Shown here: in pieces, positions 1-64,000 of the stretch
How the letters are laid out: each line of letters opens with the position of its first letter
Numbering within the stretch: the stretch's first letter is position 1
NCBI RefSeq assembly: GCF_003096195.1
Contig: NZ_CP023004.1
Span: 1,034,501-1,098,500, forward strand
Source: Ereboglobus luteus
GTDB taxonomy: Bacteria > Verrucomicrobiota > Verrucomicrobiia > Opitutales > Opitutaceae
Reading direction: 5' to 3'
Length of the DNA stretch: 64,000 nt
The notes under the pieces: model-generated
What the model was told of the DNA's origin: nothing
Seen by the model: the letters and a program-made list of their open reading frames with translations, nothing else
Databases searched by the model: none
Made by a program: the position numbers and the translations under genes

Positions 1-510
1 CATACGCGACAAGAAACGCACCCAGCGCGCGCGCGCGTTGCACGCGGACAAATAGCCACTGGATAATGTCGCGCGCGCGATACGGCACGCATCCGAAATA
101 AATCGCCAGCACGATCGCCGCATACACGAACCCGACGGCAAACAAACGGCGGCTGTAATCATACTCGCCAAAAAGCCCCATCAAAACTTCCCACGCGGCG
201 AGCAGCGTGAGCGCGCTCAGCCCGCGAATAGCCAGAAAATCGGGCACAAAATAAAACGCCGCCACCGCGACCGCTCCGAAAAACGCCACCCAGGGTTTTG
301 GCGTCTCAAAAAGCACCAAGTCCGCCGGCGACAAATGCCAGACCACGTAGAGGAACCAAACCGCCGCCGCGCCCCAGAACACCGCCGCGGCAAGCGGCGA
401 GCGCGGCATTGCCTTGAGTGATGTCGCGATCAGCGAATTGCCGACAAGTAGCGGCACGCCAATCACGATCAAAAACAAACCCGGCAAAAACGTGGCGGTG
501 AAAAGTGACA
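1..510 (-). CDS. Partial multi-pass membrane protein, function unknown
   Basis: An open frame of 170 codons runs from an ATG at 510 to the left edge with no stop, so the C-terminus lies outside the window. The product begins MSLFTATFLPGLFLIVIG and is strongly hydrophobic, with about five possible membrane segments separated by short loops (examples: AAVFWGAAAVWFLYVVW, WVAFFGAVAVAAFYFV). I see no catalytic motif and do not recognise the family. It is read divergently from the tRNA-Gly gene downstream. It could be a conserved integral membrane protein of unknown role. The frame is secure because it is open across the whole stretch and the composition is typical of a membrane protein. Confidence 0.6.
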
Positions 511-632
511 TATTTTGAAAACCGGCAATGAGAACGATTTTCCCCCGAAGAACGAGAAAGAAAGTGGAACAGGATATCCCGCGGCAAAACACCTGGGCTG
601 ATATTTTCCTAAAAATCCGTGCGAAATTGCTA

Positions 633-660
633 TTGACGCGGCCAAACGGCTGCTTACTCA
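633..660 (+). promoter_or_regulatory. Possible sigma-70 promoter of tRNA-Gly
   Basis: TTGACG (633-638) is followed after 16 bases by TACTCA (655-660), about 24 bases before the mature tRNA start. The -35 box is good and the -10 box is poor, so this is a tentative call. Confidence 0.35.
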
Positions 661-683
661 TTCACGCCTGCAAATCACTTTTT

Positions 684-1033
<350 letters not shown>

Positions 1034-1127
1034 GTCTGCCCGGCGTGTGATTAATCATACCCGGCGGCTGTTCGTTGCGCATTTTTCCATTGAGAATGAA
1101 GCCCGGGACGCACACATATCAGGTGCA

Positions 1128-2717
1128 ATGCGCGAACGACGTCTCTTACGCACAGTGGTTTTGCTCGGCATGGTTGCCGGTTGCTGCGTTGACGTCCGCG
1201 CCGCGGATGTCGCGCACGAAGCCGCAAGCGGCTCGATCATCGACAGCGTTGCCGCATGGGCATCCATCGTATGGGACTACGTGCGTTCGCACACCGGCGC
1301 GGTCGTCAGCGTCGCCTACGTCCTCGTCCAAATCGCAGGCGTGCTGACGAGCATCCGCGCGATTCTCACGGCGCGCACTTCGCAAGGCGCGGTCGCGTGG
1401 GTCGTCGCGCTCATTTTGATGCCTGTCGTGAGCGTGCCCGCGTATTGGGTTTTTGGGCGGAGCAAATTCCACGGATATGTCACGCTCCGCCGCCAGAGGT
1501 CCGCCATCTCCGCGCCCACGATTCAGGCCGCGCTGATCCGCATGCGGGCGAAAAACATGCTTGTCACTCCGCAGTTCGGCGAGCCCTTCGCCATCGAACT
1601 GCTCGCGCACCTTCCGCTCACGCGCGGCAACGACGTCGAGCTGCTCATTGATGGCGACGACACGTTCTCGTCAATTTTCGACGGCATCGACCGCGCCAGG
1701 GAATACGTGCTGGTGCAGTTCTACATCATTCACGACGACGACACCGGCCGCGAATTGCTTTCGCACCTCGTGGCCAAGGTCAAGGAGGGCGTGCGCTGCC
1801 ACGTGCTTTTCGACGAGATTGGCAGCAGCGGGCTGACGCGAAAATACGTGCGCGACATGCGCGCCGCCGGCATCAACGTCTCCGCGTTCAACACGAGACG
1901 CGGGCGCTGGAATCGTTTTCAAATCAACTTTCGCAATCATCGCAAAATCGTCGTGGTCGACGGACGCGAGGCGTGGGTCGGCGGCCTCAACGTCGGCGAC
2001 GAATACCGCAGCCGCGACAAGAAGGCCGGCTACTGGCGCGACACGCACACGCGGCTTGCCGGGCCCGTCGTGCAATGCGTGCAGGCGGTTTTTCTTGAGG
2101 ACTGGCATTGGGCCACCGGCGAGATTCCGAAATTCGAATGGCGCCCGGAAGTCGCGCCAAACGGCGTCTCGCGTGTCGCGCTTTGCCTGCCGTCCGCGCC
2201 TTCCGACGAACTCGAAACCGCCACGCTGTTTTTCCTTGATGCGATCAACACCGCGCGCACCCGCATCTGGATCGCGAGCCCATACTTCGTGCCCGACGAA
2301 CAGTTCATCTCGGCGCTCCAACTCGCGGCGCTGCGCGGGGTCGATGTGCGCATCCTCATTCCCGACAAGGCGGACAACTTTCTCGTGCAGCTTTCCGCGT
2401 GGTCCTACATTGAGGAGCTCGAAACGGTCGGCATTAAAACCTTCCGCTACACAAAGGGTTTCATGCACCACAAGGTCGTCGTCGTGGACAACGCCTACAG
2501 CACAATCGGCACGGCCAATTTCGACAACCGCTCGTTTCGCCTGAACTTCGAGCTGACGATGGCGTTTGCCGACAGGCAGTTCAACGAGCAGGTGACAAAA
2601 ATGCTCGAAAACGATTTTGCGTGCTCGCGCCTGGCAACGTCGGCAGAGCTCAACGCGCGCGGCTTTTGGTTCCGCCTCGCCGTGCGCGTGGCCATGCTCC
2701 TCGCGCCGGTGCAGTGA
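1128..2717 (+). CDS. cls: Cardiolipin synthase (phospholipase D family)
   Basis: Catalyses cardiolipin formation by phosphatidyl transfer at the inner membrane. The 529-residue product has a hydrophobic N-terminus (VVLLGMVAG), two further membrane segments in the first 110 residues (VVSVAYVLVQIAGVL and VAWVVALILMPVVSV), and two HKD motifs: HRKIVVVDGREAWVGG and HHKVVVVDNAYSTIGTANF. This order is that of bacterial ClsA-type enzymes, and the length matches the family. An in-frame ATG at 1023 exists but would overlap the integrase relic. The ATG at 1128 is preceded by AGG and starts a signal-like segment, so I prefer it. The gene is monocistronic, and the next gene converges from the other strand. 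Confidence 0.88.
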   Translation: MRERRLLRTVVLLGMVAGCCVDVRAADVAHEAASGSIIDSVAAWASIVWDYVRSHTGAVVSVAYVLVQIAGVLTSIRAILTARTSQGAVAWVVALILMPVVSVPAYWVFGRSKFHGYVTLRRQRSAISAPTIQAALIRMRAKNMLVTPQFGEPFAIELLAHLPLTRGNDVELLIDGDDTFSSIFDGIDRAREYVLVQFYIIHDDDTGRELLSHLVAKVKEGVRCHVLFDEIGSSGLTRKYVRDMRAAGINVSAFNTRRGRWNRFQINFRNHRKIVVVDGREAWVGGLNVGDEYRSRDKKAGYWRDTHTRLAGPVVQCVQAVFLEDWHWATGEIPKFEWRPEVAPNGVSRVALCLPSAPSDELETATLFFLDAINTARTRIWIASPYFVPDEQFISALQLAALRGVDVRILIPDKADNFLVQLSAWSYIEELETVGIKTFRYTKGFMHHKVVVVDNAYSTIGTANFDNRSFRLNFELTMAFADRQFNEQVTKMLENDFACSRLATSAELNARGFWFRLAVRVAMLLAPVQ

Positions 2718-2822
2718 GGTTCAGAGCGCCGGCGCGCCGAGCATTGCGAGAGGCAAACGCGGCGGTTTCGGCATTTCGGGCGTTGGCGACAGTCTGCCAA
2801 CCGCCCTACCCTCACGCTGGCG

Positions 2823-4931
2823 CTATAGCCCGAGTTCCTTTGCGAGGAAGGTGAACGACAGCGCCCACATGCGGGCGCGTTGTCCGGCGTTGGCGGCGCC
2901 GCCGTGGCCGCCCTCGATATTTTCGTAATAGAGCACGTCGTGTCCCTGCGCCTCCATGAGGGCGACCATTTTGCGCGCATGCGCCGGGTGCACGCGGTCG
3001 TCGCGCGTCGAGGTGGTGAAAAGCACGCGCGGATATTTCACGCCGGGTTTCACGTTTTGATAGGGCGAGTATTTTTTGATGAATGCCCAGTCCTCCGGCA
3101 CGTCGGGGTTGCCGTATTCGGCCATCCAGCTCGCGCCGGCGAGGAGCTTGTTGTAGCGGCGCATATCGAGGAGCGGCACCTGGCAGACGACGGCGCGATA
3201 GAGGTCGGGACGCTGCGTGAACGCCGCGCCGACGAGCAGCCCGCCATTCGAACCACCCATGATGCCGAGACGCGCGGGCGAGGTGATTTTGCGCGCGATC
3301 AGGTCCTCCGCGATGGCGGCGAAATCATCGTAGGCGCGCTGGCGTTTTTCGCGGAGCGCGGCCTGGTGCCACGCGGGGCCGAACTCGCCGCCCCCGCGCA
3401 GGTTGGCGAGCACATACACGCCGCCGCGCGCGACCCACGCCCGGCCAAAGTGCGCCTTGTAATCCGGCAGCATCGAAATCTGAAATCCGCCGTAACCGTA
3501 AAGCAAGGCGGGCGCGGTGCCGTCGGCGCGAAAGCTCTTTGGCGCCAGCACAAAATACGGAACTCTCATGCCGTCGGCGGAGGTGGCCTCGTATTGGAAA
3601 ACCTTCATGCCGCCTGCGTCGAAAAAGGCGGGCAGGCGCTTGAGTGTTTCGCGTTTCGATTTGCCGATCGTGCCGAGCACGAGGCTGGGCGGCGTGAGGA
3701 AATCCTGCGTCTGAATGAACACGTCGTCGGATTCGTCCTCGTCGATTCCCGAGATGCTCGTGACGCCGAAGTCGGGCGCGGGCACGGGCTGGCGCGTCCA
3801 CTTGCCGGTCGCGGCGTCGAGAGTCCACGCGAATAGTTTGTTGCGCACGTTTTCGAGCTCGTTGACGACAAGGTGGTTTTTGGTGTCGGCGGTCCCGGCG
3901 AGCGATTTGCGCGGGCCGGGCTCGAAGAGCACGGTGAAATCGCGCGCGCCGGCGAGGTAGCGTTTCAGATCGGCGGCGAGGAGCGCGCCGGCGGCGTGGG
4001 TGCGCCCGCCGACAGTCCAGTCCTTGCGCAAAACGAGCAGGATTTGCCCGCGATGAACCCCGACGCTGACGTCGTCGGGCTTGTCGAGCCTCACCCACGC
4101 GCCGGCGGGGTTGCGAAGTAGGACTTCGTTGGTGAAAAAGGCGGGGCGTCGCAGGATCATGTCGTAATGCGCGCCGTGGTCATGTATCCGAAATGCGGAT
4201 ACAGACATGTCGGTTTTGTCCGCCTCGAAAATCGTCGCGGCGGAGGCGAGCGGCGTGCCGCGCTTCCATTCCTTGACGATGCGCGGGTAGCCGGAATCGG
4301 TGAGCGAGCCGGCGCCGAAATCGGTGCCGACGTAGAGCGTGTCGCGGTCGCGCCAGGCAACGCGGCTCTTGGCCTCGGGGAGCGCAAAGCCGCCGGCCCC
4401 GGGCGCGACGAAGGTTTTTGTTTTCAGGTCGAACTCGCGCACCACGTCGGCATCGGCGCCGCCGCGCGAGAATTTGACAAGCGCGCGGTCGCGGTCGGGG
4501 TAAAGGATGTCGGCACCGTGCCACACCCAGTTTTCATTTTCGGCGGCGGCAAGCGCGTCGAGGTCGATGACGGTTTCCCACGCGGGGGCGGTCTTGCGGT
4601 ATTCGGCAAAAGTGGTCCGGCGCCAGACGCCGCGCACATGGTTTTCGTCCTGCCAGAAATTGTAATAATGCGCGCCGTGTTTCGCGACGTAGGGAATCTT
4701 TTCCCTGGAGTTGTAGATGGCGAGGAGCGCGGCGCGGGTTTGCTCGAAGCCGGGCGAGCTTTCGAGTTCGCGCGTGCTGACGGCGTTGCGCTCGCGCACC
4801 CAGGCGAGCTGTTTGTCGCCGGTCACATCCTCAAGCCAGAGGTGGGAATCGTCAGGGGCGTCCGTTGAGGCTCGGGCAGGCATGATTGAGAGCGAGGCAA
4901 GGGCGAGGCCGGTGAGGATGAGTTTGCGCAT
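2823..4931 (-). CDS. Prolyl oligopeptidase (S9A serine peptidase), exported
   Basis: Cleaves short peptides after proline. The 702-residue length is typical of S9A enzymes. A signal peptide (MRKLILTGLALASLSIMPARA) points to export. The beta-propeller domain spans roughly residues 60-410 and the alpha/beta hydrolase domain is C-terminal. The catalytic triad is visible: Ser in GGSNGG near residue 560, Asp in TRDDRVHP near 645, and His in EGGHGG near 675. An upstream in-frame ATG at 4961 would add ten residues before the signal peptide; 4931 fits a signal peptide better. No clear Shine-Dalgarno sequence is visible. It is followed by a convergent cardiolipin synthase gene and preceded by a co-directional transporter. 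Confidence 0.9.
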   Translation of the reverse strand: MRKLILTGLALASLSIMPARASTDAPDDSHLWLEDVTGDKQLAWVRERNAVSTRELESSPGFEQTRAALLAIYNSREKIPYVAKHGAHYYNFWQDENHVRGVWRRTTFAEYRKTAPAWETVIDLDALAAAENENWVWHGADILYPDRDRALVKFSRGGADADVVREFDLKTKTFVAPGAGGFALPEAKSRVAWRDRDTLYVGTDFGAGSLTDSGYPRIVKEWKRGTPLASAATIFEADKTDMSVSAFRIHDHGAHYDMILRRPAFFTNEVLLRNPAGAWVRLDKPDDVSVGVHRGQILLVLRKDWTVGGRTHAAGALLAADLKRYLAGARDFTVLFEPGPRKSLAGTADTKNHLVVNELENVRNKLFAWTLDAATGKWTRQPVPAPDFGVTSISGIDEDESDDVFIQTQDFLTPPSLVLGTIGKSKRETLKRLPAFFDAGGMKVFQYEATSADGMRVPYFVLAPKSFRADGTAPALLYGYGGFQISMLPDYKAHFGRAWVARGGVYVLANLRGGGEFGPAWHQAALREKRQRAYDDFAAIAEDLIARKITSPARLGIMGGSNGGLLVGAAFTQRPDLYRAVVCQVPLLDMRRYNKLLAGASWMAEYGNPDVPEDWAFIKKYSPYQNVKPGVKYPRVLFTTSTRDDRVHPAHARKMVALMEAQGHDVLYYENIEGGHGGAANAGQRARMWALSFTFLAKELGL

Positions 4932-4991
4932 GGGGAAAAGAGAGGCGAAGCATCGGGACATGTCAGGAGTTTTTTGCGGGGACGAAACCTG

Positions 4992-5975
4992 TCAGGATTT
5001 TACCGGCGGTTTCAGTTGCAGCAGAATATTCGCAGCGGTGATAAACGCGCCGCCGGTCAGAAGCGTCCAGGTGAAGGTTTCGTTGGCATAGTTTATTCCG
5101 AACGCGGCGGAGAACAGGCCGGGCAGAAACAGGGCGAGGAGCGTGCCGAAGATCGGCTCGAAACAATACACGAGGCCCGCCTCCGTCGCGGTGATTTTGG
5201 GCTGCCAGGCGTTCATCAAAAAGAACGCGCCAAACGTGCAGAACACAACGAGAAGCAGCGTGAGCATGATGAAGGCGGGCGAGGCCCACGGCGCGGCGAG
5301 CGCGGAGAGATTCGGGGCGGTTGCGAATGCCATGATGGAATAAATCACGGCCTCGGTGGCAAACATCACGAGTGTGATGCGCATGACGCGATTGCCCGCG
5401 AATTCGGGCCGGTCGAGCGTGAGGATTTGCCCGGCAAAGAAAAACGCGCCGAGCAGGGTTTCAAATTCGCCGCGCCCGAGGCGGAGTTCGCGCCAGTCAA
5501 ACTGCCCGAGGATTGCCACGCCGGTGATCACGAGCGCGCAGCAAAACCACACGCGCCAGCCGGGATTCTTGCGCATGCGAAACGCCACGTAGAGCGGAAT
5601 AAGGATGGCGGTGAGCTGCGTGAGAAACGCGGAGGTGGAGGCCGCGGTGAATTGCAGCCCGTCGTTTTGCAAGATCATGCCGCCGGCGGCGAAGAGGCCG
5701 AGGAGCAGGCCCTGCCTCCACTCGGCCGGAGTGGTGCGCCGGCGCGCGCTGCCGCGCAGAAAAAGCAGATGGATTATCAACAACACAACCGTGCCGATAA
5801 CAAAGCGCGGGCCGACGGTCGCGGATGCGGTGAACCAGTTGCCGCTGCCGGGCTGAATCGCGGCGTGCACGAGCGCGAGCGCCTTCACGGTCGGAAAGCT
5901 CAGTCCCCAAAACGCCGTCGCAAGAACAAGCATGCCGATGGCGCGCCAGTGACGGACATTTTGCGTTGGGTTCAT
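4992..5975 (-). CDS. EamA/DMT-family transporter
   Basis: A 327-residue inner-membrane protein with about ten membrane helices in two homologous halves, the hallmark of EamA (drug/metabolite) transporters. The first helix carries the FWGLSFPTVKALAL pattern, and the second half repeats a similar layout ending in LLQLKPPVKS. The substrate cannot be inferred; known members export amino acids, nucleotides or other metabolites. An in-frame ATG at 6035 would add 20 residues of Pro/Ala-rich sequence with no family similarity, so the ATG at 5975 (MNPTQNVRHW) is chosen. It lies 60 bases upstream of the prolyl oligopeptidase and could be co-transcribed with it. Confidence 0.85.
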   Translation of the reverse strand: MNPTQNVRHWRAIGMLVLATAFWGLSFPTVKALALVHAAIQPGSGNWFTASATVGPRFVIGTVVLLIIHLLFLRGSARRRTTPAEWRQGLLLGLFAAGGMILQNDGLQFTAASTSAFLTQLTAILIPLYVAFRMRKNPGWRVWFCCALVITGVAILGQFDWRELRLGRGEFETLLGAFFFAGQILTLDRPEFAGNRVMRITLVMFATEAVIYSIMAFATAPNLSALAAPWASPAFIMLTLLLVVFCTFGAFFLMNAWQPKITATEAGLVYCFEPIFGTLLALFLPGLFSAAFGINYANETFTWTLLTGGAFITAANILLQLKPPVKS

Positions 5976-6064
5976 GAGCGGGGGTTCAGGCGCGTGCGCT
6001 CGGCTTGCCCCGGCGGCATCCGGAGTTTTTTGCACGCGGGGGTTGCGCGTTCGCTGCGATCAAA

Positions 6065-6346
6065 TCAGCGCGCCTGGCCGGCCGCGCCGTCCTCGGACGG
6101 CTGGGCCACGGTTGTCGCGGCGAAGCGCTTGCCGAACTCCTCGGTTGCGATGCGTTTCGCCTCGTCCGCGTCGGCGGCCTGCTTGAGCGCCACAAGGTCG
6201 GCGGCGCGCTTGGCGATCCAGCGGTCCTTGAAGTTTTGCTCGACCTCGGTTGCGATAAGGGGACTCGGCTTGGGTTTGCTGGAGCAACCCGCGAAAGGCA
6301 GGAGCGCAAATAACGGCAGGAGGCAAAGGAGGAGGAGGCGTTTCAT
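6065..6346 (-). CDS. Small lipoprotein of unknown function
   Basis: A 93-residue product starts MKRLLLLCLLPLFALLPFAGC, a lipoprotein signal with the lipobox FAGC. The rest is a charged, probably helical segment (residues 35-80, rich in Lys, Ala, Glu). The purine-rich stretch before the ATG on the coding strand is weak as a ribosome site. No known domain is recognised. The frame is open further upstream, but only this ATG gives a clean lipoprotein signal. Confidence 0.6.
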   Translation of the reverse strand: MKRLLLLCLLPLFALLPFAGCSSKPKPSPLIATEVEQNFKDRWIAKRAADLVALKQAADADEAKRIATEEFGKRFAATTVAQPSEDGAAGQAR

Positions 6347-6446
6347 TGAAGATTGGAAAAATATCTGACGGATAAAAGCGGCGCGTGTTCCGTTGTCAAA
6401 GGGCGAAAAAACAGGGGATTCGTTTTTCAAGCGCTCAAAACAGTCC

Positions 6447-7682
6447 CTACCTCGGGAGGGGCGGCAGAAGAAGATGCCAGCGCTCCTTGGCGAGGTCGGG
6501 CGTGGAAACGGAATAAGTTTCGTAGAGCGCCTTGAATTGCGCGTCGTCCTGACGGGCGAGATAGGCGCGAAGAAGCGGCAGGATGCGGGCGGTTTTTCCG
6601 GGCGTGATGTCTTTCTTGGGCCAGGGTTTGGCGGGGTCGAGGTAAGGCGCCACATAGGCGAGGGCGGCGCGCAGGCTGCGTCCATCTTTTGTTGTGTGAG
6701 TCCAGCCGCCGGTATAGCCGGCGCGTTCGCCGAGCTGCGCGAGTTCAAAAAGGGGCTCCAGGTTAAAAATCGAATAGTGCAGGGAATTGGTGCGCGCGAG
6801 TTCGTGCGGCTGGCGTCCGTCGGGCTCGATCTGCGTGGCGATGTAATGCGGAAGTTGCTTCTCGACGCGGCGGCGCGCGACGGCGGTTTTGCCGAGGGCA
6901 AGCTCAAGGTGCGCGGCTTGCACGGCATACCATGTGCCGTGGTTGTTGTTGGCGGCGGCCTCGGCGAGACCGATTTTGCTGGTGGTGAGCCAGGTGTGAT
7001 ACGACTCGAGCCAGGCGCGCATGGCGGTTTGTTTTTCGGCGGGCCATGCGGACGAGGCGGCGATGAGCGCGAGGCCGTCGGTGAGCGCGGTGATGTGACG
7101 GCCCTCGAGCACGCCGGCGCCGCGCCCGCTGTTGCGTCCGCGAATGCCTTGCGCGTGATTGAGGTTGGGGTTCATGCGCGTGGCTTCGTCGAGAAACCAG
7201 ACGCGGGTGAGCATCGCGGCTTTTTCGGCGTAGGTTTCCCTGCCGGTGAGGTAATAGGCGAGGCCGAGCGTTTTGACGGCGTTGCAAATCCGGACGAACT
7301 TGAGCGCGTCGTTATCCCGCTTGCTCTCGGGGTTGACCTGGCCGTCGCGGCGAATGTAGGGCAGGCCGTCGGGCTTGGCCGGATCGGGCCACCAATAGGG
7401 GGCGAGCGAAAGGTAGTCGTGTTTGTCACCCGAATCGGCGGTGAGCTTTTTGTCGATCACCGACAGGGGCTTGAGGGCGAGCGCCTTGTCCGCCTCGCGA
7501 AGCACGCGGTCGTAGGCGGGGCGAAACGCGGGGTCGTTTGCGCGAGCGCGGGCGTTGGAGAGCACGGCGGGATCGCAGCAAAAGATCGCTGGCGGTGGGA
7601 CCGAGTTCGCGAGCGCGGCGAGCGGGAATAAAATGGCGGCCACGGCAAGGGTGGCGCGACGCAGGCGGGCGGTGGTGTTCAT
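6447..7682 (-). CDS. Alginate-lyase-family polysaccharide lyase, exported
   Basis: A 411-residue protein of the alginate lyase (alpha/alpha toroid) family, which cleaves uronic-acid polysaccharides by beta-elimination. A signal peptide is visible (RATLAVAAILFPLAALAN). Family hallmarks include YLSLAPYWWPDP near residue 80, NPESKRDN, and the conserved NNNHGTWY motif near residue 230 that contributes active-site residues. The substrate may be alginate or another uronate polymer; the family is broad and sequence alone does not settle it. The start at 7682 places the signal peptide at the N-terminus. It follows a GH88 gene on the same strand, and the two together form a lyase plus unsaturated-uronyl hydrolase module. 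Confidence 0.82.
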   Translation of the reverse strand: MNTTARLRRATLAVAAILFPLAALANSVPPPAIFCCDPAVLSNARARANDPAFRPAYDRVLREADKALALKPLSVIDKKLTADSGDKHDYLSLAPYWWPDPAKPDGLPYIRRDGQVNPESKRDNDALKFVRICNAVKTLGLAYYLTGRETYAEKAAMLTRVWFLDEATRMNPNLNHAQGIRGRNSGRGAGVLEGRHITALTDGLALIAASSAWPAEKQTAMRAWLESYHTWLTTSKIGLAEAAANNNHGTWYAVQAAHLELALGKTAVARRRVEKQLPHYIATQIEPDGRQPHELARTNSLHYSIFNLEPLFELAQLGERAGYTGGWTHTTKDGRSLRAALAYVAPYLDPAKPWPKKDITPGKTARILPLLRAYLARQDDAQFKALYETYSVSTPDLAKERWHLLLPPLPR

Positions 7683-7828
7683 TGGGGCTTCATGACGCGC
7701 AAGATGCGCGCGGATTTCAAAAGGGGATGTTTTTTCGGGAAGTTTTTTTGGCGATGCGCGCAAAGGCGCGCCAAAGAGCGCGGCACGAGCGAACTGCCCG
7801 TGCCGCCCGGATCATTTCTGACGCGGAC

Positions 7829-9061
7829 TTAATTTGCGGGCGCGGGAACGGCGGGCTTGCCGGACATCTTGGCGCGGTAGCGAAGGAGCGCCTCGAGGAA
7901 ATAGTAGTCGGCGTAGTTGAGCGGCACGTCGATTTCGCTATTGCCGGGAAGATGGCCGACCGAGTGCATCAGGATGAAGCCGCCGTTTTCACCGACCTTG
8001 GCGCGATAGGCGGGAGAGGAAAGCGAGAGGAGCTGCTTGCGCGCGGTGTCGAGATACCACTTGGAGAACTTGGCGTCGGTCGTGTAGTCGCTCAACTCGA
8101 TGAGCGCGGAGGCGATGATCGCGGCGGCGGACGCGTCGCGCGGCGCGTTCGGAATGTCGGGCGCGTCGAAATCCCAGTAGGGAATTTTGTCCTTCGGGAG
8201 CCTGTTGTGATGGAGGATGAACAAGGCGATTCGTTGCGCTTGCTCGAGGTAGGCGGGATTGCGCGTTTCGCGATACATCATGGTGAACCCGTAGAGTCCC
8301 CACGCCTGGCCGCGCGCCCATGGCGACCAGTGGGCGTAACCTTGCTTGGTGTGGCGGAACAAAACCTTGCCGGTGCCCGGATCGTAATCGACGACGTGAT
8401 AGCTGCTGCCGTCCTCGCGGAAATGGTTGGCGAGCGTGGTCTGCGCGTGGCTGATTGCGATTTCGCGGTAGCGTGGATTGCCGGACTCGCGCGAGGCCCA
8501 GAAAAGAAATTCGAGATTCATCATGTTGTCGATGATGACGGGGAACGTCCAGTAGCCGTGATCCCACGAACGGATGACACCGGCACAGGGATTGAAGCGA
8601 CTGGCGAGCGACTCGGCGCCTTTGAGCATGATGTCGCGGTAGGAGGCGTCGCTGGTGAGCCGGAGACCGTTTCCGTAACTGCAACCGATCATGAACCCGA
8701 GATCGTGCGTGCCCTTGTAGTCCTTGATGCTTTCGAGGCGCGCGGTGTATTCGCGGGCGGCGTCGCGCCATTTTGCGTCGCCGGTGTATTCGTGAAGGAG
8801 CCAGAGCGAGCCGGGGAAAAAGCCGCTGGTCCAGTCGCGCGGGCGGATCGTTACGAGCTTGCCGTTTTCGAACCTGCGGGGCTGGCGGTTTTTCTCGGCG
8901 ACATCGGCCATCGACTGGAGGAGTTTTGTGTATTGTTGCGCGGCGACGTCGAAGTTTTCGCGCACGAGTTGCTCGGTTTTGCCGTCGGCTTTTTGGGCGA
9001 AGGCCGGAATGGCCAAAACAGCACTGACAACGGGGATGAGGAGGGCGTTTCGGAGTGTCAT
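7829..9061 (-). CDS. GH88 unsaturated uronyl hydrolase, exported
   Basis: Removes the unsaturated 4,5-uronic acid left at the non-reducing end by polysaccharide lyases. The 410-residue product has a signal peptide (ALLIPVVSAVLAIPAFA) and the GH88 fold. The two catalytic aspartates of the family are seen at about D120 (THDLGF) and D178 (IIDNMMNLEF). SPWARGQAWGLYG and DASAAAIIASAL are also family blocks. The ATG at 9061 is preferred to upstream in-frame codons because it starts the signal peptide. It sits 146 bases upstream of the alginate-lyase-like gene, which would produce its substrate, and 73 bases downstream of gpsA. Confidence 0.9.
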   Translation of the reverse strand: MTLRNALLIPVVSAVLAIPAFAQKADGKTEQLVRENFDVAAQQYTKLLQSMADVAEKNRQPRRFENGKLVTIRPRDWTSGFFPGSLWLLHEYTGDAKWRDAAREYTARLESIKDYKGTHDLGFMIGCSYGNGLRLTSDASYRDIMLKGAESLASRFNPCAGVIRSWDHGYWTFPVIIDNMMNLEFLFWASRESGNPRYREIAISHAQTTLANHFREDGSSYHVVDYDPGTGKVLFRHTKQGYAHWSPWARGQAWGLYGFTMMYRETRNPAYLEQAQRIALFILHHNRLPKDKIPYWDFDAPDIPNAPRDASAAAIIASALIELSDYTTDAKFSKWYLDTARKQLLSLSSPAYRAKVGENGGFILMHSVGHLPGNSEIDVPLNYADYYFLEALLRYRAKMSGKPAVPAPAN

Positions 9062-9134
9062 GGTAAGAGGGTGAAAATTAGAAGCCGCAAATGCGGGCAA
9101 ATGCACGCGAATTAAAGCGGGGGAAACTAGTTTT

Positions 9135-10133
9135 TCATTCGGCCTTGAGATTGCGGCCCATGAGATCGGTGATGGTTTGATCGAGCGGTTTTTGCTTAAA
9201 AAGCACGGCGTGAATTTCATTGAGCACGGGAGTGTCGATGCCGCGTTCGGCGCAGAGGCCGGCGAGTGATTGCGCGGTTCTGTAACCTTCGATGACGCTG
9301 TGGCTCGTCGAAATAATTTCCCCAGCCGTGCGCCCCTCGGCGAGGTGCTGCCCGAAGGTGCGGTTGCGACTCCATGAGCCGTAACTGGTGGCGATGAGAT
9401 CGCCGAATCCGCTCAGGCCGTAGAAGGTTTCGGGGCGCGCGCCGAGGGCCTGGCCGACGCGGATCATTTCGGCGAGGGCGCGGGTGAGGAGCGCGGCCTT
9501 GACGTTGTCGCCGCGGCGGAGCCCGTCGCACACGCCGGCGGCGATGGCATAGACATTTTTGAGCGCGCCGCCGAGTTCGACACCGACGATGTCGTCGCTC
9601 GTGTAAACGCGCAGGTTGGGGCCGCTGATGGCGGCCTGGATTTCAGCGGTGTCACTGCAGGCGCGCGCGGTGGCGAGCACCATGGCGGCAAGTTTGCCGA
9701 GGGCGACCTCCCCGGCGTTGGTGGGGCCGGAGAGGATGCCGGCGCGAACGCCGGGGATTGTGGCGTTGATGATTTCGGAGGGGCGCAGATGAGTGCCGGT
9801 TTCAACGCCCTTGGCGAGGCTGATGACGAAGCGGAGTTGCGTGGCGTGCGCACGGTTTTTCTGGATGCGCCCACATGTTTCGCGAAGCGCTTGGGCGGGA
9901 CAGGCGAGGAGCACAACCTCGGCTTCCATGAGCACGGGGGTGAGCTCGTGGCCGATCTGCACACTGGACGGGATTTCGACGCCCGGCAGATGCTCGGTGT
10001 TCTCGTGCCCGGATGCGAGCGCGAGCGCTTGTTCAAAACGACGCGGCACCAGAGTGGCCGGATGTCCGAGTCGGCTGAGATGGATGGCAAACGCAGTGCC
10101 CCAGGCACCGGCGCCGATGACGGCAAAATTCAT
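9135..10133 (-). CDS. gpsA: Glycerol-3-phosphate dehydrogenase [NAD(P)+]
   Basis: Reduces dihydroxyacetone phosphate to sn-glycerol-3-phosphate for phospholipid synthesis in the cytoplasm. The 332-residue length is normal for GpsA. It has the N-terminal nucleotide-binding motif GAGAWG (residues 7-12), an SLAKGVE block, LSGPTNAGEVA, and the catalytic Lys in GGALKNVYAIAAG. YGLSGFGDLIATSYG is also a GpsA signature. The ATG start begins the Rossmann fold directly. It is the first gene of a minus-strand run that continues to the GH88 gene, although the functions are unrelated. Confidence 0.97.
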   Translation of the reverse strand: MNFAVIGAGAWGTAFAIHLSRLGHPATLVPRRFEQALALASGHENTEHLPGVEIPSSVQIGHELTPVLMEAEVVLLACPAQALRETCGRIQKNRAHATQLRFVISLAKGVETGTHLRPSEIINATIPGVRAGILSGPTNAGEVALGKLAAMVLATARACSDTAEIQAAISGPNLRVYTSDDIVGVELGGALKNVYAIAAGVCDGLRRGDNVKAALLTRALAEMIRVGQALGARPETFYGLSGFGDLIATSYGSWSRNRTFGQHLAEGRTAGEIISTSHSVIEGYRTAQSLAGLCAERGIDTPVLNEIHAVLFKQKPLDQTITDLMGRNLKAE

Positions 10134-10321
10134 AGGGCCGCAAAACTAGGGATTCGCACGACGCGGTGAAGTGGAAAATTTCACGCAATCTTTTGGCAGC
10201 CGACGGGCGGTTGGGCTGGGCCTAAAGGACTAATTTAAAAGACGAGGCCTGCTTGTCTCGGCCCGGCGGGTGGTGCCCAATCGGGGCAGTTTTTTGTCTC
10301 CGCCTCCAGCCCCTGCTCATC

Positions 10322-11410
10322 ATGCAAAAACGCAATTCTCGTTTCACACATTTTATCCAGCGATTTATCATTGGCACCGCCATCATTGGCGTGATGTCCG
10401 CGGCGGTCGCAAAATCACCCGAGTCAAAAACCGTGCCGCTCTTTGACGGCAAGACGCTTGATGGGTGGATCGATATTCGTGACAACTACGCATCATTTTC
10501 CGGAGGCGACATTCTCAACCCCGGATCGTTTGCGCAAAAACTCGCGACAAAATCCGACGCCGTCGCGACGTTCTTGAACGGGCGGTTGAGCGATTCCGTG
10601 CGAGCGAGCCTGGCGGATTGCCCGCAGCCCGAAAGCCCGCGGATGAAGCGTTATCGAAACGCGCTTGCGAAGGATTTGAACCGCATCATCTCGGGCGCGG
10701 GCATCCACAACGAGTTGCGTTTTCGCGGTGTCGCGCTGAAACAGGAGACGCGCGATTTACTGGCGGCGGGCGCAAAATTAAAAGATGCGGCGTCGCTCGC
10801 GCGTCTGAACAAATTGCTAATCGAGGATGCGTTTGCCGGCGATCTCGCGCAAAGTCCGTCGAGGGGCTGGATCGTGAAGGACGGCGTGCTCGCAAGCACC
10901 GGCGCGGGGCGCGGCGTGCTCTGCACGGAAAAGGACTATGCGCGCTTTCGGCTCACATTCACAATGCGGCAGGCGCGCGCAAGGCCCGGGCAGGGGCACC
11001 AGCCGTGCGTGCTGATTTTTTGCACGCGTCCGAGGGAAGGTGAAAAACCACTCGGCGCGCTCGGCGGGATTCAGCTTCAACCGCCAAACGGAAGCCATTG
11101 GGATTATCGTCCGGGCAAAAACAACAACGGGGGCGCGGCGTTCACGAAACTGAACAAAACGCGCTACGACAATAGCGTGTGGTTTCGCGTGGAAATACTC
11201 GCGGACGCGACGAAAGGCACGGCGCGCATGGCGGTGGCGCATCCCGCGATGGAAAAACCGCGGGAGGTGCTGCGCTTCTCCGACCCCGCCGCCGGCAAAA
11301 CCGGCCCGATCGCCCTGCAAATGCACAACGCGGGATTATTCGACGAGTTCAAGGATATCGCGATCGAGATCGACCCGGATGTGAATGAATTGCTGATGCT
11401 GCGGGAGTAG
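10322..11410 (+). CDS. DUF1080 (3-keto-disaccharide hydrolase-like) exported protein
   Basis: A 362-residue protein with a signal peptide (TAIIGVMSAAVAKS) followed by the opening block VPLFDGKTLDGWI, typical of DUF1080 (LamG-like jelly-roll) proteins, which are abundant in Verrucomicrobia and Planctomycetes. Later family blocks are GWIVKDGVLASTGAG, GGIQLQPP and PIALQMHNAGLFDEFKDI. Residues 50-150 form an insertion relative to the usual short domain. Members are linked to carbohydrate use, some as 3-keto-glycoside hydrolases; the exact activity here is unknown. The ATG at 10322 is chosen because it gives the signal peptide. It faces the uronate module on the other strand. Confidence 0.82.
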   Translation: MQKRNSRFTHFIQRFIIGTAIIGVMSAAVAKSPESKTVPLFDGKTLDGWIDIRDNYASFSGGDILNPGSFAQKLATKSDAVATFLNGRLSDSVRASLADCPQPESPRMKRYRNALAKDLNRIISGAGIHNELRFRGVALKQETRDLLAAGAKLKDAASLARLNKLLIEDAFAGDLAQSPSRGWIVKDGVLASTGAGRGVLCTEKDYARFRLTFTMRQARARPGQGHQPCVLIFCTRPREGEKPLGALGGIQLQPPNGSHWDYRPGKNNNGGAAFTKLNKTRYDNSVWFRVEILADATKGTARMAVAHPAMEKPREVLRFSDPAAGKTGPIALQMHNAGLFDEFKDIAIEIDPDVNELLMLRE

Positions 11411-11431
11411 GGTTGGCGCGAGTGCCGGGCC

Positions 11432-11959
11432 TCACACATAGGCAAGCTCGCTTACAACGCCCTGTTTCACATCCACGCGCGCTATTTTAAACATGTTTGT
11501 TTCATTTACATAAAGGTAGCACGCCAATATATAAGTGCAGTCTGAGCCTTGTTTGTAGGTTTTTATGGCGGATTTGATGTGTTTAAATAAATCGTTGTAT
11601 GAATTCTCTTTGCTTTGAAACACCATCACTTTCACCGGTGAATTGGACACAAGTAGTTTTTCAAAATCATACATAATTGCGCGAGTGGTCCGCGCCCACT
11701 CAGATTCAAGAACCATTGGGACTGATTGAAGTGCCTCCCACTTTCCTTGTTTACACCAAACCAAGTCATACAGCCATTCTCTGCCGTATCTTCTATTAAG
11801 GCCGGAACAGTAAACTCGATATTTGTATTTTTCCCCGAGTTCGCCAATGACCTCCTTCACGGTTTGCGTCCATGCACGATTCCCGTGTTTTTTTACTCTT
11901 ACGCAAATGACATTTTGAAACGCATTGATTATATCCTTAACGTATTTTTTTGTATTCAT
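11432..11959 (-). CDS. Orphan protein with PD-(D/E)XK nuclease-like features
   Basis: A 175-residue product with no recognised close family. REWLYDLVW, VPMVLESEW and YDFEKLLV resemble the acidic core and downstream helix of restriction-endonuclease-like folds, with candidate residues near D65, E85 and K101. This is an inference from pattern only. The ATG at 11959 is preceded by GGAG at a spacing of ten and is preferred to the ATG at 12004, which has no ribosome site. The gene and its upstream flank are clearly richer in A+T than the surroundings, which suggests recent transfer. It converges with the DUF1080 gene, and no partner methylase or toxin gene is adjacent. Confidence 0.6.
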   Translation of the reverse strand: MNTKKYVKDIINAFQNVICVRVKKHGNRAWTQTVKEVIGELGEKYKYRVYCSGLNRRYGREWLYDLVWCKQGKWEALQSVPMVLESEWARTTRAIMYDFEKLLVSNSPVKVMVFQSKENSYNDLFKHIKSAIKTYKQGSDCTYILACYLYVNETNMFKIARVDVKQGVVSELAYV

Positions 11960-12134
11960 TGTTTTAGTGCTCCGTATCTCAGTGGAATGTGCCTTAGCGC
12001 ACATTGAAAGACGTTTATCGTCACCTCAATATCTTTTCCGACATCAAGCGCACACTTTATCGAATCAGAGTAGACAACAGTTGTCCACGTGGCGTGATAT
12101 TTTCGAAATCATAAAAATCCGTATTTTAAATTGA

Positions 12135-12377
12135 ATGCTTTTGCAGCACTCCTACCGGGATGCGTTTGACACGGGGCTTGGTCGCACGGCGAGGGCAAGG
12201 ACTGCGCTGGTCACGGATTTCGGCAAACAGGATGCGCTGCGCTTCAAGATATTTTCGAGCATGATGAGCAATGAGTCCGAACGCGAGGCTGCGCGCGAAT
12301 GGCTGGCGACACAGCCATTGAGCGACGAGGTGCGCGCCTCGTGGGAGACGCTTGCCGAGGCCGCGGCCAAGAAATGA
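12135..12377 (+). pseudogene. Probable C-terminal gene remnant
   Basis: An 80-residue frame starts right after an in-frame TGA at 12132, exactly where composition jumps from A+T-rich to G+C-rich. The product is charged and helical (SNESEREAAREWLATQPLS) and resembles the C-terminal end of a larger repeat-type protein instead of a complete small protein. No ribosome site precedes the ATG. The likeliest reading is that an insertion carrying the neighbouring nuclease-like gene truncated a larger gene. It could also be a true short gene, and I cannot exclude that. Confidence 0.4.
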
Positions 12378-12436
12378 TGCGGATGGCGGCAGGGCGTGGA
12401 CGCATTTCAAATTTTGATCGAACTACGCTTGCGCCC

Positions 12437-12518
12437 GGGAACGCGGACATCCTGTCCGCAAGTTTGGAATTTTGGACGGCGCGGCGCGCCGTCTTGCGGG
12501 CAGGATGCCCGCGCTCCC
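12437..12518. repeat. Palindromic intergenic repeat (GCGGACATCCTGTCCGC type)
   Basis: Two 26-base arms, starting GGGAACGCGGACATCCTGTC at 12437 and ending at 12518, are inverted copies with three mismatches. A second perfect dyad (GACGGCGCGGCGCGCCGTC) lies between them. It sits between the gene remnant and the alaS stop and resembles REP-type repeats dispersed in related genomes. It may also act as a terminator-like hairpin. Confidence 0.7.
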
Positions 12519-12529
12519 AGGAAGACGCT

Positions 12530-15352
12530 CTACTTTAACACTTCGGCGAGCTTGCCAGCGGCTTTGCCGCCGCCCATGGCAAAGTCGGGTTTGCCGCCGC
12601 CTTTGCCGTCCAATTTTGCGCAGAGTTCGGCGACGAGTTTGCCGGCTTGATGACCGGCTTTGTTCGCGGCGGGGGAGCAGAAGACAACCACGGATACTTT
12701 TTCAGGGCCGAAGGCGGCGCCGAGTTTCACCACGCCTTCGCCGAGTTTGCTCAGCACTTGGCTGCCGATGCTGCGGAGGGCGTCGGGCGTCGGGGCCTCG
12801 ACAACGGCGGTGACTTGCTTGAGGCCGTCGGCGAGCCCGGTGGCTTTTGCGGCGAGGTCGGCGGCGAGGCTGGCGGCGGCGCGTTGTTCGTGGAGTTTGA
12901 GTTTCTTTTCCGTCTCGGTTTTGTGCGCGAGGAGGGTGTCGAATTTCTGGAGGATGTCTTGCGGGCCGGCTTGGATGCGGGCGCCGATTTCCTTGAGGAG
13001 CGTTTCGTGGTCGGAGGCGAGCGCGTAGGCGTGAAGGCCGGTGACGGCTTCGATGCGGCGCGTGCCGGCGGCGATGGCGCTTTCGACGCTGATTTTGAAG
13101 AGGCCGAGCTCGCCGGTGGCCGCGGTGTGCGTGCCGCCGCACAGTTCCATCGAGTAGCCGTCGAGTTTGCCGGGCGTGCCGCCGACTTGGACGACGCGGA
13201 CGCGGTCGCCGTATTTATCGCCAAAGAACTGGTTGATGTCCTTGCGGGCGGCGATGTCGGCGTGCGCGACTTCGGTGGCGCTCACGGTGGCGTTTTCGAT
13301 GATGCGCTGGTTGACGAGGGTTTCGATTTGGCGGAGCTGGTCGGGCTTGACTTGCTCGAAGTGCGCGAAGTCGAAGCGGAGGTAGCCGGGGTTGACGGAG
13401 GAGCCGGCCTGGCGGACGTGCGCGCCGAGCACTTCGCGGAGCGCCCAGTGGAGGAGGTGCGTGGCGGTGTGGTGGCGCTGGATCGCGCGGCGGCGGACGA
13501 CGTCGGGCGAAAGGCTGAAGGATTGAAGGACCGAGGGGGCGAGCTCGGAGGCTTCGGCGGGGTTGGCGAGTTCGTGGAGGTGGCGACCGGATTTGTCCTT
13601 GATGGTGCTGGCGATGGCGTAGGTTTTGCCGTTGATGGAAACGGTGCCGGTGTCGCCGACTTGTCCGCCCATTTCGGCGTAGAAGGGCGTGCGGTCGAAG
13701 ACGAGGCAGGCGCGTCCGTCGGAGACGGTGATGATTTCTACGAGGCTGGCGGTTTGCGGTTCGGGCTCGGCGTTGTATTGCGTGTGCGTATAATCGAAAC
13801 CGGTGAAGGGGGTGGGCGCGGCGGTGGCGCTGTCGTTGTCGTTTTCGGTAACGGTGATAATTTCCTTTTTTTGCGCGGCGCGGGCGCGGGCGCGCTGGGC
13901 TTCCATTTCTTTTTCGAAGCCGGCGGTGTCGACGGTGACAAGGTATTCAGCAGCGAGAAGTTGCGTCATATCCAGAGGAAAACCATAGGTGTCATAGAGT
14001 TCAAAAACTACAGCGCCCGGGATTATTGGCGTATGCAAAATTTTCTGCTGCTGGCCGTTTTTCCCCAATTCTTCATGAGCTAAGTTAGCTGCTCGACTGA
14101 AGAGTGCGATGCCGCGGTCGAGCGTTTTGCCGAAGTTTTCCTCTTCGTTGCGGATTACTTTTTCGATGAGCGTTTGTTGCTCTTTCAGTTCGGGGAAGAC
14201 GGTGCCGAGGGAGGCGACGACGGCGGGGACGAGTTTGGTGAAAAAGCCGGTGGAGAGGCCGAGGTCTTTGCGTCCGTAGAGGATGCCTCGGCGGAGGATG
14301 CGGCGGATGACGTAGTTGCGGCCTTCGTTACTCGGCAAAATTCCGTCGGCGATAGCGCATGAGACGGTGCGGGCGTGGTCGGCGAGGACGCGGAAGGCGA
14401 TGTCGGTGCGTTGTTGTTCGCTGAGGTTTTCGCGGGTGGCGGGGACGGTGCCGGTGTAGGTCTTGCCGGAGAGTTTGGCGATGGCCTCGAAGAGCGAGGT
14501 GAAGATGTCGGCGTTGTAGTTGGAGGGCTCGGGCGTGAAATCGGTGAAGGCTTTTGTGGTGGCGTAAATGCCGGCGACGCGTTCGAAGCCCATGCCGGTG
14601 TCAACGTGGCGCGCGGGGAGCGGCGAGAAGCTGCCGTCGGCCCCGGCGTTGAACTGGATGAAGACGTGGTTCCAGATTTCGATGCAGCGGGGGGAGCCGG
14701 AATTGACGAGTGCGCGGCCGGCGGCTTCGTCGTCGGAGGGAAGGAGGTTGAAGTGGATTTCGGAGCAGGGGCCGCAGGGGCCGGTGTCGCCCATCATCCA
14801 GAAGTTGTCTTTTTTGTTGCCGTTGACGATGTGGACGGCGGGGTCGAGTCCGGCGGCGCGGAAGAGGCCGGCCCAGATGTCGTGGGCTTCCTGGTCGAAG
14901 TCGGCGGGGTCGTTTTTCGATTTGTCGGGAGAGTAGACGGTGGCGAAGAGGCGCTTGGCGGGGATGCCCCAGACTTTGGTGAGCAGTTCCCAGCCCCAGG
15001 CGAGGGATTCTTTTTTGAAGTAATCGCCGAACGACCAGTTGCCGAGCATTTCGAACATGGTGTGGTGGTAGGTGTCGAAGCCGACGTCATCGAGGTCGTT
15101 GTGCTTGCCGCCGGCGCGGATGCATTTCTGGGTGTCGGTGGCGCGGGTGTCGAGCGCGGGGCGGAGGGTGTTGGGACGGTGCGCGGCGTCGGGTTTGCGT
15201 TCGTTGAGGAAGATGGGGACGAACTGGTTCATGCCGGCGTTGGTGAAGAGCAGGCCGGGCGAGTCGGGCATGAGCGAGGAGGACGCGACGATGCTGTGCT
15301 GCTGCGAGGCGAAGTAGTCGAGGAAGGATTGGCGGATTTCGGAGGCGGTCAT
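12530..15352 (-). CDS. alaS: Alanyl-tRNA synthetase
   Basis: Charges tRNA-Ala in the cytoplasm. The 940-residue protein has the class II catalytic core at the N-terminus (MTASEIRQSFLDYF and PGLLFTNAGMNQFVPIF), then the editing domain with the zinc-site motif HHTATHLLHW near residue 625 and CGGTH near 735, and a C-terminal DHHA1-like oligomerisation domain rich in Ala and Gly. The ATG at 15352 matches the family N-terminus; an in-frame codon 45 bases further upstream adds unrelated residues. The promoter side abuts a GxxExxY gene that is enclosed by inverted repeats. Confidence 0.97.
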   Translation of the reverse strand: MTASEIRQSFLDYFASQQHSIVASSSLMPDSPGLLFTNAGMNQFVPIFLNERKPDAAHRPNTLRPALDTRATDTQKCIRAGGKHNDLDDVGFDTYHHTMFEMLGNWSFGDYFKKESLAWGWELLTKVWGIPAKRLFATVYSPDKSKNDPADFDQEAHDIWAGLFRAAGLDPAVHIVNGNKKDNFWMMGDTGPCGPCSEIHFNLLPSDDEAAGRALVNSGSPRCIEIWNHVFIQFNAGADGSFSPLPARHVDTGMGFERVAGIYATTKAFTDFTPEPSNYNADIFTSLFEAIAKLSGKTYTGTVPATRENLSEQQRTDIAFRVLADHARTVSCAIADGILPSNEGRNYVIRRILRRGILYGRKDLGLSTGFFTKLVPAVVASLGTVFPELKEQQTLIEKVIRNEEENFGKTLDRGIALFSRAANLAHEELGKNGQQQKILHTPIIPGAVVFELYDTYGFPLDMTQLLAAEYLVTVDTAGFEKEMEAQRARARAAQKKEIITVTENDNDSATAAPTPFTGFDYTHTQYNAEPEPQTASLVEIITVSDGRACLVFDRTPFYAEMGGQVGDTGTVSINGKTYAIASTIKDKSGRHLHELANPAEASELAPSVLQSFSLSPDVVRRRAIQRHHTATHLLHWALREVLGAHVRQAGSSVNPGYLRFDFAHFEQVKPDQLRQIETLVNQRIIENATVSATEVAHADIAARKDINQFFGDKYGDRVRVVQVGGTPGKLDGYSMELCGGTHTAATGELGLFKISVESAIAAGTRRIEAVTGLHAYALASDHETLLKEIGARIQAGPQDILQKFDTLLAHKTETEKKLKLHEQRAAASLAADLAAKATGLADGLKQVTAVVEAPTPDALRSIGSQVLSKLGEGVVKLGAAFGPEKVSVVVFCSPAANKAGHQAGKLVAELCAKLDGKGGGKPDFAMGGGKAAGKLAEVLK

Positions 15353-15370
15353 GTTTTGGAAGATTTTTTT

Positions 15371-15834
15371 GTTCACCACGGAGACACGGAGGGGCACGGA
15401 GATCGGAGGTGAGTTTTTTTAGAGGGAGAGGCGTTTGATGCCGTCGCGGAGGAGCGGGACGTTGAAGTTGATTAGGAGCGCGGTTTTGATGTTGGCGAGG
15501 CGCAGGTAGGTGAGCGTTTGCGCCGTGTGGATGGGCATGAGCGTCTCGACGGCTTTTAGCTCGAGGATGAGTTCGTTGTTGATGACAAAGTCGATCCGAT
15601 AGGCGTCGTTTATGTCTTCGTCGCGATAGGTGATCGGGAGGATTTTTTGCCGTTCAAACGGGATTCCAAGATGGCGGAGCTCAATGGCGAGGCACGTTTC
15701 ATACGCCGATTCCAGCAAGCCCGGCCCGAGGTGTTTGTGGACGGCGATCGCGGCCCCAATAACACGCCCTGCCAAATCATCCCGATCCAGACTCATATTT
15801 GAACTCCGTGCTTCTCCGTGTCTCCGTGGTGAAC
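15371..15834. repeat. CCACGGAG inverted repeat pair enclosing the GxxExxY gene (copy A)
   Basis: The left arm at 15371-15400 (GTTCACCACGGAGACACGGA and onward) and the right arm at 15804-15834 are near-perfect inverted copies of about 30 bases, extended outward by short T/A runs. Each arm is three near-tandem units of about ten bases with core CACGGAG. The arms enclose one gene, a 125-residue GxxExxY protein. Three further copies with no gene inside occur in this window, at 26841, 35509 and 52024. Confidence 0.85.
15419..15796 (-). CDS. GxxExxY protein (PD-(D/E)XK nuclease-like)
   Basis: A 125-residue protein carrying the family motif GLLESAY (G26, E29, Y32) and a PD-(D/E)XK-type core: D69 in YRIDF and E79-x-K81 in LILELKAVE. 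The family is widespread in PVC bacteria and its biological role is unknown; nuclease activity is inferred from the core motif. The length is normal and the core residues are intact. It lies between alaS and leuB on the same strand and is enclosed by inverted repeats of about 30 bases, so gene and repeats may move or be maintained as one unit. Confidence 0.9.
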   Translation of the reverse strand: MSLDRDDLAGRVIGAAIAVHKHLGPGLLESAYETCLAIELRHLGIPFERQKILPITYRDEDINDAYRIDFVINNELILELKAVETLMPIHTAQTLTYLRLANIKTALLINFNVPLLRDGIKRLSL

Positions 15835-15841
15835 AAAAAAC

Positions 15842-16954
15842 TCAGAGGTTTTTGATGATCGCGTCGGCCATTTGCCTGGTGCCGACTGTCGGGCGGCCGA
15901 AGGCGATGTCGCCGGTGCGGATGCCGTCTTGCGTGACGGTTTTGCGGACGGCGGCTTCGATTTTTTGGGCGAGCGCCTCCTGTCCGAAGCTGTGGCGGAG
16001 CATGAGCGCGGCGCTGAGGACTTGGGCGCAGGGGTTGGCGAGGCCTTTGCCGGCGATGTCGGGCGCGGTGCCGCCGGCGGGTTCGTAGAGGCCGAAGAGG
16101 AGGCCGAGGGAGTTTTTGCCGGTGCCGAGCGAGGCGGAGGAGAGCATGCCGAGCGAGCCGCAGATCACGGCCATCTCGTCGGAGAGGATGTCGCCAAACA
16201 TGTTTTCGGTGAAGAGCACGTCGAATTGGTTCGGGTCGCGGGCGAGCTGCATCGCGGCGTTGTCCACATACATGTGCGAGAGGGCGATGTCGGGGTGGTT
16301 TTTCGCGAAGTAGTCGGTGACGGTTTTGCGCCAGAGAACGGAGGTTTCGAGGACGTTGGCCTTGTCAACGGAGCAGACTTTTTTGCCGCGCGATTTTGCG
16401 GTGGCCGCGGCGGTTTCGGCGATGCGCTCGATTTCGGAGACTTTGTAAACCATCGTGTCGCAGGCTTGGAGTTCGCCGTTGTCGAGGGTGATGGTTTGCT
16501 TGGGCTGGCCGAAGTAAATGCCGCCGGTGAGTTCGCGGATGCAGACGATGTCGATGCCGTTGGGGATGCGCTCGGACTTGAGCGGGGAGGCGTCGGCGAG
16601 CTCGGGATAGAGGAGGCCGGGGCGGATGTTGGCGAAGAGGTTGAAGGCCTTGCGCAGGGGGAGGAGCGCGGCGCGCTCGGGTTGCTCCTTGGGCGGGAGT
16701 TTTTCCCACTTGGGGCCGCCGACGCTGCCGAAGAGGATGGCGTCGGATTCGCGGCAGACTTCGAGTGTGGATTCGGGGAGGGCCTTGCCGTGGTTGTCGA
16801 TGCCCGCGCCGCCGACGTCGGCGATTTTATAGGAGAGCGCGAGGCCGGCGGGTTTCGTGGCGTGTTCGAGCACACGAAGAGCCTCGGTCATGACCTCGGG
16901 TCCGATGTAATCTCCGGGAAGGACTGCGAATTTAAGCGTGGTGTTGGTCGACAT
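15842..16954 (-). CDS. leuB: 3-isopropylmalate dehydrogenase
   Basis: Oxidises and decarboxylates 3-isopropylmalate in leucine synthesis. The 370-residue product has the LeuB layout: LPGDYIGPEVM at the N-terminus, LFGSVGGPKWE, RELTGGIYFGQP, a DKANVLETS block, the substrate-binding Tyr in MYVDNAAMQL, and LFGLYEPAGGTAPDIAGKG at the C-terminal side. One oddity is the N-terminal motif, which reads GDYIGPEV where most relatives have GDGIGPEV. The ATG at 16954 fits the family start. No other leu gene lies in the window. Confidence 0.95.
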   Translation of the reverse strand: MSTNTTLKFAVLPGDYIGPEVMTEALRVLEHATKPAGLALSYKIADVGGAGIDNHGKALPESTLEVCRESDAILFGSVGGPKWEKLPPKEQPERAALLPLRKAFNLFANIRPGLLYPELADASPLKSERIPNGIDIVCIRELTGGIYFGQPKQTITLDNGELQACDTMVYKVSEIERIAETAAATAKSRGKKVCSVDKANVLETSVLWRKTVTDYFAKNHPDIALSHMYVDNAAMQLARDPNQFDVLFTENMFGDILSDEMAVICGSLGMLSSASLGTGKNSLGLLFGLYEPAGGTAPDIAGKGLANPCAQVLSAALMLRHSFGQEALAQKIEAAVRKTVTQDGIRTGDIAFGRPTVGTRQMADAIIKNL

Positions 16955-17060
16955 GGTAAATGGAAAAGAGGAAATCGGTAGCGGTTGGGGGCGGGGTTGG
17001 AAAGAGAGAAGTGCGGGCGGGGGAAATTCCCCTACGAGGCTTGGCGAGTGGTTTGACAAT

Positions 17061-17110
17061 TACGAAATCCCAACTCCAAAAAACCTCGAATCCCGAATTC
17101 CAAAAACGAG
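17061..17110. repeat. Possible single-arm repeat
   Basis: The gap between leuB and the HPr gene holds a low-complexity stretch with near-repeats of CTCCAAAAAACCTCG and CGAATTCCAAAAACGAGG type. Its style matches the other repeat arms in the window, but no inverted partner is evident. Confidence 0.3.
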
Positions 17111-17210
17111 GCGGCGGCAGACTTGGCAGCCCGCACAACGAATCGAGCGATGAAAATGGCGCGCAGCGCCGATGACTTTTTGAGAATTACCGCGACGATG
17201 CCGGCGCGGC

Positions 17211-17516
17211 TTAGGCCTCGTCGAACTTGCGGGCGAAGAGCTGCTCGAGCTCGACGAGCATTTGCTGGGCGTCGGCGCCACTGGCGGTGAACTTGATCTT
17301 CGAGCCTTTGCCCGCGGCAAGCATCATGAGGCCCATGATGCTTTTGCCGTTCACCTGCTCGCCGTCCTTTTCCATGAACACATCGGCCTTATATTTGTTC
17401 GTGATACGCACAATCATGGCGGCAGGACGGGCGTGAATGCCCATTTTGTTCTGCACGACGAGCTCTTTTACCAGCGGGCTGGCGGTCGCGGATGATGACG
17501 TTTCTGTATTTTCCAT
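17211..17516 (-). CDS. ptsH: HPr-family phosphocarrier protein
   Basis: A 101-residue cytoplasmic phosphocarrier of the PTS or its regulatory form. The active-site His is in GIHARPAAM, and the regulatory Ser lies in [11 protein letters not shown], so HPr kinase control is plausible. The N-terminus has about ten extra residues rich in Ser and Thr before the core. No enzyme I or EII genes are adjacent, which is common where HPr has a regulatory role. It is divergent from kdsB, with 67 bases between the two starts. Confidence 0.93.
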
Positions 17517-17583
17517 TAAGGTGTGTTATGTGCGGAGAGTTGCCCATGGTTGGATTGATGGCGCAGCTTGCAATCTCAAAAAC

Positions 17584-18351
17584 ATGTCCCAAAGTGTGCC
17601 AACCATGTTCCCTGATGTCGCAATCATCGTCCCCTGCCGACTCGAATCGACGCGGTTTCCGCGCAAGCTTTTGCATGAAATAAAACGTAAACCCTTGATA
17701 TTGTGGGTCGCGGAACGAATCGCCAGCGAGGCTCCGGAACTGCCCCTCTTTTTTGCCGTGGACGACCCGTTACTCACAAAACCTCTTGAGACATCAGGAT
17801 TTAAAACAATTCTGACAAGCGTGGAACACCAAAGCGGCACTGACCGCATCGCCGAGGCAAACACCACCGTGCGCGCCAAGCGCATCGTGAATGTGCAGGC
17901 CGACGAACCGCTGGTGACGGGCGCGCAGATTCGCACACTGGCGGAGTTGATCGCCGGACCGGTGGACATGGCGACACTTGCGACGCCGTTCACACGCGCG
18001 GCGGACTTTGCAAATCCGAACCAAGTGAAGGTCGTGGTGCGCAATGACGGGCGCGCGCTGTATTTTTCACGCTCGCCGATGCCGTATGCGCGAGACCGGG
18101 CGGGACAGGTCGATGATGCGTGGGTGGCTGCGAACCCGTGTTACCGGCATCTCGGCCTCTACGCCTACAAGGCGGAATTGCTGGAACGGTTTGCTACCCT
18201 GCCTCCGGGCCGGATGGAGCAGATCGAAAAGCTGGAGCAACTGCGCGTGCTCGAAAACGGCTACGAAATCGCGGTCGGTTTCACGAAGGACGCAAGCATC
18301 GGCGTGGACACGCCGGAGGACGCGGAAAAGTTCGAGCAGGTTCTCGGCTGA
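17584..18351 (+). CDS. kdsB: 3-deoxy-manno-octulosonate cytidylyltransferase
   Basis: Activates KDO with CTP for lipopolysaccharide inner-core synthesis. The 255-residue product has the nucleotidyltransferase signature [18 protein letters not shown], the NVQADEPLV metal-binding block, and the [10 protein letters not shown] and [11 protein letters not shown] blocks specific to KdsB. The ATG at 17584 is chosen; MFPDV at 17605 is an alternative start. It supports a Gram-negative, LPS-bearing host together with the heptose genes near 60 kb. It converges with a thioesterase gene. Confidence 0.95.
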
Positions 18352-18400
18352 TTTGAGGCAGGGCGAACCGCCCCACCAAAAGGCATTTTCTTGCGACAAC

Positions 18401-19114
18401 TTACCGGTCGCAAAACTCCAGCACCGCGTGGCTCAGCCCCGATTTGTTTTTTAGCTGCGTGTATACGCAACCGTTTTCAGTCGCCAGGGTTTGCGGATGC
18501 AGGGTTTCGCCGAGCTTGGCGGGGATTTTGTATTCAACCCTGAATCTTTTAATCTCAAACGAAGGCGGCAGCAACTCGGCGGCGATGCGCGCATACTGCG
18601 CGTTGTTCATGTGGCGGTTGTAATCGATGTCATCCCTGAGCACCTCCACCGGCGCGTGGCTTGCAGACTCCCCGGCGGGAACGGTTATTTTCCGGTCGAG
18701 GTATTCCATGCCGTATTTTGCATCGATAACCAGCGAGTTCACAACCTCCGCCGGTATTTTGGACATGCGCCCCGTGTTGAGGTTTACGAACGCCCCAACA
18801 CACCATGTGGCATAACAGGGCGCGCCGGATTCATCATATATGATCGTATTGCGATGCCCGAACGCGCCCGCGCAGCCAAACACGCCGGTTGTGATGGTCA
18901 GCTTTTCCTTGATGCGGGGAACGCGCAACACATCGACCTGCCTCGAGACGAGCAGCTGCGCGATGTTGTTGGCGCGAAAATAATCCCTGTATGCGGGCTC
19001 GGAATCGAGCCACAGTTCCGAGCAATCCTGCATCATTCGGAGCGCGGAAACAAATTTCAGCCGGCAGTCTTCACCCGTCCGGCTCGGAGTCACGGTTTCT
19101 GTAATACTAAACAT
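18401..19114 (-). CDS. Acyl-ACP thioesterase-like double-hotdog protein
   Basis: A 237-residue protein with two hotdog folds, which places it near bacterial acyl-ACP thioesterases of the FatA/FatB type; these release fatty acids from acyl-ACP. The C-terminal half carries DDIDYNRHMNNAQYARIA, the conserved D-x-N-x-H-x-N region with catalytic residues. The ATG at 19114 begins MFSITETVT and fits the family start. The physiological substrate is not determined by sequence. It is preceded by a tandem pair of paralogous proteins of unknown function on the same strand. Confidence 0.75.
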   Translation of the reverse strand: MFSITETVTPSRTGEDCRLKFVSALRMMQDCSELWLDSEPAYRDYFRANNIAQLLVSRQVDVLRVPRIKEKLTITTGVFGCAGAFGHRNTIIYDESGAPCYATWCVGAFVNLNTGRMSKIPAEVVNSLVIDAKYGMEYLDRKITVPAGESASHAPVEVLRDDIDYNRHMNNAQYARIAAELLPPSFEIKRFRVEYKIPAKLGETLHPQTLATENGCVYTQLKNKSGLSHAVLEFCDR

Positions 19115-19175
19115 GCGATGTAAAAATTCGAACTGCCTGACAGAAAACAGGCGGTCCGGGTTCCCTCGGACTTTG

Positions 19176-19592
19176 TCAGTTTTCGCCCGAGAGCGCCTTT
19201 TCGAAGGTGCGCAGGGCGGCGCGGATTGCGGAGAGCGTGCGTCCGAGAACCGCGGTGAAGCGCTCGGGTTCCGGCATGAGCAGCTCGGCCACGCACCAAG
19301 TGTCATCATCGAGGGTGAAAATTTTCACGACCTTGGTCGAGGCGGTGGCTTCCTGCGCGGCGGTGGTGGCCTTGGCGCGCGCGGCCTCGTCTTCGAGGGG
19401 ATGAAAATTAATGATCACGATGCGCAGCATCTCGCGGTCCTTCTCAACGGTTTGGAGATAGCAAACCTTGCCCTCGAAATGGAACATGATTTCGCCGTCG
19501 GCGTTGATCGAGGGGCGGTAGCCCTCCTCGGACATGTATTCCGTGATGGTGTTGCGAAGCGATGTGAGCGATTCCGGTGTGTGATTTTTCAT
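19176..19592 (-). CDS. YbjN/chaperone-like protein of unknown function (paralogue 1)
   Basis: A 138-residue soluble protein without signal peptide. It shares its whole layout with the next gene upstream: an N-terminal helix, EGYRP....DGEIMFHFEG, a central strand region, then DDDTWCVAELLMPE and a C-terminal helix with AIRAALRTFEKAL. This pattern resembles the YbjN/type III chaperone fold. No catalytic residues are seen. The two genes are 24 bases apart and likely arose by tandem duplication. Confidence 0.7.
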   Translation of the reverse strand: MKNHTPESLTSLRNTITEYMSEEGYRPSINADGEIMFHFEGKVCYLQTVEKDREMLRIVIINFHPLEDEAARAKATTAAQEATASTKVVKIFTLDDDTWCVAELLMPEPERFTAVLGRTLSAIRAALRTFEKALSGEN

Positions 19593-19616
19593 GGCGTCGT
19601 TTCCTTTCCGCGGCGG

Positions 19617-20093
19617 TTAGCTGAAGTCATCATCGTCGTCGTCATCGTCGGCGCCGGGCAGGGGCGGCGGTTTCGGCTGGCTGCGCATGTGCTCGGTGAA
19701 GGTGTTGACGGCGGCGCGGATTGCGATGAGGCAGCGTTGGAGGATGGGGGCGAAAAGCTCCTGTTCGGGCAAAAACAGCTCGACGGCGCACCAGGTGTCG
19801 TTGCGCACGATAAAGACCTTGGCGACCTTGATGTCGCTGCAGGTGATGTTGGCCGCCTCGATGATGCGCGCGCGCTCCTTGGGCGATTCGATGTCCCAGA
19901 AGTTAGGCATGACGACGCGGAAAAACATCGGGTCATCCTCGCGCACCTCGATAAAGTAGCTGTTGCCCTCGTGGCGAAAACGCACGTCGCCGTCCTGGTC
20001 CAGCTCGGGGCGGTAGCCTTGTTGCTCGAGCGCGTCCATGTAGAGCTTCTGGAGTTCCTCACGGGTGCGGCGATGTGGTGTTTGCGAAGACAT
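19617..20093 (-). CDS. YbjN/chaperone-like protein of unknown function (paralogue 2)
   Basis: A 158-residue protein, paralogous to its downstream neighbour: EQQGYRPELDQDGDVRFRHEG, RNDTWCAVELFLPEQELF and AIRAAVNTFTEH align with matching blocks. It differs by a C-terminal tail with a run of eight Asp residues after a Pro-rich linker, which may bind metal or a basic partner. It is likely co-transcribed with paralogue 1. The function is unknown. Confidence 0.7.
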   Translation of the reverse strand: MSSQTPHRRTREELQKLYMDALEQQGYRPELDQDGDVRFRHEGNSYFIEVREDDPMFFRVVMPNFWDIESPKERARIIEAANITCSDIKVAKVFIVRNDTWCAVELFLPEQELFAPILQRCLIAIRAAVNTFTEHMRSQPKPPPLPGADDDDDDDDFS

Positions 20094-20182
20094 GGCTTAA
20101 AAAGTGTGCGTTGTTGTGATGCGTTTATCTCGGTGAAAAGGACGGTCAAATATGGACGGTTTGCCGGCGCGCGCAAACACGA

Positions 20183-20782
20183 TTATGGATACAGCCATTG
20201 CTCCTTGCCCCAAGATACGTCGGTCGAGGGGCGCTCGTAGGCAAAGCGCTGGTGATGGCGGAAGGGTTTTTGCCACCAAAACTCGATGCGCAACGGCTTC
20301 ACACGAAAACCGGACCAGTTTGCCGGGCGCGGCACCGAGCCGATTGGAAAACGCAGCAGCGTGGCGGCGACCGCTTTTTCAAGCTCCCAATAACCGTCCA
20401 TCGGCCTCGATTGTTTCGAGGCCCACGCGCCGATCTGGCTGAGCCGCGCGCGAGTGGCGAAATACGCGTCCGCCTCGGCGTCGGTCACCGGCTCGACCGG
20501 CCCCTCGACGCGCACCTGCCGGTCGATTGCGTGCCAGTGAAAACAAAGCGCGGCGCGGGGATGCGCGCGCAAGTCGGCGACCTTCGGACTGTCGAGGTTG
20601 GTGTAGAAAACAAACCCGCGCTCATCGAGCGCCTTGAGCAGCACCATGCGCACGGACGGGCGACCCTGCGCGTCGGTCGTGGCAACCGCCATGGCCGTCG
20701 GGTCGCAGGTTTTGGTCTGCGCGGCGTCGTCCTGCCATTTTTTAAAAAGCGCGATCGGATCGTTGTTGTCGGTGTCGGGCAT
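20183..20782 (-). CDS. pdxH: Pyridoxamine 5'-phosphate oxidase
   Basis: Oxidises pyridoxamine or pyridoxine phosphate to pyridoxal phosphate using FMN. The 199-residue product carries RMVLLKALDERGFVFYTN near residue 45, VRVEGPVEPV, SRPMDGYWELEKAV-type active-site region, and the C-terminal signature near GFRVKPLRIEFW with the conserved R-x-H block (RHHQRFAYER). The length and order match PdxH. The next gene upstream is an unrelated hypothetical, so it is probably transcribed alone or with the paralogue pair downstream. Confidence 0.95.
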   Translation of the reverse strand: MPDTDNNDPIALFKKWQDDAAQTKTCDPTAMAVATTDAQGRPSVRMVLLKALDERGFVFYTNLDSPKVADLRAHPRAALCFHWHAIDRQVRVEGPVEPVTDAEADAYFATRARLSQIGAWASKQSRPMDGYWELEKAVAATLLRFPIGSVPRPANWSGFRVKPLRIEFWWQKPFRHHQRFAYERPSTDVSWGKEQWLYP

Positions 20783-20928
20783 GATTCAAAACGAAGGCGC
20801 GGAGCTCCCAAGCGACAAGCACGAAAGATTTTTTTATAAGGAAAAATGCCGATTCCCGTGCGGGAGCGAACCTTGCGCGCGCCGATTTTGCGCGTCCGCC
20901 GGCGGCCAAAACCTCCGGGGAGAAATCC

Positions 20929-21429
20929 CTACAAAAACAAGAGGTGCAGCTTCGCGTTGCGCGGGGTGCGCGCGGCGGCGAGCTCGCGGATGAAGGCGAG
21001 CAACTCCTCGTAGTCGCGCACGCGCTTGGGCGTCTTGCGGCGCTCGGGCGGCAGGAGGGCGGGTCGGATGTTGGTGATCAGGAGTGTCGATTCGTCGTAG
21101 GGCGCGAGATGTTTCAGGCCGGCCATGACTTCGTTGCGCGCGAAAAGCGGCGTGGCCGACTCGAGCGACTTGGCGGCGTCCCAATGATAAAAGCCGTGCT
21201 TCTCGTGCTCGTGGAAAAACTTCTCCAGCAATTGCGCGGCGGCGGCGGTGAAAGCGGCGTCGTATTTGGCGGCCATCTCGGGATGCTCGGCGGTTTGCTG
21301 CTCGAGCTCGGCAAGGCTGAACGCGATGGCGGCCTTGATCTGCTCGGCCAAATAGAGGTCGCGCCCCGTGACGTGCGCGAAAAGGGAATTGATGAAATGA
21401 AGGCGGCGGAGTTCGTCGCGAGTGGACAT
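20929..21429 (-). CDS. Hypothetical protein, helical
   Basis: A 166-residue soluble protein, mostly helical, with HEHEKHGFYHW near the middle and a C-terminal Arg/Lys-rich region ending LHLLFL. No known family is recognised. The ATG at 21429 is preferred over 21438 because it is the first with a plausible N-terminal helix, although both are in frame. It is divergent from the DUF1266 gene, with about 100 bases between their starts. Confidence 0.55.
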   Translation of the reverse strand: MSTRDELRRLHFINSLFAHVTGRDLYLAEQIKAAIAFSLAELEQQTAEHPEMAAKYDAAFTAAAAQLLEKFFHEHEKHGFYHWDAAKSLESATPLFARNEVMAGLKHLAPYDESTLLITNIRPALLPPERRKTPKRVRDYEELLAFIRELAAARTPRNAKLHLLFL

Positions 21430-21530
21430 GCGCGTCATATATGGGAACCTCGAAACGGACTGCCAAGTCCCGGCGCAAAAACTTATTCACATTGCTTTTA
21501 AACGCATCCCTTTTGTATTTTCCGCCAGTC

Positions 21531-22433
21531 ATGCCCCTGCTGCAAATTGCCATCACCATCCCCGACTCGGTCACACCATACATCGCGGCGTTCATCATTA
21601 CGGTCACGGCGAGTTATTTTTTCTTCGTCAAAATACTTCCCGCGCTGCAAGGCCGCCCGAGCCCCATTCGCGAAGCCGACGATGAAGAGGATGACGACGA
21701 GCATGATGACGGCGAGGAGGACGACGACGAGGATTGCATGATTTATTACAACGATGATCCCGATGTCGCGCTGCCGCCCGAACAGTATAAAAAACTTTCC
21801 CTCGGCGCGATTTACAGCGAGCAACAAAAGGCGTGGCTGAACACCCTCGACACCGGCCTTCCCAAAAAAGAAGTCCGGCGCGTTGTCGGCGAATGGTGGG
21901 GAATCGCGGGCGTTGATGATGCGGCGTCCACGCTCGATTACCTGCGCGACAAGGGATTTCGCCATTATTTTCCCGTCGTGATGCGCGCCTATCGCGAACC
22001 CGCCGCGGAGCAAAAACGCATCGTCGCGGCCGCGTTTCCCGACTGCGAGGAGGATCGCGAAAAAACGCTGGCTCAAATTTCCCACCTCAACGAAACGCTT
22101 GATGAGCTCGTGGAGGATGGCGTGATCGACTCGACGGCGAGCGCGAGCATCGAGCGCTACGGAGTCGCCGGATGGGATTGCGGGCGGCTTGTGTATCTGG
22201 CGCGACTGTGCCGCGAGATGCGTTACATCAACGACGAGCAAACTTGGAATTACATTGAGGCCGCCCACCAAATTGCGGGACAAACCTTCGGCTCGTGGAA
22301 AGAATACGCGAAGAGTTATGTGATCGGCCGCGCGCTCTGGGGCGGCGCCGATTGCGACAACAGCGACATTGCCGAGATCGCCGATTATTTGCTCGAGGAC
22401 GAGGACAGCCCGTGGGTGCAAATGCCGTGGTGA
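21531..22433 (+). CDS. DUF1266 membrane-anchored protein with acidic linker
   Basis: A 300-residue protein. Residues 10-30 form a membrane anchor (YIAAFIITVTASYFFFV). Residues 50-70 are a highly acidic linker with many Asp and Glu, followed by a DUF1266 domain to the C-terminus, with the block YGVAGWDCGRLVYLARLC and the tryptophan-containing ending WVQMPW. DUF1266 proteins occur in Enterobacteria (YbeU/YbeR) and have no known biochemical role. The ATG at 21531 is chosen because it gives a short N-terminus before the anchor. Confidence 0.72.
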   Translation: MPLLQIAITIPDSVTPYIAAFIITVTASYFFFVKILPALQGRPSPIREADDEEDDDEHDDGEEDDDEDCMIYYNDDPDVALPPEQYKKLSLGAIYSEQQKAWLNTLDTGLPKKEVRRVVGEWWGIAGVDDAASTLDYLRDKGFRHYFPVVMRAYREPAAEQKRIVAAAFPDCEEDREKTLAQISHLNETLDELVEDGVIDSTASASIERYGVAGWDCGRLVYLARLCREMRYINDEQTWNYIEAAHQIAGQTFGSWKEYAKSYVIGRALWGGADCDNSDIAEIADYLLEDEDSPWVQMPW

Positions 22434-22469
22434 CGAGGCGCAAAATATCCGCGCGCCGCCAATGACGGC

Positions 22470-23297
22470 TCAAGATCCGGCGCGTCCCGCGGGCGGCGTC
22501 ATGCGATTTCGGCAAACCGCGGCAAGACCCGCAACAACAACCCAGCTCAGCAACACACCCGCCGCCACATCGCCGGGCCAGTGCATGCCGAGCGCAAGGC
22601 GCGTGCTTTCCACAAGCAGCGCCCATGCAACCAGGGCGCAGCAACACACTCGCCCGCCCCACCCTCGCCTCCACAACAACGTCACGCCCAGCAACGCCCA
22701 TACTGCGACAAAGGCCGTGTGCCCCGAGGGAAACGAATACCCCGTTTTCGCCTCCCAATGTTTGCGCAGCGCTTCAGGCACTCGCGGGTCGGCGGCGATG
22801 TTTTCCCGCAACCATTCCGCGCGCCCGCCGCGCATCATCGCGTAAAACTGCTCGCTTTTCAGCCCGTGATTTTGCGCAAGCCATTCGACATACGGACGCG
22901 GTTCCTGAAATGAATTCTTCAACACCGTCTTGACGATTTGGCCGCCGCAAACCGCCGCCGCGCACAACAACACAACCATGAGCGCGCCGCGCGGCCACGA
23001 CGGCTTGATCAACAAGACAAACAATGCCGCCAGCGCCCCGCATGTCGCGATCGCGAAGGGAAACCCCGCGGTGTCCGTCAGAAGCACCGCCGCGGGAACC
23101 CACGATTTATTTTCGGGCGTCCACTGCCAGCCGGCAATCCATGCCGCCAGCGCGGGAGCAAGCAGCACGACCGTTGCGATTGCGGTCGCGAGGACGATTC
23201 GCGACAAACCGGCGGATCGATTTGCGACACCGTCACGGGCGCGTGATGAGTTGGAAGGCTGGGACACGCCGGAAACTATTGGCGGGCGCGGCGGCAT
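22470..23297 (-). CDS. PAP2-family phosphatase
   Basis: A membrane phosphatase of the type 2 phosphatidic acid phosphatase family, 275 residues with about six membrane segments. All three family motifs are visible: KNSFQEPRP (K-x6-RP), PSGH in FPSGHTAF, and R-x5-H-x3-D in TRLALGMHWPGD, including the catalytic His. The substrate is probably undecaprenyl pyrophosphate or a lipid phosphate. The gene is convergent with DUF1266 (37 bases between stops) and divergent from the U32 peptidase. Confidence 0.9.
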   Translation of the reverse strand: MPPRPPIVSGVSQPSNSSRARDGVANRSAGLSRIVLATAIATVVLLAPALAAWIAGWQWTPENKSWVPAAVLLTDTAGFPFAIATCGALAALFVLLIKPSWPRGALMVVLLCAAAVCGGQIVKTVLKNSFQEPRPYVEWLAQNHGLKSEQFYAMMRGGRAEWLRENIAADPRVPEALRKHWEAKTGYSFPSGHTAFVAVWALLGVTLLWRRGWGGRVCCCALVAWALLVESTRLALGMHWPGDVAAGVLLSWVVVAGLAAVCRNRMTPPAGRAGS

Positions 23298-23359
23298 TTG
23301 GAAATCCTTTTAACGCGGCGCGATTTTGCACCTCGCAACACACACCGCGCCGTCTTCTC

Positions 23360-24742
23360 ATGGCGCGCATGAACAAACCACGCCGTCCCGAACTCCTCAG
23401 CCCCGCCGGTTCGCTGAAAGCCCTGCGCTTCGCCTGCGCCTACGGAGCCGACGCCGTTTACGCGGGCCTGCCGCGCTACAGCCTGCGCGTGCGCAAAAAC
23501 ACCTTTCGCAACGCCGCCGCGCTCGCCGAGGGCATCGCGACCGCGCACACCGCCGGCAAACAATTCTTCCTCGCCGTCAACCTCGTCCCGCACGACCGCA
23601 AAGTGCGCACCTTCATCGACGACATGGCGCCCATCCTCGACAACACGCAAAAACCCGACGCGCTCATCATGGCCGATCCCGGGCTCATCATGCTTGTGCG
23701 CGAACGCTGGCCCGAAATGCCCGTGCATCTCTCCGTGCAGGCAAGCACGATGAACTCCGCGAGCGTGCGTTTCTGGCAAAAACTCGGGCTGCGCCGAATC
23801 ATCCTCTCGCGCGAGCTTTCACTCGATGAAATCTCCGAAATCCGCCAGGCGTGCCCCGACATGGAGCTGGAGGTGTTTGTCCACGGCGCGCTCTGCATCG
23901 CGCATTCGGGGCGCTGTCTGCTGTCCGGTTATTTCAGCAGTCGCGATTCCAACCAAGGCGCGTGCACCAATTCCTGCCGCTGGAAATACGGCATTGTTCC
24001 GGATCCGTCCGCGGAGGCGCACCCACAAAACGCCTTCACCCCCGATCCCGCCTACCATCCGCATCCGCTCGCGCAACAACCCTGGCTCATCGACGAAACC
24101 GCCCGCCGCGCCGGCGAATACATGGAAATCTCCGAGGACGAAAACGGCGCCTACATCATGAACTCGCGCGACCTCCGTGCCATCGAGCACGTGCGCCGTC
24201 TCGTCGAGATCGGCGTTGACTCGCTCAAGATCGAGGGCCGCACCAAGTCGCACTACTACGCCGCCCGCACCGCACAACTATACAAGCGCGCCATCGACGA
24301 CGCCGTCGCGGGCCGTCCCTTCGATCCCGCGCTCCTCGCAAAACTCGACGGCCTCGCCAACCGCGGCTACACGGACGGTTTTCTCGGACGCCACGAGGCG
24401 CGCGAAACGCAAAACTACGAACGCGGCGAATCACGCACCGACACGCAGGAATTCGTCGCCGAGGTGACTGCCTATGATGCGGCGACAGGCTATTCCACGC
24501 TCGACGTGAAAAACCGCTTCGTCGTCGGAGACCGCTTGGAAATCATCTCGCCCGACGGCGACCGCGACATGACGCTTGGCGCACTCGAAAACACCGAAGG
24601 CCATCCCGTCGAAACCGCCCCCGGCAACGGCCACACCGTCCGCGCCAAACTCGGCGAAACGCTCCCGGGATTGACGCTGGTGGCGCGATATTTGCAAACA
24701 GAGCGGGAAGCGCGCACGGACGCCGGCCCGGCAGGCTCGTGA
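23360..24742 (+). CDS. trhP: U32-family peptidase / tRNA hydroxylation protein (TrhP-like)
   Basis: A 460-residue cytoplasmic protein of the U32 family. The N-terminal block PELLSPAGSLKALRFACAYG and the central Cys cluster GALCIAHSGRCLLSGYFS with NQGACTNSCRW are the U32 signature. Proteins of this architecture (YegQ/TrhP) take part in 5-hydroxyuridine formation at the tRNA wobble position and bind an Fe-S cluster. The gene symbol is by family placement. The ATG at 23360 is used; MNKPRR at 23369 is an alternative. It lies next to an orphan DNA methylase on the other strand. Confidence 0.85.
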   Translation: MARMNKPRRPELLSPAGSLKALRFACAYGADAVYAGLPRYSLRVRKNTFRNAAALAEGIATAHTAGKQFFLAVNLVPHDRKVRTFIDDMAPILDNTQKPDALIMADPGLIMLVRERWPEMPVHLSVQASTMNSASVRFWQKLGLRRIILSRELSLDEISEIRQACPDMELEVFVHGALCIAHSGRCLLSGYFSSRDSNQGACTNSCRWKYGIVPDPSAEAHPQNAFTPDPAYHPHPLAQQPWLIDETARRAGEYMEISEDENGAYIMNSRDLRAIEHVRRLVEIGVDSLKIEGRTKSHYYAARTAQLYKRAIDDAVAGRPFDPALLAKLDGLANRGYTDGFLGRHEARETQNYERGESRTDTQEFVAEVTAYDAATGYSTLDVKNRFVVGDRLEIISPDGDRDMTLGALENTEGHPVETAPGNGHTVRAKLGETLPGLTLVARYLQTEREARTDAGPAGS

Positions 24743-24745
24743 TCC

Positions 24746-25837
24746 CTATTGTTTCTCCAGCAAATACAAAAACTCCCTGACGTGCTTCGAGCGGTTGCCC
24801 AGGTTTCGGCTGGCGCGGAAGGTGTTATATTTTGTTTCGAGAACGGTGAGCTTTCCGCATTTTTCCAGGGCGTTTATAAAACCTTCGCGCGAAATAAATC
24901 CCTCCGAATTATATGATATTAATATAAACTTCGCCTTGCAGCGCGCGACAAGGTTCAGGAGCGCGTTCTCGGCTTCCGTTTTCAGATTATACGCGGAGCG
25001 TTTCCAATTCGTCGGAATCCCGGAGATTTTGCTGATTTTTGCGGGCCGTTCATAATCCGCCAGCAGGTTCAGCATAAAATAATTCGAACCGTAGGGATGC
25101 TGATTGTAAGGCGGGTCGAGGTAGGCGATATCGACTTCCGCAATGTCGTCGATGATCGTGTTCGCATCGCCCTGCATAACGCTGAAATCGCACTCGAAAC
25201 GCGAAAACACGGGCGTGTCGATTTCGATTTTTCCAAGGATGCGCGAGAGGGCGTTTTTGGCATGGCCGCCGAATTCGCCGACGCGGTTTTTGTTTTTATA
25301 AAATCCCTTGAACACGCCCGAGGTGTTTGCGTGCACGGAGGCGCGGGCGATCAACGGGGCGAGAAAATATTTTTGCATGTCCGCCGGTAGCGCGGCGATT
25401 TGCTGGCGCGCGGTGTCGAGGAATTGCGCGTTGCGGCGCGTATAAAAACAGCGGTCCTGCGGCGTGATGCTGTCTTCGTCGCGGGGCGCGTAGAGCTCGG
25501 TGATGAAACCGGGCGCGAGATTGTTTTCCACGGCGCGGCGCAGTTCGGCGGCGAGCGATTGCAACGCGCCCGGATCGACCGCGGACGCATTCGAGAGATA
25601 ACATTCGTTTGTGATGCGGCTGTAGTTTTCGAGATCGTTGGCGATTATGTGCGCGGAGTGCTGCTTGAGATAACGCGCTACGATTCCGGTGCCTGAAAAC
25701 AAATCGAGCGAGCGCAGTTTGTTTTTCCCGAGCCGCCTTTTGACAATGCCAAGCCCCTCGCCGATGAACGGCAGCAACGCGCGCTTGTTGCCGATGTAGG
25801 TGATGATCTGCGACTGGAGGTAGGCGGCGTCCTCCAA
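24746..25837 (-). CDS. Orphan DNA adenine-N6 methylase (D12 class)
   Basis: A 363-residue DNA methylase with the alpha-group motif order: motif X ITYIGNKRALLPFI, motif I DLFSGTGIVARYL, and motif IV AYLDPPYNQHPYGSNYF. It methylates adenine in a specific sequence; no restriction gene lies next to it. There is no ATG near the conserved start. The likely start is TTG at 25837, which begins LEDAAYLQSQ as in relatives. That codon abuts a palindromic repeat, so the 5' end may have been changed by insertion. The stop is four bases from the convergent U32 stop. Confidence 0.82.
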   Translation of the reverse strand: MEDAAYLQSQIITYIGNKRALLPFIGEGLGIVKRRLGKNKLRSLDLFSGTGIVARYLKQHSAHIIANDLENYSRITNECYLSNASAVDPGALQSLAAELRRAVENNLAPGFITELYAPRDEDSITPQDRCFYTRRNAQFLDTARQQIAALPADMQKYFLAPLIARASVHANTSGVFKGFYKNKNRVGEFGGHAKNALSRILGKIEIDTPVFSRFECDFSVMQGDANTIIDDIAEVDIAYLDPPYNQHPYGSNYFMLNLLADYERPAKISKISGIPTNWKRSAYNLKTEAENALLNLVARCKAKFILISYNSEGFISREGFINALEKCGKLTVLETKYNTFRASRNLGNRSKHVREFLYLLEKQ

Positions 25838-25909
25838 GGTGGCACGGACATTTCTGTCTGCGCGGATATTCACGCCGCCTTCGGCACAGACAGGAATGTC
25901 CGTGCTACC
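25838..25909. repeat. Palindromic repeat (CACGGACATTTCTGTCTG type)
   Basis: Arms of 23 bases at 25838-25860 (GGTGGCACGGACATTTCTGT and onward) and 25887-25909 are inverted copies with two mismatches, separated by 26 bases. It lies directly upstream of the methylase start and is in frame with it, so the methylase frame runs through the repeat without a stop. Confidence 0.7.
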
Positions 25910-25941
25910 TTGATTGCGCTGTGCCTCGCATTCCACTCGGA

Positions 25942-26817
25942 TCAATCGAACACCACGGTCTTGTTTCCGTAGATGAGCACGCGGTGGTCGAGGTGCCAGC
26001 GAACGGCTTGGGCGAGGACGATTTTTTCCAGGTCGCGGCCTTTGCGAATCAGGTCCTCCACGCTGTGGCGGTGCGTGACGCGAGCCACGTCCTGCTGGAT
26101 GATCGGGCCGTCGTCGAGCACGGGCGTGGCGTAGTGCGCGGTCGCGCCGATGAGTTTTACGCCGCGCGTGTGCGCCTGATGATACGGTTTGCCGCCGGCG
26201 AAGGCGGGGAGGAACGAGTGGTGGATGTTGATGACGGGAAACGTCGCCTTGCCCAGAAAATCGGCGGAGAGCACTTGCATGTAACGCGCCATGATCACGA
26301 GCTCGACGCCGAGTTTTTCGCAGAGCGCGAGTTGCGCTGCCTCGGCGGCGGGTTTCGTCTCCGCCGTGACGGGGATGTGATGAAAGGGCAGTTCGTAGTT
26401 TTGCGCGGCGGCCTCGAGGTCGCGGTGGTTTGATACAATGGCGACAATGTCGCAGTGATAGTCGCCCGATTTCCAGCGGAGGATGAGGTCGTGGAAACAG
26501 TGGTCGAACTTCGACACAAAAATGGCGACGCGCGTGCGGTGCGCGGCGTTGGCGACACGGACGTTCATGCCGAGGTTTTCGGCGAAGCGTTTGAAGAGCG
26601 TGCCATCGGATGAGAGTCCCTTGCCGGCGGTGGCGGTCCACTCGATGCGCTGGAAAAAGATTTCGGCCTGCATGTCGCGATGCTGGTCGGCATGGAGAAT
26701 ATTGCCGCCGTTTTCGTAAATCCAGCCGGAAGTTTTTGCGACGAGTCCGGGCTGGTCCGGGCCGTGAAGGAGCGCGACGAGGGTTGTCTCAGTATTGTTC
26801 GTATTGGCGGATGACAT
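25942..26817 (-). CDS. purU: Formyltetrahydrofolate deformylase
   Basis: Hydrolyses 10-formyl-THF to THF and formate. The 291-residue product has an N-terminal ACT domain (GPDQPGLVAKTSGWIYENG) and a formyltransferase fold with NIHHSFLPAFAGGKPYHQA and the catalytic Asp in DDGPIIQQD; VSKFDHCFHDLI is also characteristic of PurU. The length matches the family. Upstream lies copy B of the CCACGGAG hairpin and then the sufS stop, all on one strand, so purU could be read through from sufU-sufS. Confidence 0.95.
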   Translation of the reverse strand: MSSANTNNTETTLVALLHGPDQPGLVAKTSGWIYENGGNILHADQHRDMQAEIFFQRIEWTATAGKGLSSDGTLFKRFAENLGMNVRVANAAHRTRVAIFVSKFDHCFHDLILRWKSGDYHCDIVAIVSNHRDLEAAAQNYELPFHHIPVTAETKPAAEAAQLALCEKLGVELVIMARYMQVLSADFLGKATFPVINIHHSFLPAFAGGKPYHQAHTRGVKLIGATAHYATPVLDDGPIIQQDVARVTHRHSVEDLIRKGRDLEKIVLAQAVRWHLDHRVLIYGNKTVVFD

Positions 26818-26840
26818 GGATGGTTTGTTCGAAATTTTTA

Positions 26841-26926
26841 TTAACCACGGAGAACACGGAGAAGCACGGAGGTGAAAAAATCGTGTTCTGTCTGTCTCCG
26901 TGTCTCTCCGTGTTCTCCGTGGTTAA
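26841..26926. repeat. CCACGGAG inverted repeat, gene-less hairpin (copy B)
   Basis: Arms at 26841-26871 (TTAACCACGGAGAACACGGA and onward) and 26896-26926 are inverted copies with one mismatch, enclosing 24 bases. It has the same unit structure as the arms around the GxxExxY gene but no gene inside. It lies in the 118-base gap between sufS and purU. Confidence 0.85.
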
Positions 26927-26935
26927 ATAATAATA

Positions 26936-28171
26936 CTAACTGCCGAAGAATTTCAGGATTTTGTGGAGGGATTTTATCAAGGCGTCGATTTCCTCCGGCG
27001 TGTTGTAGATATAAAAACTGGCGCGCGTGGTGCTGGACAGGCCGAGTTTGCGCATGAGGGGTTGGTTGCAATGATGGCCGCCGCGCAGGGCGACGCCGTC
27101 CTGGTCGGCGAAGGTGACGACGTCGTGCGCGTGCACTTCATTGAACGCAAAACTCACCAAGCCGCCGCGCTTGCTGTTTTGTTCGGGGCCGAGAATGCGA
27201 ATGCCGGGCAGCTCGGCGAGCGCGGCGCGGGCCTGCGCGGCGAGGCTGTTGTCGTGCCCGGCGATGAGCGGGCGGCCGATGGCATCGAGGTAATCCATCG
27301 CGGCGTGCAGGCCGATGGCGCCGGAGACATCGGGCGTGCCGGCCTCGTAGCGCTCGGGCGAGGGTTTGTAGGTGGTGTTGAAATATTCGACGCTGGTGAT
27401 CATGCCGCCGCCGCCCTGCCACGGCGGCATCGCGTCGAGGAGCGCGCGGCGTCCATAGAGAACGCCGATGCCGGTGGGACCGCACATTTTGTGTCCGGAG
27501 AAGGCGAGAAAGTCGCAATCGAGCGCGCGGACATCGAGCGGTTCGTGTCCGATTGATTGCGCGGCGTCGACGAGCGTGAGCGCGCCGACTTTTTTTGCGC
27601 GCGCGCAGAGTTCGGCGACGGGATTGATGACGCCGAGGGTGTTGGAGATGTGCGTGAATGCGAACAGCTTCACCTCTGGCGTGAGGAGTTTGTCGAGCGC
27701 GTCGAGATCGAGCCCGTGTTGCGCGTTTTCACCGGCGACGGGCACGTAGCGGAGCGTGGCGCCGGTGCGTTGCGCGATTTGCTGCCACGGCACGAGGTTG
27801 GAGTGGTGCTCCATTTCCGTGAGGAGGATGACGTCGCCGGCGCGGAGGTTTGCCGCGCCCCAGCTTTGCGCGACGAGATTGACGGACTCGGTGGTGCCGC
27901 GCGTGAAAATGATCTCGGCGGGATCGGCGGCGTTGATGAATTGCGCGGTGCGTTTGCGGGCGGCCTCATAGCCATCGGTCGAGCGCATGGAGAGCGCGTG
28001 GAGGCCGCGATGGACGTTGCTGTTGTCGCGCTCGTAATAGCGCGAGATCGCGTCGATGACCGCGCGCGGTTTTTGCGAGGTGGCGGCGTTGTCGAGATAG
28101 ACGAGCGGATGCGCGCCGACGTTTTGGTTGAGCGCGGGAAAATCGGCGCGTGTGTGTGCGAGTGAAGTCAT
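26936..28171 (-). CDS. sufS: Cysteine desulfurase SufS
   Basis: Removes sulfur from cysteine using pyridoxal phosphate and passes it to the Fe-S scaffold. The 411-residue product has the PLP Lys in AFSGHKMCGPTGIGVLYG, the NVHRGLHALS block of the SufS/CsdA subgroup, and the catalytic Cys near the C-terminus in RGGHHCNQPLMRKLG. It sits 32 bases downstream of sufU, matching the sufU-sufS pairing known in other bacteria. The ATG at 28171 begins MTSLAHTRADFPAL as in relatives. Confidence 0.96.
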   Translation of the reverse strand: MTSLAHTRADFPALNQNVGAHPLVYLDNAATSQKPRAVIDAISRYYERDNSNVHRGLHALSMRSTDGYEAARKRTAQFINAADPAEIIFTRGTTESVNLVAQSWGAANLRAGDVILLTEMEHHSNLVPWQQIAQRTGATLRYVPVAGENAQHGLDLDALDKLLTPEVKLFAFTHISNTLGVINPVAELCARAKKVGALTLVDAAQSIGHEPLDVRALDCDFLAFSGHKMCGPTGIGVLYGRRALLDAMPPWQGGGGMITSVEYFNTTYKPSPERYEAGTPDVSGAIGLHAAMDYLDAIGRPLIAGHDNSLAAQARAALAELPGIRILGPEQNSKRGGLVSFAFNEVHAHDVVTFADQDGVALRGGHHCNQPLMRKLGLSSTTRASFYIYNTPEEIDALIKSLHKILKFFGS

Positions 28172-28203
28172 TTTGAAAATAGGAAGGCGGCGGAATCGCG
28201 GGT

Positions 28204-28647
28204 TTATTGCTGGGACTCCGGCGTTTTGTCGGGCTGCTTGAGCGCCTCGAGGGCGGCGTGCCAGGCGAGCGTGGCGCATTTTATGCGCGCGGGGAAGGCG
28301 TGCACTCCCGCAAACGCGGCCAGCTCGGAAAACTCCTCGGGGGCGTTGCCGGTTTTCACGATTTCGGCGAACTCGTTAAACGTCGTCTCCGCGTCGGCGG
28401 CGGTTTTGCCCTTGAGCTGCGTGGTCATGAGCGAGGCCGACGCCTGCGAAATCGCGCAGCCGGAACCCTCGAAAGTGATCTCGCCGATATGGTCCGCGTC
28501 CATGCGCACATACACCGTGCACTGGTCGCCGCAAGTCGGGTTGTCGCCCGTGGCGACGCGCGTGGCGGTGGGCAGCTTGCGGCGGTTGCGCGGGCGCTTG
28601 TTGTGATCGAGGATGACCGATTGGTAGAGATCGTTGAGTTCGCTCAT
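28204..28647 (-). CDS. sufU: SufU-type sulfurtransferase / scaffold
   Basis: A 147-residue zinc-dependent sulfur acceptor that takes persulfide from SufS. The three ligand Cys are in DNPTCGDQC, GSGCAIS and RIKCATLAW, and the insertion before the last Cys (AFAGVHAFPARIKC) is the feature that separates SufU from IscU. SufU is best known in Firmicutes. The ATG at 28647 begins MSELNDLYQSVILDHN, the usual SufU start. It is the first gene of the sufU-sufS pair and is divergent from the large autotransporter gene. Confidence 0.94.
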   Translation of the reverse strand: MSELNDLYQSVILDHNKRPRNRRKLPTATRVATGDNPTCGDQCTVYVRMDADHIGEITFEGSGCAISQASASLMTTQLKGKTAADAETTFNEFAEIVKTGNAPEEFSELAAFAGVHAFPARIKCATLAWHAALEALKQPDKTPESQQ

Positions 28648-28807
28648 GGCGGAAGAAAGAAACCAGTATGGGAAAAAACCTCCGCGTAGCAATAGCGTGA
28701 AAATTGCGCAAGCAGCCAAAAAAACTTGGGCTTGCCGCTGTCCGAGTATCAACGTAATCAGTGTATCAACACAGCCCCGCGTTCAGCAAACCCCGCCACC
28801 CCTCGAC

Positions 28808-31800
28808 ATGCCCGCAACACCCCGACCCTTAGCGGTTTTTATTTGCGCGTTCGCATTCGGCACACTTCGCGCCGACCCGATCCTTATAACAACCGGCACA
28901 ACAATCGACCCCGCGCCACTCACACTCAACGCCACCGGCACCACATCCTACCTCATCGCCGACGGCGCGACGCTCGCATTCGCCAACGGCCTTGGCGCAA
29001 GCGGCACCGACGGCGGTGTGTTCGCATACAACGGCTCCGCGTCGGGCGTGGCGCTCAACTTCGCGCCCGACCCAACCGCCGTCGCCGGCAACGGCGCGAC
29101 ACTTTTTCAACACAACACCGCCAATAAACACGGCGGCGCCATCGGCATCACCAACAGCCGCGTCCTCCTCACACTCGTCAACGTCACCTTCGAGCTCAAT
29201 TCCACCGGCTCTGGCAATGGCGGCGCACTCATCACAAACGGCACTTCGCGCATTCATAACGCCGTTTTTGCTTCCAACACCGCGGGCGCGAGCGGAGGCG
29301 CGTTTTACGGCACCGGTTACGCTACCATCACACAGAGTCATTTCGACGGCAATCGTGCCGCGACACACGGCGGCGCGGTTCACCGAAGCGGCAACACACT
29401 CATCCTCACCGGCGGCACATTCTCGAACAACACCGCCGGAACCAATGGCGGCGCCATTTACAACACCGGCGCAAACACCAGTTCCTTTTTGACGGATGTT
29501 GTGTTTGCGGACAATTCGGCCAGCGCCGGTGGCGCGCTCTTTGCCAACAGCGGCACGGTCATGGTCGAGCGCGCGCAATTCAAGGGCAACGTCGCGGCCT
29601 CGTCGCACGGCGGCGCGATCAACGCCAGCACCGCCGCCTCGGTGGTGCTCACCGACGTCATCTTCGCGAACAACACCGCCGCCGGCAACGGCGGAGCGAT
29701 CTTCACAAATCGCGGCACGCTCACAATCCGCGCCACCACCTCCGCCACCAGCACCGGAAACAAATCCTCCGGCACCACCGGCGCAAGCGGCGGCTTTCTC
29801 TACATCACCGGCACCAACGCCATCGTGAACTTCGACATCACCGGCGCGGACACGCGCTACATCATCGGTGATGCAAATGCCGCAGACCGCACACTCGACA
29901 CCATTGCCGACGGCGGCTCAAGCGGCGCGGCCATCGGCCATGTTATCAACAAAACCGGCGACGGCACACTTGTCCTCAACGCTGACAACTCCAACTACCG
30001 AAGCGCAATCAACATCACCGGTGGCGCGCTCCTCCTCGGTAATTCCGAAGCGAAACTCAACGCCGCAACCCACACCGTCAGCGGCGGCGCGCTCGGCGGT
30101 ATAGGCACGCTCTCGGGCTCCGTCGCATTTCTCGCAACATCCACGCTGTTCGTCGATGATGGCCTTCTCAACATCGTCACCACAGCGACAACCGGCGTCA
30201 CTCTCGGCAACGGCGCGTCAATCGGCGACTCTGGCACACTCGCACTCACCGGCGAAAACAACTCGCTCAATCTTGCCGCCGGCACCATCGCCGCGACCGT
30301 TGGCGCGGGAAAAACGCTCACCATCGCCGCCGCTCTTAACGGCGACGGCGCGCTCGAAAAACGCGACGCGGGCACTCTCCTTCTTGCGAACACCGACAGC
30401 ACCTTCTCCGGCGGTGTCACGCTTGCCGGAGGCACGCTCGCCATTACCCGCGCCGCGCAACTCGGCGCGACCACAAACGAAATCCGCTTCACCTCCACGA
30501 GTGGGGCCGCACTCCGCATCGACGCGGACGACCAGATTGTGGCAAACGCCATCACGCTCGCGCCGGCCGCCTCGGGCATCATCGATACGCGGGCAAACAC
30601 GCTCGCGTTTTCCGGCGCGCTCTCCTCCGCCGCCGACGCCACACTCACAAAAACCGGCGCGGGCACGCTCATCTTTCTCGATGCCGACGCCACCGCCTTT
30701 CACGGCACGCTCCGCATCGCTCAAGGCGCCATGCGGCTCGCCACCGTCGCCGGCTCCAACTCGCCTGCCACGCTTACGATCGGCGGCGCGCTCGCGCTCG
30801 AAAACGCCACGCTCGCGTTCACTCTTTACGACGGCGTCGCGTCCGACGGTTATCTCGAATCCGACCGCATCCTTGCTGCGTCACTCACCGCCACCGGTGC
30901 CAACACAATCGACATCCGCGGCCGCATTCAAACCGGCGTTTACAACCTCGGCAACCTCGCCGCGCTCGCATCCGCCGCCATAATCACCGTCGATGGCGCG
31001 GAGCAACTCGACGACTTTCGCCGCAAAGCCACGCTCAAAACCAGCGGCAGCCTCCTTCTCGTCGAAACGAAAGTGGACATGTCGCGCTCGCTCGCATGGA
31101 CGGGCGGCACCGGCGCGACCGCAAATCTCTGGACGGGCGCGCATGCCGGCCAATGGACTGACACGGGCACGGTAACGCGTTTCGCCGACGGCGACAGCGT
31201 CACATTTCAAAACACCGTGGCGACGATCGACATTCCAACCGCCGTCATTGTTTCCGATATCATTGTCTCGGGAAGCGCTACGACAACCTTCACCGGCGAC
31301 ACCATCACCGCCGACGCGGCGAGTGTCGTCACGGGCACGCTCACGGGTGCGACCGGACGCCTTCACAAAACCGGAGCGGGCACGCTCGCTTTCGAAAATG
31401 TCGCCAACACATTTCACGGCGGTATCACGCTTGAGGACGGCGCAATCGCATTCAACCATTCCGGACAACTCAACACTCCCATCATCACCATCACCGGCAA
31501 CGGCACCCTCTCGCTCAACGCATCCGCCGAGACGGAACTCGCCACGCCAATCACAATCGCCCCCGGAAAAACCGCCGCCATCGAAACCGCGGACGGCGGC
31601 ACGCTCATCATTCGAAACACAATCACCGGTTCCGGTGCGCTCACAAAAGCCGGCCCCGGCACGCTCACGCTCGCCGCGCCCGCCGATTACAAAGGGCACA
31701 CGCTCATTCAATCCGGCACACTCCGAACCGCCGCCGCAAATGTCCTGCCGCACGCCTCGCAATTCACCCTCCAATCCAGCGCCACGCTTGATCTCGACGG

Positions 31801-33103
31801 GCACGACCAAGTCATTTTCGCGCTCATCAACAACGGCAGCATCAAGCTCGGCGCCGCACGCCTCGCCATCACCGGAAACTACGAGGCGTCCGCACGTGCC
31901 AGCCTCCACCTCGCCCTTGTCCTAAGTGACACCGCCGCCCCGCAATTCGGCGCACTTGCCATCGGCGGCCCCGCCTCCGGGCAAACCGCCGTTCGTATTC
32001 AATTAACGGATACACGCGCGCGGGCCTCCACCGCCCCGCTGCCCGACGGCGTGCCCGCGCTCATCACAACATCCGCCGCCAGCCCCGGCGGCGCCTTTGC
32101 CCTCGCGGACAACCAGCGCCTCGTTGTCGGCGCATACGATTACCTGCTTCTTCCCGACAACGCCGCCGCCGCCCGCGAATGGCGTCTTGTGCTTGATAAC
32201 TTTTCGCCCGAGATCCCCGCCGTCGCCGGCACGGACGCCATCGCGCTGCAATCCGGACGCGCCGCCTTCGACACGCTCCTCGCGCGCCTCGACAACCTGC
32301 GCGTTTCCGGCAATCCCCGCGCCCGCAACGCCGACCTTTGGGCCGACATCGCCTACCGTCGGGACCGCGCCAACCAAACCGTTTACACAGGCGCGTCCAT
32401 TGCGATCGCCGGTTTGCAGGCCGGCGCGGGACTCGTCCGCAAAACCGGACGCCGCACGTTCAGGCTGGGACTTTTTGCCGATCTCCTCGAAGCCGAAATG
32501 GACGTCTCGCGCGGCACAAAGACCGACACCGAGATTCGCGGTGCCGGCCTCTACGCGACACTCGACGGACAGGTCTGGAACGCCGCCATCATCGTGCGCG
32601 GAGCCAAGGCCAGTTACGACATCAGCGTTCCCGACGCCGCCACTTTTTCGACCGATGGCGGCGACTTTGGCGCGACCATTCAAATCGGCCGTGTTTTCGA
32701 CACAAAGTCCGGCTGGCGCATCGAGCCGCTCGCCGCCTTCGCGCACCAGCGACACAGCATCGACGACACAACCGACCGCTTCGGGCGCATGTATGAAGTT
32801 GCCGATTTCACGGGCCTGACCGCGCGCCTTGCCGTTGCCTTTGATCGCGCATGGCCGCTCAAGCGCGGGCACCTGATTCCGCGCGTCCGTCTCAGCGCCC
32901 TGCACGAATTCGACGGGGAAAGCCGGATGACCATTGCCGGGGACTCAATCAAAACCGATTTTGGCGGCTTGGGCGCCGAGCTTGACGCCGGCCTGATTTG
33001 GCGCGGCGGCGGACGCTGGGCAATTTCCGCCTCCGTCGCCGCACGAACCGGCGGCAAATTCGACGGCTACACGCTGCGCCTCGGAGCGGACTGCGCGTGG
33101 TGA
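28808..33103 (+). CDS. Large autotransporter with Pmp-type repeats
   Basis: A 1431-residue outer-membrane autotransporter. It starts with a signal peptide (PLAVFICAFAFGTLRAD). Residues about 98-330 hold a Chlamydia Pmp-like repeat block: alternating FxxN motifs (FELN, FASN, FDGN, FSNN, FADN, FKGN, FANN) and GGA[I/L/V/F] motifs. Residues about 360-1130 carry passenger-associated repeats of the DGTLVL/AGTLLL kind, giving a beta-helix. The last 260 residues form a beta-barrel ending in W. Its role is probably adhesion or surface display; this is inferred from architecture. The ATG at 28808 is used because it gives the signal peptide. The gene is divergent from sufU. Confidence 0.88.
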   Translation: MPATPRPLAVFICAFAFGTLRADPILITTGTTIDPAPLTLNATGTTSYLIADGATLAFANGLGASGTDGGVFAYNGSASGVALNFAPDPTAVAGNGATLFQHNTANKHGGAIGITNSRVLLTLVNVTFELNSTGSGNGGALITNGTSRIHNAVFASNTAGASGGAFYGTGYATITQSHFDGNRAATHGGAVHRSGNTLILTGGTFSNNTAGTNGGAIYNTGANTSSFLTDVVFADNSASAGGALFANSGTVMVERAQFKGNVAASSHGGAINASTAASVVLTDVIFANNTAAGNGGAIFTNRGTLTIRATTSATSTGNKSSGTTGASGGFLYITGTNAIVNFDITGADTRYIIGDANAADRTLDTIADGGSSGAAIGHVINKTGDGTLVLNADNSNYRSAINITGGALLLGNSEAKLNAATHTVSGGALGGIGTLSGSVAFLATSTLFVDDGLLNIVTTATTGVTLGNGASIGDSGTLALTGENNSLNLAAGTIAATVGAGKTLTIAAALNGDGALEKRDAGTLLLANTDSTFSGGVTLAGGTLAITRAAQLGATTNEIRFTSTSGAALRIDADDQIVANAITLAPAASGIIDTRANTLAFSGALSSAADATLTKTGAGTLIFLDADATAFHGTLRIAQGAMRLATVAGSNSPATLTIGGALALENATLAFTLYDGVASDGYLESDRILAASLTATGANTIDIRGRIQTGVYNLGNLAALASAAIITVDGAEQLDDFRRKATLKTSGSLLLVETKVDMSRSLAWTGGTGATANLWTGAHAGQWTDTGTVTRFADGDSVTFQNTVATIDIPTAVIVSDIIVSGSATTTFTGDTITADAASVVTGTLTGATGRLHKTGAGTLAFENVANTFHGGITLEDGAIAFNHSGQLNTPIITITGNGTLSLNASAETELATPITIAPGKTAAIETADGGTLIIRNTITGSGALTKAGPGTLTLAAPADYKGHTLIQSGTLRTAAANVLPHASQFTLQSSATLDLDGHDQVIFALINNGSIKLGAARLAITGNYEASARASLHLALVLSDTAAPQFGALAIGGPASGQTAVRIQLTDTRARASTAPLPDGVPALITTSAASPGGAFALADNQRLVVGAYDYLLLPDNAAAAREWRLVLDNFSPEIPAVAGTDAIALQSGRAAFDTLLARLDNLRVSGNPRARNADLWADIAYRRDRANQTVYTGASIAIAGLQAGAGLVRKTGRRTFRLGLFADLLEAEMDVSRGTKTDTEIRGAGLYATLDGQVWNAAIIVRGAKASYDISVPDAATFSTDGGDFGATIQIGRVFDTKSGWRIEPLAAFAHQRHSIDDTTDRFGRMYEVADFTGLTARLAVAFDRAWPLKRGHLIPRVRLSALHEFDGESRMTIAGDSIKTDFGGLGAELDAGLIWRGGGRWAISASVAARTGGKFDGYTLRLGADCAW

Positions 33104-33104
33104 T

Positions 33105-33124
33105 TAATAATTATATAATTATTA
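33105..33124. terminator. A+T-rich perfect palindrome, possible bidirectional terminator
   Basis: TAATAATTATATAATTATTA is a perfect 20-base palindrome followed by a T run, between the autotransporter stop and the convergent pilD stop. The stem is weak, so function is uncertain. Confidence 0.35.
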
Positions 33125-33184
33125 TTTTTATACAATTTTCGAGCACCCGCCGCGACAAACCGGAAATCCGTTTATATTATAATA

Positions 33185-34096
33185 TTACTTCCAGATAATC
33201 GCGTTTATACTGGAAAGCACCGGGTCAATCCATTTGTGAACAAGAAGAAAATAAACAAGCCCGCCCGCGGCGAGCATCGGGCCGAAGGGAATGTGGGAAT
33301 GCCTGTTCAGCTCGTCCTCCTTTTCGGGGGACTCGAGCGACTTTACGCGGATTTTCTTCGAGGCGACCGCATTCCACGCGAAGACCAGCGCCACACAAAG
33401 CAGGCCCAGGAACGCCCCGCCAAAAATTGAAAAAACCGCCCCCTGCCATCCGCAAAACGCGCCGATGCCGCCGACCAGCAGCACGTCGCCGAAGCCCATG
33501 GCCTCTTTCTTGAGCAGCGCCTCCGCGACGAGGGCGATCCACAGAATCACCGCCGAGCCAATCAACAGGCCTTGCAGGCTGAGGAGCCCGGAGCGCAAGG
33601 CGGCGACAGCAAAAATCTCGTGCGACTGGCCGTGCAACGACGGCACGAGACAGGAGAGTATTATCCCCGCGATGCCCAACCCTATGGTGAACACGGAGGG
33701 CAGCTCAAAATGGTCGATGTCGATAAACGCCCCGCATATCAGAAAACTCACCATAAGCATGCCGCATAGCGCCTTGAGCGGTGGAAACAAAAGCCAGCAG
33801 GCGAGAAAAAGCGCGGCCGTGAGCAATTCGACAAAGGGATAACGCGGCGAAACACGGGCCCCGCAACAGCGCGCGCGGCCGCGCAGGATCAACCAGCCGA
33901 GAATCGGAATGTTGTCATGCCATGCGATCGGTTTGCCGCAGGCGCAATGCGAGCCGGGCCGCACGACCGACTTGCCGGCGGGAACGCGGTAGATGCACAC
34001 GTTGAGAAAACTTCCGATGCATGCGCCCACCAAAAACACCAGCGCCGGCGAAAGCCACGGCAGCAGGGTGAAGAGGGATTCATTGTCCAAGTGCAT
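33185..34096 (-). CDS. pilD: Type IV prepilin peptidase / methyltransferase
   Basis: Cleaves prepilin and pseudopilin leaders at the inner membrane and methylates the new N-terminus. The 303-residue protein has about eight membrane segments, the N-terminal catalytic/zinc region with two Cys pairs (HCACGKP and RCCGARVSP), and the two active-site Asp of family A24: IDIDHFELP and GFGDVLLVGG. A variable, hydrophilic insert precedes the last helix. No pilin genes are next to it. The ATG at 34096 begins MHLDNESLF; an ATG at 34083 is out of frame. Confidence 0.92.
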   Translation of the reverse strand: MHLDNESLFTLLPWLSPALVFLVGACIGSFLNVCIYRVPAGKSVVRPGSHCACGKPIAWHDNIPILGWLILRGRARCCGARVSPRYPFVELLTAALFLACWLLFPPLKALCGMLMVSFLICGAFIDIDHFELPSVFTIGLGIAGIILSCLVPSLHGQSHEIFAVAALRSGLLSLQGLLIGSAVILWIALVAEALLKKEAMGFGDVLLVGGIGAFCGWQGAVFSIFGGAFLGLLCVALVFAWNAVASKKIRVKSLESPEKEDELNRHSHIPFGPMLAAGGLVYFLLVHKWIDPVLSSINAIIWK

Positions 34097-34351
34097 TAAA
34101 TTGGTTGGATTGTTATTAATAATTATACTTCACACCGAATGAATGTTGTCAATATGCGCAACTCGCTTTGTTGGCGCATAAAGATTATTATTAAGGTGTT
34201 TAAAGTTGACAGAAAATTGGTGAAATCTGGAATGCCTCGCGTGTTCCCTGCAATGCTAATCCATGCGATTATTTGCGCAAAAATCCCCAAAAAACAGAAC
34301 TAATATTTTATAGCGCGGTCAGAGAGCCAAGCGTTTTTTATATTTTGCCCT

Positions 34352-34834
34352 ATGTTCATCATAAAAACCCAAAACGGAACGGATTCCCCTCCACTCACAC
34401 CCATCGAAATTCGAACAATGATAAAAAGCGGCACCGTGCGACCCGACGCCCTGGCGCGCAGGGACACGGACGGCGGATGGGGCAAACTTTATTCGTTCCC
34501 TGAATTTTTCACAGTGGTGCCGGGCAATGTGCCGCCGCCGCCGGGCTCCTACTCGAAGTCGCCCTTCGAGAAAAAAACGCTCAGGCAAATTCAAGAGAGT
34601 GACGACGTCTTCATGTATGCGGACGAGGATGGAAATGTGTTCGGCCCGCACAATGTCAGCGAGTTGAAATACATGCTGCGGAATAGCATGATCACGCACC
34701 GCACACGCGTCAACCGGGGCGGTAATAGCGCATGGCGCGAGTTGGGGGCGCAGCCGGAATTTTTCGGCTTTCCAGTGCCCAAGTCCAATCCGCCCGCCAC
34801 AAGCTATTCGCGTCCGGCATTCGCGAGCGAGTGA
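34352..34834 (+). CDS. Protein with two GYF_2-like domains
   Basis: A 160-residue soluble protein with two similar units. The C-terminal unit reads YADEDGNVFGPHNVSELKYM followed by a conserved Trp-containing strand (AWREL), the pattern of GYF_2 domains, which bind proline-rich or other peptides. The N-terminal unit (residues 2-50) is a weaker copy ending FPEFF. A Pro/Gly-rich linker separates them. The function is unknown. It is convergent with sufT and follows an A+T-rich 255-base gap (34097-34351) in which I see no gene or clear signal. Confidence 0.65.
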   Translation: MFIIKTQNGTDSPPLTPIEIRTMIKSGTVRPDALARRDTDGGWGKLYSFPEFFTVVPGNVPPPPGSYSKSPFEKKTLRQIQESDDVFMYADEDGNVFGPHNVSELKYMLRNSMITHRTRVNRGGNSAWRELGAQPEFFGFPVPKSNPPATSYSRPAFASE

Positions 34835-34911
34835 GCGAACCCCGGGGCCCGCCCTCGCGCGGGTATTGCGCAATTCGGATTACTGTCCGGACAGACAAAA
34901 GTCTTCCGCGG

Positions 34912-35481
34912 TCAGATGAGGCCTAGCTTCATTTTGCCTTCCTCGCTGATCATGGACTGGTTCCAGGGCGGCTCCCAGGTGATGCGGACTTCGGCGTCGC
35001 TCACGCCGGGGACGAGGAGGATTTTGCTTTTGGCGTCCTCCGCAATCGCCGGCCCCATGCCGCAACCGGGAGCGGTGAGCGTGATGGCGACACTAACTTT
35101 GTAGGCGGGAGGCGCGTCGGGGACGGCATCGGCGGCGGGGTCGATTTTTTCGACGTCCATCGTGTAAACGAGGCCGAGGTCGACGATGTTCACCGGGATT
35201 TCCGGGTCGTAAACTTTTTTGAGCTGGTCCCAGATCGCCTCGGGGTTGGGCGCGCCGCCCTCGAGCGTTTCTGTATGCACGCGATGGTCGGCGACGGATT
35301 CGCCAATCGCGTCGCCGTCGGCTCCGTCGATGCGGTAGAGGCCGAAATCGGTTTGCACGGTGAAGCTGCCGCCCAGCGTTTGGTGCAGGAAAATTTTCGT
35401 GCCGGCGGCGAGGGTTTGCTTGTCCCCGCTGGGGATTTGGGTGGCGGTGATGTCGCGGCTGAGGGTGCGTTCTTTGGACAT
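34912..35481 (-). CDS. sufT: Fe-S cluster assembly factor SufT
   Basis: A 189-residue protein of the DUF59/MIP18 family, which aids maturation of Fe-S proteins. The N-terminal half is the extra domain typical of SufT, with GTKIFLHQTLGGSFTV; the C-terminal half has the DUF59 core YDPEIPVNIVDLGLVY and the conserved Cys in LTAPGCGMGP. It closes the fur-like-sufCBD run, 125 bases after sufD, with copy C of the CCACGGAG hairpin in between. Confidence 0.93.
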   Translation of the reverse strand: MSKERTLSRDITATQIPSGDKQTLAAGTKIFLHQTLGGSFTVQTDFGLYRIDGADGDAIGESVADHRVHTETLEGGAPNPEAIWDQLKKVYDPEIPVNIVDLGLVYTMDVEKIDPAADAVPDAPPAYKVSVAITLTAPGCGMGPAIAEDAKSKILLVPGVSDAEVRITWEPPWNQSMISEEGKMKLGLI

Positions 35482-35508
35482 GGCGGGTGGGTTTGTTGGA
35501 TTTTATTT

Positions 35509-35603
35509 TTAACCACGGAGGACACGGAGAGGCACGAAGATTTTTAGGAAACCCGGGCGTCGCAAGCAACGCCCTCAGTATTCTCCGTGTCCTCCGTGGT
35601 TAA
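35509..35603. repeat. CCACGGAG inverted repeat, gene-less hairpin (copy C)
   Basis: The left arm starts TTAACCACGGAGGACACGGA at 35509, and the right arm ends with TCCTCCGTGGTTAA at 35603. The arms match as inverted copies, and the inner 40 bases are unrelated to copy B. It occupies the gap between sufD and sufT. Confidence 0.85.
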
Positions 35604-35606
35604 TTC

Positions 35607-36893
35607 TTATTTTTTAAATTTGCCTTCGATCATCGCGCGCAGGGCGGTTTGGATTTCCTCGTTTTCGAGTTTGGCAAGGACTTCCTCGAAGAAGCCGGCG
35701 ACGAGGAGTTCGTGGGCGCTCTCCGGATCGATGCCGCGGGATTGGAGGTAGAACTCCTGCTCGGCGGGGATGCGGGCGCTGGTGGCGCCGTGCGTGCAGC
35801 GGACGTCGTTGGCCTGGATTTCGAGGCCGGGGAGGCTGTTCGACTCGGCGTCGTCGCTGAGCATGAGGTTGCGGTTCGACTGGTAGGCGTCGGTTTTTTG
35901 CGCGTCGGGGTCGACGACAATCAGGCCGGAGAAGATTGTCTTCGCGGTGTCGAGGAGCGCGTTTTTGTAGAGGAGGTTTGAGGAGGTGTTGGGCGCCTGG
36001 TGCGTCTGGAGGGTGCGCTGGTCGAATTTTTGCGCGCCGGTGGCGACGGTGAGCGCGAGCATTTCGGAGTGCGCGCCGGGGCCTTGGAGGCGGGAGTGCG
36101 ATTCGTGGCGCGCGAGGCGTCCGCCGAGGTGGACGTTGAGCGAGAGGATGCGCGCGTCACGTTGCGCGACGATGGAGTTGGTTTGGAACGCGAGGGTGTT
36201 CGTTGACCAGGTTTGCGCGCCGATGTAGGTGAGGTGCGCGCCGGGGCCGGCGTGGAGGTCGTTGACGCCGCTGGCGAAGTGGCGGGCCTCGGGTTCGGCG
36301 CTGGCGAAGTATTCGACGAGGGTGGCGCGGGCGTTGTCCTCAAGGATGACGAGCGTGTGCGGATAGACGCTGGTGGCGTCGCCGGCGGCGATGTGCTTGA
36401 GGAGGAGCGGGGTGGCGATGGTGATGCCTTTCGGGACGTAGAGGAGCGCGCCGCTGGTGGTGAGGGCGGTGTTGAGCGCGGTGAATTTTTCGCTGCCGAG
36501 CGCGACGTCGTGTTTTTGCAGGTAGGCCTGGATGTGCTGCGGATATTTTTCGATGGCTTCGTCGAGCGGGCAAAAGATGACGCCCTTGGTGGCGAGGTCG
36601 CCGGGGAGCGGCGCGCGGTGCGCGAGGCGGTTGTTCACGAAGGTGAGCGACGCGGCGTATTTGGTTTTGGTGAATGGCGATAGGGCGGCGACGTTGCCGC
36701 CGTCCATGGGCTGGCCGCCCGCGCCACTTAGGTCGTAGCCGTCGAGGTCGATGGCGGCGACGTCGGAGAAGCGCCAGCGTTCGTCATCGCGAGCCGGGAG
36801 CGGCGTGGTGCTGTAGCGTTCCCATGCGGCGGCTCGGGTTTCCTGCCACCACGCGGGCGCGGCGGCGGTGTTGGTTTGCGGATGAGTGGTCAT
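35607..36893 (-). CDS. sufD: Fe-S cluster assembly protein SufD
   Basis: Partner of SufB and SufC in the SufBC2D scaffold complex. The 428-residue protein has the SufBD beta-helix core in the second half, with HASGVNDLHAGPGAHLTYIG, ESHSRLQGPGAHSEMLAL, FSGLIVVDPDAQKTDAYQ and the ending block CTHGATSARIPAEQEFYLQ with the conserved His. The N-terminal helical part is variable. It lies between sufB and sufT on one strand. Confidence 0.95.
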   Translation of the reverse strand: MTTHPQTNTAAAPAWWQETRAAAWERYSTTPLPARDDERWRFSDVAAIDLDGYDLSGAGGQPMDGGNVAALSPFTKTKYAASLTFVNNRLAHRAPLPGDLATKGVIFCPLDEAIEKYPQHIQAYLQKHDVALGSEKFTALNTALTTSGALLYVPKGITIATPLLLKHIAAGDATSVYPHTLVILEDNARATLVEYFASAEPEARHFASGVNDLHAGPGAHLTYIGAQTWSTNTLAFQTNSIVAQRDARILSLNVHLGGRLARHESHSRLQGPGAHSEMLALTVATGAQKFDQRTLQTHQAPNTSSNLLYKNALLDTAKTIFSGLIVVDPDAQKTDAYQSNRNLMLSDDAESNSLPGLEIQANDVRCTHGATSARIPAEQEFYLQSRGIDPESAHELLVAGFFEEVLAKLENEEIQTALRAMIEGKFKK

Positions 36894-36944
36894 GTATGCG
36901 TGTGCGTTTTAAATTTTCAAAAATGTGATGCGCGAACGGGCCGC

Positions 36945-37095
36945 GCCGAAGAGTGAAATATGAAGGGTGAAAAGTGTTCCGAGTGAAGTGAGAAGCCTGA
37001 CAAACCGGACTTCGGAGGAGAGGGCGAGGGATGATGTTTGGAAAAGGTATTTGGTTTTTCTTTTACTCTTCACCCTTCACTTTTCACTCTTCGGC
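36945..37095. repeat. Inverted repeat of GAGTGAAAAGTGAAG type
   Basis: The left arm (GCCGAAGAGTGAAATATGAA and onward, from 36945) and the right arm (TTTTACTCTTCACCCTTCAC and onward, 37061-37095) are inverted copies of about 35 bases with a few mismatches, each built of short GTGAA-type units. It fills much of the 215-base gap between sufD and sufB. A single related arm is seen at 53487-53516. Confidence 0.75.
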
Positions 37096-37108
37096 GGCTG
37101 AGCCATGC

Positions 37109-38545
37109 TCAGCCGACGGAGCCTTCCATTTCGAGTTCGATGAGGCGCTTGAGTTCGACGGAGTATTCCATCGGGAACTGGTTCGCGAGGTCGTTGATGA
37201 AGCCGTTGACGGCGAGGCTCATCGCCTGCGCCTCGGTGAGTCCGCGTTGCTGCATGTAGAAGATCATTTCCTCGCTGACTTTCGAGACGCTGGCCTCGTG
37301 CTGCGTGGCGTGCTTGTCGCCGCGCACGGTGATCGCCGGATAGGTGTCGGTGCGGCTGTTGGTGTTGATGAGGAGCGCGTCGCACTCGGTGTTGTTTTTG
37401 CAACCTTTCAAGTGCTTCGGGATGTAAACCTGGCCGCGATAGGTGGCGCGGCCCTGGCCGACGGAGATGGATTTCGACACGATGGTCGAGGTGGTTTCGT
37501 CGGCGGCGTGGATCATTTTCGCGCCGGTGTCCTGGTGCTGTCCGTCGTTGGCGAGGGCGATGGAGATGACTTCGCCGCGGGCGCGGCGGCCCTTGAGGAC
37601 GACGCCGGGATATTTCATGGTGAGGCGGCTGCCGATGTTGCAGTCGATCCATTTGATCTCGGCGTCCTCCTGCGCGAGTCCGCGCTTGGTGACGAGGTTG
37701 TAGACGTTGGACGCCCAGTTTTGGACGGTGATGTATTGGATTTTCGCGCCCTTGAGGGCGACGAGTTCGACGACGGCGGAGTGCAGCGTGGCGGTGCTGA
37801 ACTTCGGCGCGGTGCAGCCTTCCATATAGGTGACTTCGGAGCCCTCGTCGCAGATGATGAGGGTGCGCTCGAACTGGCCGAAGTTTTCCGCGTTGATGCG
37901 GAAGTAGGCCTGGAGCGGTTGCGCGACCTTGACGCCGGGCGGGACGTAGATGAACGAGCCGCCGGAAAACACGGCGCTGTTGAGCGCGGAGAATTTGTTG
38001 TCGCTGGTCGGGATGACTTTGCCGAACCATTTGCGAAAGATCTCCGGGTGCTCGCGGAGCGCCTCGGTGGAGTTCATGAAGATGACGCCCTGCTTGGCGA
38101 CGATTTCCTTCACGTTCGAGTAGGCGGCCTCGGAGTCGAATTGCGCCTCGACGCCGGCGAGGTATTTGCGTTCCTGCTCGGGAATGCCGAGGCGTTCGAA
38201 GGTTTTTTTGATGTCCTCGGGCACCTCGTCCCAAGTGCGCTTGGGCTTCTGGCCTTGCGCGAGGTAGTAGCGGATTTTTTCGAAGTCGATGTTTTCGAGA
38301 TCGCGCGTGGCCCAGTGCGTGGGGAGCGGTTTGGCGAGAAATGTTTTGAGCGCGTTGAGGCGGAAATCGAGAATCCAAGGCGCCTCTTTTTTGACGGCGC
38401 TGATGTAGCGGACGGTGTTTTCCGTAAGGCCGTTGCCCGCGTCGTAATCGTATTTGATGTCATACGAAAAATCGCCCGCGGACTGGTCGATGCCAATCGC
38501 GGCGGCTTGCGCGTCGGGAATGGCTGGTTGTTCTGAAGGTTGCAT
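37109..38545 (-). CDS. sufB: Fe-S cluster assembly protein SufB
   Basis: Core scaffold subunit that carries the nascent cluster in SufBC2D. The 478-residue product has the SufB-specific blocks [53 protein letters not shown], and the catalytic region [13 protein letters not shown] with the conserved Cys, followed by [20 protein letters not shown]. The ATG at 38545 is the only plausible start. It lies 64 bases downstream of sufC. Confidence 0.97.
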
Positions 38546-38556
38546 GATGCGGAAAG

Positions 38557-38602
38557 GAATAGGACGGATGGAACCGATATGACTGATAAGACGGAGGAAT
38601 GG
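38557..38602. repeat. Purine-rich near-tandem repeat
   Basis: The sufC-sufB gap is filled by an imperfect tandem of GGACGGATGG, GATATGACTGATAAGACGG and GAGGAATGG type units. No inverted partner is evident, so it may be a single arm of a repeat like the others in this operon. Confidence 0.4.
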
Positions 38603-38609
38603 ATGGGGC

Positions 38610-39380
38610 TCAGGCGGCGGGAGCGGCGGTTTCCGTCTTGAGCCAGTCGTAACCTTTTTCCTCGAGTTCGAGGGCGAGGGTTTTGTCGCCGCTCTTCACG
38701 ATGCGGCCGTCATACATGACGTGCACGTGGTCGGGAACGATGTGGTTGAGGAGGCGCTGATAGTGCGTGATGAGGAGGACGCCGAGCTTGGGGCCGCGAA
38801 GCTGGTTGACGCCCTCGGCGACGATTTTTAGCGCGTCGATGTCGAGGCCGGAATCGGTTTCGTCCATGAGCGCGAAGGAGGGCTCGAGCATGGCCATCTG
38901 GAGGATTTCGCAGCGCTTTTTCTCGCCGCCGGAGAAACCTTCGTTGACGGCGCGCGAGGTGAACTTGCGGTCGATTTTGAGCATGTCCATTTTCGCGTAG
39001 AGGCTTTTGTAATAACCAACGGCGTCGAGATCCTCGCCCTCGCCGAGGCGGGCCTGGAGCGCGGCGCGGAGAAAGTTGGCAATGGAAACGCCGGGGATTT
39101 CGCTCGGATACTGAAACGCGAGAAAGATGCCCGCGCGGGCGCGTTCGTCGGGCTCCATTTCGAGGATGGATTTGCCGTCGAGGAGGACGTCGCCACTGGT
39201 GATCGTGTAATCGGGATGGCCGGCGACTGCCTTGGAGAGCGTGGATTTGCCGGTGCCGTTGGGCCCCATGACGGCGTGAACCTCGCCGGATTTGATCGTG
39301 AGGCTGACGCCTTTGACGATGGGCTTGTCGGGTGTTTCAGTGAGGGCGACAACGAGGTCGCGGATTTCGAGCGTGTGCAT
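38610..39380 (-). CDS. sufC: Fe-S cluster assembly ATPase SufC
   Basis: ABC-type ATPase of the SufBC2D scaffold. The 256-residue product has Walker [15 protein letters not shown], the signature [15 protein letters not shown], and Walker [19 protein letters not shown]. SufC usually has DE-x-DSGLD, and DETDSGLD here fits. The length is normal. It lies second in the regulator-sufCBDT run, 64 bases after the Fur-like regulator. Confidence 0.97.
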
Positions 39381-39391
39381 GATGTGAAAAA

Positions 39392-39426
39392 AGTAGCGAG
39401 TAGTGAGTAGCGGGTAGCGAGTAGTG
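39392..39426. repeat. Near-tandem repeat GTAGCGAGTAGTGAG
   Basis: Three imperfect copies of an AGTAGCGAGTAG-type unit lie between the regulator and sufC. They look like another single repeat arm, different from the other families. Confidence 0.45.
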
Positions 39427-39444
39427 GAATGCGATTTCAGCCTT

Positions 39445-39891
39445 TCAGTCCTTTAATTTTTCAGGCTTTTCCGCCCCGCGTCCGTGATAGGTGATGTCGA
39501 TCATGTCGGCGGTGTAGCCTTCGGGGAGGAGCTTTTTGAGGGCGGTGAGGAGTTCTTCCGGCAGGTCAATGTCGTGCGTGAGGCCGGTTTTGTTGTCGTG
39601 AAAATGCGCGTGCGGAACGAGGTTCGGACAATAGCGGGTCGAGGCGCGCTCGAAATGCACGGCGCGCACGAGGCGGCATTCGATGAGCGTTTCGAGGCAG
39701 TTGTAAACGGTGGCGAGCGAGATGGTGGGCGTCTCGGCCTTGACGCGCGCGAAAATCTCCTCGGCGGTCGGGTGGTCGCGGCGGGCGAGAATGCTCTGGT
39801 AAACGAGTTCACGCTGCGGGGTGTTGCGCAAACCGCTGTCCGCGAGACGTTGCGCGAGGTCGTCAGAATGATGTGTCGTCGAGTGAGCCAT
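39445..39891 (-). CDS. Fur/PerR-family transcriptional regulator of the suf operon
   Basis: A 148-residue metal-dependent repressor of the Fur superfamily. The winged helix has [16 protein letters not shown] and [14 protein letters not shown]. The metal-binding side carries [20 protein letters not shown] with a His/Asp cluster. The C-terminal CxxC zinc pair of classic Fur is absent, as in some PerR or Irr members. It heads the sufCBDT run. Two operator-like dyads lie 29 to 73 bases upstream of its start, so it likely controls itself and, if co-transcribed, the operon. Whether it senses iron, peroxide or cluster status is not known from sequence. Confidence 0.85.
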
Positions 39892-39920
39892 TGAAAATGG
39901 TAAAGATTCCCATGAACAAA

Positions 39921-39935
39921 TTAGAATGCGTCTAA
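39921..39935. promoter_or_regulatory. Imperfect Fur/PerR-like operator
   Basis: TTAGAATGCGTCTAA is a near-match to the 7-1-7 dyad seen at 39950, with two mismatches in the right half. It lies 29 bases upstream of the regulator start. Two sites in this spacing fit cooperative repression. Confidence 0.45.
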
Positions 39936-39949
39936 AATGCAACTAAAAC

Positions 39950-39964
39950 TTAGAATCATTCTAA
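39950..39964. promoter_or_regulatory. Fur/PerR-like operator, perfect 7-1-7 palindrome
   Basis: TTAGAATCATTCTAA is a perfect 15-base dyad with one central base. The layout equals that of PerR and Fur boxes (TTATAATnATTATAA, TGATAATnATTATCA). It lies upstream of a Fur-family gene and the suf operon, which is the expected place for a target site. Binding is inferred from position and shape. Confidence 0.6.
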
Positions 39965-40136
39965 GAAAGAGGCTGGATTCATGATAATTTACCAAACTCA
40001 ATCACATCACTAATTTTATAATTTAATAATTTTCAATTATTTAAAACAAAGACGTCTGATTCTGAAGTCTGTTTTGCCCCCGGGGAGAACCTTCATCTTA
40101 AGGGTAAAGGGGCAGACGCAGGCAAAGGGATGCGGT

Positions 40137-40808
40137 TCAGCGTTTTGACTCCAAATCAGACGCTGAACCCCAACAATCGCACGCAGGCGGACTAAAAAAT
40201 GAAACCCATCCGCGGAGTTTCCCGACCGTCCGGGATCTGGACAAATCGTGCGCAAACACAACCAATACACCAATCGTCACGCCCACAAAATGCGCCAACG
40301 GCACAGGTGTAAACGCAACGGTCTCGCCGACAAAAAACGGATTGCCCGTGATCAGCTCGTAACCGCATTTCGCAAGCGCTCCGCCGCACGCCAGCACGCC
40401 AAGCGCAAGCGTGGGCGTGTGTCGTTCGCGCCAGCCGTCGCGCAACAAATGCCCCGCCACAACACCGTAAGCCGCGCAATCAAGTCCCGACAAACCGCGA
40501 TACGTCTCGAAATGCGGCTGGAGAATCCAAACGGCCAGCGTGATCAGCGGCGCGGACACGGCAAGTGTCACAAGCCAGTCGCGCCGCGATTTCCACTCCG
40601 CCATCGAGCCGAGGAGCAGCAGCGCAAACACATCCCAACGCAAATGCGCCGCGTCGAAATGTGTGAGGTGCGCCGTGAGCAACCGCCAGATTTCGCTGTG
40701 CGCGAAAGTCTCGCGTGTGAACTCGAACGCGTTTGTGAGCGCCGGAAACGCGCTGGTGATCAGCGCGAAGACTGCGAGGGAAAGAGTAATGAATGGAAGG
40801 CGTTTCAT
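40137..40808 (-). CDS. Rhombosortase-like rhomboid intramembrane protease
   Basis: A 223-residue membrane protease with six or so helices. The WRLLTAHLTHFDAAHLRWD block after the first helix, the catalytic Ser in YRGLSGLDCA (S107) and the His in PLAHFVGVTIG (H173) match the rhombosortase subgroup of rhomboids, which cleaves proteins bearing a GlyGly-CTERM tail. The first gene of the same minus-strand run, the VIT/vWA protein, ends with such a tail, so the two may be enzyme and substrate. The C-terminal 25 residues (SFFSPPACDCWGS) are unusual. The cluster order is VIT/vWA, two small membrane proteins, then this gene. Confidence 0.78.
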   Translation of the reverse strand: MKRLPFITLSLAVFALITSAFPALTNAFEFTRETFAHSEIWRLLTAHLTHFDAAHLRWDVFALLLLGSMAEWKSRRDWLVTLAVSAPLITLAVWILQPHFETYRGLSGLDCAAYGVVAGHLLRDGWRERHTPTLALGVLACGGALAKCGYELITGNPFFVGETVAFTPVPLAHFVGVTIGVLVVFAHDLSRSRTVGKLRGWVSFFSPPACDCWGSASDLESKR

Positions 40809-40820
40809 ATAAGAATGAGC

Positions 40821-41114
40821 CTAATTGCTTCCCCAAAATGTTTCGGCATCGTTTGCAATGTGATTTCTTTGAATATTTTTTATTTCACTGTTCACAGCAG
40901 TTGAACCGGAAGCATGTGGAGTCGTGAAATATGCCGCTCCATTTTTAGCCGGCTGAGACAATGATCTGCAACTGGGCGGCATTGAATGAGAGTCGCCTTG
41001 AACTCCCTGTCTCTCCGAATCCATGCTAATCAAGGCACCCACAAAAACAAGTGCCACGCCAGCTAAAGCAACTAAAAGCAGAGCTCCATTTGATTTTTTA
41101 TAACGCATCCGCAT
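40821..41114 (-). CDS. Small single-pass membrane protein, unknown
   Basis: A 97-residue protein with one N-terminal membrane anchor (ALLLVALAGVALVFVGALI) after a basic start, then a hydrophilic tail. No known domain is seen. The base composition is lower in G+C than the flanks. It is 12 bases upstream of the rhombosortase-like gene, a spacing typical of an operon. Confidence 0.55.
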   Translation of the reverse strand: MRMRYKKSNGALLLVALAGVALVFVGALISMDSERQGVQGDSHSMPPSCRSLSQPAKNGAAYFTTPHASGSTAVNSEIKNIQRNHIANDAETFWGSN

Positions 41115-41135
41115 GAGATCAACCGATCCGTTTGA

Positions 41136-41534
41136 TTATCCATCGACAATCTTTCCAATCATGGAACAACCGCCGAGCGATATTAATATTAATGATAAAA
41201 ACACAAAACAACTTACCAGCCAAGTCAGCGCACTCCGCGCGCGAAAAAATAATATTAAATTCCCCGCACCAATTCCTATTGCCAGCAATAACGCAATTGG
41301 GAACACCCATGCCGCATTTTTAATAAAAACGCCGCAGACCTTGAAAAATCCAATAAATAAAAAAACAGCGATTGCAAAAGGGGATCTCAGCCCCTCAACA
41401 CCCAAAAAATACAATGATGCCAAAATATATAATACAAATACTACACCAACAACACATAGCCGGCCGGCAAATGAGGGCTCATACATTTCCTCATTACGCA
41501 CTGAACCTGTTATTTTGTTTTCTTTGTCATTCAT
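41136..41534 (-). CDS. Small multi-pass membrane protein, unknown
   Basis: A 132-residue protein with about four membrane segments (VVGVVFVLYILASLYFLG and AWVFPIALLLAIGIG among them). No family is recognised. The sequence is rich in A+T compared with the VIT/vWA gene upstream and the rhombosortase gene downstream. The gap to the next small membrane protein is 21 bases. Confidence 0.6.
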   Translation of the reverse strand: MNDKENKITGSVRNEEMYEPSFAGRLCVVGVVFVLYILASLYFLGVEGLRSPFAIAVFLFIGFFKVCGVFIKNAAWVFPIALLLAIGIGAGNLILFFRARSALTWLVSCFVFLSLILISLGGCSMIGKIVDG

Positions 41535-41608
41535 AATATGATTTTATCCGTTTTCATGACGTCGACCTTTCAAATAAAAGGCCGACGTTTCATTTTTGAG
41601 CTGGCGAA

Positions 41609-43696
41609 CTATTGTTTTAAATTTCCAGCCTTGCGTGCTTTCCGGCGACTGATGCCAACCGCGGAGACAACAAGCATAAACAGCGCCATCAGCGCCACGT
41701 CGCGGAACTCCAGCGCACCGCCACCGCCGCCGCCGAAACCACGCGAGCGACTGACATGCGGGGCGGGCGCGGAGTAAGTGGGTTGTTGCGCGTCCACCTG
41801 GTAATTTTTCGCGGGCTGCTGCGCGCGGACGCTTTGCGCGGCGCGCTCGAGGGCGATGCGTTTTTGATTGTTACGCTCGATCCCGCGCGCGGCGTGCGTG
41901 GCGTCGTCGAGCACGACCATCGAGGTGTGATCGGTGACGAGTTGATACATCACGCCGAGGTCGGCGATGGCGTCCTTCGACTCGGACGGCGGCATCTGGC
42001 CTATGTTTTCGAGCAACTCAATCTGCTCGATTTGCGCGAGCGCCCAGAGGCGTTCGAGTTCGGGATTGTCGGTGTCGACCTCGGGGAAGTTGAACTTGGT
42101 CGTGTAGGTTTTGTCCTCACCTGTGAGCTTGGCGTTGAGCGTGAGCGTGGCGGGGCCGGCCTTGTTGTAGCGGCCAAAGATAACGAGTTGCTGCCCGCGG
42201 TAGATTTTCTGGGGCAGATCGCCCGTGAGCCCCGAGGTTGCGCCGCCGCTGAACTTGAACGTGGCGTGGTGCAGCGACTCGTGTGTGACCTTGGATTTTG
42301 CGAGCAGGATTTGCCCCACAATGTCGTCGGCGTTCGACACGCCCGCGTAGAAGCCGCCCGTCGCCTCGCCCATCACGCGCATGAGCGGCCAGTTCGCGCT
42401 GCTGCCCATGAGGAACCCGAAAAAGCGCACGTCGTTTTTCTTAAGCAGCGAATAGAACGCGCGCGGATCAACAATGCCTTCGTTGGTCACGCCGTCGGTG
42501 ACGAGAATGATGCTCGTCGCCCGATCCGCGTCGAGGCTGTTGAGCGCGAGCTTGAGCCCCGAGTAGATGTTGGTGCTGCCGTTTGCGTGGAGCGATTGCA
42601 CGACCTCGATTGCCCGCGTCACATTTTCGGGCGTGGCGGCCGTCAGCGGAAACACTTCACGCGAGCCTTGGTTGAAGGTGATGATGCGGAAACGGTCGCC
42701 GGGGTTCATCTGGCCGAGCACCTTCACAATGCCGTTGGCGAGCGTGGCTAGTTTTCCCTGCATGGAGCCCGAGATATCGAGAACAAAAATATAATCCGAC
42801 GAGCTGATCGGCTGCAGGTCCAGGCCCGGTGTGACGACGGCCATGAACGTGCCCGGCTTGTCCGGCGACGCGCGATAGGGAATCACCTCGACGCGCCCGG
42901 GAAGGTCGGCGGCGAGCCTGTAGTAGAGCACGAAATCCTGCGCGAGTTGCGCGCGGTCGCGCTCGAGCGTGAGCTTCCAATGGCCTGTATCCAGTTTTTG
43001 GATATTCGCCGCGGCTTCGTTGCCCGGGGAGCGCAAGTCCTCGACGGGCCATGCGGATTTCAACTCGACGTTGATCGAAAGACGTCCCTCGACCTGCGCG
43101 TTTGCCGGCTGCCAGAACGAGCTCGCGATGTCGTCGGTGCCGCCCTCCTCGAGCGGATACAGATAGCGGCCCACGCCCGTGTCGATTTCGAGCGACTGGT
43201 AATACACGAAGCGCAAGTGCACCTCGGCGTTGGCGCGCACGGGGCTCACGCGAAACTCGTAATTCTGGTAGCCGTTTTTAGAGGCGAGCCCGGCATCGTT
43301 GCCCTTGGCCTTTTCCTCGCCGTAGATTTTTTCGGCGTCGGCCTTGCGGAGCACCTCGCCGTGCAATGTCTTCTCGCCGGTTTGGATGGTGACCTCGGAA
43401 AGGCTCGCGCTCTTCGGAACGGGAAACGCGTAAATCGCCTCGAGGTCGGCGCCGTTGGGATTGAAGAACGTCTGCAACACCTCGGTCTGAGCGAAGCCGT
43501 TGTTGATGGTGACGTTGACCTGATGCTCGCGGATTTGAATCCGCGCGTTGACAGAACTGAGCGGCGTTAGCGTGCCCGCCGCCCGCAACGTCCCCGTGAG
43601 GACGGCCAGCGACAGGAGCATCGAAAGCATGGCCATTAAGAACGTAGCCCAGCGAAGGGGCCGCGCAAGTGAGAGGTTTTTGATCGTGGTTTTCAT
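41609..43696 (-). CDS. VIT and vWA domain protein with GlyGly-CTERM-like tail
   Basis: A 695-residue exported protein. A signal peptide or anchor lies at about residues 15-38 (FLMAMLSMLLSLAVLTG). The VIT domain covers roughly 45-170, with VTINNGFAQTEVLQTFFNPN. The vWA domain follows from about 300, with the metal site DISGSMQG near 307. The C-terminus has a Gly-rich stretch (RGFGGGGGG), a hydrophobic helix (DVALMALFMLVVSAVGI) and a basic end (SRRKARK). That tri-part tail is the layout of rhombosortase targets. The family resembles the marine proteobacterial sortase-target VIT/vWA proteins. The true tail class needs a family model. Confidence 0.82.
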   Translation of the reverse strand: MKTTIKNLSLARPLRWATFLMAMLSMLLSLAVLTGTLRAAGTLTPLSSVNARIQIREHQVNVTINNGFAQTEVLQTFFNPNGADLEAIYAFPVPKSASLSEVTIQTGEKTLHGEVLRKADAEKIYGEEKAKGNDAGLASKNGYQNYEFRVSPVRANAEVHLRFVYYQSLEIDTGVGRYLYPLEEGGTDDIASSFWQPANAQVEGRLSINVELKSAWPVEDLRSPGNEAAANIQKLDTGHWKLTLERDRAQLAQDFVLYYRLAADLPGRVEVIPYRASPDKPGTFMAVVTPGLDLQPISSSDYIFVLDISGSMQGKLATLANGIVKVLGQMNPGDRFRIITFNQGSREVFPLTAATPENVTRAIEVVQSLHANGSTNIYSGLKLALNSLDADRATSIILVTDGVTNEGIVDPRAFYSLLKKNDVRFFGFLMGSSANWPLMRVMGEATGGFYAGVSNADDIVGQILLAKSKVTHESLHHATFKFSGGATSGLTGDLPQKIYRGQQLVIFGRYNKAGPATLTLNAKLTGEDKTYTTKFNFPEVDTDNPELERLWALAQIEQIELLENIGQMPPSESKDAIADLGVMYQLVTDHTSMVVLDDATHAARGIERNNQKRIALERAAQSVRAQQPAKNYQVDAQQPTYSAPAPHVSRSRGFGGGGGGALEFRDVALMALFMLVVSAVGISRRKARKAGNLKQ

Positions 43697-43824
43697 GACG
43701 CCTTCTCCTTAAGCCAATGGCGTGCCAAGTTTTTTATGATTTGATAATCTATTAAACTACAACTAATTATAAATATATGAATATGGGAGTAATTTCATCA
43801 AATAGACATTATATGACTATTAAT

Positions 43825-43839
43825 TGACATTTTTTGTCA
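43825..43839. promoter_or_regulatory. TGACA-n5-TGTCA inverted repeat
   Basis: A perfect 5-5-5 dyad with an all-T centre lies in the A+T-rich part of the divergent gap, about 130 bases before the VIT/vWA ATG on one side and 200 bases before the activator ATG on the other. It could be an operator; the protein that binds is unknown. Confidence 0.35.
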
Positions 43840-43858
43840 TACGCGATTGTCTCATTAT

Positions 43859-43982
43859 CACTTTGAAGTGCGGTGGCAAAGCGAAGCGCCAACACCGCTT
43901 TGAGAATGTCGCAAAATTTTCCGCCATTCGAAAGCGGTGTCGCCGGTCGCCAACGCTCCCTCTGCCACCGCACTCCAAAGTG
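43859..43982. repeat. Palindromic repeat of CACTTTGGAGTGCGGTGGCA type
   Basis: Arms starting CACTTTGAAGTGCGGTGGCA (43859) and ending TGCCACCGCACTCCAAAGTG (43982) are inverted, with an inner CACCGCTTT/AAAGCGGTG pair. The whole unit could form a long hairpin of about 120 bases. This form is a dispersed repeat type in Opitutaceae-like genomes as far as I recall; a search is needed. Confidence 0.7.
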
Positions 43983-44038
43983 GCGCCACCCGATCCGGCA
44001 GCCTCTGAAATCCACACACATCCACACCACAAACACCC

Positions 44039-45619
44039 ATGAAACGCTTGTTCTCCCCCGATGAATTGCACTTCGCCCAAGCCGTGGGGCGCATCAGCGC
44101 GTCGAATCATTTTCTGCCGGAGCGCGTGGAATTGGAGCGCGAGGCCCTGGGGTCCGCGTTCACCGAATCGGGCGCCGCCTGGAACGAGCACATATCCGAT
44201 GACAACGCGCTGACGCATCCGAACATCGTCGCGCTTCTCAAGCGCTCCGAGACGCTCGCCGAAAACATCCGCGCACGCTGGCCGAAGGACGGGCGCGGCA
44301 TCACGCGCGAGGAAATGGTCGCCTACATCAACGTCGCGAGCTTCTGGCTCTACCACGCCTACGCGCTCCAGTTCGACGCGCTCATCCAGGAGTCCGAGGA
44401 ACGCCGCCACGCCGCCGCGCGAAAGCAGGAGACCTCCCGCGCCGAAACCGCGCCGGACAACAAGCTGACCATCCGCCCCAATTTCTACGGCGCGTTTCGC
44501 AACACGCTCGAGCACCTGCTCCGCCTGCCCGGCATTGCGATTCTCGACGAGGAACCCGCGCCGCACCTGTTCGCGTATGCGTTCCAATTGCGCCGCGCCT
44601 TTCACTACATTCACCGCGCGCTCGCGGGCGGCTCGAGGCCGATGGTGCGCCTGCGCGCGCAAATATGGGAGTCCATTTTCACACGCGACATCGGGCGCTA
44701 CCGCCGCGCGCTCTACTCGCGCATGCACGATTACGCCACGCTCATCACCGGCCCCTCCGGCACCGGCAAGGAACTCGTCGCGCGCGCCATCGGCCTCTCG
44801 CGCTACATCCCCTTCGACGCGCGGCGCGGCGAATTTGCCGACGACTACACGGGCGCGTTTTTCCCGCTCAACCTCTCCGCGCTCTCCCCCACCCTCATCG
44901 AGTCCGAACTCTTCGGCCACCGCCGCGGCGCGTTCACCGGCGCGCTCGCCGACCGCGCCGGATGGCTCGAAATCTGCCCCGCAAACGGAGCCGTGTTTCT
45001 CGACGAAATTGGCGACGTTGACACCGCCATCCAGGTAAAACTCCTGCGCACGCTCCAGTCGCGCGCCTTCCAGCGCCTCGGCGACACCGACACGCGCACC
45101 TTTCAGGGAAAAATCATCGCCGCCACGCATCGCGACCTCCCCGCCGAAATCCGCGGCGGACGTTTTCGCGAGGATTTTTATTACCGCCTCTGCTCCGACG
45201 TCGTGCGCACGCCCTCCCTGCGCGAGCAACTCGACGACGCGCCCACCGAGCTCGAAACACTCGCGGCGCACATCGCGCGCCAGTTGCTCGGCGACGGCGA
45301 GGCGCCCGCCTTCGCGCGCGAGTCGGTCGCGTGGATACGCAAGCGCCTCGGCGCCGCTTACGCGTGGCCCGGCAATTTCCGCGAACTCGAGCAGTGCATG
45401 CGAAACCTCCTCGTGCGCGGCGAATATCATCCCGCGTCGCTGCACGCGTCCGGCGGCGACACCGGCGACTGGAACGCGCTGCTCGCAAACGGCAGCCTCA
45501 CCGCCGAGGACCTACTGCGCCGCTACACGCGCCAAGTCCACGCGCAATCGGGACGCAACATCGAGGAAACCGCCCGCCGCCTCGACGTCGACCGCCGCAC
45601 GGTGAAGGCGCGGTTGTGA
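44039..45619 (+). CDS. Sigma-54-dependent transcriptional activator
   Basis: A 526-residue activator of RNA polymerase sigma-54. The AAA+ domain has Walker A GPSGTGKELVARAIG near residue 235, the sigma-54 contact loop GAFTGA near 298, and Walker B AVFLDEIGDV near 320. The C-terminus holds a Fis-type helix-turn-helix (NIEETARRLDVDRRTVKARL). The N-terminal 220 residues do not look like a receiver, GAF or PAS domain and may sense an unknown signal. It is divergent from the VIT/vWA protein, so it might control that cluster; the pairing is only positional. Confidence 0.88.
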   Translation: MKRLFSPDELHFAQAVGRISASNHFLPERVELEREALGSAFTESGAAWNEHISDDNALTHPNIVALLKRSETLAENIRARWPKDGRGITREEMVAYINVASFWLYHAYALQFDALIQESEERRHAAARKQETSRAETAPDNKLTIRPNFYGAFRNTLEHLLRLPGIAILDEEPAPHLFAYAFQLRRAFHYIHRALAGGSRPMVRLRAQIWESIFTRDIGRYRRALYSRMHDYATLITGPSGTGKELVARAIGLSRYIPFDARRGEFADDYTGAFFPLNLSALSPTLIESELFGHRRGAFTGALADRAGWLEICPANGAVFLDEIGDVDTAIQVKLLRTLQSRAFQRLGDTDTRTFQGKIIAATHRDLPAEIRGGRFREDFYYRLCSDVVRTPSLREQLDDAPTELETLAAHIARQLLGDGEAPAFARESVAWIRKRLGAAYAWPGNFRELEQCMRNLLVRGEYHPASLHASGGDTGDWNALLANGSLTAEDLLRRYTRQVHAQSGRNIEETARRLDVDRRTVKARL

Positions 45620-45794
45620 GTTTGCGCGCCACAGCACGCGCTATGCGTCGCATGAGTTGGGGCAGTTAAAAAACGAGGACGTTCTGGGCAGGGCGGTTGC
45701 CTCTCGTATTTCCCGGCGCGCCCGGCAAGCACTCCCTGCCCAAGGCAGTTACAGAATCGAACCTTTTCCCGGGGAAACAGCCCAAGGTTTGGGC

Positions 45795-45838
45795 AAACAA
45801 ATAGCCCCCGGATCAACACATCCGGGGGCTATTTGTTT
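45795..45838. terminator. Strong bidirectional terminator hairpin
   Basis: AAACAAATAGCCCCCGGAT (45795-45813) and ATCCGGGGGCTATTTGTTT (45820-45838) form a perfect 19-base stem with a six-base loop. A and T runs at the ends let it work in both directions. It sits between the stops of the convergent sigma-54 activator and fabF, 20 bases from the fabF stop. Confidence 0.9.
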
Positions 45839-45857
45839 GAATATTATAATCCCGTCC

Positions 45858-47114
45858 TTACAGCGCCTTGAAAACCGCGGAGGCGTTTTGGCCGCCGAAG
45901 CCGAGGTTATTGCTCATGGCGATTTTTACGGTGGCGGCGCGCTTGGCGTTCGGCACGTAGTCGAGGTCGCACTCGGGGTCGGACGTGGTGAGGTTGATCG
46001 TGGGCGCGATCTGGCCGGTCTGGATCGTCTTGACCACAACCACCGCCTCGATGCCACCGGCGGCGCCAAGGAGGTGCCCGGTCATCGACTTGGTCGAGCT
46101 GATCGCGAGTTTGCGGGCGTGATCGCCGAAGACTTTCTTGATGGCGAGCGTCTCAAATTTGTCGTTGTAGGGCGTGGAGGTGCCGTGCGCGTTGATGTAA
46201 TCGACTTGGTCGAGCCCAATGTTGGCGCTGGCAAGAGCGCGTTTCATGGCCATCGAGAGCCCCTTGCCCTCGGGGTCGGGCATCGTGATGTGATGCGCGT
46301 CGCATGTGGCCGCGTAGCCCACGAGTTCGCAATAGATGTGCGCGCCGCGAGCCTGCGCGTGGGCGAGCGATTCGAGGACGAGCACGCCCGCGCCCTCGCC
46401 CATCACGAAGCCGTCGCGTCCGGCGTCGAAGGGACGGCTGGCGTGCTGCGGGTCGTCGTTGCGCGTGCTCATGGCCTTCATCGAACAGAAGGCCGCGCAC
46501 GAAAAGGGTGTGATCGTGGCTTCGGCACCGCCGGCAATCATGACTTCCGCGTCGCCGCGGCGAATCATGTGCATGGCCTCGCCGAGGCTGTGCGTGCCCG
46601 TGGCGCAAGCCGACACGATGCCAAAGTTCGGGCCGCGCGCGCCGATTTCGATGGCGAACAATCCGCTGCACATGTTGCTGATGAGCGAGGGGATCGTGAA
46701 GGGGGAGACTTTGCGCGGGCCAGATTTGAGCAGGCGCTCCATCTGGGTCTCATGCGTGGCCATGCCGCCGATGCCCGAGCCGATGAGCACGCCGACGCGG
46801 TCGGGGTCCTCCTTTGTCATGTCGAGCTTGGAGTCGGCAAACGCCTGTTTCGCGGCAACAATGCCGAAATGCGTGTAGCGGTCGTTGCGGCGCGCCTCCT
46901 TGGGATCCCAGTGGTCCTCAACATTCCAGTCGCGCACTTCCGACGCGATTTGAGTCGTGTAATTCGTCGCGTCGAACTGCGTGATGCGGTCGATACCGCA
47001 TTTGCCCGCGAGCAAGTTATTCCAGAACGTATCCACGTCATGGCCGATCGACGTAATTGCGCCGAGACCGGTGACTACGACCCGTTGATGAGCGGAGAGG
47101 GGAGCTTGTTGCAT
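45858..47114 (-). CDS. fabF: 3-oxoacyl-ACP synthase II
   Basis: Condenses malonyl-ACP with acyl-ACP in fatty-acid elongation. The 418-residue product has the catalytic Cys in VSACATGTHSLGEA, the two His in NAHGTSTPYND and SMTGHLLGAAG, and the ending block SNNLGFGGQNAS. Most relatives have NSFGFGGTN, so NNLGFGGQN is a small variation. The gene normally follows acpP, but here a 287-base gap lies upstream with no acyl carrier protein gene, so acpP is elsewhere. Confidence 0.96.
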   Translation of the reverse strand: MQQAPLSAHQRVVVTGLGAITSIGHDVDTFWNNLLAGKCGIDRITQFDATNYTTQIASEVRDWNVEDHWDPKEARRNDRYTHFGIVAAKQAFADSKLDMTKEDPDRVGVLIGSGIGGMATHETQMERLLKSGPRKVSPFTIPSLISNMCSGLFAIEIGARGPNFGIVSACATGTHSLGEAMHMIRRGDAEVMIAGGAEATITPFSCAAFCSMKAMSTRNDDPQHASRPFDAGRDGFVMGEGAGVLVLESLAHAQARGAHIYCELVGYAATCDAHHITMPDPEGKGLSMAMKRALASANIGLDQVDYINAHGTSTPYNDKFETLAIKKVFGDHARKLAISSTKSMTGHLLGAAGGIEAVVVVKTIQTGQIAPTINLTTSDPECDLDYVPNAKRAATVKIAMSNNLGFGGQNASAVFKAL

Positions 47115-47401
47115 AGGTTGGAATTATGGAAAGCCGCCGATTAGATAGAAAAACGCGGCCATGCGAAGCCTCGATTTTCGTTTTGTCGGCATATTATTTT
47201 CGCGTTTTTTGTATAAAATTTTGAACGCGCCCGTTTCATTTTTTGAAAAAATCCGCGCACTTGGTTTATCAAGGCCCTCGTGACCGCGGTAAAAAATTCC
47301 CGATTGCCGCCATGTCGCGCCTGAATTATTGATTTTCGCCCAATCGACCCGCACATTGTCCGCACAGCCAAGGACAAACCATCCAATCACACACCCGCTC
47401 A
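47115..47401. other. 287-base divergent gap between fabF and pyrophosphatase
   Basis: A region richer in A+T than its flanks, with T-rich stretches near 47200-47260 that probably hold divergent promoters. No gene or strong structure is seen. Confidence 0.5.
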
Positions 47402-49096
47402 ATGCCTCAGTCTTCCGACAACTCCGCCCCCGCAACAACCTACGTCATCGGCCATCGAAACCCCGACACCGACGCCATTTGCTCCGCCATCGCCTACGCC
47501 GCCTACAAAAAGGCACGCGGCGAGCACGGCTACATCCCCGCCCGTTGCGGCAATTCCAACGCCCGCATCGACACCGTCCTGCGCAAGTTCGGCACCCCCC
47601 TGCCCCTCTACCTGAGCGACGTCACCCCGCGCGTGCACGACGTCATGGTGCGCGATGTCATTTCGCTTCCAGAAACCGCCACCTGCGCCGAGGCGCTCGA
47701 ACTGATCGACGAACACGATGTGCGCGTGCTCCCCGTCACCACAGGCGATCAACGCGTGCTCGGCACAATCTCCATTTTTCAACTCGGCGGCTACTTCACC
47801 CCGCGCCTGCGCGCGCCGCGCGACATGCGCAAGGTCGAAACCACCCTCGCCCACGTCACCCGCGCCCTCAACGCCAACATCCTCCACCTGCACGACCCCG
47901 ACCGCATGGAGGACCTCTACGTGCGCATCGGCGCCATGGACATACGCTCCTTCGGCAAGCAAACCGAAAGCGGCAGCATCCCCATCAACAAAACAATCAT
48001 CATCGTCGGCGACCGCTGGGACATTCAGCAGCGCTCCATCCAGTTCGGGGTCCGCGCGCTCATCGTGACGGGCAACCTCCCCATCGACACCGAGGTGGTC
48101 GAGCAAGCCAGGGCCGCCGGCGTCAGCGTCATCAGCAGTCCCTACGATTCCGCAACCACCGCGTGGGTCGTGCGCACCGCCGGCACCATCGAGTCCCTCC
48201 TCGACCGCAAATTCGCCTCGGTCTCCGCCGAACTGCCGCTCGGAGAACTGCGCCGCCGCGTGGCCTCGTCGCACATCCCCGCCTATCTGGTCACGGGCGA
48301 GGACGGACGCCTCCAAGGCATCATCACCAAGTCCGACGTCATCAAACCCGTGCAAACGCGCCTCGTGCTCGTTGACCACAACGAAATGAACCAGGCGGTT
48401 CCCGGCGCGCACGAAGTCACCATCACCGAGATCATCGACCACCACCGGCTCGGCCCGCTCAACACGCAGCAACCCATCCTCTTCATAAACGAACCCGTGG
48501 GCTCCACCTGCACGATCATCGCCGACCTCTTCCGCCGCGACAACCTCCGCCCCGCGCCCGACATCGCCGGGCTCATGATGAGCGGCATCATCACCGACAC
48601 GCTCCATCTCAACAGCCCCACCACCACGCCGAAGGACACCGAGTTGCTCGCCTGGCTCTCCGAAATCGCGGGCGTGGATTCGCGCGCGCTTGCCGATGAG
48701 ATTTTCAGCTCCGGCTCCGTCATCCTCGCCAACACCCCCGAATCGGTGATTCGCGCCGACCTGAAAATCTACGAGGAAAACGAAATCCAATTTGCTGTCT
48801 CGCAAGTCGAGGAGCTCGGTTTCGCCAACTTCTGGAAGCACGCCAAGGAGCTTTCCCTCGCACTCGGCGAATTGATCAAAACCGAGCGCCTCGGCTTCGC
48901 CTGCCTGCTCGTGACCGACATCAACTCGCAAAACTCGCTGCTGCTCGTGCGCGGCGACAAGGATTTCATCAGCCGCATTTCCTATCCGCATCTCGAGAAA
49001 AACGAAATCTTCGAGCTCGCTGAAATCGTCAGCCGCAAAAAACAACTCCTTCCCTACATCACGTCGATCCTCCGCGAAATGCAGGCCGAGAAGTAG
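47402..49096 (+). CDS. ppaC: Manganese-dependent inorganic pyrophosphatase with CBS and DRTGG domains
   Basis: Hydrolyses pyrophosphate; the regulatory CBS-type of family II. The 564-residue product starts with the DHH motifs GHRNPDTDAICSA (metal site) and contains DVMVRDVISLPETATCAEAL (CBS) from about residue 80, a DRTGG-like section (VGDRWDIQQRSIQFGVRALI), a second CBS copy (YLVTGEDGRLQGIITKSDV), then VLVDHNEMNQ and EIIDHHRLG of the catalytic DHH domain and a DHHA2 region. CBS-type enzymes are controlled by adenine nucleotides. The start at 47402 is the only suitable ATG. Confidence 0.94.
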   Translation: MPQSSDNSAPATTYVIGHRNPDTDAICSAIAYAAYKKARGEHGYIPARCGNSNARIDTVLRKFGTPLPLYLSDVTPRVHDVMVRDVISLPETATCAEALELIDEHDVRVLPVTTGDQRVLGTISIFQLGGYFTPRLRAPRDMRKVETTLAHVTRALNANILHLHDPDRMEDLYVRIGAMDIRSFGKQTESGSIPINKTIIIVGDRWDIQQRSIQFGVRALIVTGNLPIDTEVVEQARAAGVSVISSPYDSATTAWVVRTAGTIESLLDRKFASVSAELPLGELRRRVASSHIPAYLVTGEDGRLQGIITKSDVIKPVQTRLVLVDHNEMNQAVPGAHEVTITEIIDHHRLGPLNTQQPILFINEPVGSTCTIIADLFRRDNLRPAPDIAGLMMSGIITDTLHLNSPTTTPKDTELLAWLSEIAGVDSRALADEIFSSGSVILANTPESVIRADLKIYEENEIQFAVSQVEELGFANFWKHAKELSLALGELIKTERLGFACLLVTDINSQNSLLLVRGDKDFISRISYPHLEKNEIFELAEIVSRKKQLLPYITSILREMQAEK

Positions 49097-49398
49097 AAAC
49101 GCGCGCCAAGGATCGACGGCAGAATGCGCGCACTTGGAGGTTTTTTGACATAAGTTGTCGCAAAAACTGCCTTCCGGCAGGGCAAACTTGTTTGTCATTT
49201 GCCGCACGCCAACGGCGTGCCACTCGTCAACCCAGGGTCGAGCGTGCGAGACCCTGGGCAAACAACAGAAAACAACGCGCCCTGTCAGGGCGCCACAATC
49301 CGCGCCTCTAGAGCCCTTTTATAAATCGTGTTGCCGTTTTTGGCAGGGCGGTCGGCGTTCAACAAACCTCGGCGCGCCCGCATGAAAAATCTTAGCGG
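49097..49398. repeat. Multi-hairpin intergenic repeat
   Basis: The 302-base gap has no gene. It holds three hairpins in a row: GCACGCC-aac-GGCGTGC (49204-49220), CCCAGGGTC with GACCCTGGG (49231-49258), and GCGCCCT with AGGGCGC (49277-49293). This order recalls a repeat often seen in PVC-group genomes. A further GGCAGGGCGGT...CGGCGCGCCC motif lies at 49341-49380 and recurs, altered, near 45687. Confidence 0.55.
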
Positions 49399-50172
49399 TT
49401 ATATCTTTTTACCAATATAAAACACATAACCGTAATACGCTTTATACTTATTATATAGTTGGGTCTCGTGGCGCTGGTTTGATATAAATTCCTCGGCTAT
49501 TTTATTGCCGGCGTGCTTCTTCAGGAACGCCTCCCGCGCGGCGACTTGCGGGGCGTAAAAGTGCTCCGTCCAGCAATTCTCCGGAAGGACAAATGTGGCG
49601 ACGGGGACGTATCCGGCTTTTTGCATCTGGGCGACCTTGGCGGGGATCGTGTTTATCTCGGGATAGGCGTCGTGCCAAAACGCCTGAATCTCGTCAGGCC
49701 GCTCATCAGTGAACCACGAGGATTCCGTGACGGCGATGCAGCCGCCGGGCTTCAAAAACCGCCTCCACTCGTTCAGCCCGCGCTCAAAGCCGATGTTGTA
49801 AATCGCCCCTTCCGACCAGATCAGATCGAGCTCCACGTCTTGGAACGGAAGGCTATCCATCGAACCCGTGATGCCTTTCACCCGATCCTGAAGATTCAGC
49901 CTGGCGGCATTGGCGTTGAACTGATCGACAAAGGCGGGAAACAGATCGACGCCCGTGATGCTCCCCGGCGTGTTTTGCGCAAGCACCATCGTTTGCCCGC
50001 CCGTGCCGCAACCGATGTCCGCGATGCGGGATTTTTCGGCGAGGCTGTCGATAAAACTCAGCGCCTTGATCGTCACCTCGGGACTGCCGGGACCCTGCCG
50101 CTCCACGCTGGAAAAGTATTCACAGATCAAGTTGAAATCGAATTCGTGGATGGATTTGTTTTCGTCGCTCAT
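49399..50172 (-). CDS. Class I SAM-dependent methyltransferase
   Basis: A 257-residue methyltransferase with motif [17 protein letters not shown] near residue 50, the acidic loop [10 protein letters not shown], and [18 protein letters not shown] as the family-specific middle. The substrate is unknown. A lower G+C content than the neighbours is visible at the 3' end. It is alone on its strand, divergent from the quinone oxidoreductase. Confidence 0.82.
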
Positions 50173-50309
50173 GGTTTTATGGTTTCAATGCGGATAAAGA
50201 CCATAATCGTTCCGCCGTCACGCCTCTTCCGCCATTTGGGGCGGCGTAAACCATCATCCTTTGCTGGCAATTTGCGCCGGGGCAGATTGTGGTTTGTGTT
50301 AATATAATC

Positions 50310-51287
50310 ATGCCAAAAAGAATTCAGTTCAACTCATACGGCGGGCCGGAGGTTTTGTGTTATTGCGATTGCGAACCGCCCGCGCTCGGGCCGCGCGATG
50401 TGCTCGTGCGCAATCACGCCATCGGCCTCAACTACATTGATACTTATTACCGCGGTGGATTGTATCCGGTGCCCGCGCTGCCATCCGGCCTCGGCACGGA
50501 GGGCGCGGGCGTGGTCGAGGCGGTCGGCGCGGAGGTTTCGCGTTTCAAGGCTGGAGATCGCGTCGCCTACGCGTCGGGTCCGCTCGGCGCCTATGCGGAA
50601 TACCACGCGTTGCCGGAAAGCGCGCCCGTGCGCATTCCCGACACGGTCAGTTTCGAGCAGGCGGCGGCGGTGATGCTCAAGGGGCTCACTGTGCAATACC
50701 TGTTGCGCCAGACGTATCCGTTGCGCGGCGGCGAGACGATTCTGTTTCACGCGGCTGCGGGCGGCGTGGGATTGATCGCGTGCCAGTGGGCGAAGACGCT
50801 CGGCGTGAAACTCATCGGCACGGCGGGCAATGCCGAGAAGGCCGCGCTCGCCAGGGCGCACGGCGCGTGGGAGGTCGTTGACATGAGTCGCGAGGATTTT
50901 GTCGCGCGCGTGCACGAATTGACCGGCGGCGAAAAATGCCCCGTCGTCTATGATTCGGTGGGCCGGGACACTTGGGAACGCTCGCTCGATTGCGTGGCGC
51001 CTCGCGGCCTGATGGTCAGCTTCGGCAACGCATCGGGATCGGTGACGGGCGTGGACTTGGGCATCCTCTCGCGCAAGGGATCGCTCTATGTGACGCGCCC
51101 CACGCTCGCCCATTACGCAAACACGCCGGAGCGGCTCGCGGAGATGAGCGCGGAGTTGTTTGCATTGATTGGCGCCGGGCTTCTGCGCGTCGAAATCAAC
51201 CAGCGCTTTCCGCTGGCCGAGGCCGCCGCCGCGCACACCGCGCTCCAGTCACGCCGCACAACCGGCTCGACCGTGCTCGTGCCGTGA
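50310..51287 (+). CDS. NADPH:quinone oxidoreductase (Qor-like)
   Basis: A 325-residue medium-chain dehydrogenase/reductase of the zeta-crystallin type, reducing quinones with NADPH. It has the N-terminal block VRNHAIGLNYIDTYYRGGLY, the substrate-binding GLGTEGAGVVEAVG, and the nucleotide fold AAAGGVGLIACQWAKTLG. No structural zinc Cys are present, as expected for quinone reductases. The ATG at 50310 gives the family start MPKRIQF. The gene is convergent with the LysE gene, with five bases between stops. Confidence 0.93.
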   Translation: MPKRIQFNSYGGPEVLCYCDCEPPALGPRDVLVRNHAIGLNYIDTYYRGGLYPVPALPSGLGTEGAGVVEAVGAEVSRFKAGDRVAYASGPLGAYAEYHALPESAPVRIPDTVSFEQAAAVMLKGLTVQYLLRQTYPLRGGETILFHAAAGGVGLIACQWAKTLGVKLIGTAGNAEKAALARAHGAWEVVDMSREDFVARVHELTGGEKCPVVYDSVGRDTWERSLDCVAPRGLMVSFGNASGSVTGVDLGILSRKGSLYVTRPTLAHYANTPERLAEMSAELFALIGAGLLRVEINQRFPLAEAAAAHTALQSRRTTGSTVLVP

Positions 51288-51292
51288 GGCAA

Positions 51293-51937
51293 TCACGCGA
51301 GTAGTCCGCGCAGGCTTTCCCATACGACAAACAAGGCGAACCCGATCAGGATCACGCCAAACACGCGCGGCAGCCAGCGTTGCGTGCGCGTGAGCTGCCG
51401 CGCCACCGGCGGAAACAACAGCGCCCAGGTGATCAGCGACCACATGACGAGCCCGTGAATCACGACCACCACCGGCATGAAAACCCGCCAGCTCATGGGC
51501 GAGTCCGCCACCACAAATTGCGAAAACAAACTCGTGAAAAACACGAATACCTTCACGTTGGTGGCGTTGCACAGGAACCCCTCCATGAAGCCGGCGGTCG
51601 CCTGTTTGCGCTCGTATTTGTCAGCGTCCATTCCTTCCGATGCCTGCGCCGGCTGGTTCACGACGGGGCGCGCCAGCAGCGTCTTCAAGCCGATCCACAT
51701 CAGCACCGCGGCGCCCGCGAGCTGCACGATTCGCAGCACGACCGGCGGAGCCATCGCCAGGCCGAGCGACAGGACAATCACCTGAACGCACAATCCCGCC
51801 GCGATTCCCCAGCCGGTGGCAAACGCGCGCAGTCGCGAACCGCTCATGCTGTTTTTAACGATGAGAAAAAAATCCGGCCCCGGGGAAATCAGCCCCACGG
51901 TCAATATGCCCAAAAGTGTCAATAGTTGCGGATACAT
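51293..51937 (-). CDS. LysE-family amino acid exporter
   Basis: A 214-residue inner-membrane exporter with about six membrane segments. The N-terminal signature GLISPGPDFFLIVKN is that of LysE/RhtB proteins, which export basic or neutral amino acids. A long cytoplasmic loop with QPAQASEGMDADKYERKQA precedes the second half. The substrate is not inferred. The gene is monocistronic. Confidence 0.9.
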   Translation of the reverse strand: MYPQLLTLLGILTVGLISPGPDFFLIVKNSMSGSRLRAFATGWGIAAGLCVQVIVLSLGLAMAPPVVLRIVQLAGAAVLMWIGLKTLLARPVVNQPAQASEGMDADKYERKQATAGFMEGFLCNATNVKVFVFFTSLFSQFVVADSPMSWRVFMPVVVVIHGLVMWSLITWALLFPPVARQLTRTQRWLPRVFGVILIGFALFVVWESLRGLLA

Positions 51938-52023
51938 AAAAAGCCTTCGAAGTCGCGCACGTTAAAAAAACGCGCCGCAAATCTGCAATGGCAATTCGAG
52001 CCGCGGCAATCCCTCTCCAATTG

Positions 52024-52054
52024 CTCCGTGTATCCCGGTGCCCTCCGTGGTTAA
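52024..52054. repeat. CCACGGAG repeat, single right arm (copy D)
   Basis: CTCCGTGTATCCCGGTGCCC and the following CTCCGTGGTTAA match the right arm of copies A to C. No left arm is found nearby, so this is a solo arm, in the gap upstream of the LysE gene and downstream of the sugar transferase. Confidence 0.65.
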
Positions 52055-52083
52055 AAATTAGAAAATCTTCATTCAGGACGCCC

Positions 52084-53463
52084 CTACCTCCCGCCCCTGC
52101 CGGAAATCACAACCGGAATCGTCGCGAGCACGATGCGCGCGTCGAGCCACGGCGACCAGTGGTCGATGTAGGCCAGGTCGAGCCGCACCCACTCCGCGAA
52201 GTCGTCGATGTCGTTGCGCCCGCTGATTTGCCAGAGGCACGTCAGGCCGGGGCGCATGCTTTGCCGCCGCCTGTGCGCATCGTCGTCAAAACGCCGCACT
52301 TCATACAACGGCAGCGGACGCGGCCCCACCAGGCTCATTTCGCCGCGCAGCACATTCCAAATCTGCGGCAGTTCGTCGATCGCGTGCCTGCGAAAAAAAC
52401 GCCCCGCCGGTGTGACACGGGGATCGTCCTCCATTTTGAAAACCGGCCCGCGCATTTCGTTTTTATCCGCGAGCGCGTCCTGCTCGTTTTCCGCCCCGGC
52501 GCGCATCGTCCGAAACTTCACCATTTCAAACGGACGTCCGTTGAGGCCCGCGCGCGTCTGCCTGAACAACACCGGCCCGCGCGATGTGAGTTTGATCGTG
52601 AGCGCGGCGAGCGCGAACACCGGCGACAACAACACGAGGGCGGCCGCGGAAAACAAAACATCCGTCGCGCGCTTGAGCGCGAGCGCGGCCGGACCGGCCT
52701 TGTGCGCGCGAAAGTGAACGACCATTTCGCCCCCGAGCGAATCGAGGTGCGCGGCGGAATCGAGCGAGGCGGTCAACGGCGCGAGCCCCGTGCAAATGAT
52801 GACCGCCACGCCTTCGCGCGTGCAGCAGTCAACATACGGTGCGAGTTGCGCGGTGCCGGCGCTGTCAAAAATCGCGGTGTTGACCGCGTGCTTGTGGAGC
52901 AATTCCGCGAGGCGCGCCGGCGGCTCGCTCCGCGGGTCGAAATCGCCGACATCCGCGATGTGCGACATCTCCTGGGTCGAGAGCGAGGCGCGCCGGCGTT
53001 TGTTCGCGTCCGGGTCGCCGACCCAGAGCACGCGCTCGCACCACTGTTCGCGCGCAAGCCGCGTCGACGCGAGGCGCGCGGAAAAAACCGCGCGCGCATA
53101 CGCCAAAACCCCGCCCGCAGCGCACCCGAGCAAAATCACCGAGCGCGCCACCTGAGCGCGCACGAGAAACAAAATGATGACAACCGCCAGCGCCGTGAAC
53201 GCCGCCGCGCGCGCCGCCGCGAAACCCGACGGTCGTTGCCCGGCATAAAAACGCTGCGCGCCCAAAAACACCGGGCCGAGCACGGCGACAAGGGGCAGCA
53301 CCCACACCAATTCGACAAACGGCTCCAGCGGGGAAAGCCCAAGCGCGTCCACACGCGCCAATCCGTCGCGAAGCAAATACGCGCCCACCAGCGAAAGCGC
53401 AAAAAGCGCGCCGTCGCAAATCTGGTGAAACCGGGTGCGAGTCTGCCGGGATTGTTTGAGCAT
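52084..53463 (-). CDS. Exopolysaccharide polyprenyl sugar-phosphate transferase
   Basis: Transfers the first sugar-1-phosphate to the lipid carrier for exopolysaccharide or O-antigen synthesis. The 459-residue protein has four N-terminal helices, a Rossmann-like middle part, a fifth helix (FSAAALVLLSPVFALAALTI), then the bacterial sugar transferase core: VKFRTMRAGA, DELPQIWNVLRGEMSLVGPR and MRPGLTCLWQISGRN. The length matches WbaP/WcaJ-type enzymes. Adjacent to a group 4 glycosyltransferase on the same strand, it forms a small exopolysaccharide locus. Confidence 0.92.
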   Translation of the reverse strand: MLKQSRQTRTRFHQICDGALFALSLVGAYLLRDGLARVDALGLSPLEPFVELVWVLPLVAVLGPVFLGAQRFYAGQRPSGFAAARAAAFTALAVVIILFLVRAQVARSVILLGCAAGGVLAYARAVFSARLASTRLAREQWCERVLWVGDPDANKRRRASLSTQEMSHIADVGDFDPRSEPPARLAELLHKHAVNTAIFDSAGTAQLAPYVDCCTREGVAVIICTGLAPLTASLDSAAHLDSLGGEMVVHFRAHKAGPAALALKRATDVLFSAAALVLLSPVFALAALTIKLTSRGPVLFRQTRAGLNGRPFEMVKFRTMRAGAENEQDALADKNEMRGPVFKMEDDPRVTPAGRFFRRHAIDELPQIWNVLRGEMSLVGPRPLPLYEVRRFDDDAHRRRQSMRPGLTCLWQISGRNDIDDFAEWVRLDLAYIDHWSPWLDARIVLATIPVVISGRGGR

Positions 53464-53486
53464 GACAGGAGCGACAATTATTCAGA

Positions 53487-53516
53487 AAGATGAGAAGTGA
53501 AAGATGAATAGTGAAA
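53487..53516. repeat. Single arm of the GTGAA-type repeat
   Basis: GATGAGAAGTGAAAGATGAA and the following bases resemble the arms at 36945 and 37061. No inverted partner is visible, so it may be a solo arm, between two glycosyltransferase genes. Confidence 0.45.
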
Positions 53517-53578
53517 AACGGGGAAAGGAAAGCGGAAGCATTTTGACATCCGGCTTTGGGCCATTCCGCCCCCGGCTT

Positions 53579-54685
53579 CTATTCCTCTGTTTTGCGCAGC
53601 GCGGACACCAGCGTCGCGAGATGCTTTGAGCGCGTGAAATGTTTTTCGTAATGCGCGCGCATGGTTCCATTCACCGGACCCGCGCCGCGCACGGCGCGAA
53701 TTGCCGACGCGAGTTTTTCGGCCGACGCATGCACGCCGACGATTTGCGCGTGCGGACACTCCGGCAGCATTCCGGGGATCGCGCGCCAGTGCGTTGTAAC
53801 GACAGGCAGGTCGTGCGCCATCGCCTCGATTAACACCAGCGGCTGCGCCTCGTGCGCGTAGTGCGTCGGGAAAACAAACACATCGGCCCCGTCGTAAAGC
53901 GCGTGCTTTTTCGCATCATCCGCCGGCCCGGTGTAACGCACGCATTTGCGAAGGCTCGCATTGAACTCGCGCTCCTCCTCCTCGCTCGCAAACGCGCCCG
54001 CGACGACGAGCTCGAACGCACCCGGTGTTTCGCGCTCCAAAACCGCCATTGCGTCGAGCGCGGCAAACACGCCCTTTTCGCGGCTGCACAGCCCGAGAAA
54101 CAACAGGCGGCAAACCGCCCGCCCACGTTCGACGTTCTGTTTTTGGGAAGCGGAAACATCAATTCCGTTCGGCACCACGCACACTTTCCGCGGCGCAAAC
54201 TCCATCGCGTCGTCCGCCAGTTCCGGCGCGAGCACAATCGCGATATCCGCGCGCCCAAGCGCGAGTCGCGCCAGCCAGCGTTCGGGCGCGCGCGCTTTTT
54301 TTTCCAGCCACGCGCCCAGTCCGACCGCATGCCAGTGCAGCACCAGCCTCGTGAAAAACGGCCTTAGCGCAAACATCACCATCGAGTCGCGCCAGACGGC
54401 GGGGCGCTTGCCCGGCGCGGGCACATAATAAAACGTCATGCCGCCCGCGCCGCGCCCGCGCCAGCGCGCGCGCAACGCCCGCCAGCAGGCGGCCCACAGT
54501 GCGAAAATCTTTCCGATGCGCACGCGCCCGACATCCGCGGCGTCGCGCGACAATGCCGGATTGACGTGAACAACCTCGATCTCCGTCCCGCGCGCCGCGC
54601 CGCCCAATCCATCGACAAGCGTCCGCACCATGACACTTTGCCCGTGCACGGGCGGCGGGGTTTGTGCGAAGACGAGCAGTTTCAT
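53579..54685 (-). CDS. Family 4 glycosyltransferase
   Basis: A 368-residue GT-B enzyme of family 4. The N-terminus MKLLVFAQTPPPVHGQ is the acceptor-binding fold, and the C-terminal half has LLFLGLCSREKGVFAALDA, YDGADVFVFPTHYAHEAQPL and the E-x7-E motif region EAMAHDLPVVTTHW. The sugar donor is unknown. The frame stays open far upstream, but only the ATG at 54685 gives a normal N-terminus. It is divergent from the sigma factor and 115 bases upstream of the sugar transferase. Confidence 0.88.
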   Translation of the reverse strand: MKLLVFAQTPPPVHGQSVMVRTLVDGLGGAARGTEIEVVHVNPALSRDAADVGRVRIGKIFALWAACWRALRARWRGRGAGGMTFYYVPAPGKRPAVWRDSMVMFALRPFFTRLVLHWHAVGLGAWLEKKARAPERWLARLALGRADIAIVLAPELADDAMEFAPRKVCVVPNGIDVSASQKQNVERGRAVCRLLFLGLCSREKGVFAALDAMAVLERETPGAFELVVAGAFASEEEEREFNASLRKCVRYTGPADDAKKHALYDGADVFVFPTHYAHEAQPLVLIEAMAHDLPVVTTHWRAIPGMLPECPHAQIVGVHASAEKLASAIRAVRGAGPVNGTMRAHYEKHFTRSKHLATLVSALRKTEE

Positions 54686-54772
54686 CAACTTTGTGTGTTC
54701 CGATAAAAACATTATTTTGCGCGCGCGCCAGACGCAACCACCCCTGTAAAAAAGATTTTCTGTAACCTTTTT

Positions 54773-55462
54773 TTGCGAGTTCGGTTTCCCTTTGCGCGAA
54801 ATGACTGTCACTGTTTCCACAAACATTTTTTTCCGACGCCTCTGAACACAGAAATTCCAGCACCAGCCCGCGCCGGCTCCGACAACGCCGCCGCAAACAC
54901 CGCGCCCGGGGACCATGCGCTCATGCTCGCCGTGCGCGACGGCGACATCGACCGGCTCGGCGAGCTCTTTGAGCGCCATCATCGCCGCCTCTACGCGTTT
55001 TGCGCGCAACTCACGCGCCAGCCCGCCGCCGCGGAGGACATTGTGCAAAACGTCTTCCACCGCATCCTCAAATACCGCCACACCTATCGCGACAACGGCA
55101 ACTTCACCGCGTGGATGTATCACCTCGCGCGCAACTGCGCCGCCGACTTTTTCCAGAAACAATCCACCGCTCCCGTGCCCGTCGATCCCGGCGATCTGCA
55201 CGCGCACGCCTCGTCCGAGTCGCCGCCCGACGCGCGCGCCGCTCAAACCGACGATCTCGCGCTCCTGCGCGCCGCGCTCGACCGGCTCCCCGTCGAGCAC
55301 CGTGAAATCATCGTCCTTTCCCGCCTCCAAAACCTCGGACATCGCGAAGCCGCGCGCATCCTCGACTGCTCCGTCGGCGCCGCCAAGGTCCGCGCGCACC
55401 GCGCATTAAAAGCCCTGCGCGAAACCTACCTCGCGCTCCGCCAAAACCCGCAACCACTTTAA
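54773..55462 (+). CDS. ECF-type RNA polymerase sigma factor
   Basis: An extracytoplasmic-function sigma factor, with region 2 (LMLAVRDGDIDRLGELFERH and AEDIVQNVFHRILKY) and region 4 (LPVEHREIIVLSRLQNLGHR and the helix EAARILDCSVGAAKVRAHRA). The start is uncertain: no ATG lies at a normal distance in this frame. TTG at 54773 is the upstream limit and ATG at 54923 would cut into region 2. An ATG at 54802 is in another frame, and that frame would join the sigma frame if a run of seven T at 54826-54832 had one T fewer. An anti-sigma gene starts 12 bases downstream. Confidence 0.82.
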   Translation: MRVRFPFARNDCHCFHKHFFPTPLNTEIPAPARAGSDNAAANTAPGDHALMLAVRDGDIDRLGELFERHHRRLYAFCAQLTRQPAAAEDIVQNVFHRILKYRHTYRDNGNFTAWMYHLARNCAADFFQKQSTAPVPVDPGDLHAHASSESPPDARAAQTDDLALLRAALDRLPVEHREIIVLSRLQNLGHREAARILDCSVGAAKVRAHRALKALRETYLALRQNPQPL

Positions 55463-55474
55463 CAACACACCGCC

Positions 55475-56419
55475 ATGAATTGCCAACGCATCCAGGACGA
55501 ATGCCTCATCGAGGCCCTGCACGACGGCTCGCTCCCGTCCGCGACAGCCGATGCCGTGCGCGCCCACCTCGCCGCCTGCCCGGCCTGCCGCGCTCAACTC
55601 GCGGAGCTCGAAACCATCACCGCGCAACTCGACCGCCTTCCGGCTCCCGCCGCGCCCTCGCAGCGCATGCGCGCCAGTTTCGACGCCATGCTCGCCGCCG
55701 AAAAAGCGCTCCAGAAAAACAACCGTCTTAACAATCCGCGCCGCGTTTCGCGCCTCGACACCTTTTTCGCGCGCCTTTTTCCGCGCCGCCCCGTGTATCA
55801 ATTCGGCGCGTCGCTCGCGCTTCTTGCGCTCGGTCTTTTCGTCGGCGCGCGTTTCCTCACACCGGCTTCAACGCCGGGCGCCGGCCCGGAAACGCCCGCG
55901 CCCAACTCCACCGCCATGGAGCTGGCCGAGCTTCGCGAGCAAGTGAACAACATGGGCCGCCTCGTCACCTATTCGTTGCTCCAGCAGAAATCCACGAGCG
56001 AACGCCTGCAATCCGTGCTTGCCACGCTCCAGCTCAAATCGCCCGACCGCCAGCTTCTCACCGACCTTGTCGGCACGCTTGCGTTCGATCCGTCCGTCAA
56101 TGTCCGGCTTTCCGCGGTCGAGGCGCTCGCGCCGCACACCGGCGAGGACCTCGTGCGCGCCGGCCTCATCGCCGCGCTCCCGCGCGAAACCGCGCCGCTC
56201 GTGCAAGTCGCCATGATCGAACTCCTCGCCTCCGCCCGCGACACCGAGGCCGCGCCCGTTTTTGCCAGGCTCATGCTGGACGACCGCGCCGACCCCTCCG
56301 TCCGCGAAACCGCGCGCCGCGCCCTCGCCGTGCTCGACTCGCCGCACGCACCGGCCCTTGAACCGGCGCACGACCACAATCTTTCGCACACATCCACCGA
56401 CACAAAAACAACCACTTGA
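55475..56419 (+). CDS. Anti-sigma factor with zinc-finger motif, membrane helix and HEAT-like region
   Basis: A 314-residue protein beginning with a zinc-finger motif (HLAACPAC) like ZAS anti-sigma factors, then a basic linker, a membrane helix near residues 108-125 (FGASLALLALGLFVGARFL), and a C-terminal part with HEAT-like helical repeats (VNVRLSAVEALAPH and DPSVRETARRALAVL). It should hold the sigma factor at the membrane; the periplasmic HEAT-like part is an unusual sensor domain. It starts 12 bases after the sigma stop. Confidence 0.85.
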   Translation: MNCQRIQDECLIEALHDGSLPSATADAVRAHLAACPACRAQLAELETITAQLDRLPAPAAPSQRMRASFDAMLAAEKALQKNNRLNNPRRVSRLDTFFARLFPRRPVYQFGASLALLALGLFVGARFLTPASTPGAGPETPAPNSTAMELAELREQVNNMGRLVTYSLLQQKSTSERLQSVLATLQLKSPDRQLLTDLVGTLAFDPSVNVRLSAVEALAPHTGEDLVRAGLIAALPRETAPLVQVAMIELLASARDTEAAPVFARLMLDDRADPSVRETARRALAVLDSPHAPALEPAHDHNLSHTSTDTKTTT

Positions 56420-56445
56420 AAACCGCAGCCCCGCTGCAATTTGCC

Positions 56446-57710
56446 ATGAAAACAAAAACCGCATTCCTCCGCGCGCCGCTTCTCGCCGCCGCCATCGCCT
56501 GTTCCGCAGCCTTGCTTCCCGCGCAGGACGCCTACCGCGAGCTCGGCGCCACGCCGCCGCTCGCCGCTGAAGCCAGCCCCGCGAAAAAAGCCAGCTACAG
56601 CAGCCAGCCCGGAAAAAACACCACCACCGCGCGCATTTCCTTCTCCGACCGGAGCAAGCCTGGCACGTTAAAGATCAACATGACCGTCGCCGAAATCGGC
56701 ATCGAGGGCACGAGCGGAAACGAAATCATCGTCACCTCCTCGCTCGACCAGAAAGGCGCGCCCAAGACCGACGACGATGGTTTCCGCCGCCTCGACCAGG
56801 AGCAGGCTTTCGAGCTCGTCGAAAAGGACAATGTCGCCACGCTTCGCATCGCGGGAGGCAGCCCGCGGTCTGCGGCCGGGGCGGAGTTCAAAATCAAGGT
56901 TCCGCGCAACACCAACCTTTCCATCAGAACGCAATCCGTCGAGGGTGTTGAAATCGACGACATCGACGGCGATATCGAGGTGAACAGCACCAACGGCGAA
57001 ATCAGCCTTGAAAACGTCAGCGGCTCCGTTGTCGCCAACACGATGAGCGGAAAAATCGACGCCGAGTTCAAGCGCGCCCCGCAAAAACCCGTTTCGCTCA
57101 CTTCCATGAGCGGCGCCATCGAGCTTTCCCTGCCGCCAAAAAGCGCGGCCAACCTCCGCATGCGCACCTTGAGCGGCGCCATCCGAACCAACTTTCCAGA
57201 AAGCGCGCTCAAGACGACCACCGAAACGCGCGCCGACGCCAAGGCAAGGAAGGTCAGCATGCAAGTCACGCACGACGGCGACAGCGGCGTGACGGTTGTC
57301 ACGAGCAATTCCGGTGACAGTTACGCTTTCTCGACGACAACCGGCGAGGTGCAAATCCCCCGCCCCCGGCCCCGCCCGCCGCGCCGAGTGATGGCGAGCT
57401 CGTCGAAACCATTATCGAAACGCGCAAGGCGCAGGCATTTGATTACGCCGACAAAGGGCTCGCCGCCGCCCAAAAAGGCATCGCCGCCGCAATTCAGGCG
57501 ATCGATGGAATCAAGGGCCTCAGCGACGAGGAAAAAGAACTCATCAAGCGCAAGATCCAAGCCGGTGGAAACGCCATGCCGCGCACGGTTCGCGTAACCG
57601 GCATGCCCTCGGTCGGCGGCAAGACGATCACCGGCGCGCTCAACGGCGGCGGCATCGACATCCAGCTCACCACCATGAGCGGTCCGATCACGCTCAAGCA
57701 GGAAAAGTAA
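56446..57710 (+). pseudogene. DUF4097-type exported protein with apparent frameshift
   Basis: The first frame, from the ATG at 56446, has a signal peptide (LLAAAIACSAALLPAQDA) and the DUF4097/adhesin-like beta-strand repeats (NTNLSIRTQSVEGVEIDDID, LSGAIRTNF). It loses sense after position 57355 in a C-rich stretch. From 57360 the next frame continues with meaningful sequence (SDGELVETIIETRKAQAF, GALNGGGIDIQLTTMSG) and ends at 57710 with the same strand pattern. One missing base in the C run 57357-57361 would explain this. It is either a real 1-base deletion, a programmed shift or a sequencing error. It is third in the sigma/anti-sigma operon. Confidence 0.75.
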
Positions 57711-57795
57711 TTTTTCCAAGGCACCAAAGGTGCGCGAGACGAGATCCCGCAACGTGAAACCTGTCAGAACTGAGCGCGTTGCGCTTTCAAGCAGG

Positions 57796-57855
57796 TAGGG
57801 CGAACCGTCCCCGGTAAGCCGCGCAATTTTGGTTTACCGGGGACGGTTCGCCCTA
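57796..57855. repeat. Perfect 22-base inverted repeat (TAGGGCGAACCGTCCCCGG type)
   Basis: Arms at 57796-57817 and 57834-57855 match perfectly as inverted copies with a 16-base loop. It lies between the convergent DUF4097 and DUF192 stops. A weaker half-copy with GCAGGGCGAACCG is at 18359, between kdsB and the thioesterase gene. Confidence 0.8.
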
Positions 57856-57870
57856 GCCAAAAGCCCGCTC

Positions 57871-58458
57871 TCACCGCGCCGCCTCGTCTCGCAAGCCGTA
57901 GTTTTCAGGCTTAAAACCGCGCGCTTCCAGCGCCTCCCCGAGCGCCTTCAAGTCGAGTTTTGCGCCGGCGTCCGATGTCATCGACGGGGCCGGTTTCACG
58001 CCGTGGCGCTCGAACCAGCCTTGGTTCATTTCGAGCGCGTAGTGGATATCCGTGCGCGCCGAGGTCACCGAGGTTTCGTCGAATGGAAACATCTGGCGCA
58101 CTTCGCGCAGCACGCCGTCTTTTGTGAAAAATCCTATGTCCAACGGGAGCGGGGTGTTGCGCATGTAGAAGCCCATGCGCTGGGGGTATTGATAGACAAA
58201 AATCATCCCCTGGTCCTCCGCGAGATCGCGACGCCCCATTAGGCCGCGACTGAGTTCGCGCATGTTATTCGGTTGCTCCACAGCGAGTTGCATACGCACG
58301 GGCTGATCGCCCACGCTTATGGTGAAATATTCCGAGGCCGATTTTATCGCCTTTGGAGCAGCTGCCGTCTTGCCATCCTTGCAGCTTGTTGCCAGAAAAA
58401 GGGTCGCTGCTGTCACAACGATCCTCACAATAACAGAAAGCATATTTGCGTTTTTCAC
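57871..58458 (-). CDS. DUF192 lipoprotein
   Basis: A 195-residue (from GTG at 58458) or 190-residue (from ATG at 58443) lipoprotein with the lipobox LATSC. The C-terminal DUF192 domain has the conserved RGLMGRRDLAEDQGMIFVY, GFYMRNTPLPLDIGFF and DIHYALEMNQGWFERHGV blocks. The domain's role is unknown in bacteria. It is divergent from the aminopeptidase gene. Confidence 0.8.
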   Translation of the reverse strand: MKNANMLSVIVRIVVTAATLFLATSCKDGKTAAAPKAIKSASEYFTISVGDQPVRMQLAVEQPNNMRELSRGLMGRRDLAEDQGMIFVYQYPQRMGFYMRNTPLPLDIGFFTKDGVLREVRQMFPFDETSVTSARTDIHYALEMNQGWFERHGVKPAPSMTSDAGAKLDLKALGEALEARGFKPENYGLRDEAAR

Positions 58459-58515
58459 GATATTTGTGGGTAATCGGTGTCCCTTTTAAATTCAATTCCC
58501 AATCACAAAATCCAC

Positions 58516-59655
58516 ATGGCTACTCCCACCTCAAAACTCCTCTACGCGGCTTCCGCCAACAATCCAGACCAGCTTTATTTCGGACGCGTCAGCGTGCCCG
58601 ATCCGTTTATCGCGTTTTCGATCGCGGGCAAAAAATACGCCATCGTCAACGCGCTCGAATACGCCCGCGTCAAGCGCGACTCCGCCTTTGACGTCGTGCT
58701 GCCCCTCGAAACCTACGCCGAGAAGGCGATGGAGCGCTTCGGCAAGTTCGGACGCCTCTCGCCCGCCGAAACCATTGCCGTGATCGCCGCCGAGTTCGGG
58801 CAAAAATCCTTTCTCGTGCCCGAGGATTTTCCCGCCAGCCTCTACGCGCGCCTCTCGATTCTGCACGGTATCAAACTCGAGCCCGTCAACGGCCCCATTT
58901 TCCCCGAGCGCGAAATCAAGACGCCCGCCGAGGCCGCGAAAATCAAGGAAGGCAACCGTTGCGCCGCGGCAGGCATCGCCGCCGCCGAAAAAGTGCTCAA
59001 GGAAAGTAAAATCTCCAACGGAAAACTCACGTGGCAACGCAAGCCGCTCACCTCCGAGCGCCTCAGGACCGCCATCGAAATCGCCTGCCTCGAGGCCGGC
59101 TCGCTTTCAATCGACACCATCGCCGCGGGCGGCAACCAGGCCTGCGATCCGCACCACGGCGGCAGCGGCGTGCTCCGCGCCAACCAGCTTATCGTCGTGG
59201 ACGTGTTCCCGCGCGTGCAGGCGACCGGCTACCATGGCGACATGACGCGCACGTTCCTCAAGGGCCGCGCCAACGACTTCCAGAAAAAACTCGTCGCCAC
59301 CGTGCGCGAAGCCCAGCTCGCTGCGCTCAAGCTCGTCAAGGCGGGCGTCAACGGACAAGTCGTGCACCAGGCCGTCAACGACACTTTCTCCAAACACGGC
59401 TACAAAACCGAGCGCACCGAGAAGGGCGCCACCGGCTTTTTCCACGGCACCGGCCACGGACTCGGCCTCGCCGTGCACGAGGCCCCGCGCGTGAGCACCG
59501 TCGATTACGTTTTGAAGGCGGGCTCGGTTGTCACCATCGAGCCGGGTCTCTATTATCCCGGCCACGGCGGCTGCCGCATCGAGGACGTCGTGCAAGTCAC
59601 CGACGCCAAACCCAAGATGCTCTCCAGCTTCCACTACAACTGGGAAATTAAATAA
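58516..59655 (+). CDS. M24-family aminopeptidase (Xaa-Pro type)
   Basis: A 379-residue metallopeptidase with a creatinase/prolidase N-terminal domain and a pita-bread catalytic domain. The five metal ligands are found in IVVDVFPR and GDMTRTF (Asp), HGTGHGLGLAVHE (His), IEPGLYYPG (Glu) and IEDVVQVT (Glu). It hydrolyses Xaa-Pro peptides or similar; the exact specificity is not determined. The ATG at 58516 begins MATPTSKLL. Confidence 0.92.
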   Translation: MATPTSKLLYAASANNPDQLYFGRVSVPDPFIAFSIAGKKYAIVNALEYARVKRDSAFDVVLPLETYAEKAMERFGKFGRLSPAETIAVIAAEFGQKSFLVPEDFPASLYARLSILHGIKLEPVNGPIFPEREIKTPAEAAKIKEGNRCAAAGIAAAEKVLKESKISNGKLTWQRKPLTSERLRTAIEIACLEAGSLSIDTIAAGGNQACDPHHGGSGVLRANQLIVVDVFPRVQATGYHGDMTRTFLKGRANDFQKKLVATVREAQLAALKLVKAGVNGQVVHQAVNDTFSKHGYKTERTEKGATGFFHGTGHGLGLAVHEAPRVSTVDYVLKAGSVVTIEPGLYYPGHGGCRIEDVVQVTDAKPKMLSSFHYNWEIK

Positions 59656-59765
59656 ATGCGGAATGCGGATTTCGAAATGCGGAATGAAAACTGAAATCTG
59701 GAAATCCGCGCGCATATAACGCTTGCGTCCGGCAATTCCGCATTCCGAAATCCGCATTCCGCATT
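59655..59765. repeat. Inverted repeat of AATGCGGAATGCGGATTTCG type
   Basis: The left arm (AATGCGGAATGCGGATTTCG and onward, 59655-59686) and the right arm (59735-59765) are inverted copies of 31 bases with one or two mismatches. Each arm is made of three AATGCGG-type units. It fills the gap between the aminopeptidase stop and the hldA start, three bases before the ATG. Confidence 0.85.
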
Positions 59766-59768
59766 CGT

Positions 59769-60749
59769 ATGATCACCACTGCCACCGCCACCGCGCTCCT
59801 TAAAAAAATCGCCGGCCTGCGAATCCTCGTCATCGGCGACGTGATGCTCGACCACTATATTTGGGGCGACGCCACGCGCATCTCCCCCGAGGCTCCCGTG
59901 CCCGTCGTGGACATCGCGCGCGACACGCACACCGCCGGCGGCGCGGCCAACGTCGCACTCAACATCGCCTCGCTCGGCGCGCGCTGCACCGTGGCCGGAT
60001 TTTTTGCGGACGACGAGGCGGGCAAAAAACTCACCGAAATCCTCGCCGGTCACGACATCGCCACCATCCGCACACCCGGCGCCGGCGCCACAATCCTCAA
60101 GACGCGCGTGCTCGTGCAGCACCAGCAACTCTGCCGCCTCGACCGCGAAAACCCGCCCTCGGCCTACGCAATTCCAACCGGAAAAATCACCGCGCTCTTT
60201 CGCGACGCGGTCCGCGCCCACGACGCCGTTGTCCTTTCCGATTACGCCAAGGGCATACTGTCGGACAAACTCGTCGCCACCGTCACCAAGATTGCGCGCC
60301 GCGAGGGCAAGATCATCGCACTCGACCCGAAACCCAAGCGCGCGCTCGCCTTCCGCGACCTCGACCTCATCACGCCCAACCGCAAGGAGGCGCTCCAGCT
60401 CGCCGGCGTCGAACCCGAGGCGGGCACGCCCTTCCCCGCGGCCGAAGTCTGCGCCCGCCTCTACAAACTCTACCGCACCCGCAACCTCGTCATCACCATG
60501 AGCGAGGACGGCATGCTCCTTTCGAGCAAGGGCAAGATCGGCAAAACAATCCCCACCGCCGCGCGCGAAGTGTTCGACGTGTCCGGCGCGGGCGACACCT
60601 CGCTCGCCGCGCTCACGCTCGCCCTCGCCGCCGGCAGCTCGCTCGAAACCGCCGCGCAATTTGCCAACATCGCCGCGGGCGTCGTCGTCGGCAAGGTCGG
60701 CACCGCCGTCGCCAGCCCCGCCGAAATCCTCGCGCGCGCCGGGAAATAG
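59769..60749 (+). CDS. hldA: D-glycero-beta-D-manno-heptose-7-phosphate kinase
   Basis: Phosphorylates heptose 7-phosphate at C1 for LPS core heptose. The 326-residue protein is the kinase half only (not fused to the adenylyltransferase domain as in E. coli HldE). It has GGAANVALNIASLG, ISPEAPVPVVDIARDTHTAG and the PfkB signature FDVSGAGDTSLAALTLAL. It starts right after a palindromic repeat and is followed by a small lipoprotein gene. Confidence 0.92.
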   Translation: MITTATATALLKKIAGLRILVIGDVMLDHYIWGDATRISPEAPVPVVDIARDTHTAGGAANVALNIASLGARCTVAGFFADDEAGKKLTEILAGHDIATIRTPGAGATILKTRVLVQHQQLCRLDRENPPSAYAIPTGKITALFRDAVRAHDAVVLSDYAKGILSDKLVATVTKIARREGKIIALDPKPKRALAFRDLDLITPNRKEALQLAGVEPEAGTPFPAAEVCARLYKLYRTRNLVITMSEDGMLLSSKGKIGKTIPTAAREVFDVSGAGDTSLAALTLALAAGSSLETAAQFANIAAGVVVGKVGTAVASPAEILARAGK

Positions 60750-60807
60750 CCCCGCCATAATTCGCTGGCTCTTTTTTGCCGCGCGCCCCTCACTACCAAC
60801 ACACCGA

Positions 60808-61263
60808 ATGAGAACCGCACTCCTTTTCCTCCTTTCCGCGCTGGCCATTGCCCTCGCGTCCGGCTGCGCCTCCGGCACGTCCAAAAGCGCCGCCTACAAC
60901 ATCATCCCCGCCGGGGCCCACGGACGCGAAACCTCATGGACCCCCACCGAGGGCGACATCGCCACCCTGGAGAAAAAACTCACGCGCCAGTTCAGCATGC
61001 CCGACAAAATGGTCATCTCCGGAATCGCCGAGGGCCTGCCCCCGTATTCACTTTCCGAATACAACATTCGCTACACCGGCACCGGCCCCGTCGAAAGCCG
61101 CTACATTCTCGGCGAGGCGGTTCACAAAAGCCTCCCGGAGGCAGCCACGCTTCTCACCGACAACCGCTATGTGATGCCCGAAAAAGGCGGCCCGCGCTAC
61201 TTCACCGTCATGTATAAGCCCGCCGAGGAGCGCATCGTGGCCGTGCGCTTCAATGGAAATTAA
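60808..61263 (+). CDS. Small lipoprotein of unknown function
   Basis: A 151-residue protein with a lipoprotein signal (LLFLLSALAIALASGC, lipobox LASGC). The middle part (MPDKMVISGIAEGLPPYSL) has no recognised domain. It lies between the heptose kinase and the heptose phosphatase on one strand, so it may act in the envelope. Confidence 0.6.
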   Translation: MRTALLFLLSALAIALASGCASGTSKSAAYNIIPAGAHGRETSWTPTEGDIATLEKKLTRQFSMPDKMVISGIAEGLPPYSLSEYNIRYTGTGPVESRYILGEAVHKSLPEAATLLTDNRYVMPEKGGPRYFTVMYKPAEERIVAVRFNGN

Positions 61264-61340
61264 ATAGTGTGATTTAAGAATATAGAAAGAGACAGCGCCC
61301 CCTCCGAAAAACCAACGGCGCGGCTGCGCCCCTCCGACTT

Positions 61341-61370
61341 CTTAATTCATAATTCTTAATTCTTAATTTT
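61341..61370. repeat. Low-complexity repeat arm TTCTTAATTCATAATTCTTAATT
   Basis: Three near-tandem units of TTAATTC/TTCTTAA type occupy the gap before gmhB. A degenerate left arm (ATTTAAGAATATAG near 61271) may pair with it. It matches the layout of the other arm-type repeats. Confidence 0.5.
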
Positions 61371-61371
61371 A

Positions 61372-61905
61372 ATGAAGGCCCTGTTTCTCGACCGCGACGG
61401 CACGCTTATCATCGACAAGCACTACCTCCACGATCCGGAAGGCGTGGAGCTTTTTCCCGGCGTGGCCGAAAGCATCGCGCACGCGCGCAAACTCGGCTAC
61501 CGGCTTTACCTTATTACAAACCAGTCCGGCATCGGGCGCGGTTATTACACCGAGGCGGACGCCGTTCGTTGCAACGAACGCATGGAGCAGCTCATCGGGC
61601 TCGGCTCCCGGCCGCTCTTCGCCGAAATCTGCATCGCGCCCGAAACACCCGAGCAGCCCCAGCGCTATCGCAAACCCTCGCCGCGTTTCATCCTCGAGAT
61701 GATCGCGCGCGACAACCTCGACCCCGCGCAATGCTGGATGGTCGGCGACCGCGACGCCGACATCGACGCCGGTCTCAACGCAAAAATCCACCCCGCCGCG
61801 CTCTGCACCGGCAAACTCACCCGCGCCGACTGGGCTGCGATTCCCGCCTATCGCGACGTGCCCGTGTTCGACGACTTCCCGGCATTCGTGCGCACGCTGG
61901 AATAA
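61372..61905 (+). CDS. gmhB: D-glycero-beta-D-manno-heptose-1,7-bisphosphate 7-phosphatase
   Basis: A HAD-IIIA phosphatase, 177 residues, with the nucleophile motif FLDRDGTLIID, YLITNQSGIGRGYYT and MVGDRDADIDAG. The zinc loop usually seen in GmhB (CPHxP with later Cys) reads CIAPETPEQPQRYRKPSP here, so most metal ligands are missing. The assignment as GmhB rests on motif order and on hldA upstream. The gene follows directly after the repeat arm, and no ribosome site is evident. Confidence 0.82.
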   Translation: MKALFLDRDGTLIIDKHYLHDPEGVELFPGVAESIAHARKLGYRLYLITNQSGIGRGYYTEADAVRCNERMEQLIGLGSRPLFAEICIAPETPEQPQRYRKPSPRFILEMIARDNLDPAQCWMVGDRDADIDAGLNAKIHPAALCTGKLTRADWAAIPAYRDVPVFDDFPAFVRTLE

Positions 61906-61940
61906 CCCGGTTTCGCGCGCGAAACCGATTTTCCGAAACC

Positions 61941-63269
61941 TCACTCGCGCTTGCTGATTTCTCGCGGGGCGGTTTCCACCTGCGAGGGATCGGCCAGTTT
62001 CTTCTGCCCCTTCGCGCCAAGCTCCTCGAACTTTCGCGCGCCGGGCAGCACGCTGCCCTCGAGCGAACCGACGGCGGCGTTGTAGCTTTTGGTCGCGGCA
62101 TCAAGCCCGCGGCCCACTTTGCCCAAATGGTCGGCAAACGTCGCAATGCGGTCATACAACTCGCGACCGAGCCGGCTGACTTCCTCGGCGTTTTTCGACA
62201 CTGCCTCCTGACGCCATCCATACGCGGCGGCCTTGAGAAGCGCGATCAAAGTCGTGGGCGTGGCGAGCAGCACTTTTTTTGAAATCGCGCGATCCAGCAG
62301 CGTGTTGTCCGTCTGCAGCGCGGCCGTCAAAAAGTGATCCCCCGGCACAAACAAAACGACAAACTCGGGCGCGGGCTGGAACTGTTGCCAGTAATTTTTC
62401 GCGCCAAGCTGGTCGATGTGTGTGCGCATTTTTTGCGCATGCTCGGCGAGTTTCGACGCGCGCGCGTTTTCGTCCGCCGCATCAAGCGCGTCGCGATAGG
62501 CCTGCACCGGCGTCTTCGCATCGACCACGATGCGCTGCCCGCCCGGCAAGCGCACCACAAGGTCGGCGCGCAGTTTCTCGCCGTCGCCCCCGGTGGCGGT
62601 TTCCTGCTCGGTGAAATCACAATACGAAAGCATGTCGGCAAGCTCAACCACGCGGCGCAGTTGGAGCTCGCCCCAGCTTCCGGCGTAGGAAGTGGAGCGA
62701 AACGCATTCGACAACTTGAGCGTTTCCGCCTGCAGGCGGGTTTGCGCGGTGTTGAGCGATTCGAGCTGCTGGCCGAGCTGCCCGTAGGCGTTTGCGCGCT
62801 TTTGCTCAAGCTCGCCGATCTTGGTGTCCACTTTTTCGAGCGATTCCTTGAGCGGCTTGACGAGCGAGTCGATCGCCTGCTGGCGCGCGGCGAGGTCGCC
62901 CTCGGCCTTTTGCTGGTATTGCTTGAGCGCTTGCTGGGCGAATTGCACAAACGCGTCGCTGTTGCTCTTCAGCGCGTCGGAGGAAAGCGCCTTGAACTCC
63001 GCGGTCAGGCGCGCGTGCGCGTCGTTGAACGCGGCGATTTTTTCCGCGGCGGCGGCGCGCTCGCCCGCGAGCGTTTTTTCAAGCGCGATGCGCTGCGCCT
63101 CAACCTCCGCAAGCCGCGCAAGCTCGGCATCGCGCGCGCGCAACCGCTCGACAAGCGCGGCACGCTGTCCGCGCGCATGAAGCCAGGCCAAAAGCGCGCC
63201 CGCGATGACGCCCAAGATTGCTGCGAGGATAAGGTATGCGATCACGATCAGCCCAGCGTTGCGCTTCAC
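61941..63269 (-). CDS. rmuC: DNA recombination protein RmuC
   Basis: A 442-residue protein with an N-terminal membrane helix (LIVIAYLILAAILGVIAGALL), a long coiled coil (residues 35-180), and the RmuC nuclease-like domain: SYAGSWGELQLRRVVELADM, LPGGQRIVVDAKTPVQAYRDAL and FVVLFVPGDHFL. The role is in limiting inverted-repeat recombination. It starts at GTG 63269. The abundance of inverted repeats in the window makes this gene of interest by its known effect on such sequences in E. coli. It is convergent with gmhB. Confidence 0.93.
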   Translation of the reverse strand: MKRNAGLIVIAYLILAAILGVIAGALLAWLHARGQRAALVERLRARDAELARLAEVEAQRIALEKTLAGERAAAAEKIAAFNDAHARLTAEFKALSSDALKSNSDAFVQFAQQALKQYQQKAEGDLAARQQAIDSLVKPLKESLEKVDTKIGELEQKRANAYGQLGQQLESLNTAQTRLQAETLKLSNAFRSTSYAGSWGELQLRRVVELADMLSYCDFTEQETATGGDGEKLRADLVVRLPGGQRIVVDAKTPVQAYRDALDAADENARASKLAEHAQKMRTHIDQLGAKNYWQQFQPAPEFVVLFVPGDHFLTAALQTDNTLLDRAISKKVLLATPTTLIALLKAAAYGWRQEAVSKNAEEVSRLGRELYDRIATFADHLGKVGRGLDAATKSYNAAVGSLEGSVLPGARKFEELGAKGQKKLADPSQVETAPREISKRE

Positions 63270-63299
63270 CGTGTTTTGGCAACCAAGGAACGCGACCGC

Positions 63300-63587
63300 T
63301 CACACCTTTAGCCGCGCGCGCGCCTCGTCCAGCGAAAGCCCGTCAATTTGGACGACCTTCTGGCGGGACTTCCCGCCATGCGCGACCGAAACCGCGCGCT
63401 TTGGCAGGTCCAGCGTCTCCGCCAAAAATTCGCACAGCTCCTCGTTGGCGCGCCCCTCAAGCGCGGGCGCGCGCACCTTGACCTTGAGCGCGTCGCCGAG
63501 CCACCCCGCCACCTCGTTGCGAGGCGCGTTCGGAATGGCCTTGATCGCGAGTTTGCAGGAGGCAGCGGATGGCGGTTGGGTGGACAT
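63300..63587 (-). CDS. DUF167 (YggU-family) protein
   Basis: A 95-residue small protein of the DUF167/YggU family with IKAIPNAPRNEVAGW at the N-terminus, VRAPALEGRANEELCEFLAE in the middle, and KVVQIDGL at the end. The function is unknown. It is 30 bases upstream of rmuC and possibly co-transcribed. Confidence 0.88.
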   Translation of the reverse strand: MSTQPPSAASCKLAIKAIPNAPRNEVAGWLGDALKVKVRAPALEGRANEELCEFLAETLDLPKRAVSVAHGGKSRQKVVQIDGLSLDEARARLKV

Positions 63588-63706
63588 TTTTGCGAATCAG
63601 TTTCCGCAAATACGAGCAGTCTTCGCACGCCTCGGCAACACGACAAAGACGGTCTGTCGGCATATTTTTGTAAACAGACCGGTAACTTTATGCGGTGTTT
63701 TGTATA

Positions 63707-64000
63707 TTAGAATTTATAGCTTACGTCGGCGTAAATGACACGTCCGTAGGCGCCATAGGTTCCAATGTCCGCGTAGCTGTCAAACCATGTCCATGTCGTC
63801 GGGGGCATTTTATTGAATGCATTATTACAACCAAGACGAGCAGTCAGTCCTTTCATAACGCCTTTGCGGAATGTATAGCCGACAGCCAGGTCGATGCTCG
63901 TGTAGTCATCAACTTTTCCGTATTTTTCGGCACTATAAACCTCGTGCATTTTGGGGATGTAGGTTCCGAACAGAGAGGCATTCCAATCTCCATAGTTCCA
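63707..64000 (-). CDS. TonB-dependent receptor, C-terminal part
   Basis: The last 97 or so residues of a TonB-dependent outer-membrane receptor; the rest lies beyond the right edge. The strands DYTSIDLAVGYTFRKG and TARLGCNNAFNKMPP are typical of the late barrel, and the product ends in YKF, the C-terminal aromatic signature needed for assembly. The substrate is unknown. The frame remains open to the window edge. Confidence 0.85.
   Translation of the reverse strand, partial: WNYGDWNASLFGTYIPKMHEVYSAEKYGKVDDYTSIDLAVGYTFRKGVMKGLTARLGCNNAFNKMPPTTWTWFDSYADIGTYGAYGRVIYADVSYKF

Follow-up and report, generated by a model that had tools for sequence, protein, structure and literature searches.

Among the described systems with which the locus reported here can be compared, the REP/RAYT elements (REPtrons, REPINs and TIRtrons) are chromosomal arrangements in which a gene is bounded by palindromic repeats in inverted orientation, hairpin doublets without a gene are numerous in intergenic DNA, and the repeat types are specific to the resident gene. 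The gene encodes RAYT, a tyrosine transposase of the HUH/Y1 class, and the REPs bear a GTAG (or CGTC) tag (PMC3733652, PMC3116915). Insertion sequences and MITEs have terminal inverted repeats and occur as coding plus non-coding copies, and the intervening sequences of 23S rRNA genes carry a small ORF, S23, between inverted repeats; these intervening sequences have been called selfish and were long suspected of being mobile (PMC4990558).

The window analysed here is a 64,000-nucleotide stretch of the genome of Ereboglobus luteus (NZ_CP023004.1, positions 1,034,501 to 1,098,500; the genome is referred to as G000). The leuB-alaS gap within it is occupied by a GxxExxY gene and a pair of inverted arms:

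15419-15796, minus strand: GxxExxY gene, 125 aa, a predicted PD-(D/E)XK nuclease with profile matches
15365-15401, plus strand: left inverted arm, TTTTTTGTTCACCACGGAGACACGGAGGGGCACGGAG, with three CACGGAG-type units
15804-15840, minus strand: right inverted arm, which pairs with 15365-15401 and ends beside the leuB stop codon (15842)

The left arm stands in the gap preceding the alaS start codon (ATG at 15352, minus strand), and both arms proved to be real and somewhat longer than first noted in a preliminary description of this DNA. The same description had offered RAYT and REP as the closest comparison. The gene-flanking repeats do recur as gene-less inverted doublets, as those of REPtrons do, but the comparison fails on enzyme class and on sequence tag: the GxxExxY elements encode a putative PD-(D/E)XK nuclease and no HUH/Y1 enzyme, and their arms consist of units spaced 8-10 bp apart that start near ACC, with no GTAG or CGTC tag. 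Unlike insertion sequences and MITEs, the unit has neither a DDE nor another transposase and no fixed target duplication, its arms are built of repeated units, and the only ORF inside the window copy is the GxxExxY gene itself. That ORF is not of the S23/four-helix type either, and in contrast to the intervening sequences, which lie in rRNA genes and encode a four-helix protein, the GxxExxY elements are intergenic and found genome-wide.

The window ORF matches the profiles TIGR04256 (147.8 bits; curated cut-off 35) and PF13366 (145.9 bits; curated cut-off 22), both far over the cut-off. The residues that had been proposed as its catalytic core, D69, E79 and K81, are present as proposed and are invariant in the window protein and 75 relatives; in the same 76 sequences H20, E29 (within the GxxExxY motif), Y32 and N110 are also invariant and Q93 and Y97 nearly so, the window protein having Q93xxxY97. 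A D..ExK..QxxxY pattern of residues is that of RecB/Cas4-type nucleases. The fold of the modelled window protein is confident (pLDDT 94.5), and Foldseek ranks Cas4 SSO0001, LHK-Exo and lambda exonuclease as its best PDB matches, at modest E-values (4e-3); no solved structure related by sequence to the window protein was detected. From residues and model together, the GxxExxY protein is predicted to be a RecB/Cas4-type PD-(D/E)XK nuclease, which would share with RecB, Cas4 and lambda-exonuclease proteins the predicted fold and the D, ExK and QxxxY residues, but which differs from them in comprising only 125 aa and in being encoded inside inverted arms. In-frame stops occur in 5 of the 80 named GxxExxY copies, as expected of decaying mobile copies. 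Membership in an anti-phage defence family was rejected, the GxxExxY protein having no PADLOC match, and so was membership in a phage family, the single PHROG match being weak (E 0.005).

The generality of the arrangement was assessed by aligning the 250 bp upstream of each gene with the reverse complement of the 250 bp downstream, a score of at least 14 being taken as arms. The 110 GxxExxY genes used came from 80 named loci, from relatives and from the 4 genes of this genome, loci cut too near the gene being excluded. GxxExxY genes usually sit between inverted arms, and this observation is real and general: 73/110 had them, compared with 12/1629 control windows from the same loci, and dinucleotide shuffles reached the same score in 9/2200 cases. 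Among 20 further GxxExxY genes the result was replicated (15/20 with arms vs 5/259 controls). An excess of flanking arms, on which the preliminary description had made its reading depend, is thus present and very large. That the arms are ordinary terminator or regulatory hairpins standing beside GxxExxY genes by chance might be suggested by the intergenic position of the hairpins, both in the window and in the genome. This is nevertheless extremely improbable, as two arms flank the gene on opposite sides and do not make up one hairpin, other ORFs of the same loci are without the pattern (2/133 with arms), and closely related genomes differ in presence and absence; for the gene-flanking arms it is refuted by the controls.

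At a score of at least 16, arms were found in Chloroflexota, Proteobacteria, Planctomycetota, Cyanobacteria, Acidobacteriota, Verrucomicrobiota, Bacteroidota, Spirochaetota and others, the share in Bacteroidota being low (6/20). Detectable arms are absent at about one third of the GxxExxY genes, many of them from Bacteroidota. Where arms exist, their similarity climbs with protein identity (Mantel r 0.41, reached in 0/5000 permutations), and for pairs between phyla only the coefficient is 0.38, compared with 0.19 for arms permuted inside phyla (0/5000). This result is compatible both with a unit that travels together and with a protein that recognises its arms. The number of arm-pattern sites also follows the gene: the 27 genomes that carry GxxExxY have a median of 30 and the 11 that lack it a median of 0 (p 1.4e-5), the figures within the family alone being 37 with GxxExxY vs 3-6 without (p 0.03). 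Genome size and kinship are controlled only in part in these comparisons, and both this dosage and the Mantel correlations are expected from simple co-transfer of gene and arms as well. One genome (G006) has two GxxExxY genes, zero four-helix genes and 110 arm sites, and another (G035) has three GxxExxY matches and zero arm-pattern sites. For some hairpin types, such as CACGGATTA in G003 (a genome ~95% identical to G000 along the window), none of the GxxExxY genes seen has the unit concerned.

Four GxxExxY genes are present in the 4.17 Mb genome, each with adjoining arms or hairpin and each with a different unit:

window copy: unit CACGGAG
L002 copy: unit CAGATG/CACAGATG
L003 copy, between argH and mutL: unit GCGGAA
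L004 copy, between hsdM and hsdS: unit CGCGGAG, the downstream hairpin alone being seen

Four copies with four unit types indicate that the arms are one design and not one sequence. The outer end is usually ACC, mostly as T-N-N-ACC in arms with CACGGAG-like units, and is followed by about three like units 8-10 bp apart that point inward from both ends; the autocorrelation of most GxxExxY arms accordingly has its peak at 8, 9 or 10. The units (for example CACGGAG, CACAGAG, CGCAAAG and CACGGAT) vary between elements and agree between the two arms of an element. In 54 of 63 elements neither arm is more than 100 bp from the gene match. Arms and gene together have a median length of 477 bp, i.e., a unit of ~470 bp. 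As a separate observation, a GxxExxY gene (L018 stretch, G000:1893500-1899000) lies within a type I restriction operon, between hsdM and hsdS, and overlaps both of these neighbours by a few bases.

Arms of the CACGGAG type are also found elsewhere in the window, at some distance from the gene:

26834-26934, no strand assigned: gene-less hairpin with CACGGAG-unit arms at 26834-26871 and 26896-26934
35509-35603, no strand assigned: gene-less hairpin with CACGGAG-unit arms at 35509-35530 and 35582-35603
52024-52054, minus strand: single degraded arm, CCACGGAGGGCACCGGGATACACGGAG

Both hairpins, which had been noted before, have exact cores, the first having been placed at 26841-26926 before its extension. 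The lone arm stands as a single arm in which all three units are recognisable, but it is degraded, with 3 mismatches to the core pattern. When up to 3 mismatches are allowed, a 17-mer arm pattern occurs 7 times in the window, where 0.66 occurrences are expected; 7 was reached in 0/100 shuffles. Over the whole genome, 26 exact sites of the two-unit core CCACGGAG-N(0-4)-CACGGAG were counted, most of them in close inverted pairs, vs 0 for the reversed pattern.

Comparison of orthologous gaps, in which such hairpins may be present, absent or swapped for hairpins with other units, showed that arms and genes do differ between related genomes. The hairpin at 26834-26934 is found in G003 too and is replaced by other-unit hairpins in G001 and G002, and in place of that at 35509-35603 another hairpin type is found in G001 and a degraded one in G002. 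A CACGGAT-unit hairpin of G003 is missing from G000 between matching flanks, and at G000:115029-115194 a CAGATG hairpin is nested within a CACGGAG hairpin. For the gene-bearing L002 element a clean empty site exists in G003, and the gene is also missing from G001 and G002. A 14-bp direct repeat, TTTGTCCCTTTCCC, stands at both insertion ends in G000 and as one copy in G003; because it lies well outside the L002 arms, the inserted DNA extended beyond the arms and the gene. A deletion in G003 is a possible but less parsimonious alternative for this site. G031 carries two copies, separated by 2.3 kb, that share 95% identity over 469 bp; the identity stops at the arms, the flanks being unrelated. 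Arms and gene thus relocate together as one unit, and hairpins built to the same design do so even where the gene is missing. There is good support for the mobility of units bounded by arms, and likewise for the earlier reading of a gene-bearing element with gene-less miniatures: of the two conditions that were to refute it, a lack of excess arms beside the genes and arms that never differ between orthologous gaps, neither was borne out. A consistent or fixed target duplication was not found in the 63 elements, direct repeats of 8 bp or more occurring in 4/63 (0.8% by chance), with one clean 14-bp case, the L002 site. Spread by way of plasmids was rejected, as no more than 8 of 72,556 plasmids have a relative.

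One site (L101), which is gene-bearing in G003 and has a gene-less CACGGAG hairpin in G001, would also be compatible with homing, in which the nuclease cuts gene-less hairpins with its own units and repair from the gene-bearing copy results in gene conversion and not transposition. The resemblance of hairpin arms within a genome to those of the resident gene, and a nuclease fold from a group acting on DNA ends, fit the same idea. The G003 empty site and the hairpin-free G000 site, however, point to insertion where arms are now absent, and the G031 copies lie in unrelated flanks, so that homing appears distinctly unlikely.

Four-helix-bundle genes (TIGR02436, S23-like) of the same genomes served as a control family, and 23/34 of them turned out to have inverted arms as well, compared with 0/204 controls. 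Their arms consist of 7-bp units (autocorrelation 0.66 at 7), and the genes encode no nuclease domain. Two hairpins of this heptad class lie in the window:

36944-37096, no strand assigned: heptad-class hairpin of GAAGAGTGAA units; the arms of the four-helix gene resident at G000:2676624 match it
59655-59765, no strand assigned: heptad-class hairpin of GCGGAAT units; the arms of the four-helix gene resident at G000:146743 match it

In the gap corresponding to 36944-37096, G003 has a TAATGAA-unit hairpin instead. Over the 1.26 Mb examined, all ten heptad hairpins matched resident four-helix arms with scores of 17-28, vs 14 or less for 66 foreign elements. The nine CACGGAG hairpins of the same 1.26 Mb match the arms of the window gene and foreign elements too, because the CACGGAG unit is common. 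As to the four-helix genes of G000 themselves, those at 112587, 146743, 506492, 610285, 1585169 and 2676624 (L177, L218-L223) lie between inverted arms with mostly 7-bp units (AGGAGTC, GCGGAAT, CCAGA, TAATGTA, AAATTCC and GAAGAGTGAA), and for most of these arm types matching gene-less hairpins are present in the genome. Heptamer repeats have been described in work on TAACTGA direct repeats, with no link to S23 (PMC4679880).

Since the four-helix family is organised alike without a nuclease, a nuclease in the element is unnecessary for the spread of arms, and the protein in the element may serve as a recogniser, or be carried along as a passenger, without being the mover. Two unrelated protein families with the same arm logic, at a spacing of 8-10 bp in one and 7 bp in the other, also raise the alternative that machinery of the host or of another element (replication, repair at hairpins, or a transposase acting in trans) moves arms and genes, the GxxExxY and four-helix proteins being passengers or auxiliary binders with a protective, targeting or regulatory role at the hairpins. 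The many hairpin families housed side by side in the single genome G000, and the different hairpin types that sister species hold in the same intergenic gaps, are in keeping with this. A reverse transcriptase (RVT_1) was undetected in nine arm-rich genomes (G000, G004, G005, G007, G014, G017, G019, G024 and G031, with 27-242 arm sites), which rules it out as a required mover. A Y1/HUH gene may not be strictly required either, as none was detected in G019 with its 27 sites, but draft assemblies limit this point and most other genomes have Y1 genes. Genomes without GxxExxY, moreover, have few or no arms even where Y1 genes are present (G020, G029), and the GxxExxY active site is conserved. A mover of this shared kind is therefore considered rather unlikely.

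A further possibility is that the arms act at the RNA level, where they would pair in the transcript and RNase III would excise the insert, making insertions into operons harmless and leaving the protein with a role unrelated to the arms. Insertions that carry four-helix (S23) ORFs, end in inverted repeats of 28 bp and are excised by RNase III are indeed on record (PMC4990558), and some elements lie between co-directional genes, e.g., argH-mutL and alaS-leuB. This idea leaves the tandem-unit design, the tracking of units with the protein and the spread of gene-less hairpins all unexplained, and it is very unlikely.

The best explanation overall, to which a probability of roughly 0.55 is assigned, is a mobile unit of ~470 bp whose GxxExxY nuclease recognises the element's own units and cuts, the ends being joined by host repair. 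The gene and its two arms would constitute one such small chromosomal unit, and the gene-less hairpins would be non-autonomous relatives dispersed in the same genome. Each arm can be pictured as a row of some three recognition units set roughly one helical turn from one another, the two ends mirroring each other. The GxxExxY protein would most likely recognise its own type of unit, a step that the correlations make reasonably probable, and recognition and cutting would probably take place on a hairpin or cruciform formed by the arms in single-stranded or supercoiled DNA. Host repair might then copy the ends into intergenic DNA or join them there, in which case target duplications would not be fixed in length. 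That cleavage by the GxxExxY protein drives the movement seems an even bet; catalysis is something we infer, because the non-nuclease four-helix family shows the same pattern. Further points against the explanation are the roughly one third of GxxExxY genes with no arms detected, the hairpin types with no gene of their unit among those seen, G035 with its matches and no sites, the want of a consistent target duplication, and the position of the L002 direct repeat beyond the arms. More tentatively still, the GxxExxY protein may read units spaced 8-10 bp apart and drive their copying, in parallel with a four-helix class that uses 7-bp units.

The GxxExxY family appears to supply the protein of a very small type of mobile DNA element that had not been recognised before. 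In the open literature that was covered, neither GxxExxY nor these arm sequences are anywhere tied to mobility: the name GxxExxY occurs in two unrelated papers, PF13366 in one, and the arm sequences in none of relevance. A large family, spread through many bacterial phyla and without an assigned function, would thereby acquire a concrete and testable role, and short intergenic hairpin repeats that are ownerless in the same literature would gain an owner. As units vary between elements and match within each, protein and repeat offer natural pairs for reading out and swapping recognition. The parallel with S23/four-helix genes bears on a long-standing problem, the manner in which rRNA intervening sequences spread, and, if true, two protein-repeat codes would account for many short intergenic hairpin repeats of environmental bacteria.

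Several other hairpin families were observed in this genome. Separate GTAGGGC-type hairpins coexist with those described above, and a family of the form GGTAGGGCGAACC...CCGGGTGAGCCG is found at 57796-57855 of the window and at G000:31836, 131596, 278675, 308298 and others; it is possibly a GTAG-tagged REP of a RAYT, and the genome has 6 Y1_Tnp matches. Hairpins with CGCGTGCGCAAGGAGCGGCGGCGTCC are clustered within ~75 kb (G000:2567800-2640938), and a further family (GCACGGACATTTCTGTCTG) is seen at 25835-25912 of the window, the sequence in the orthologous gap of G003 being different. Finally, a stretch of ~748 bp at 24843-25589 of the window, which codes for part of a DPPY-type adenine methylase, is absent from G003, with an overlap of a few bp at the junction.
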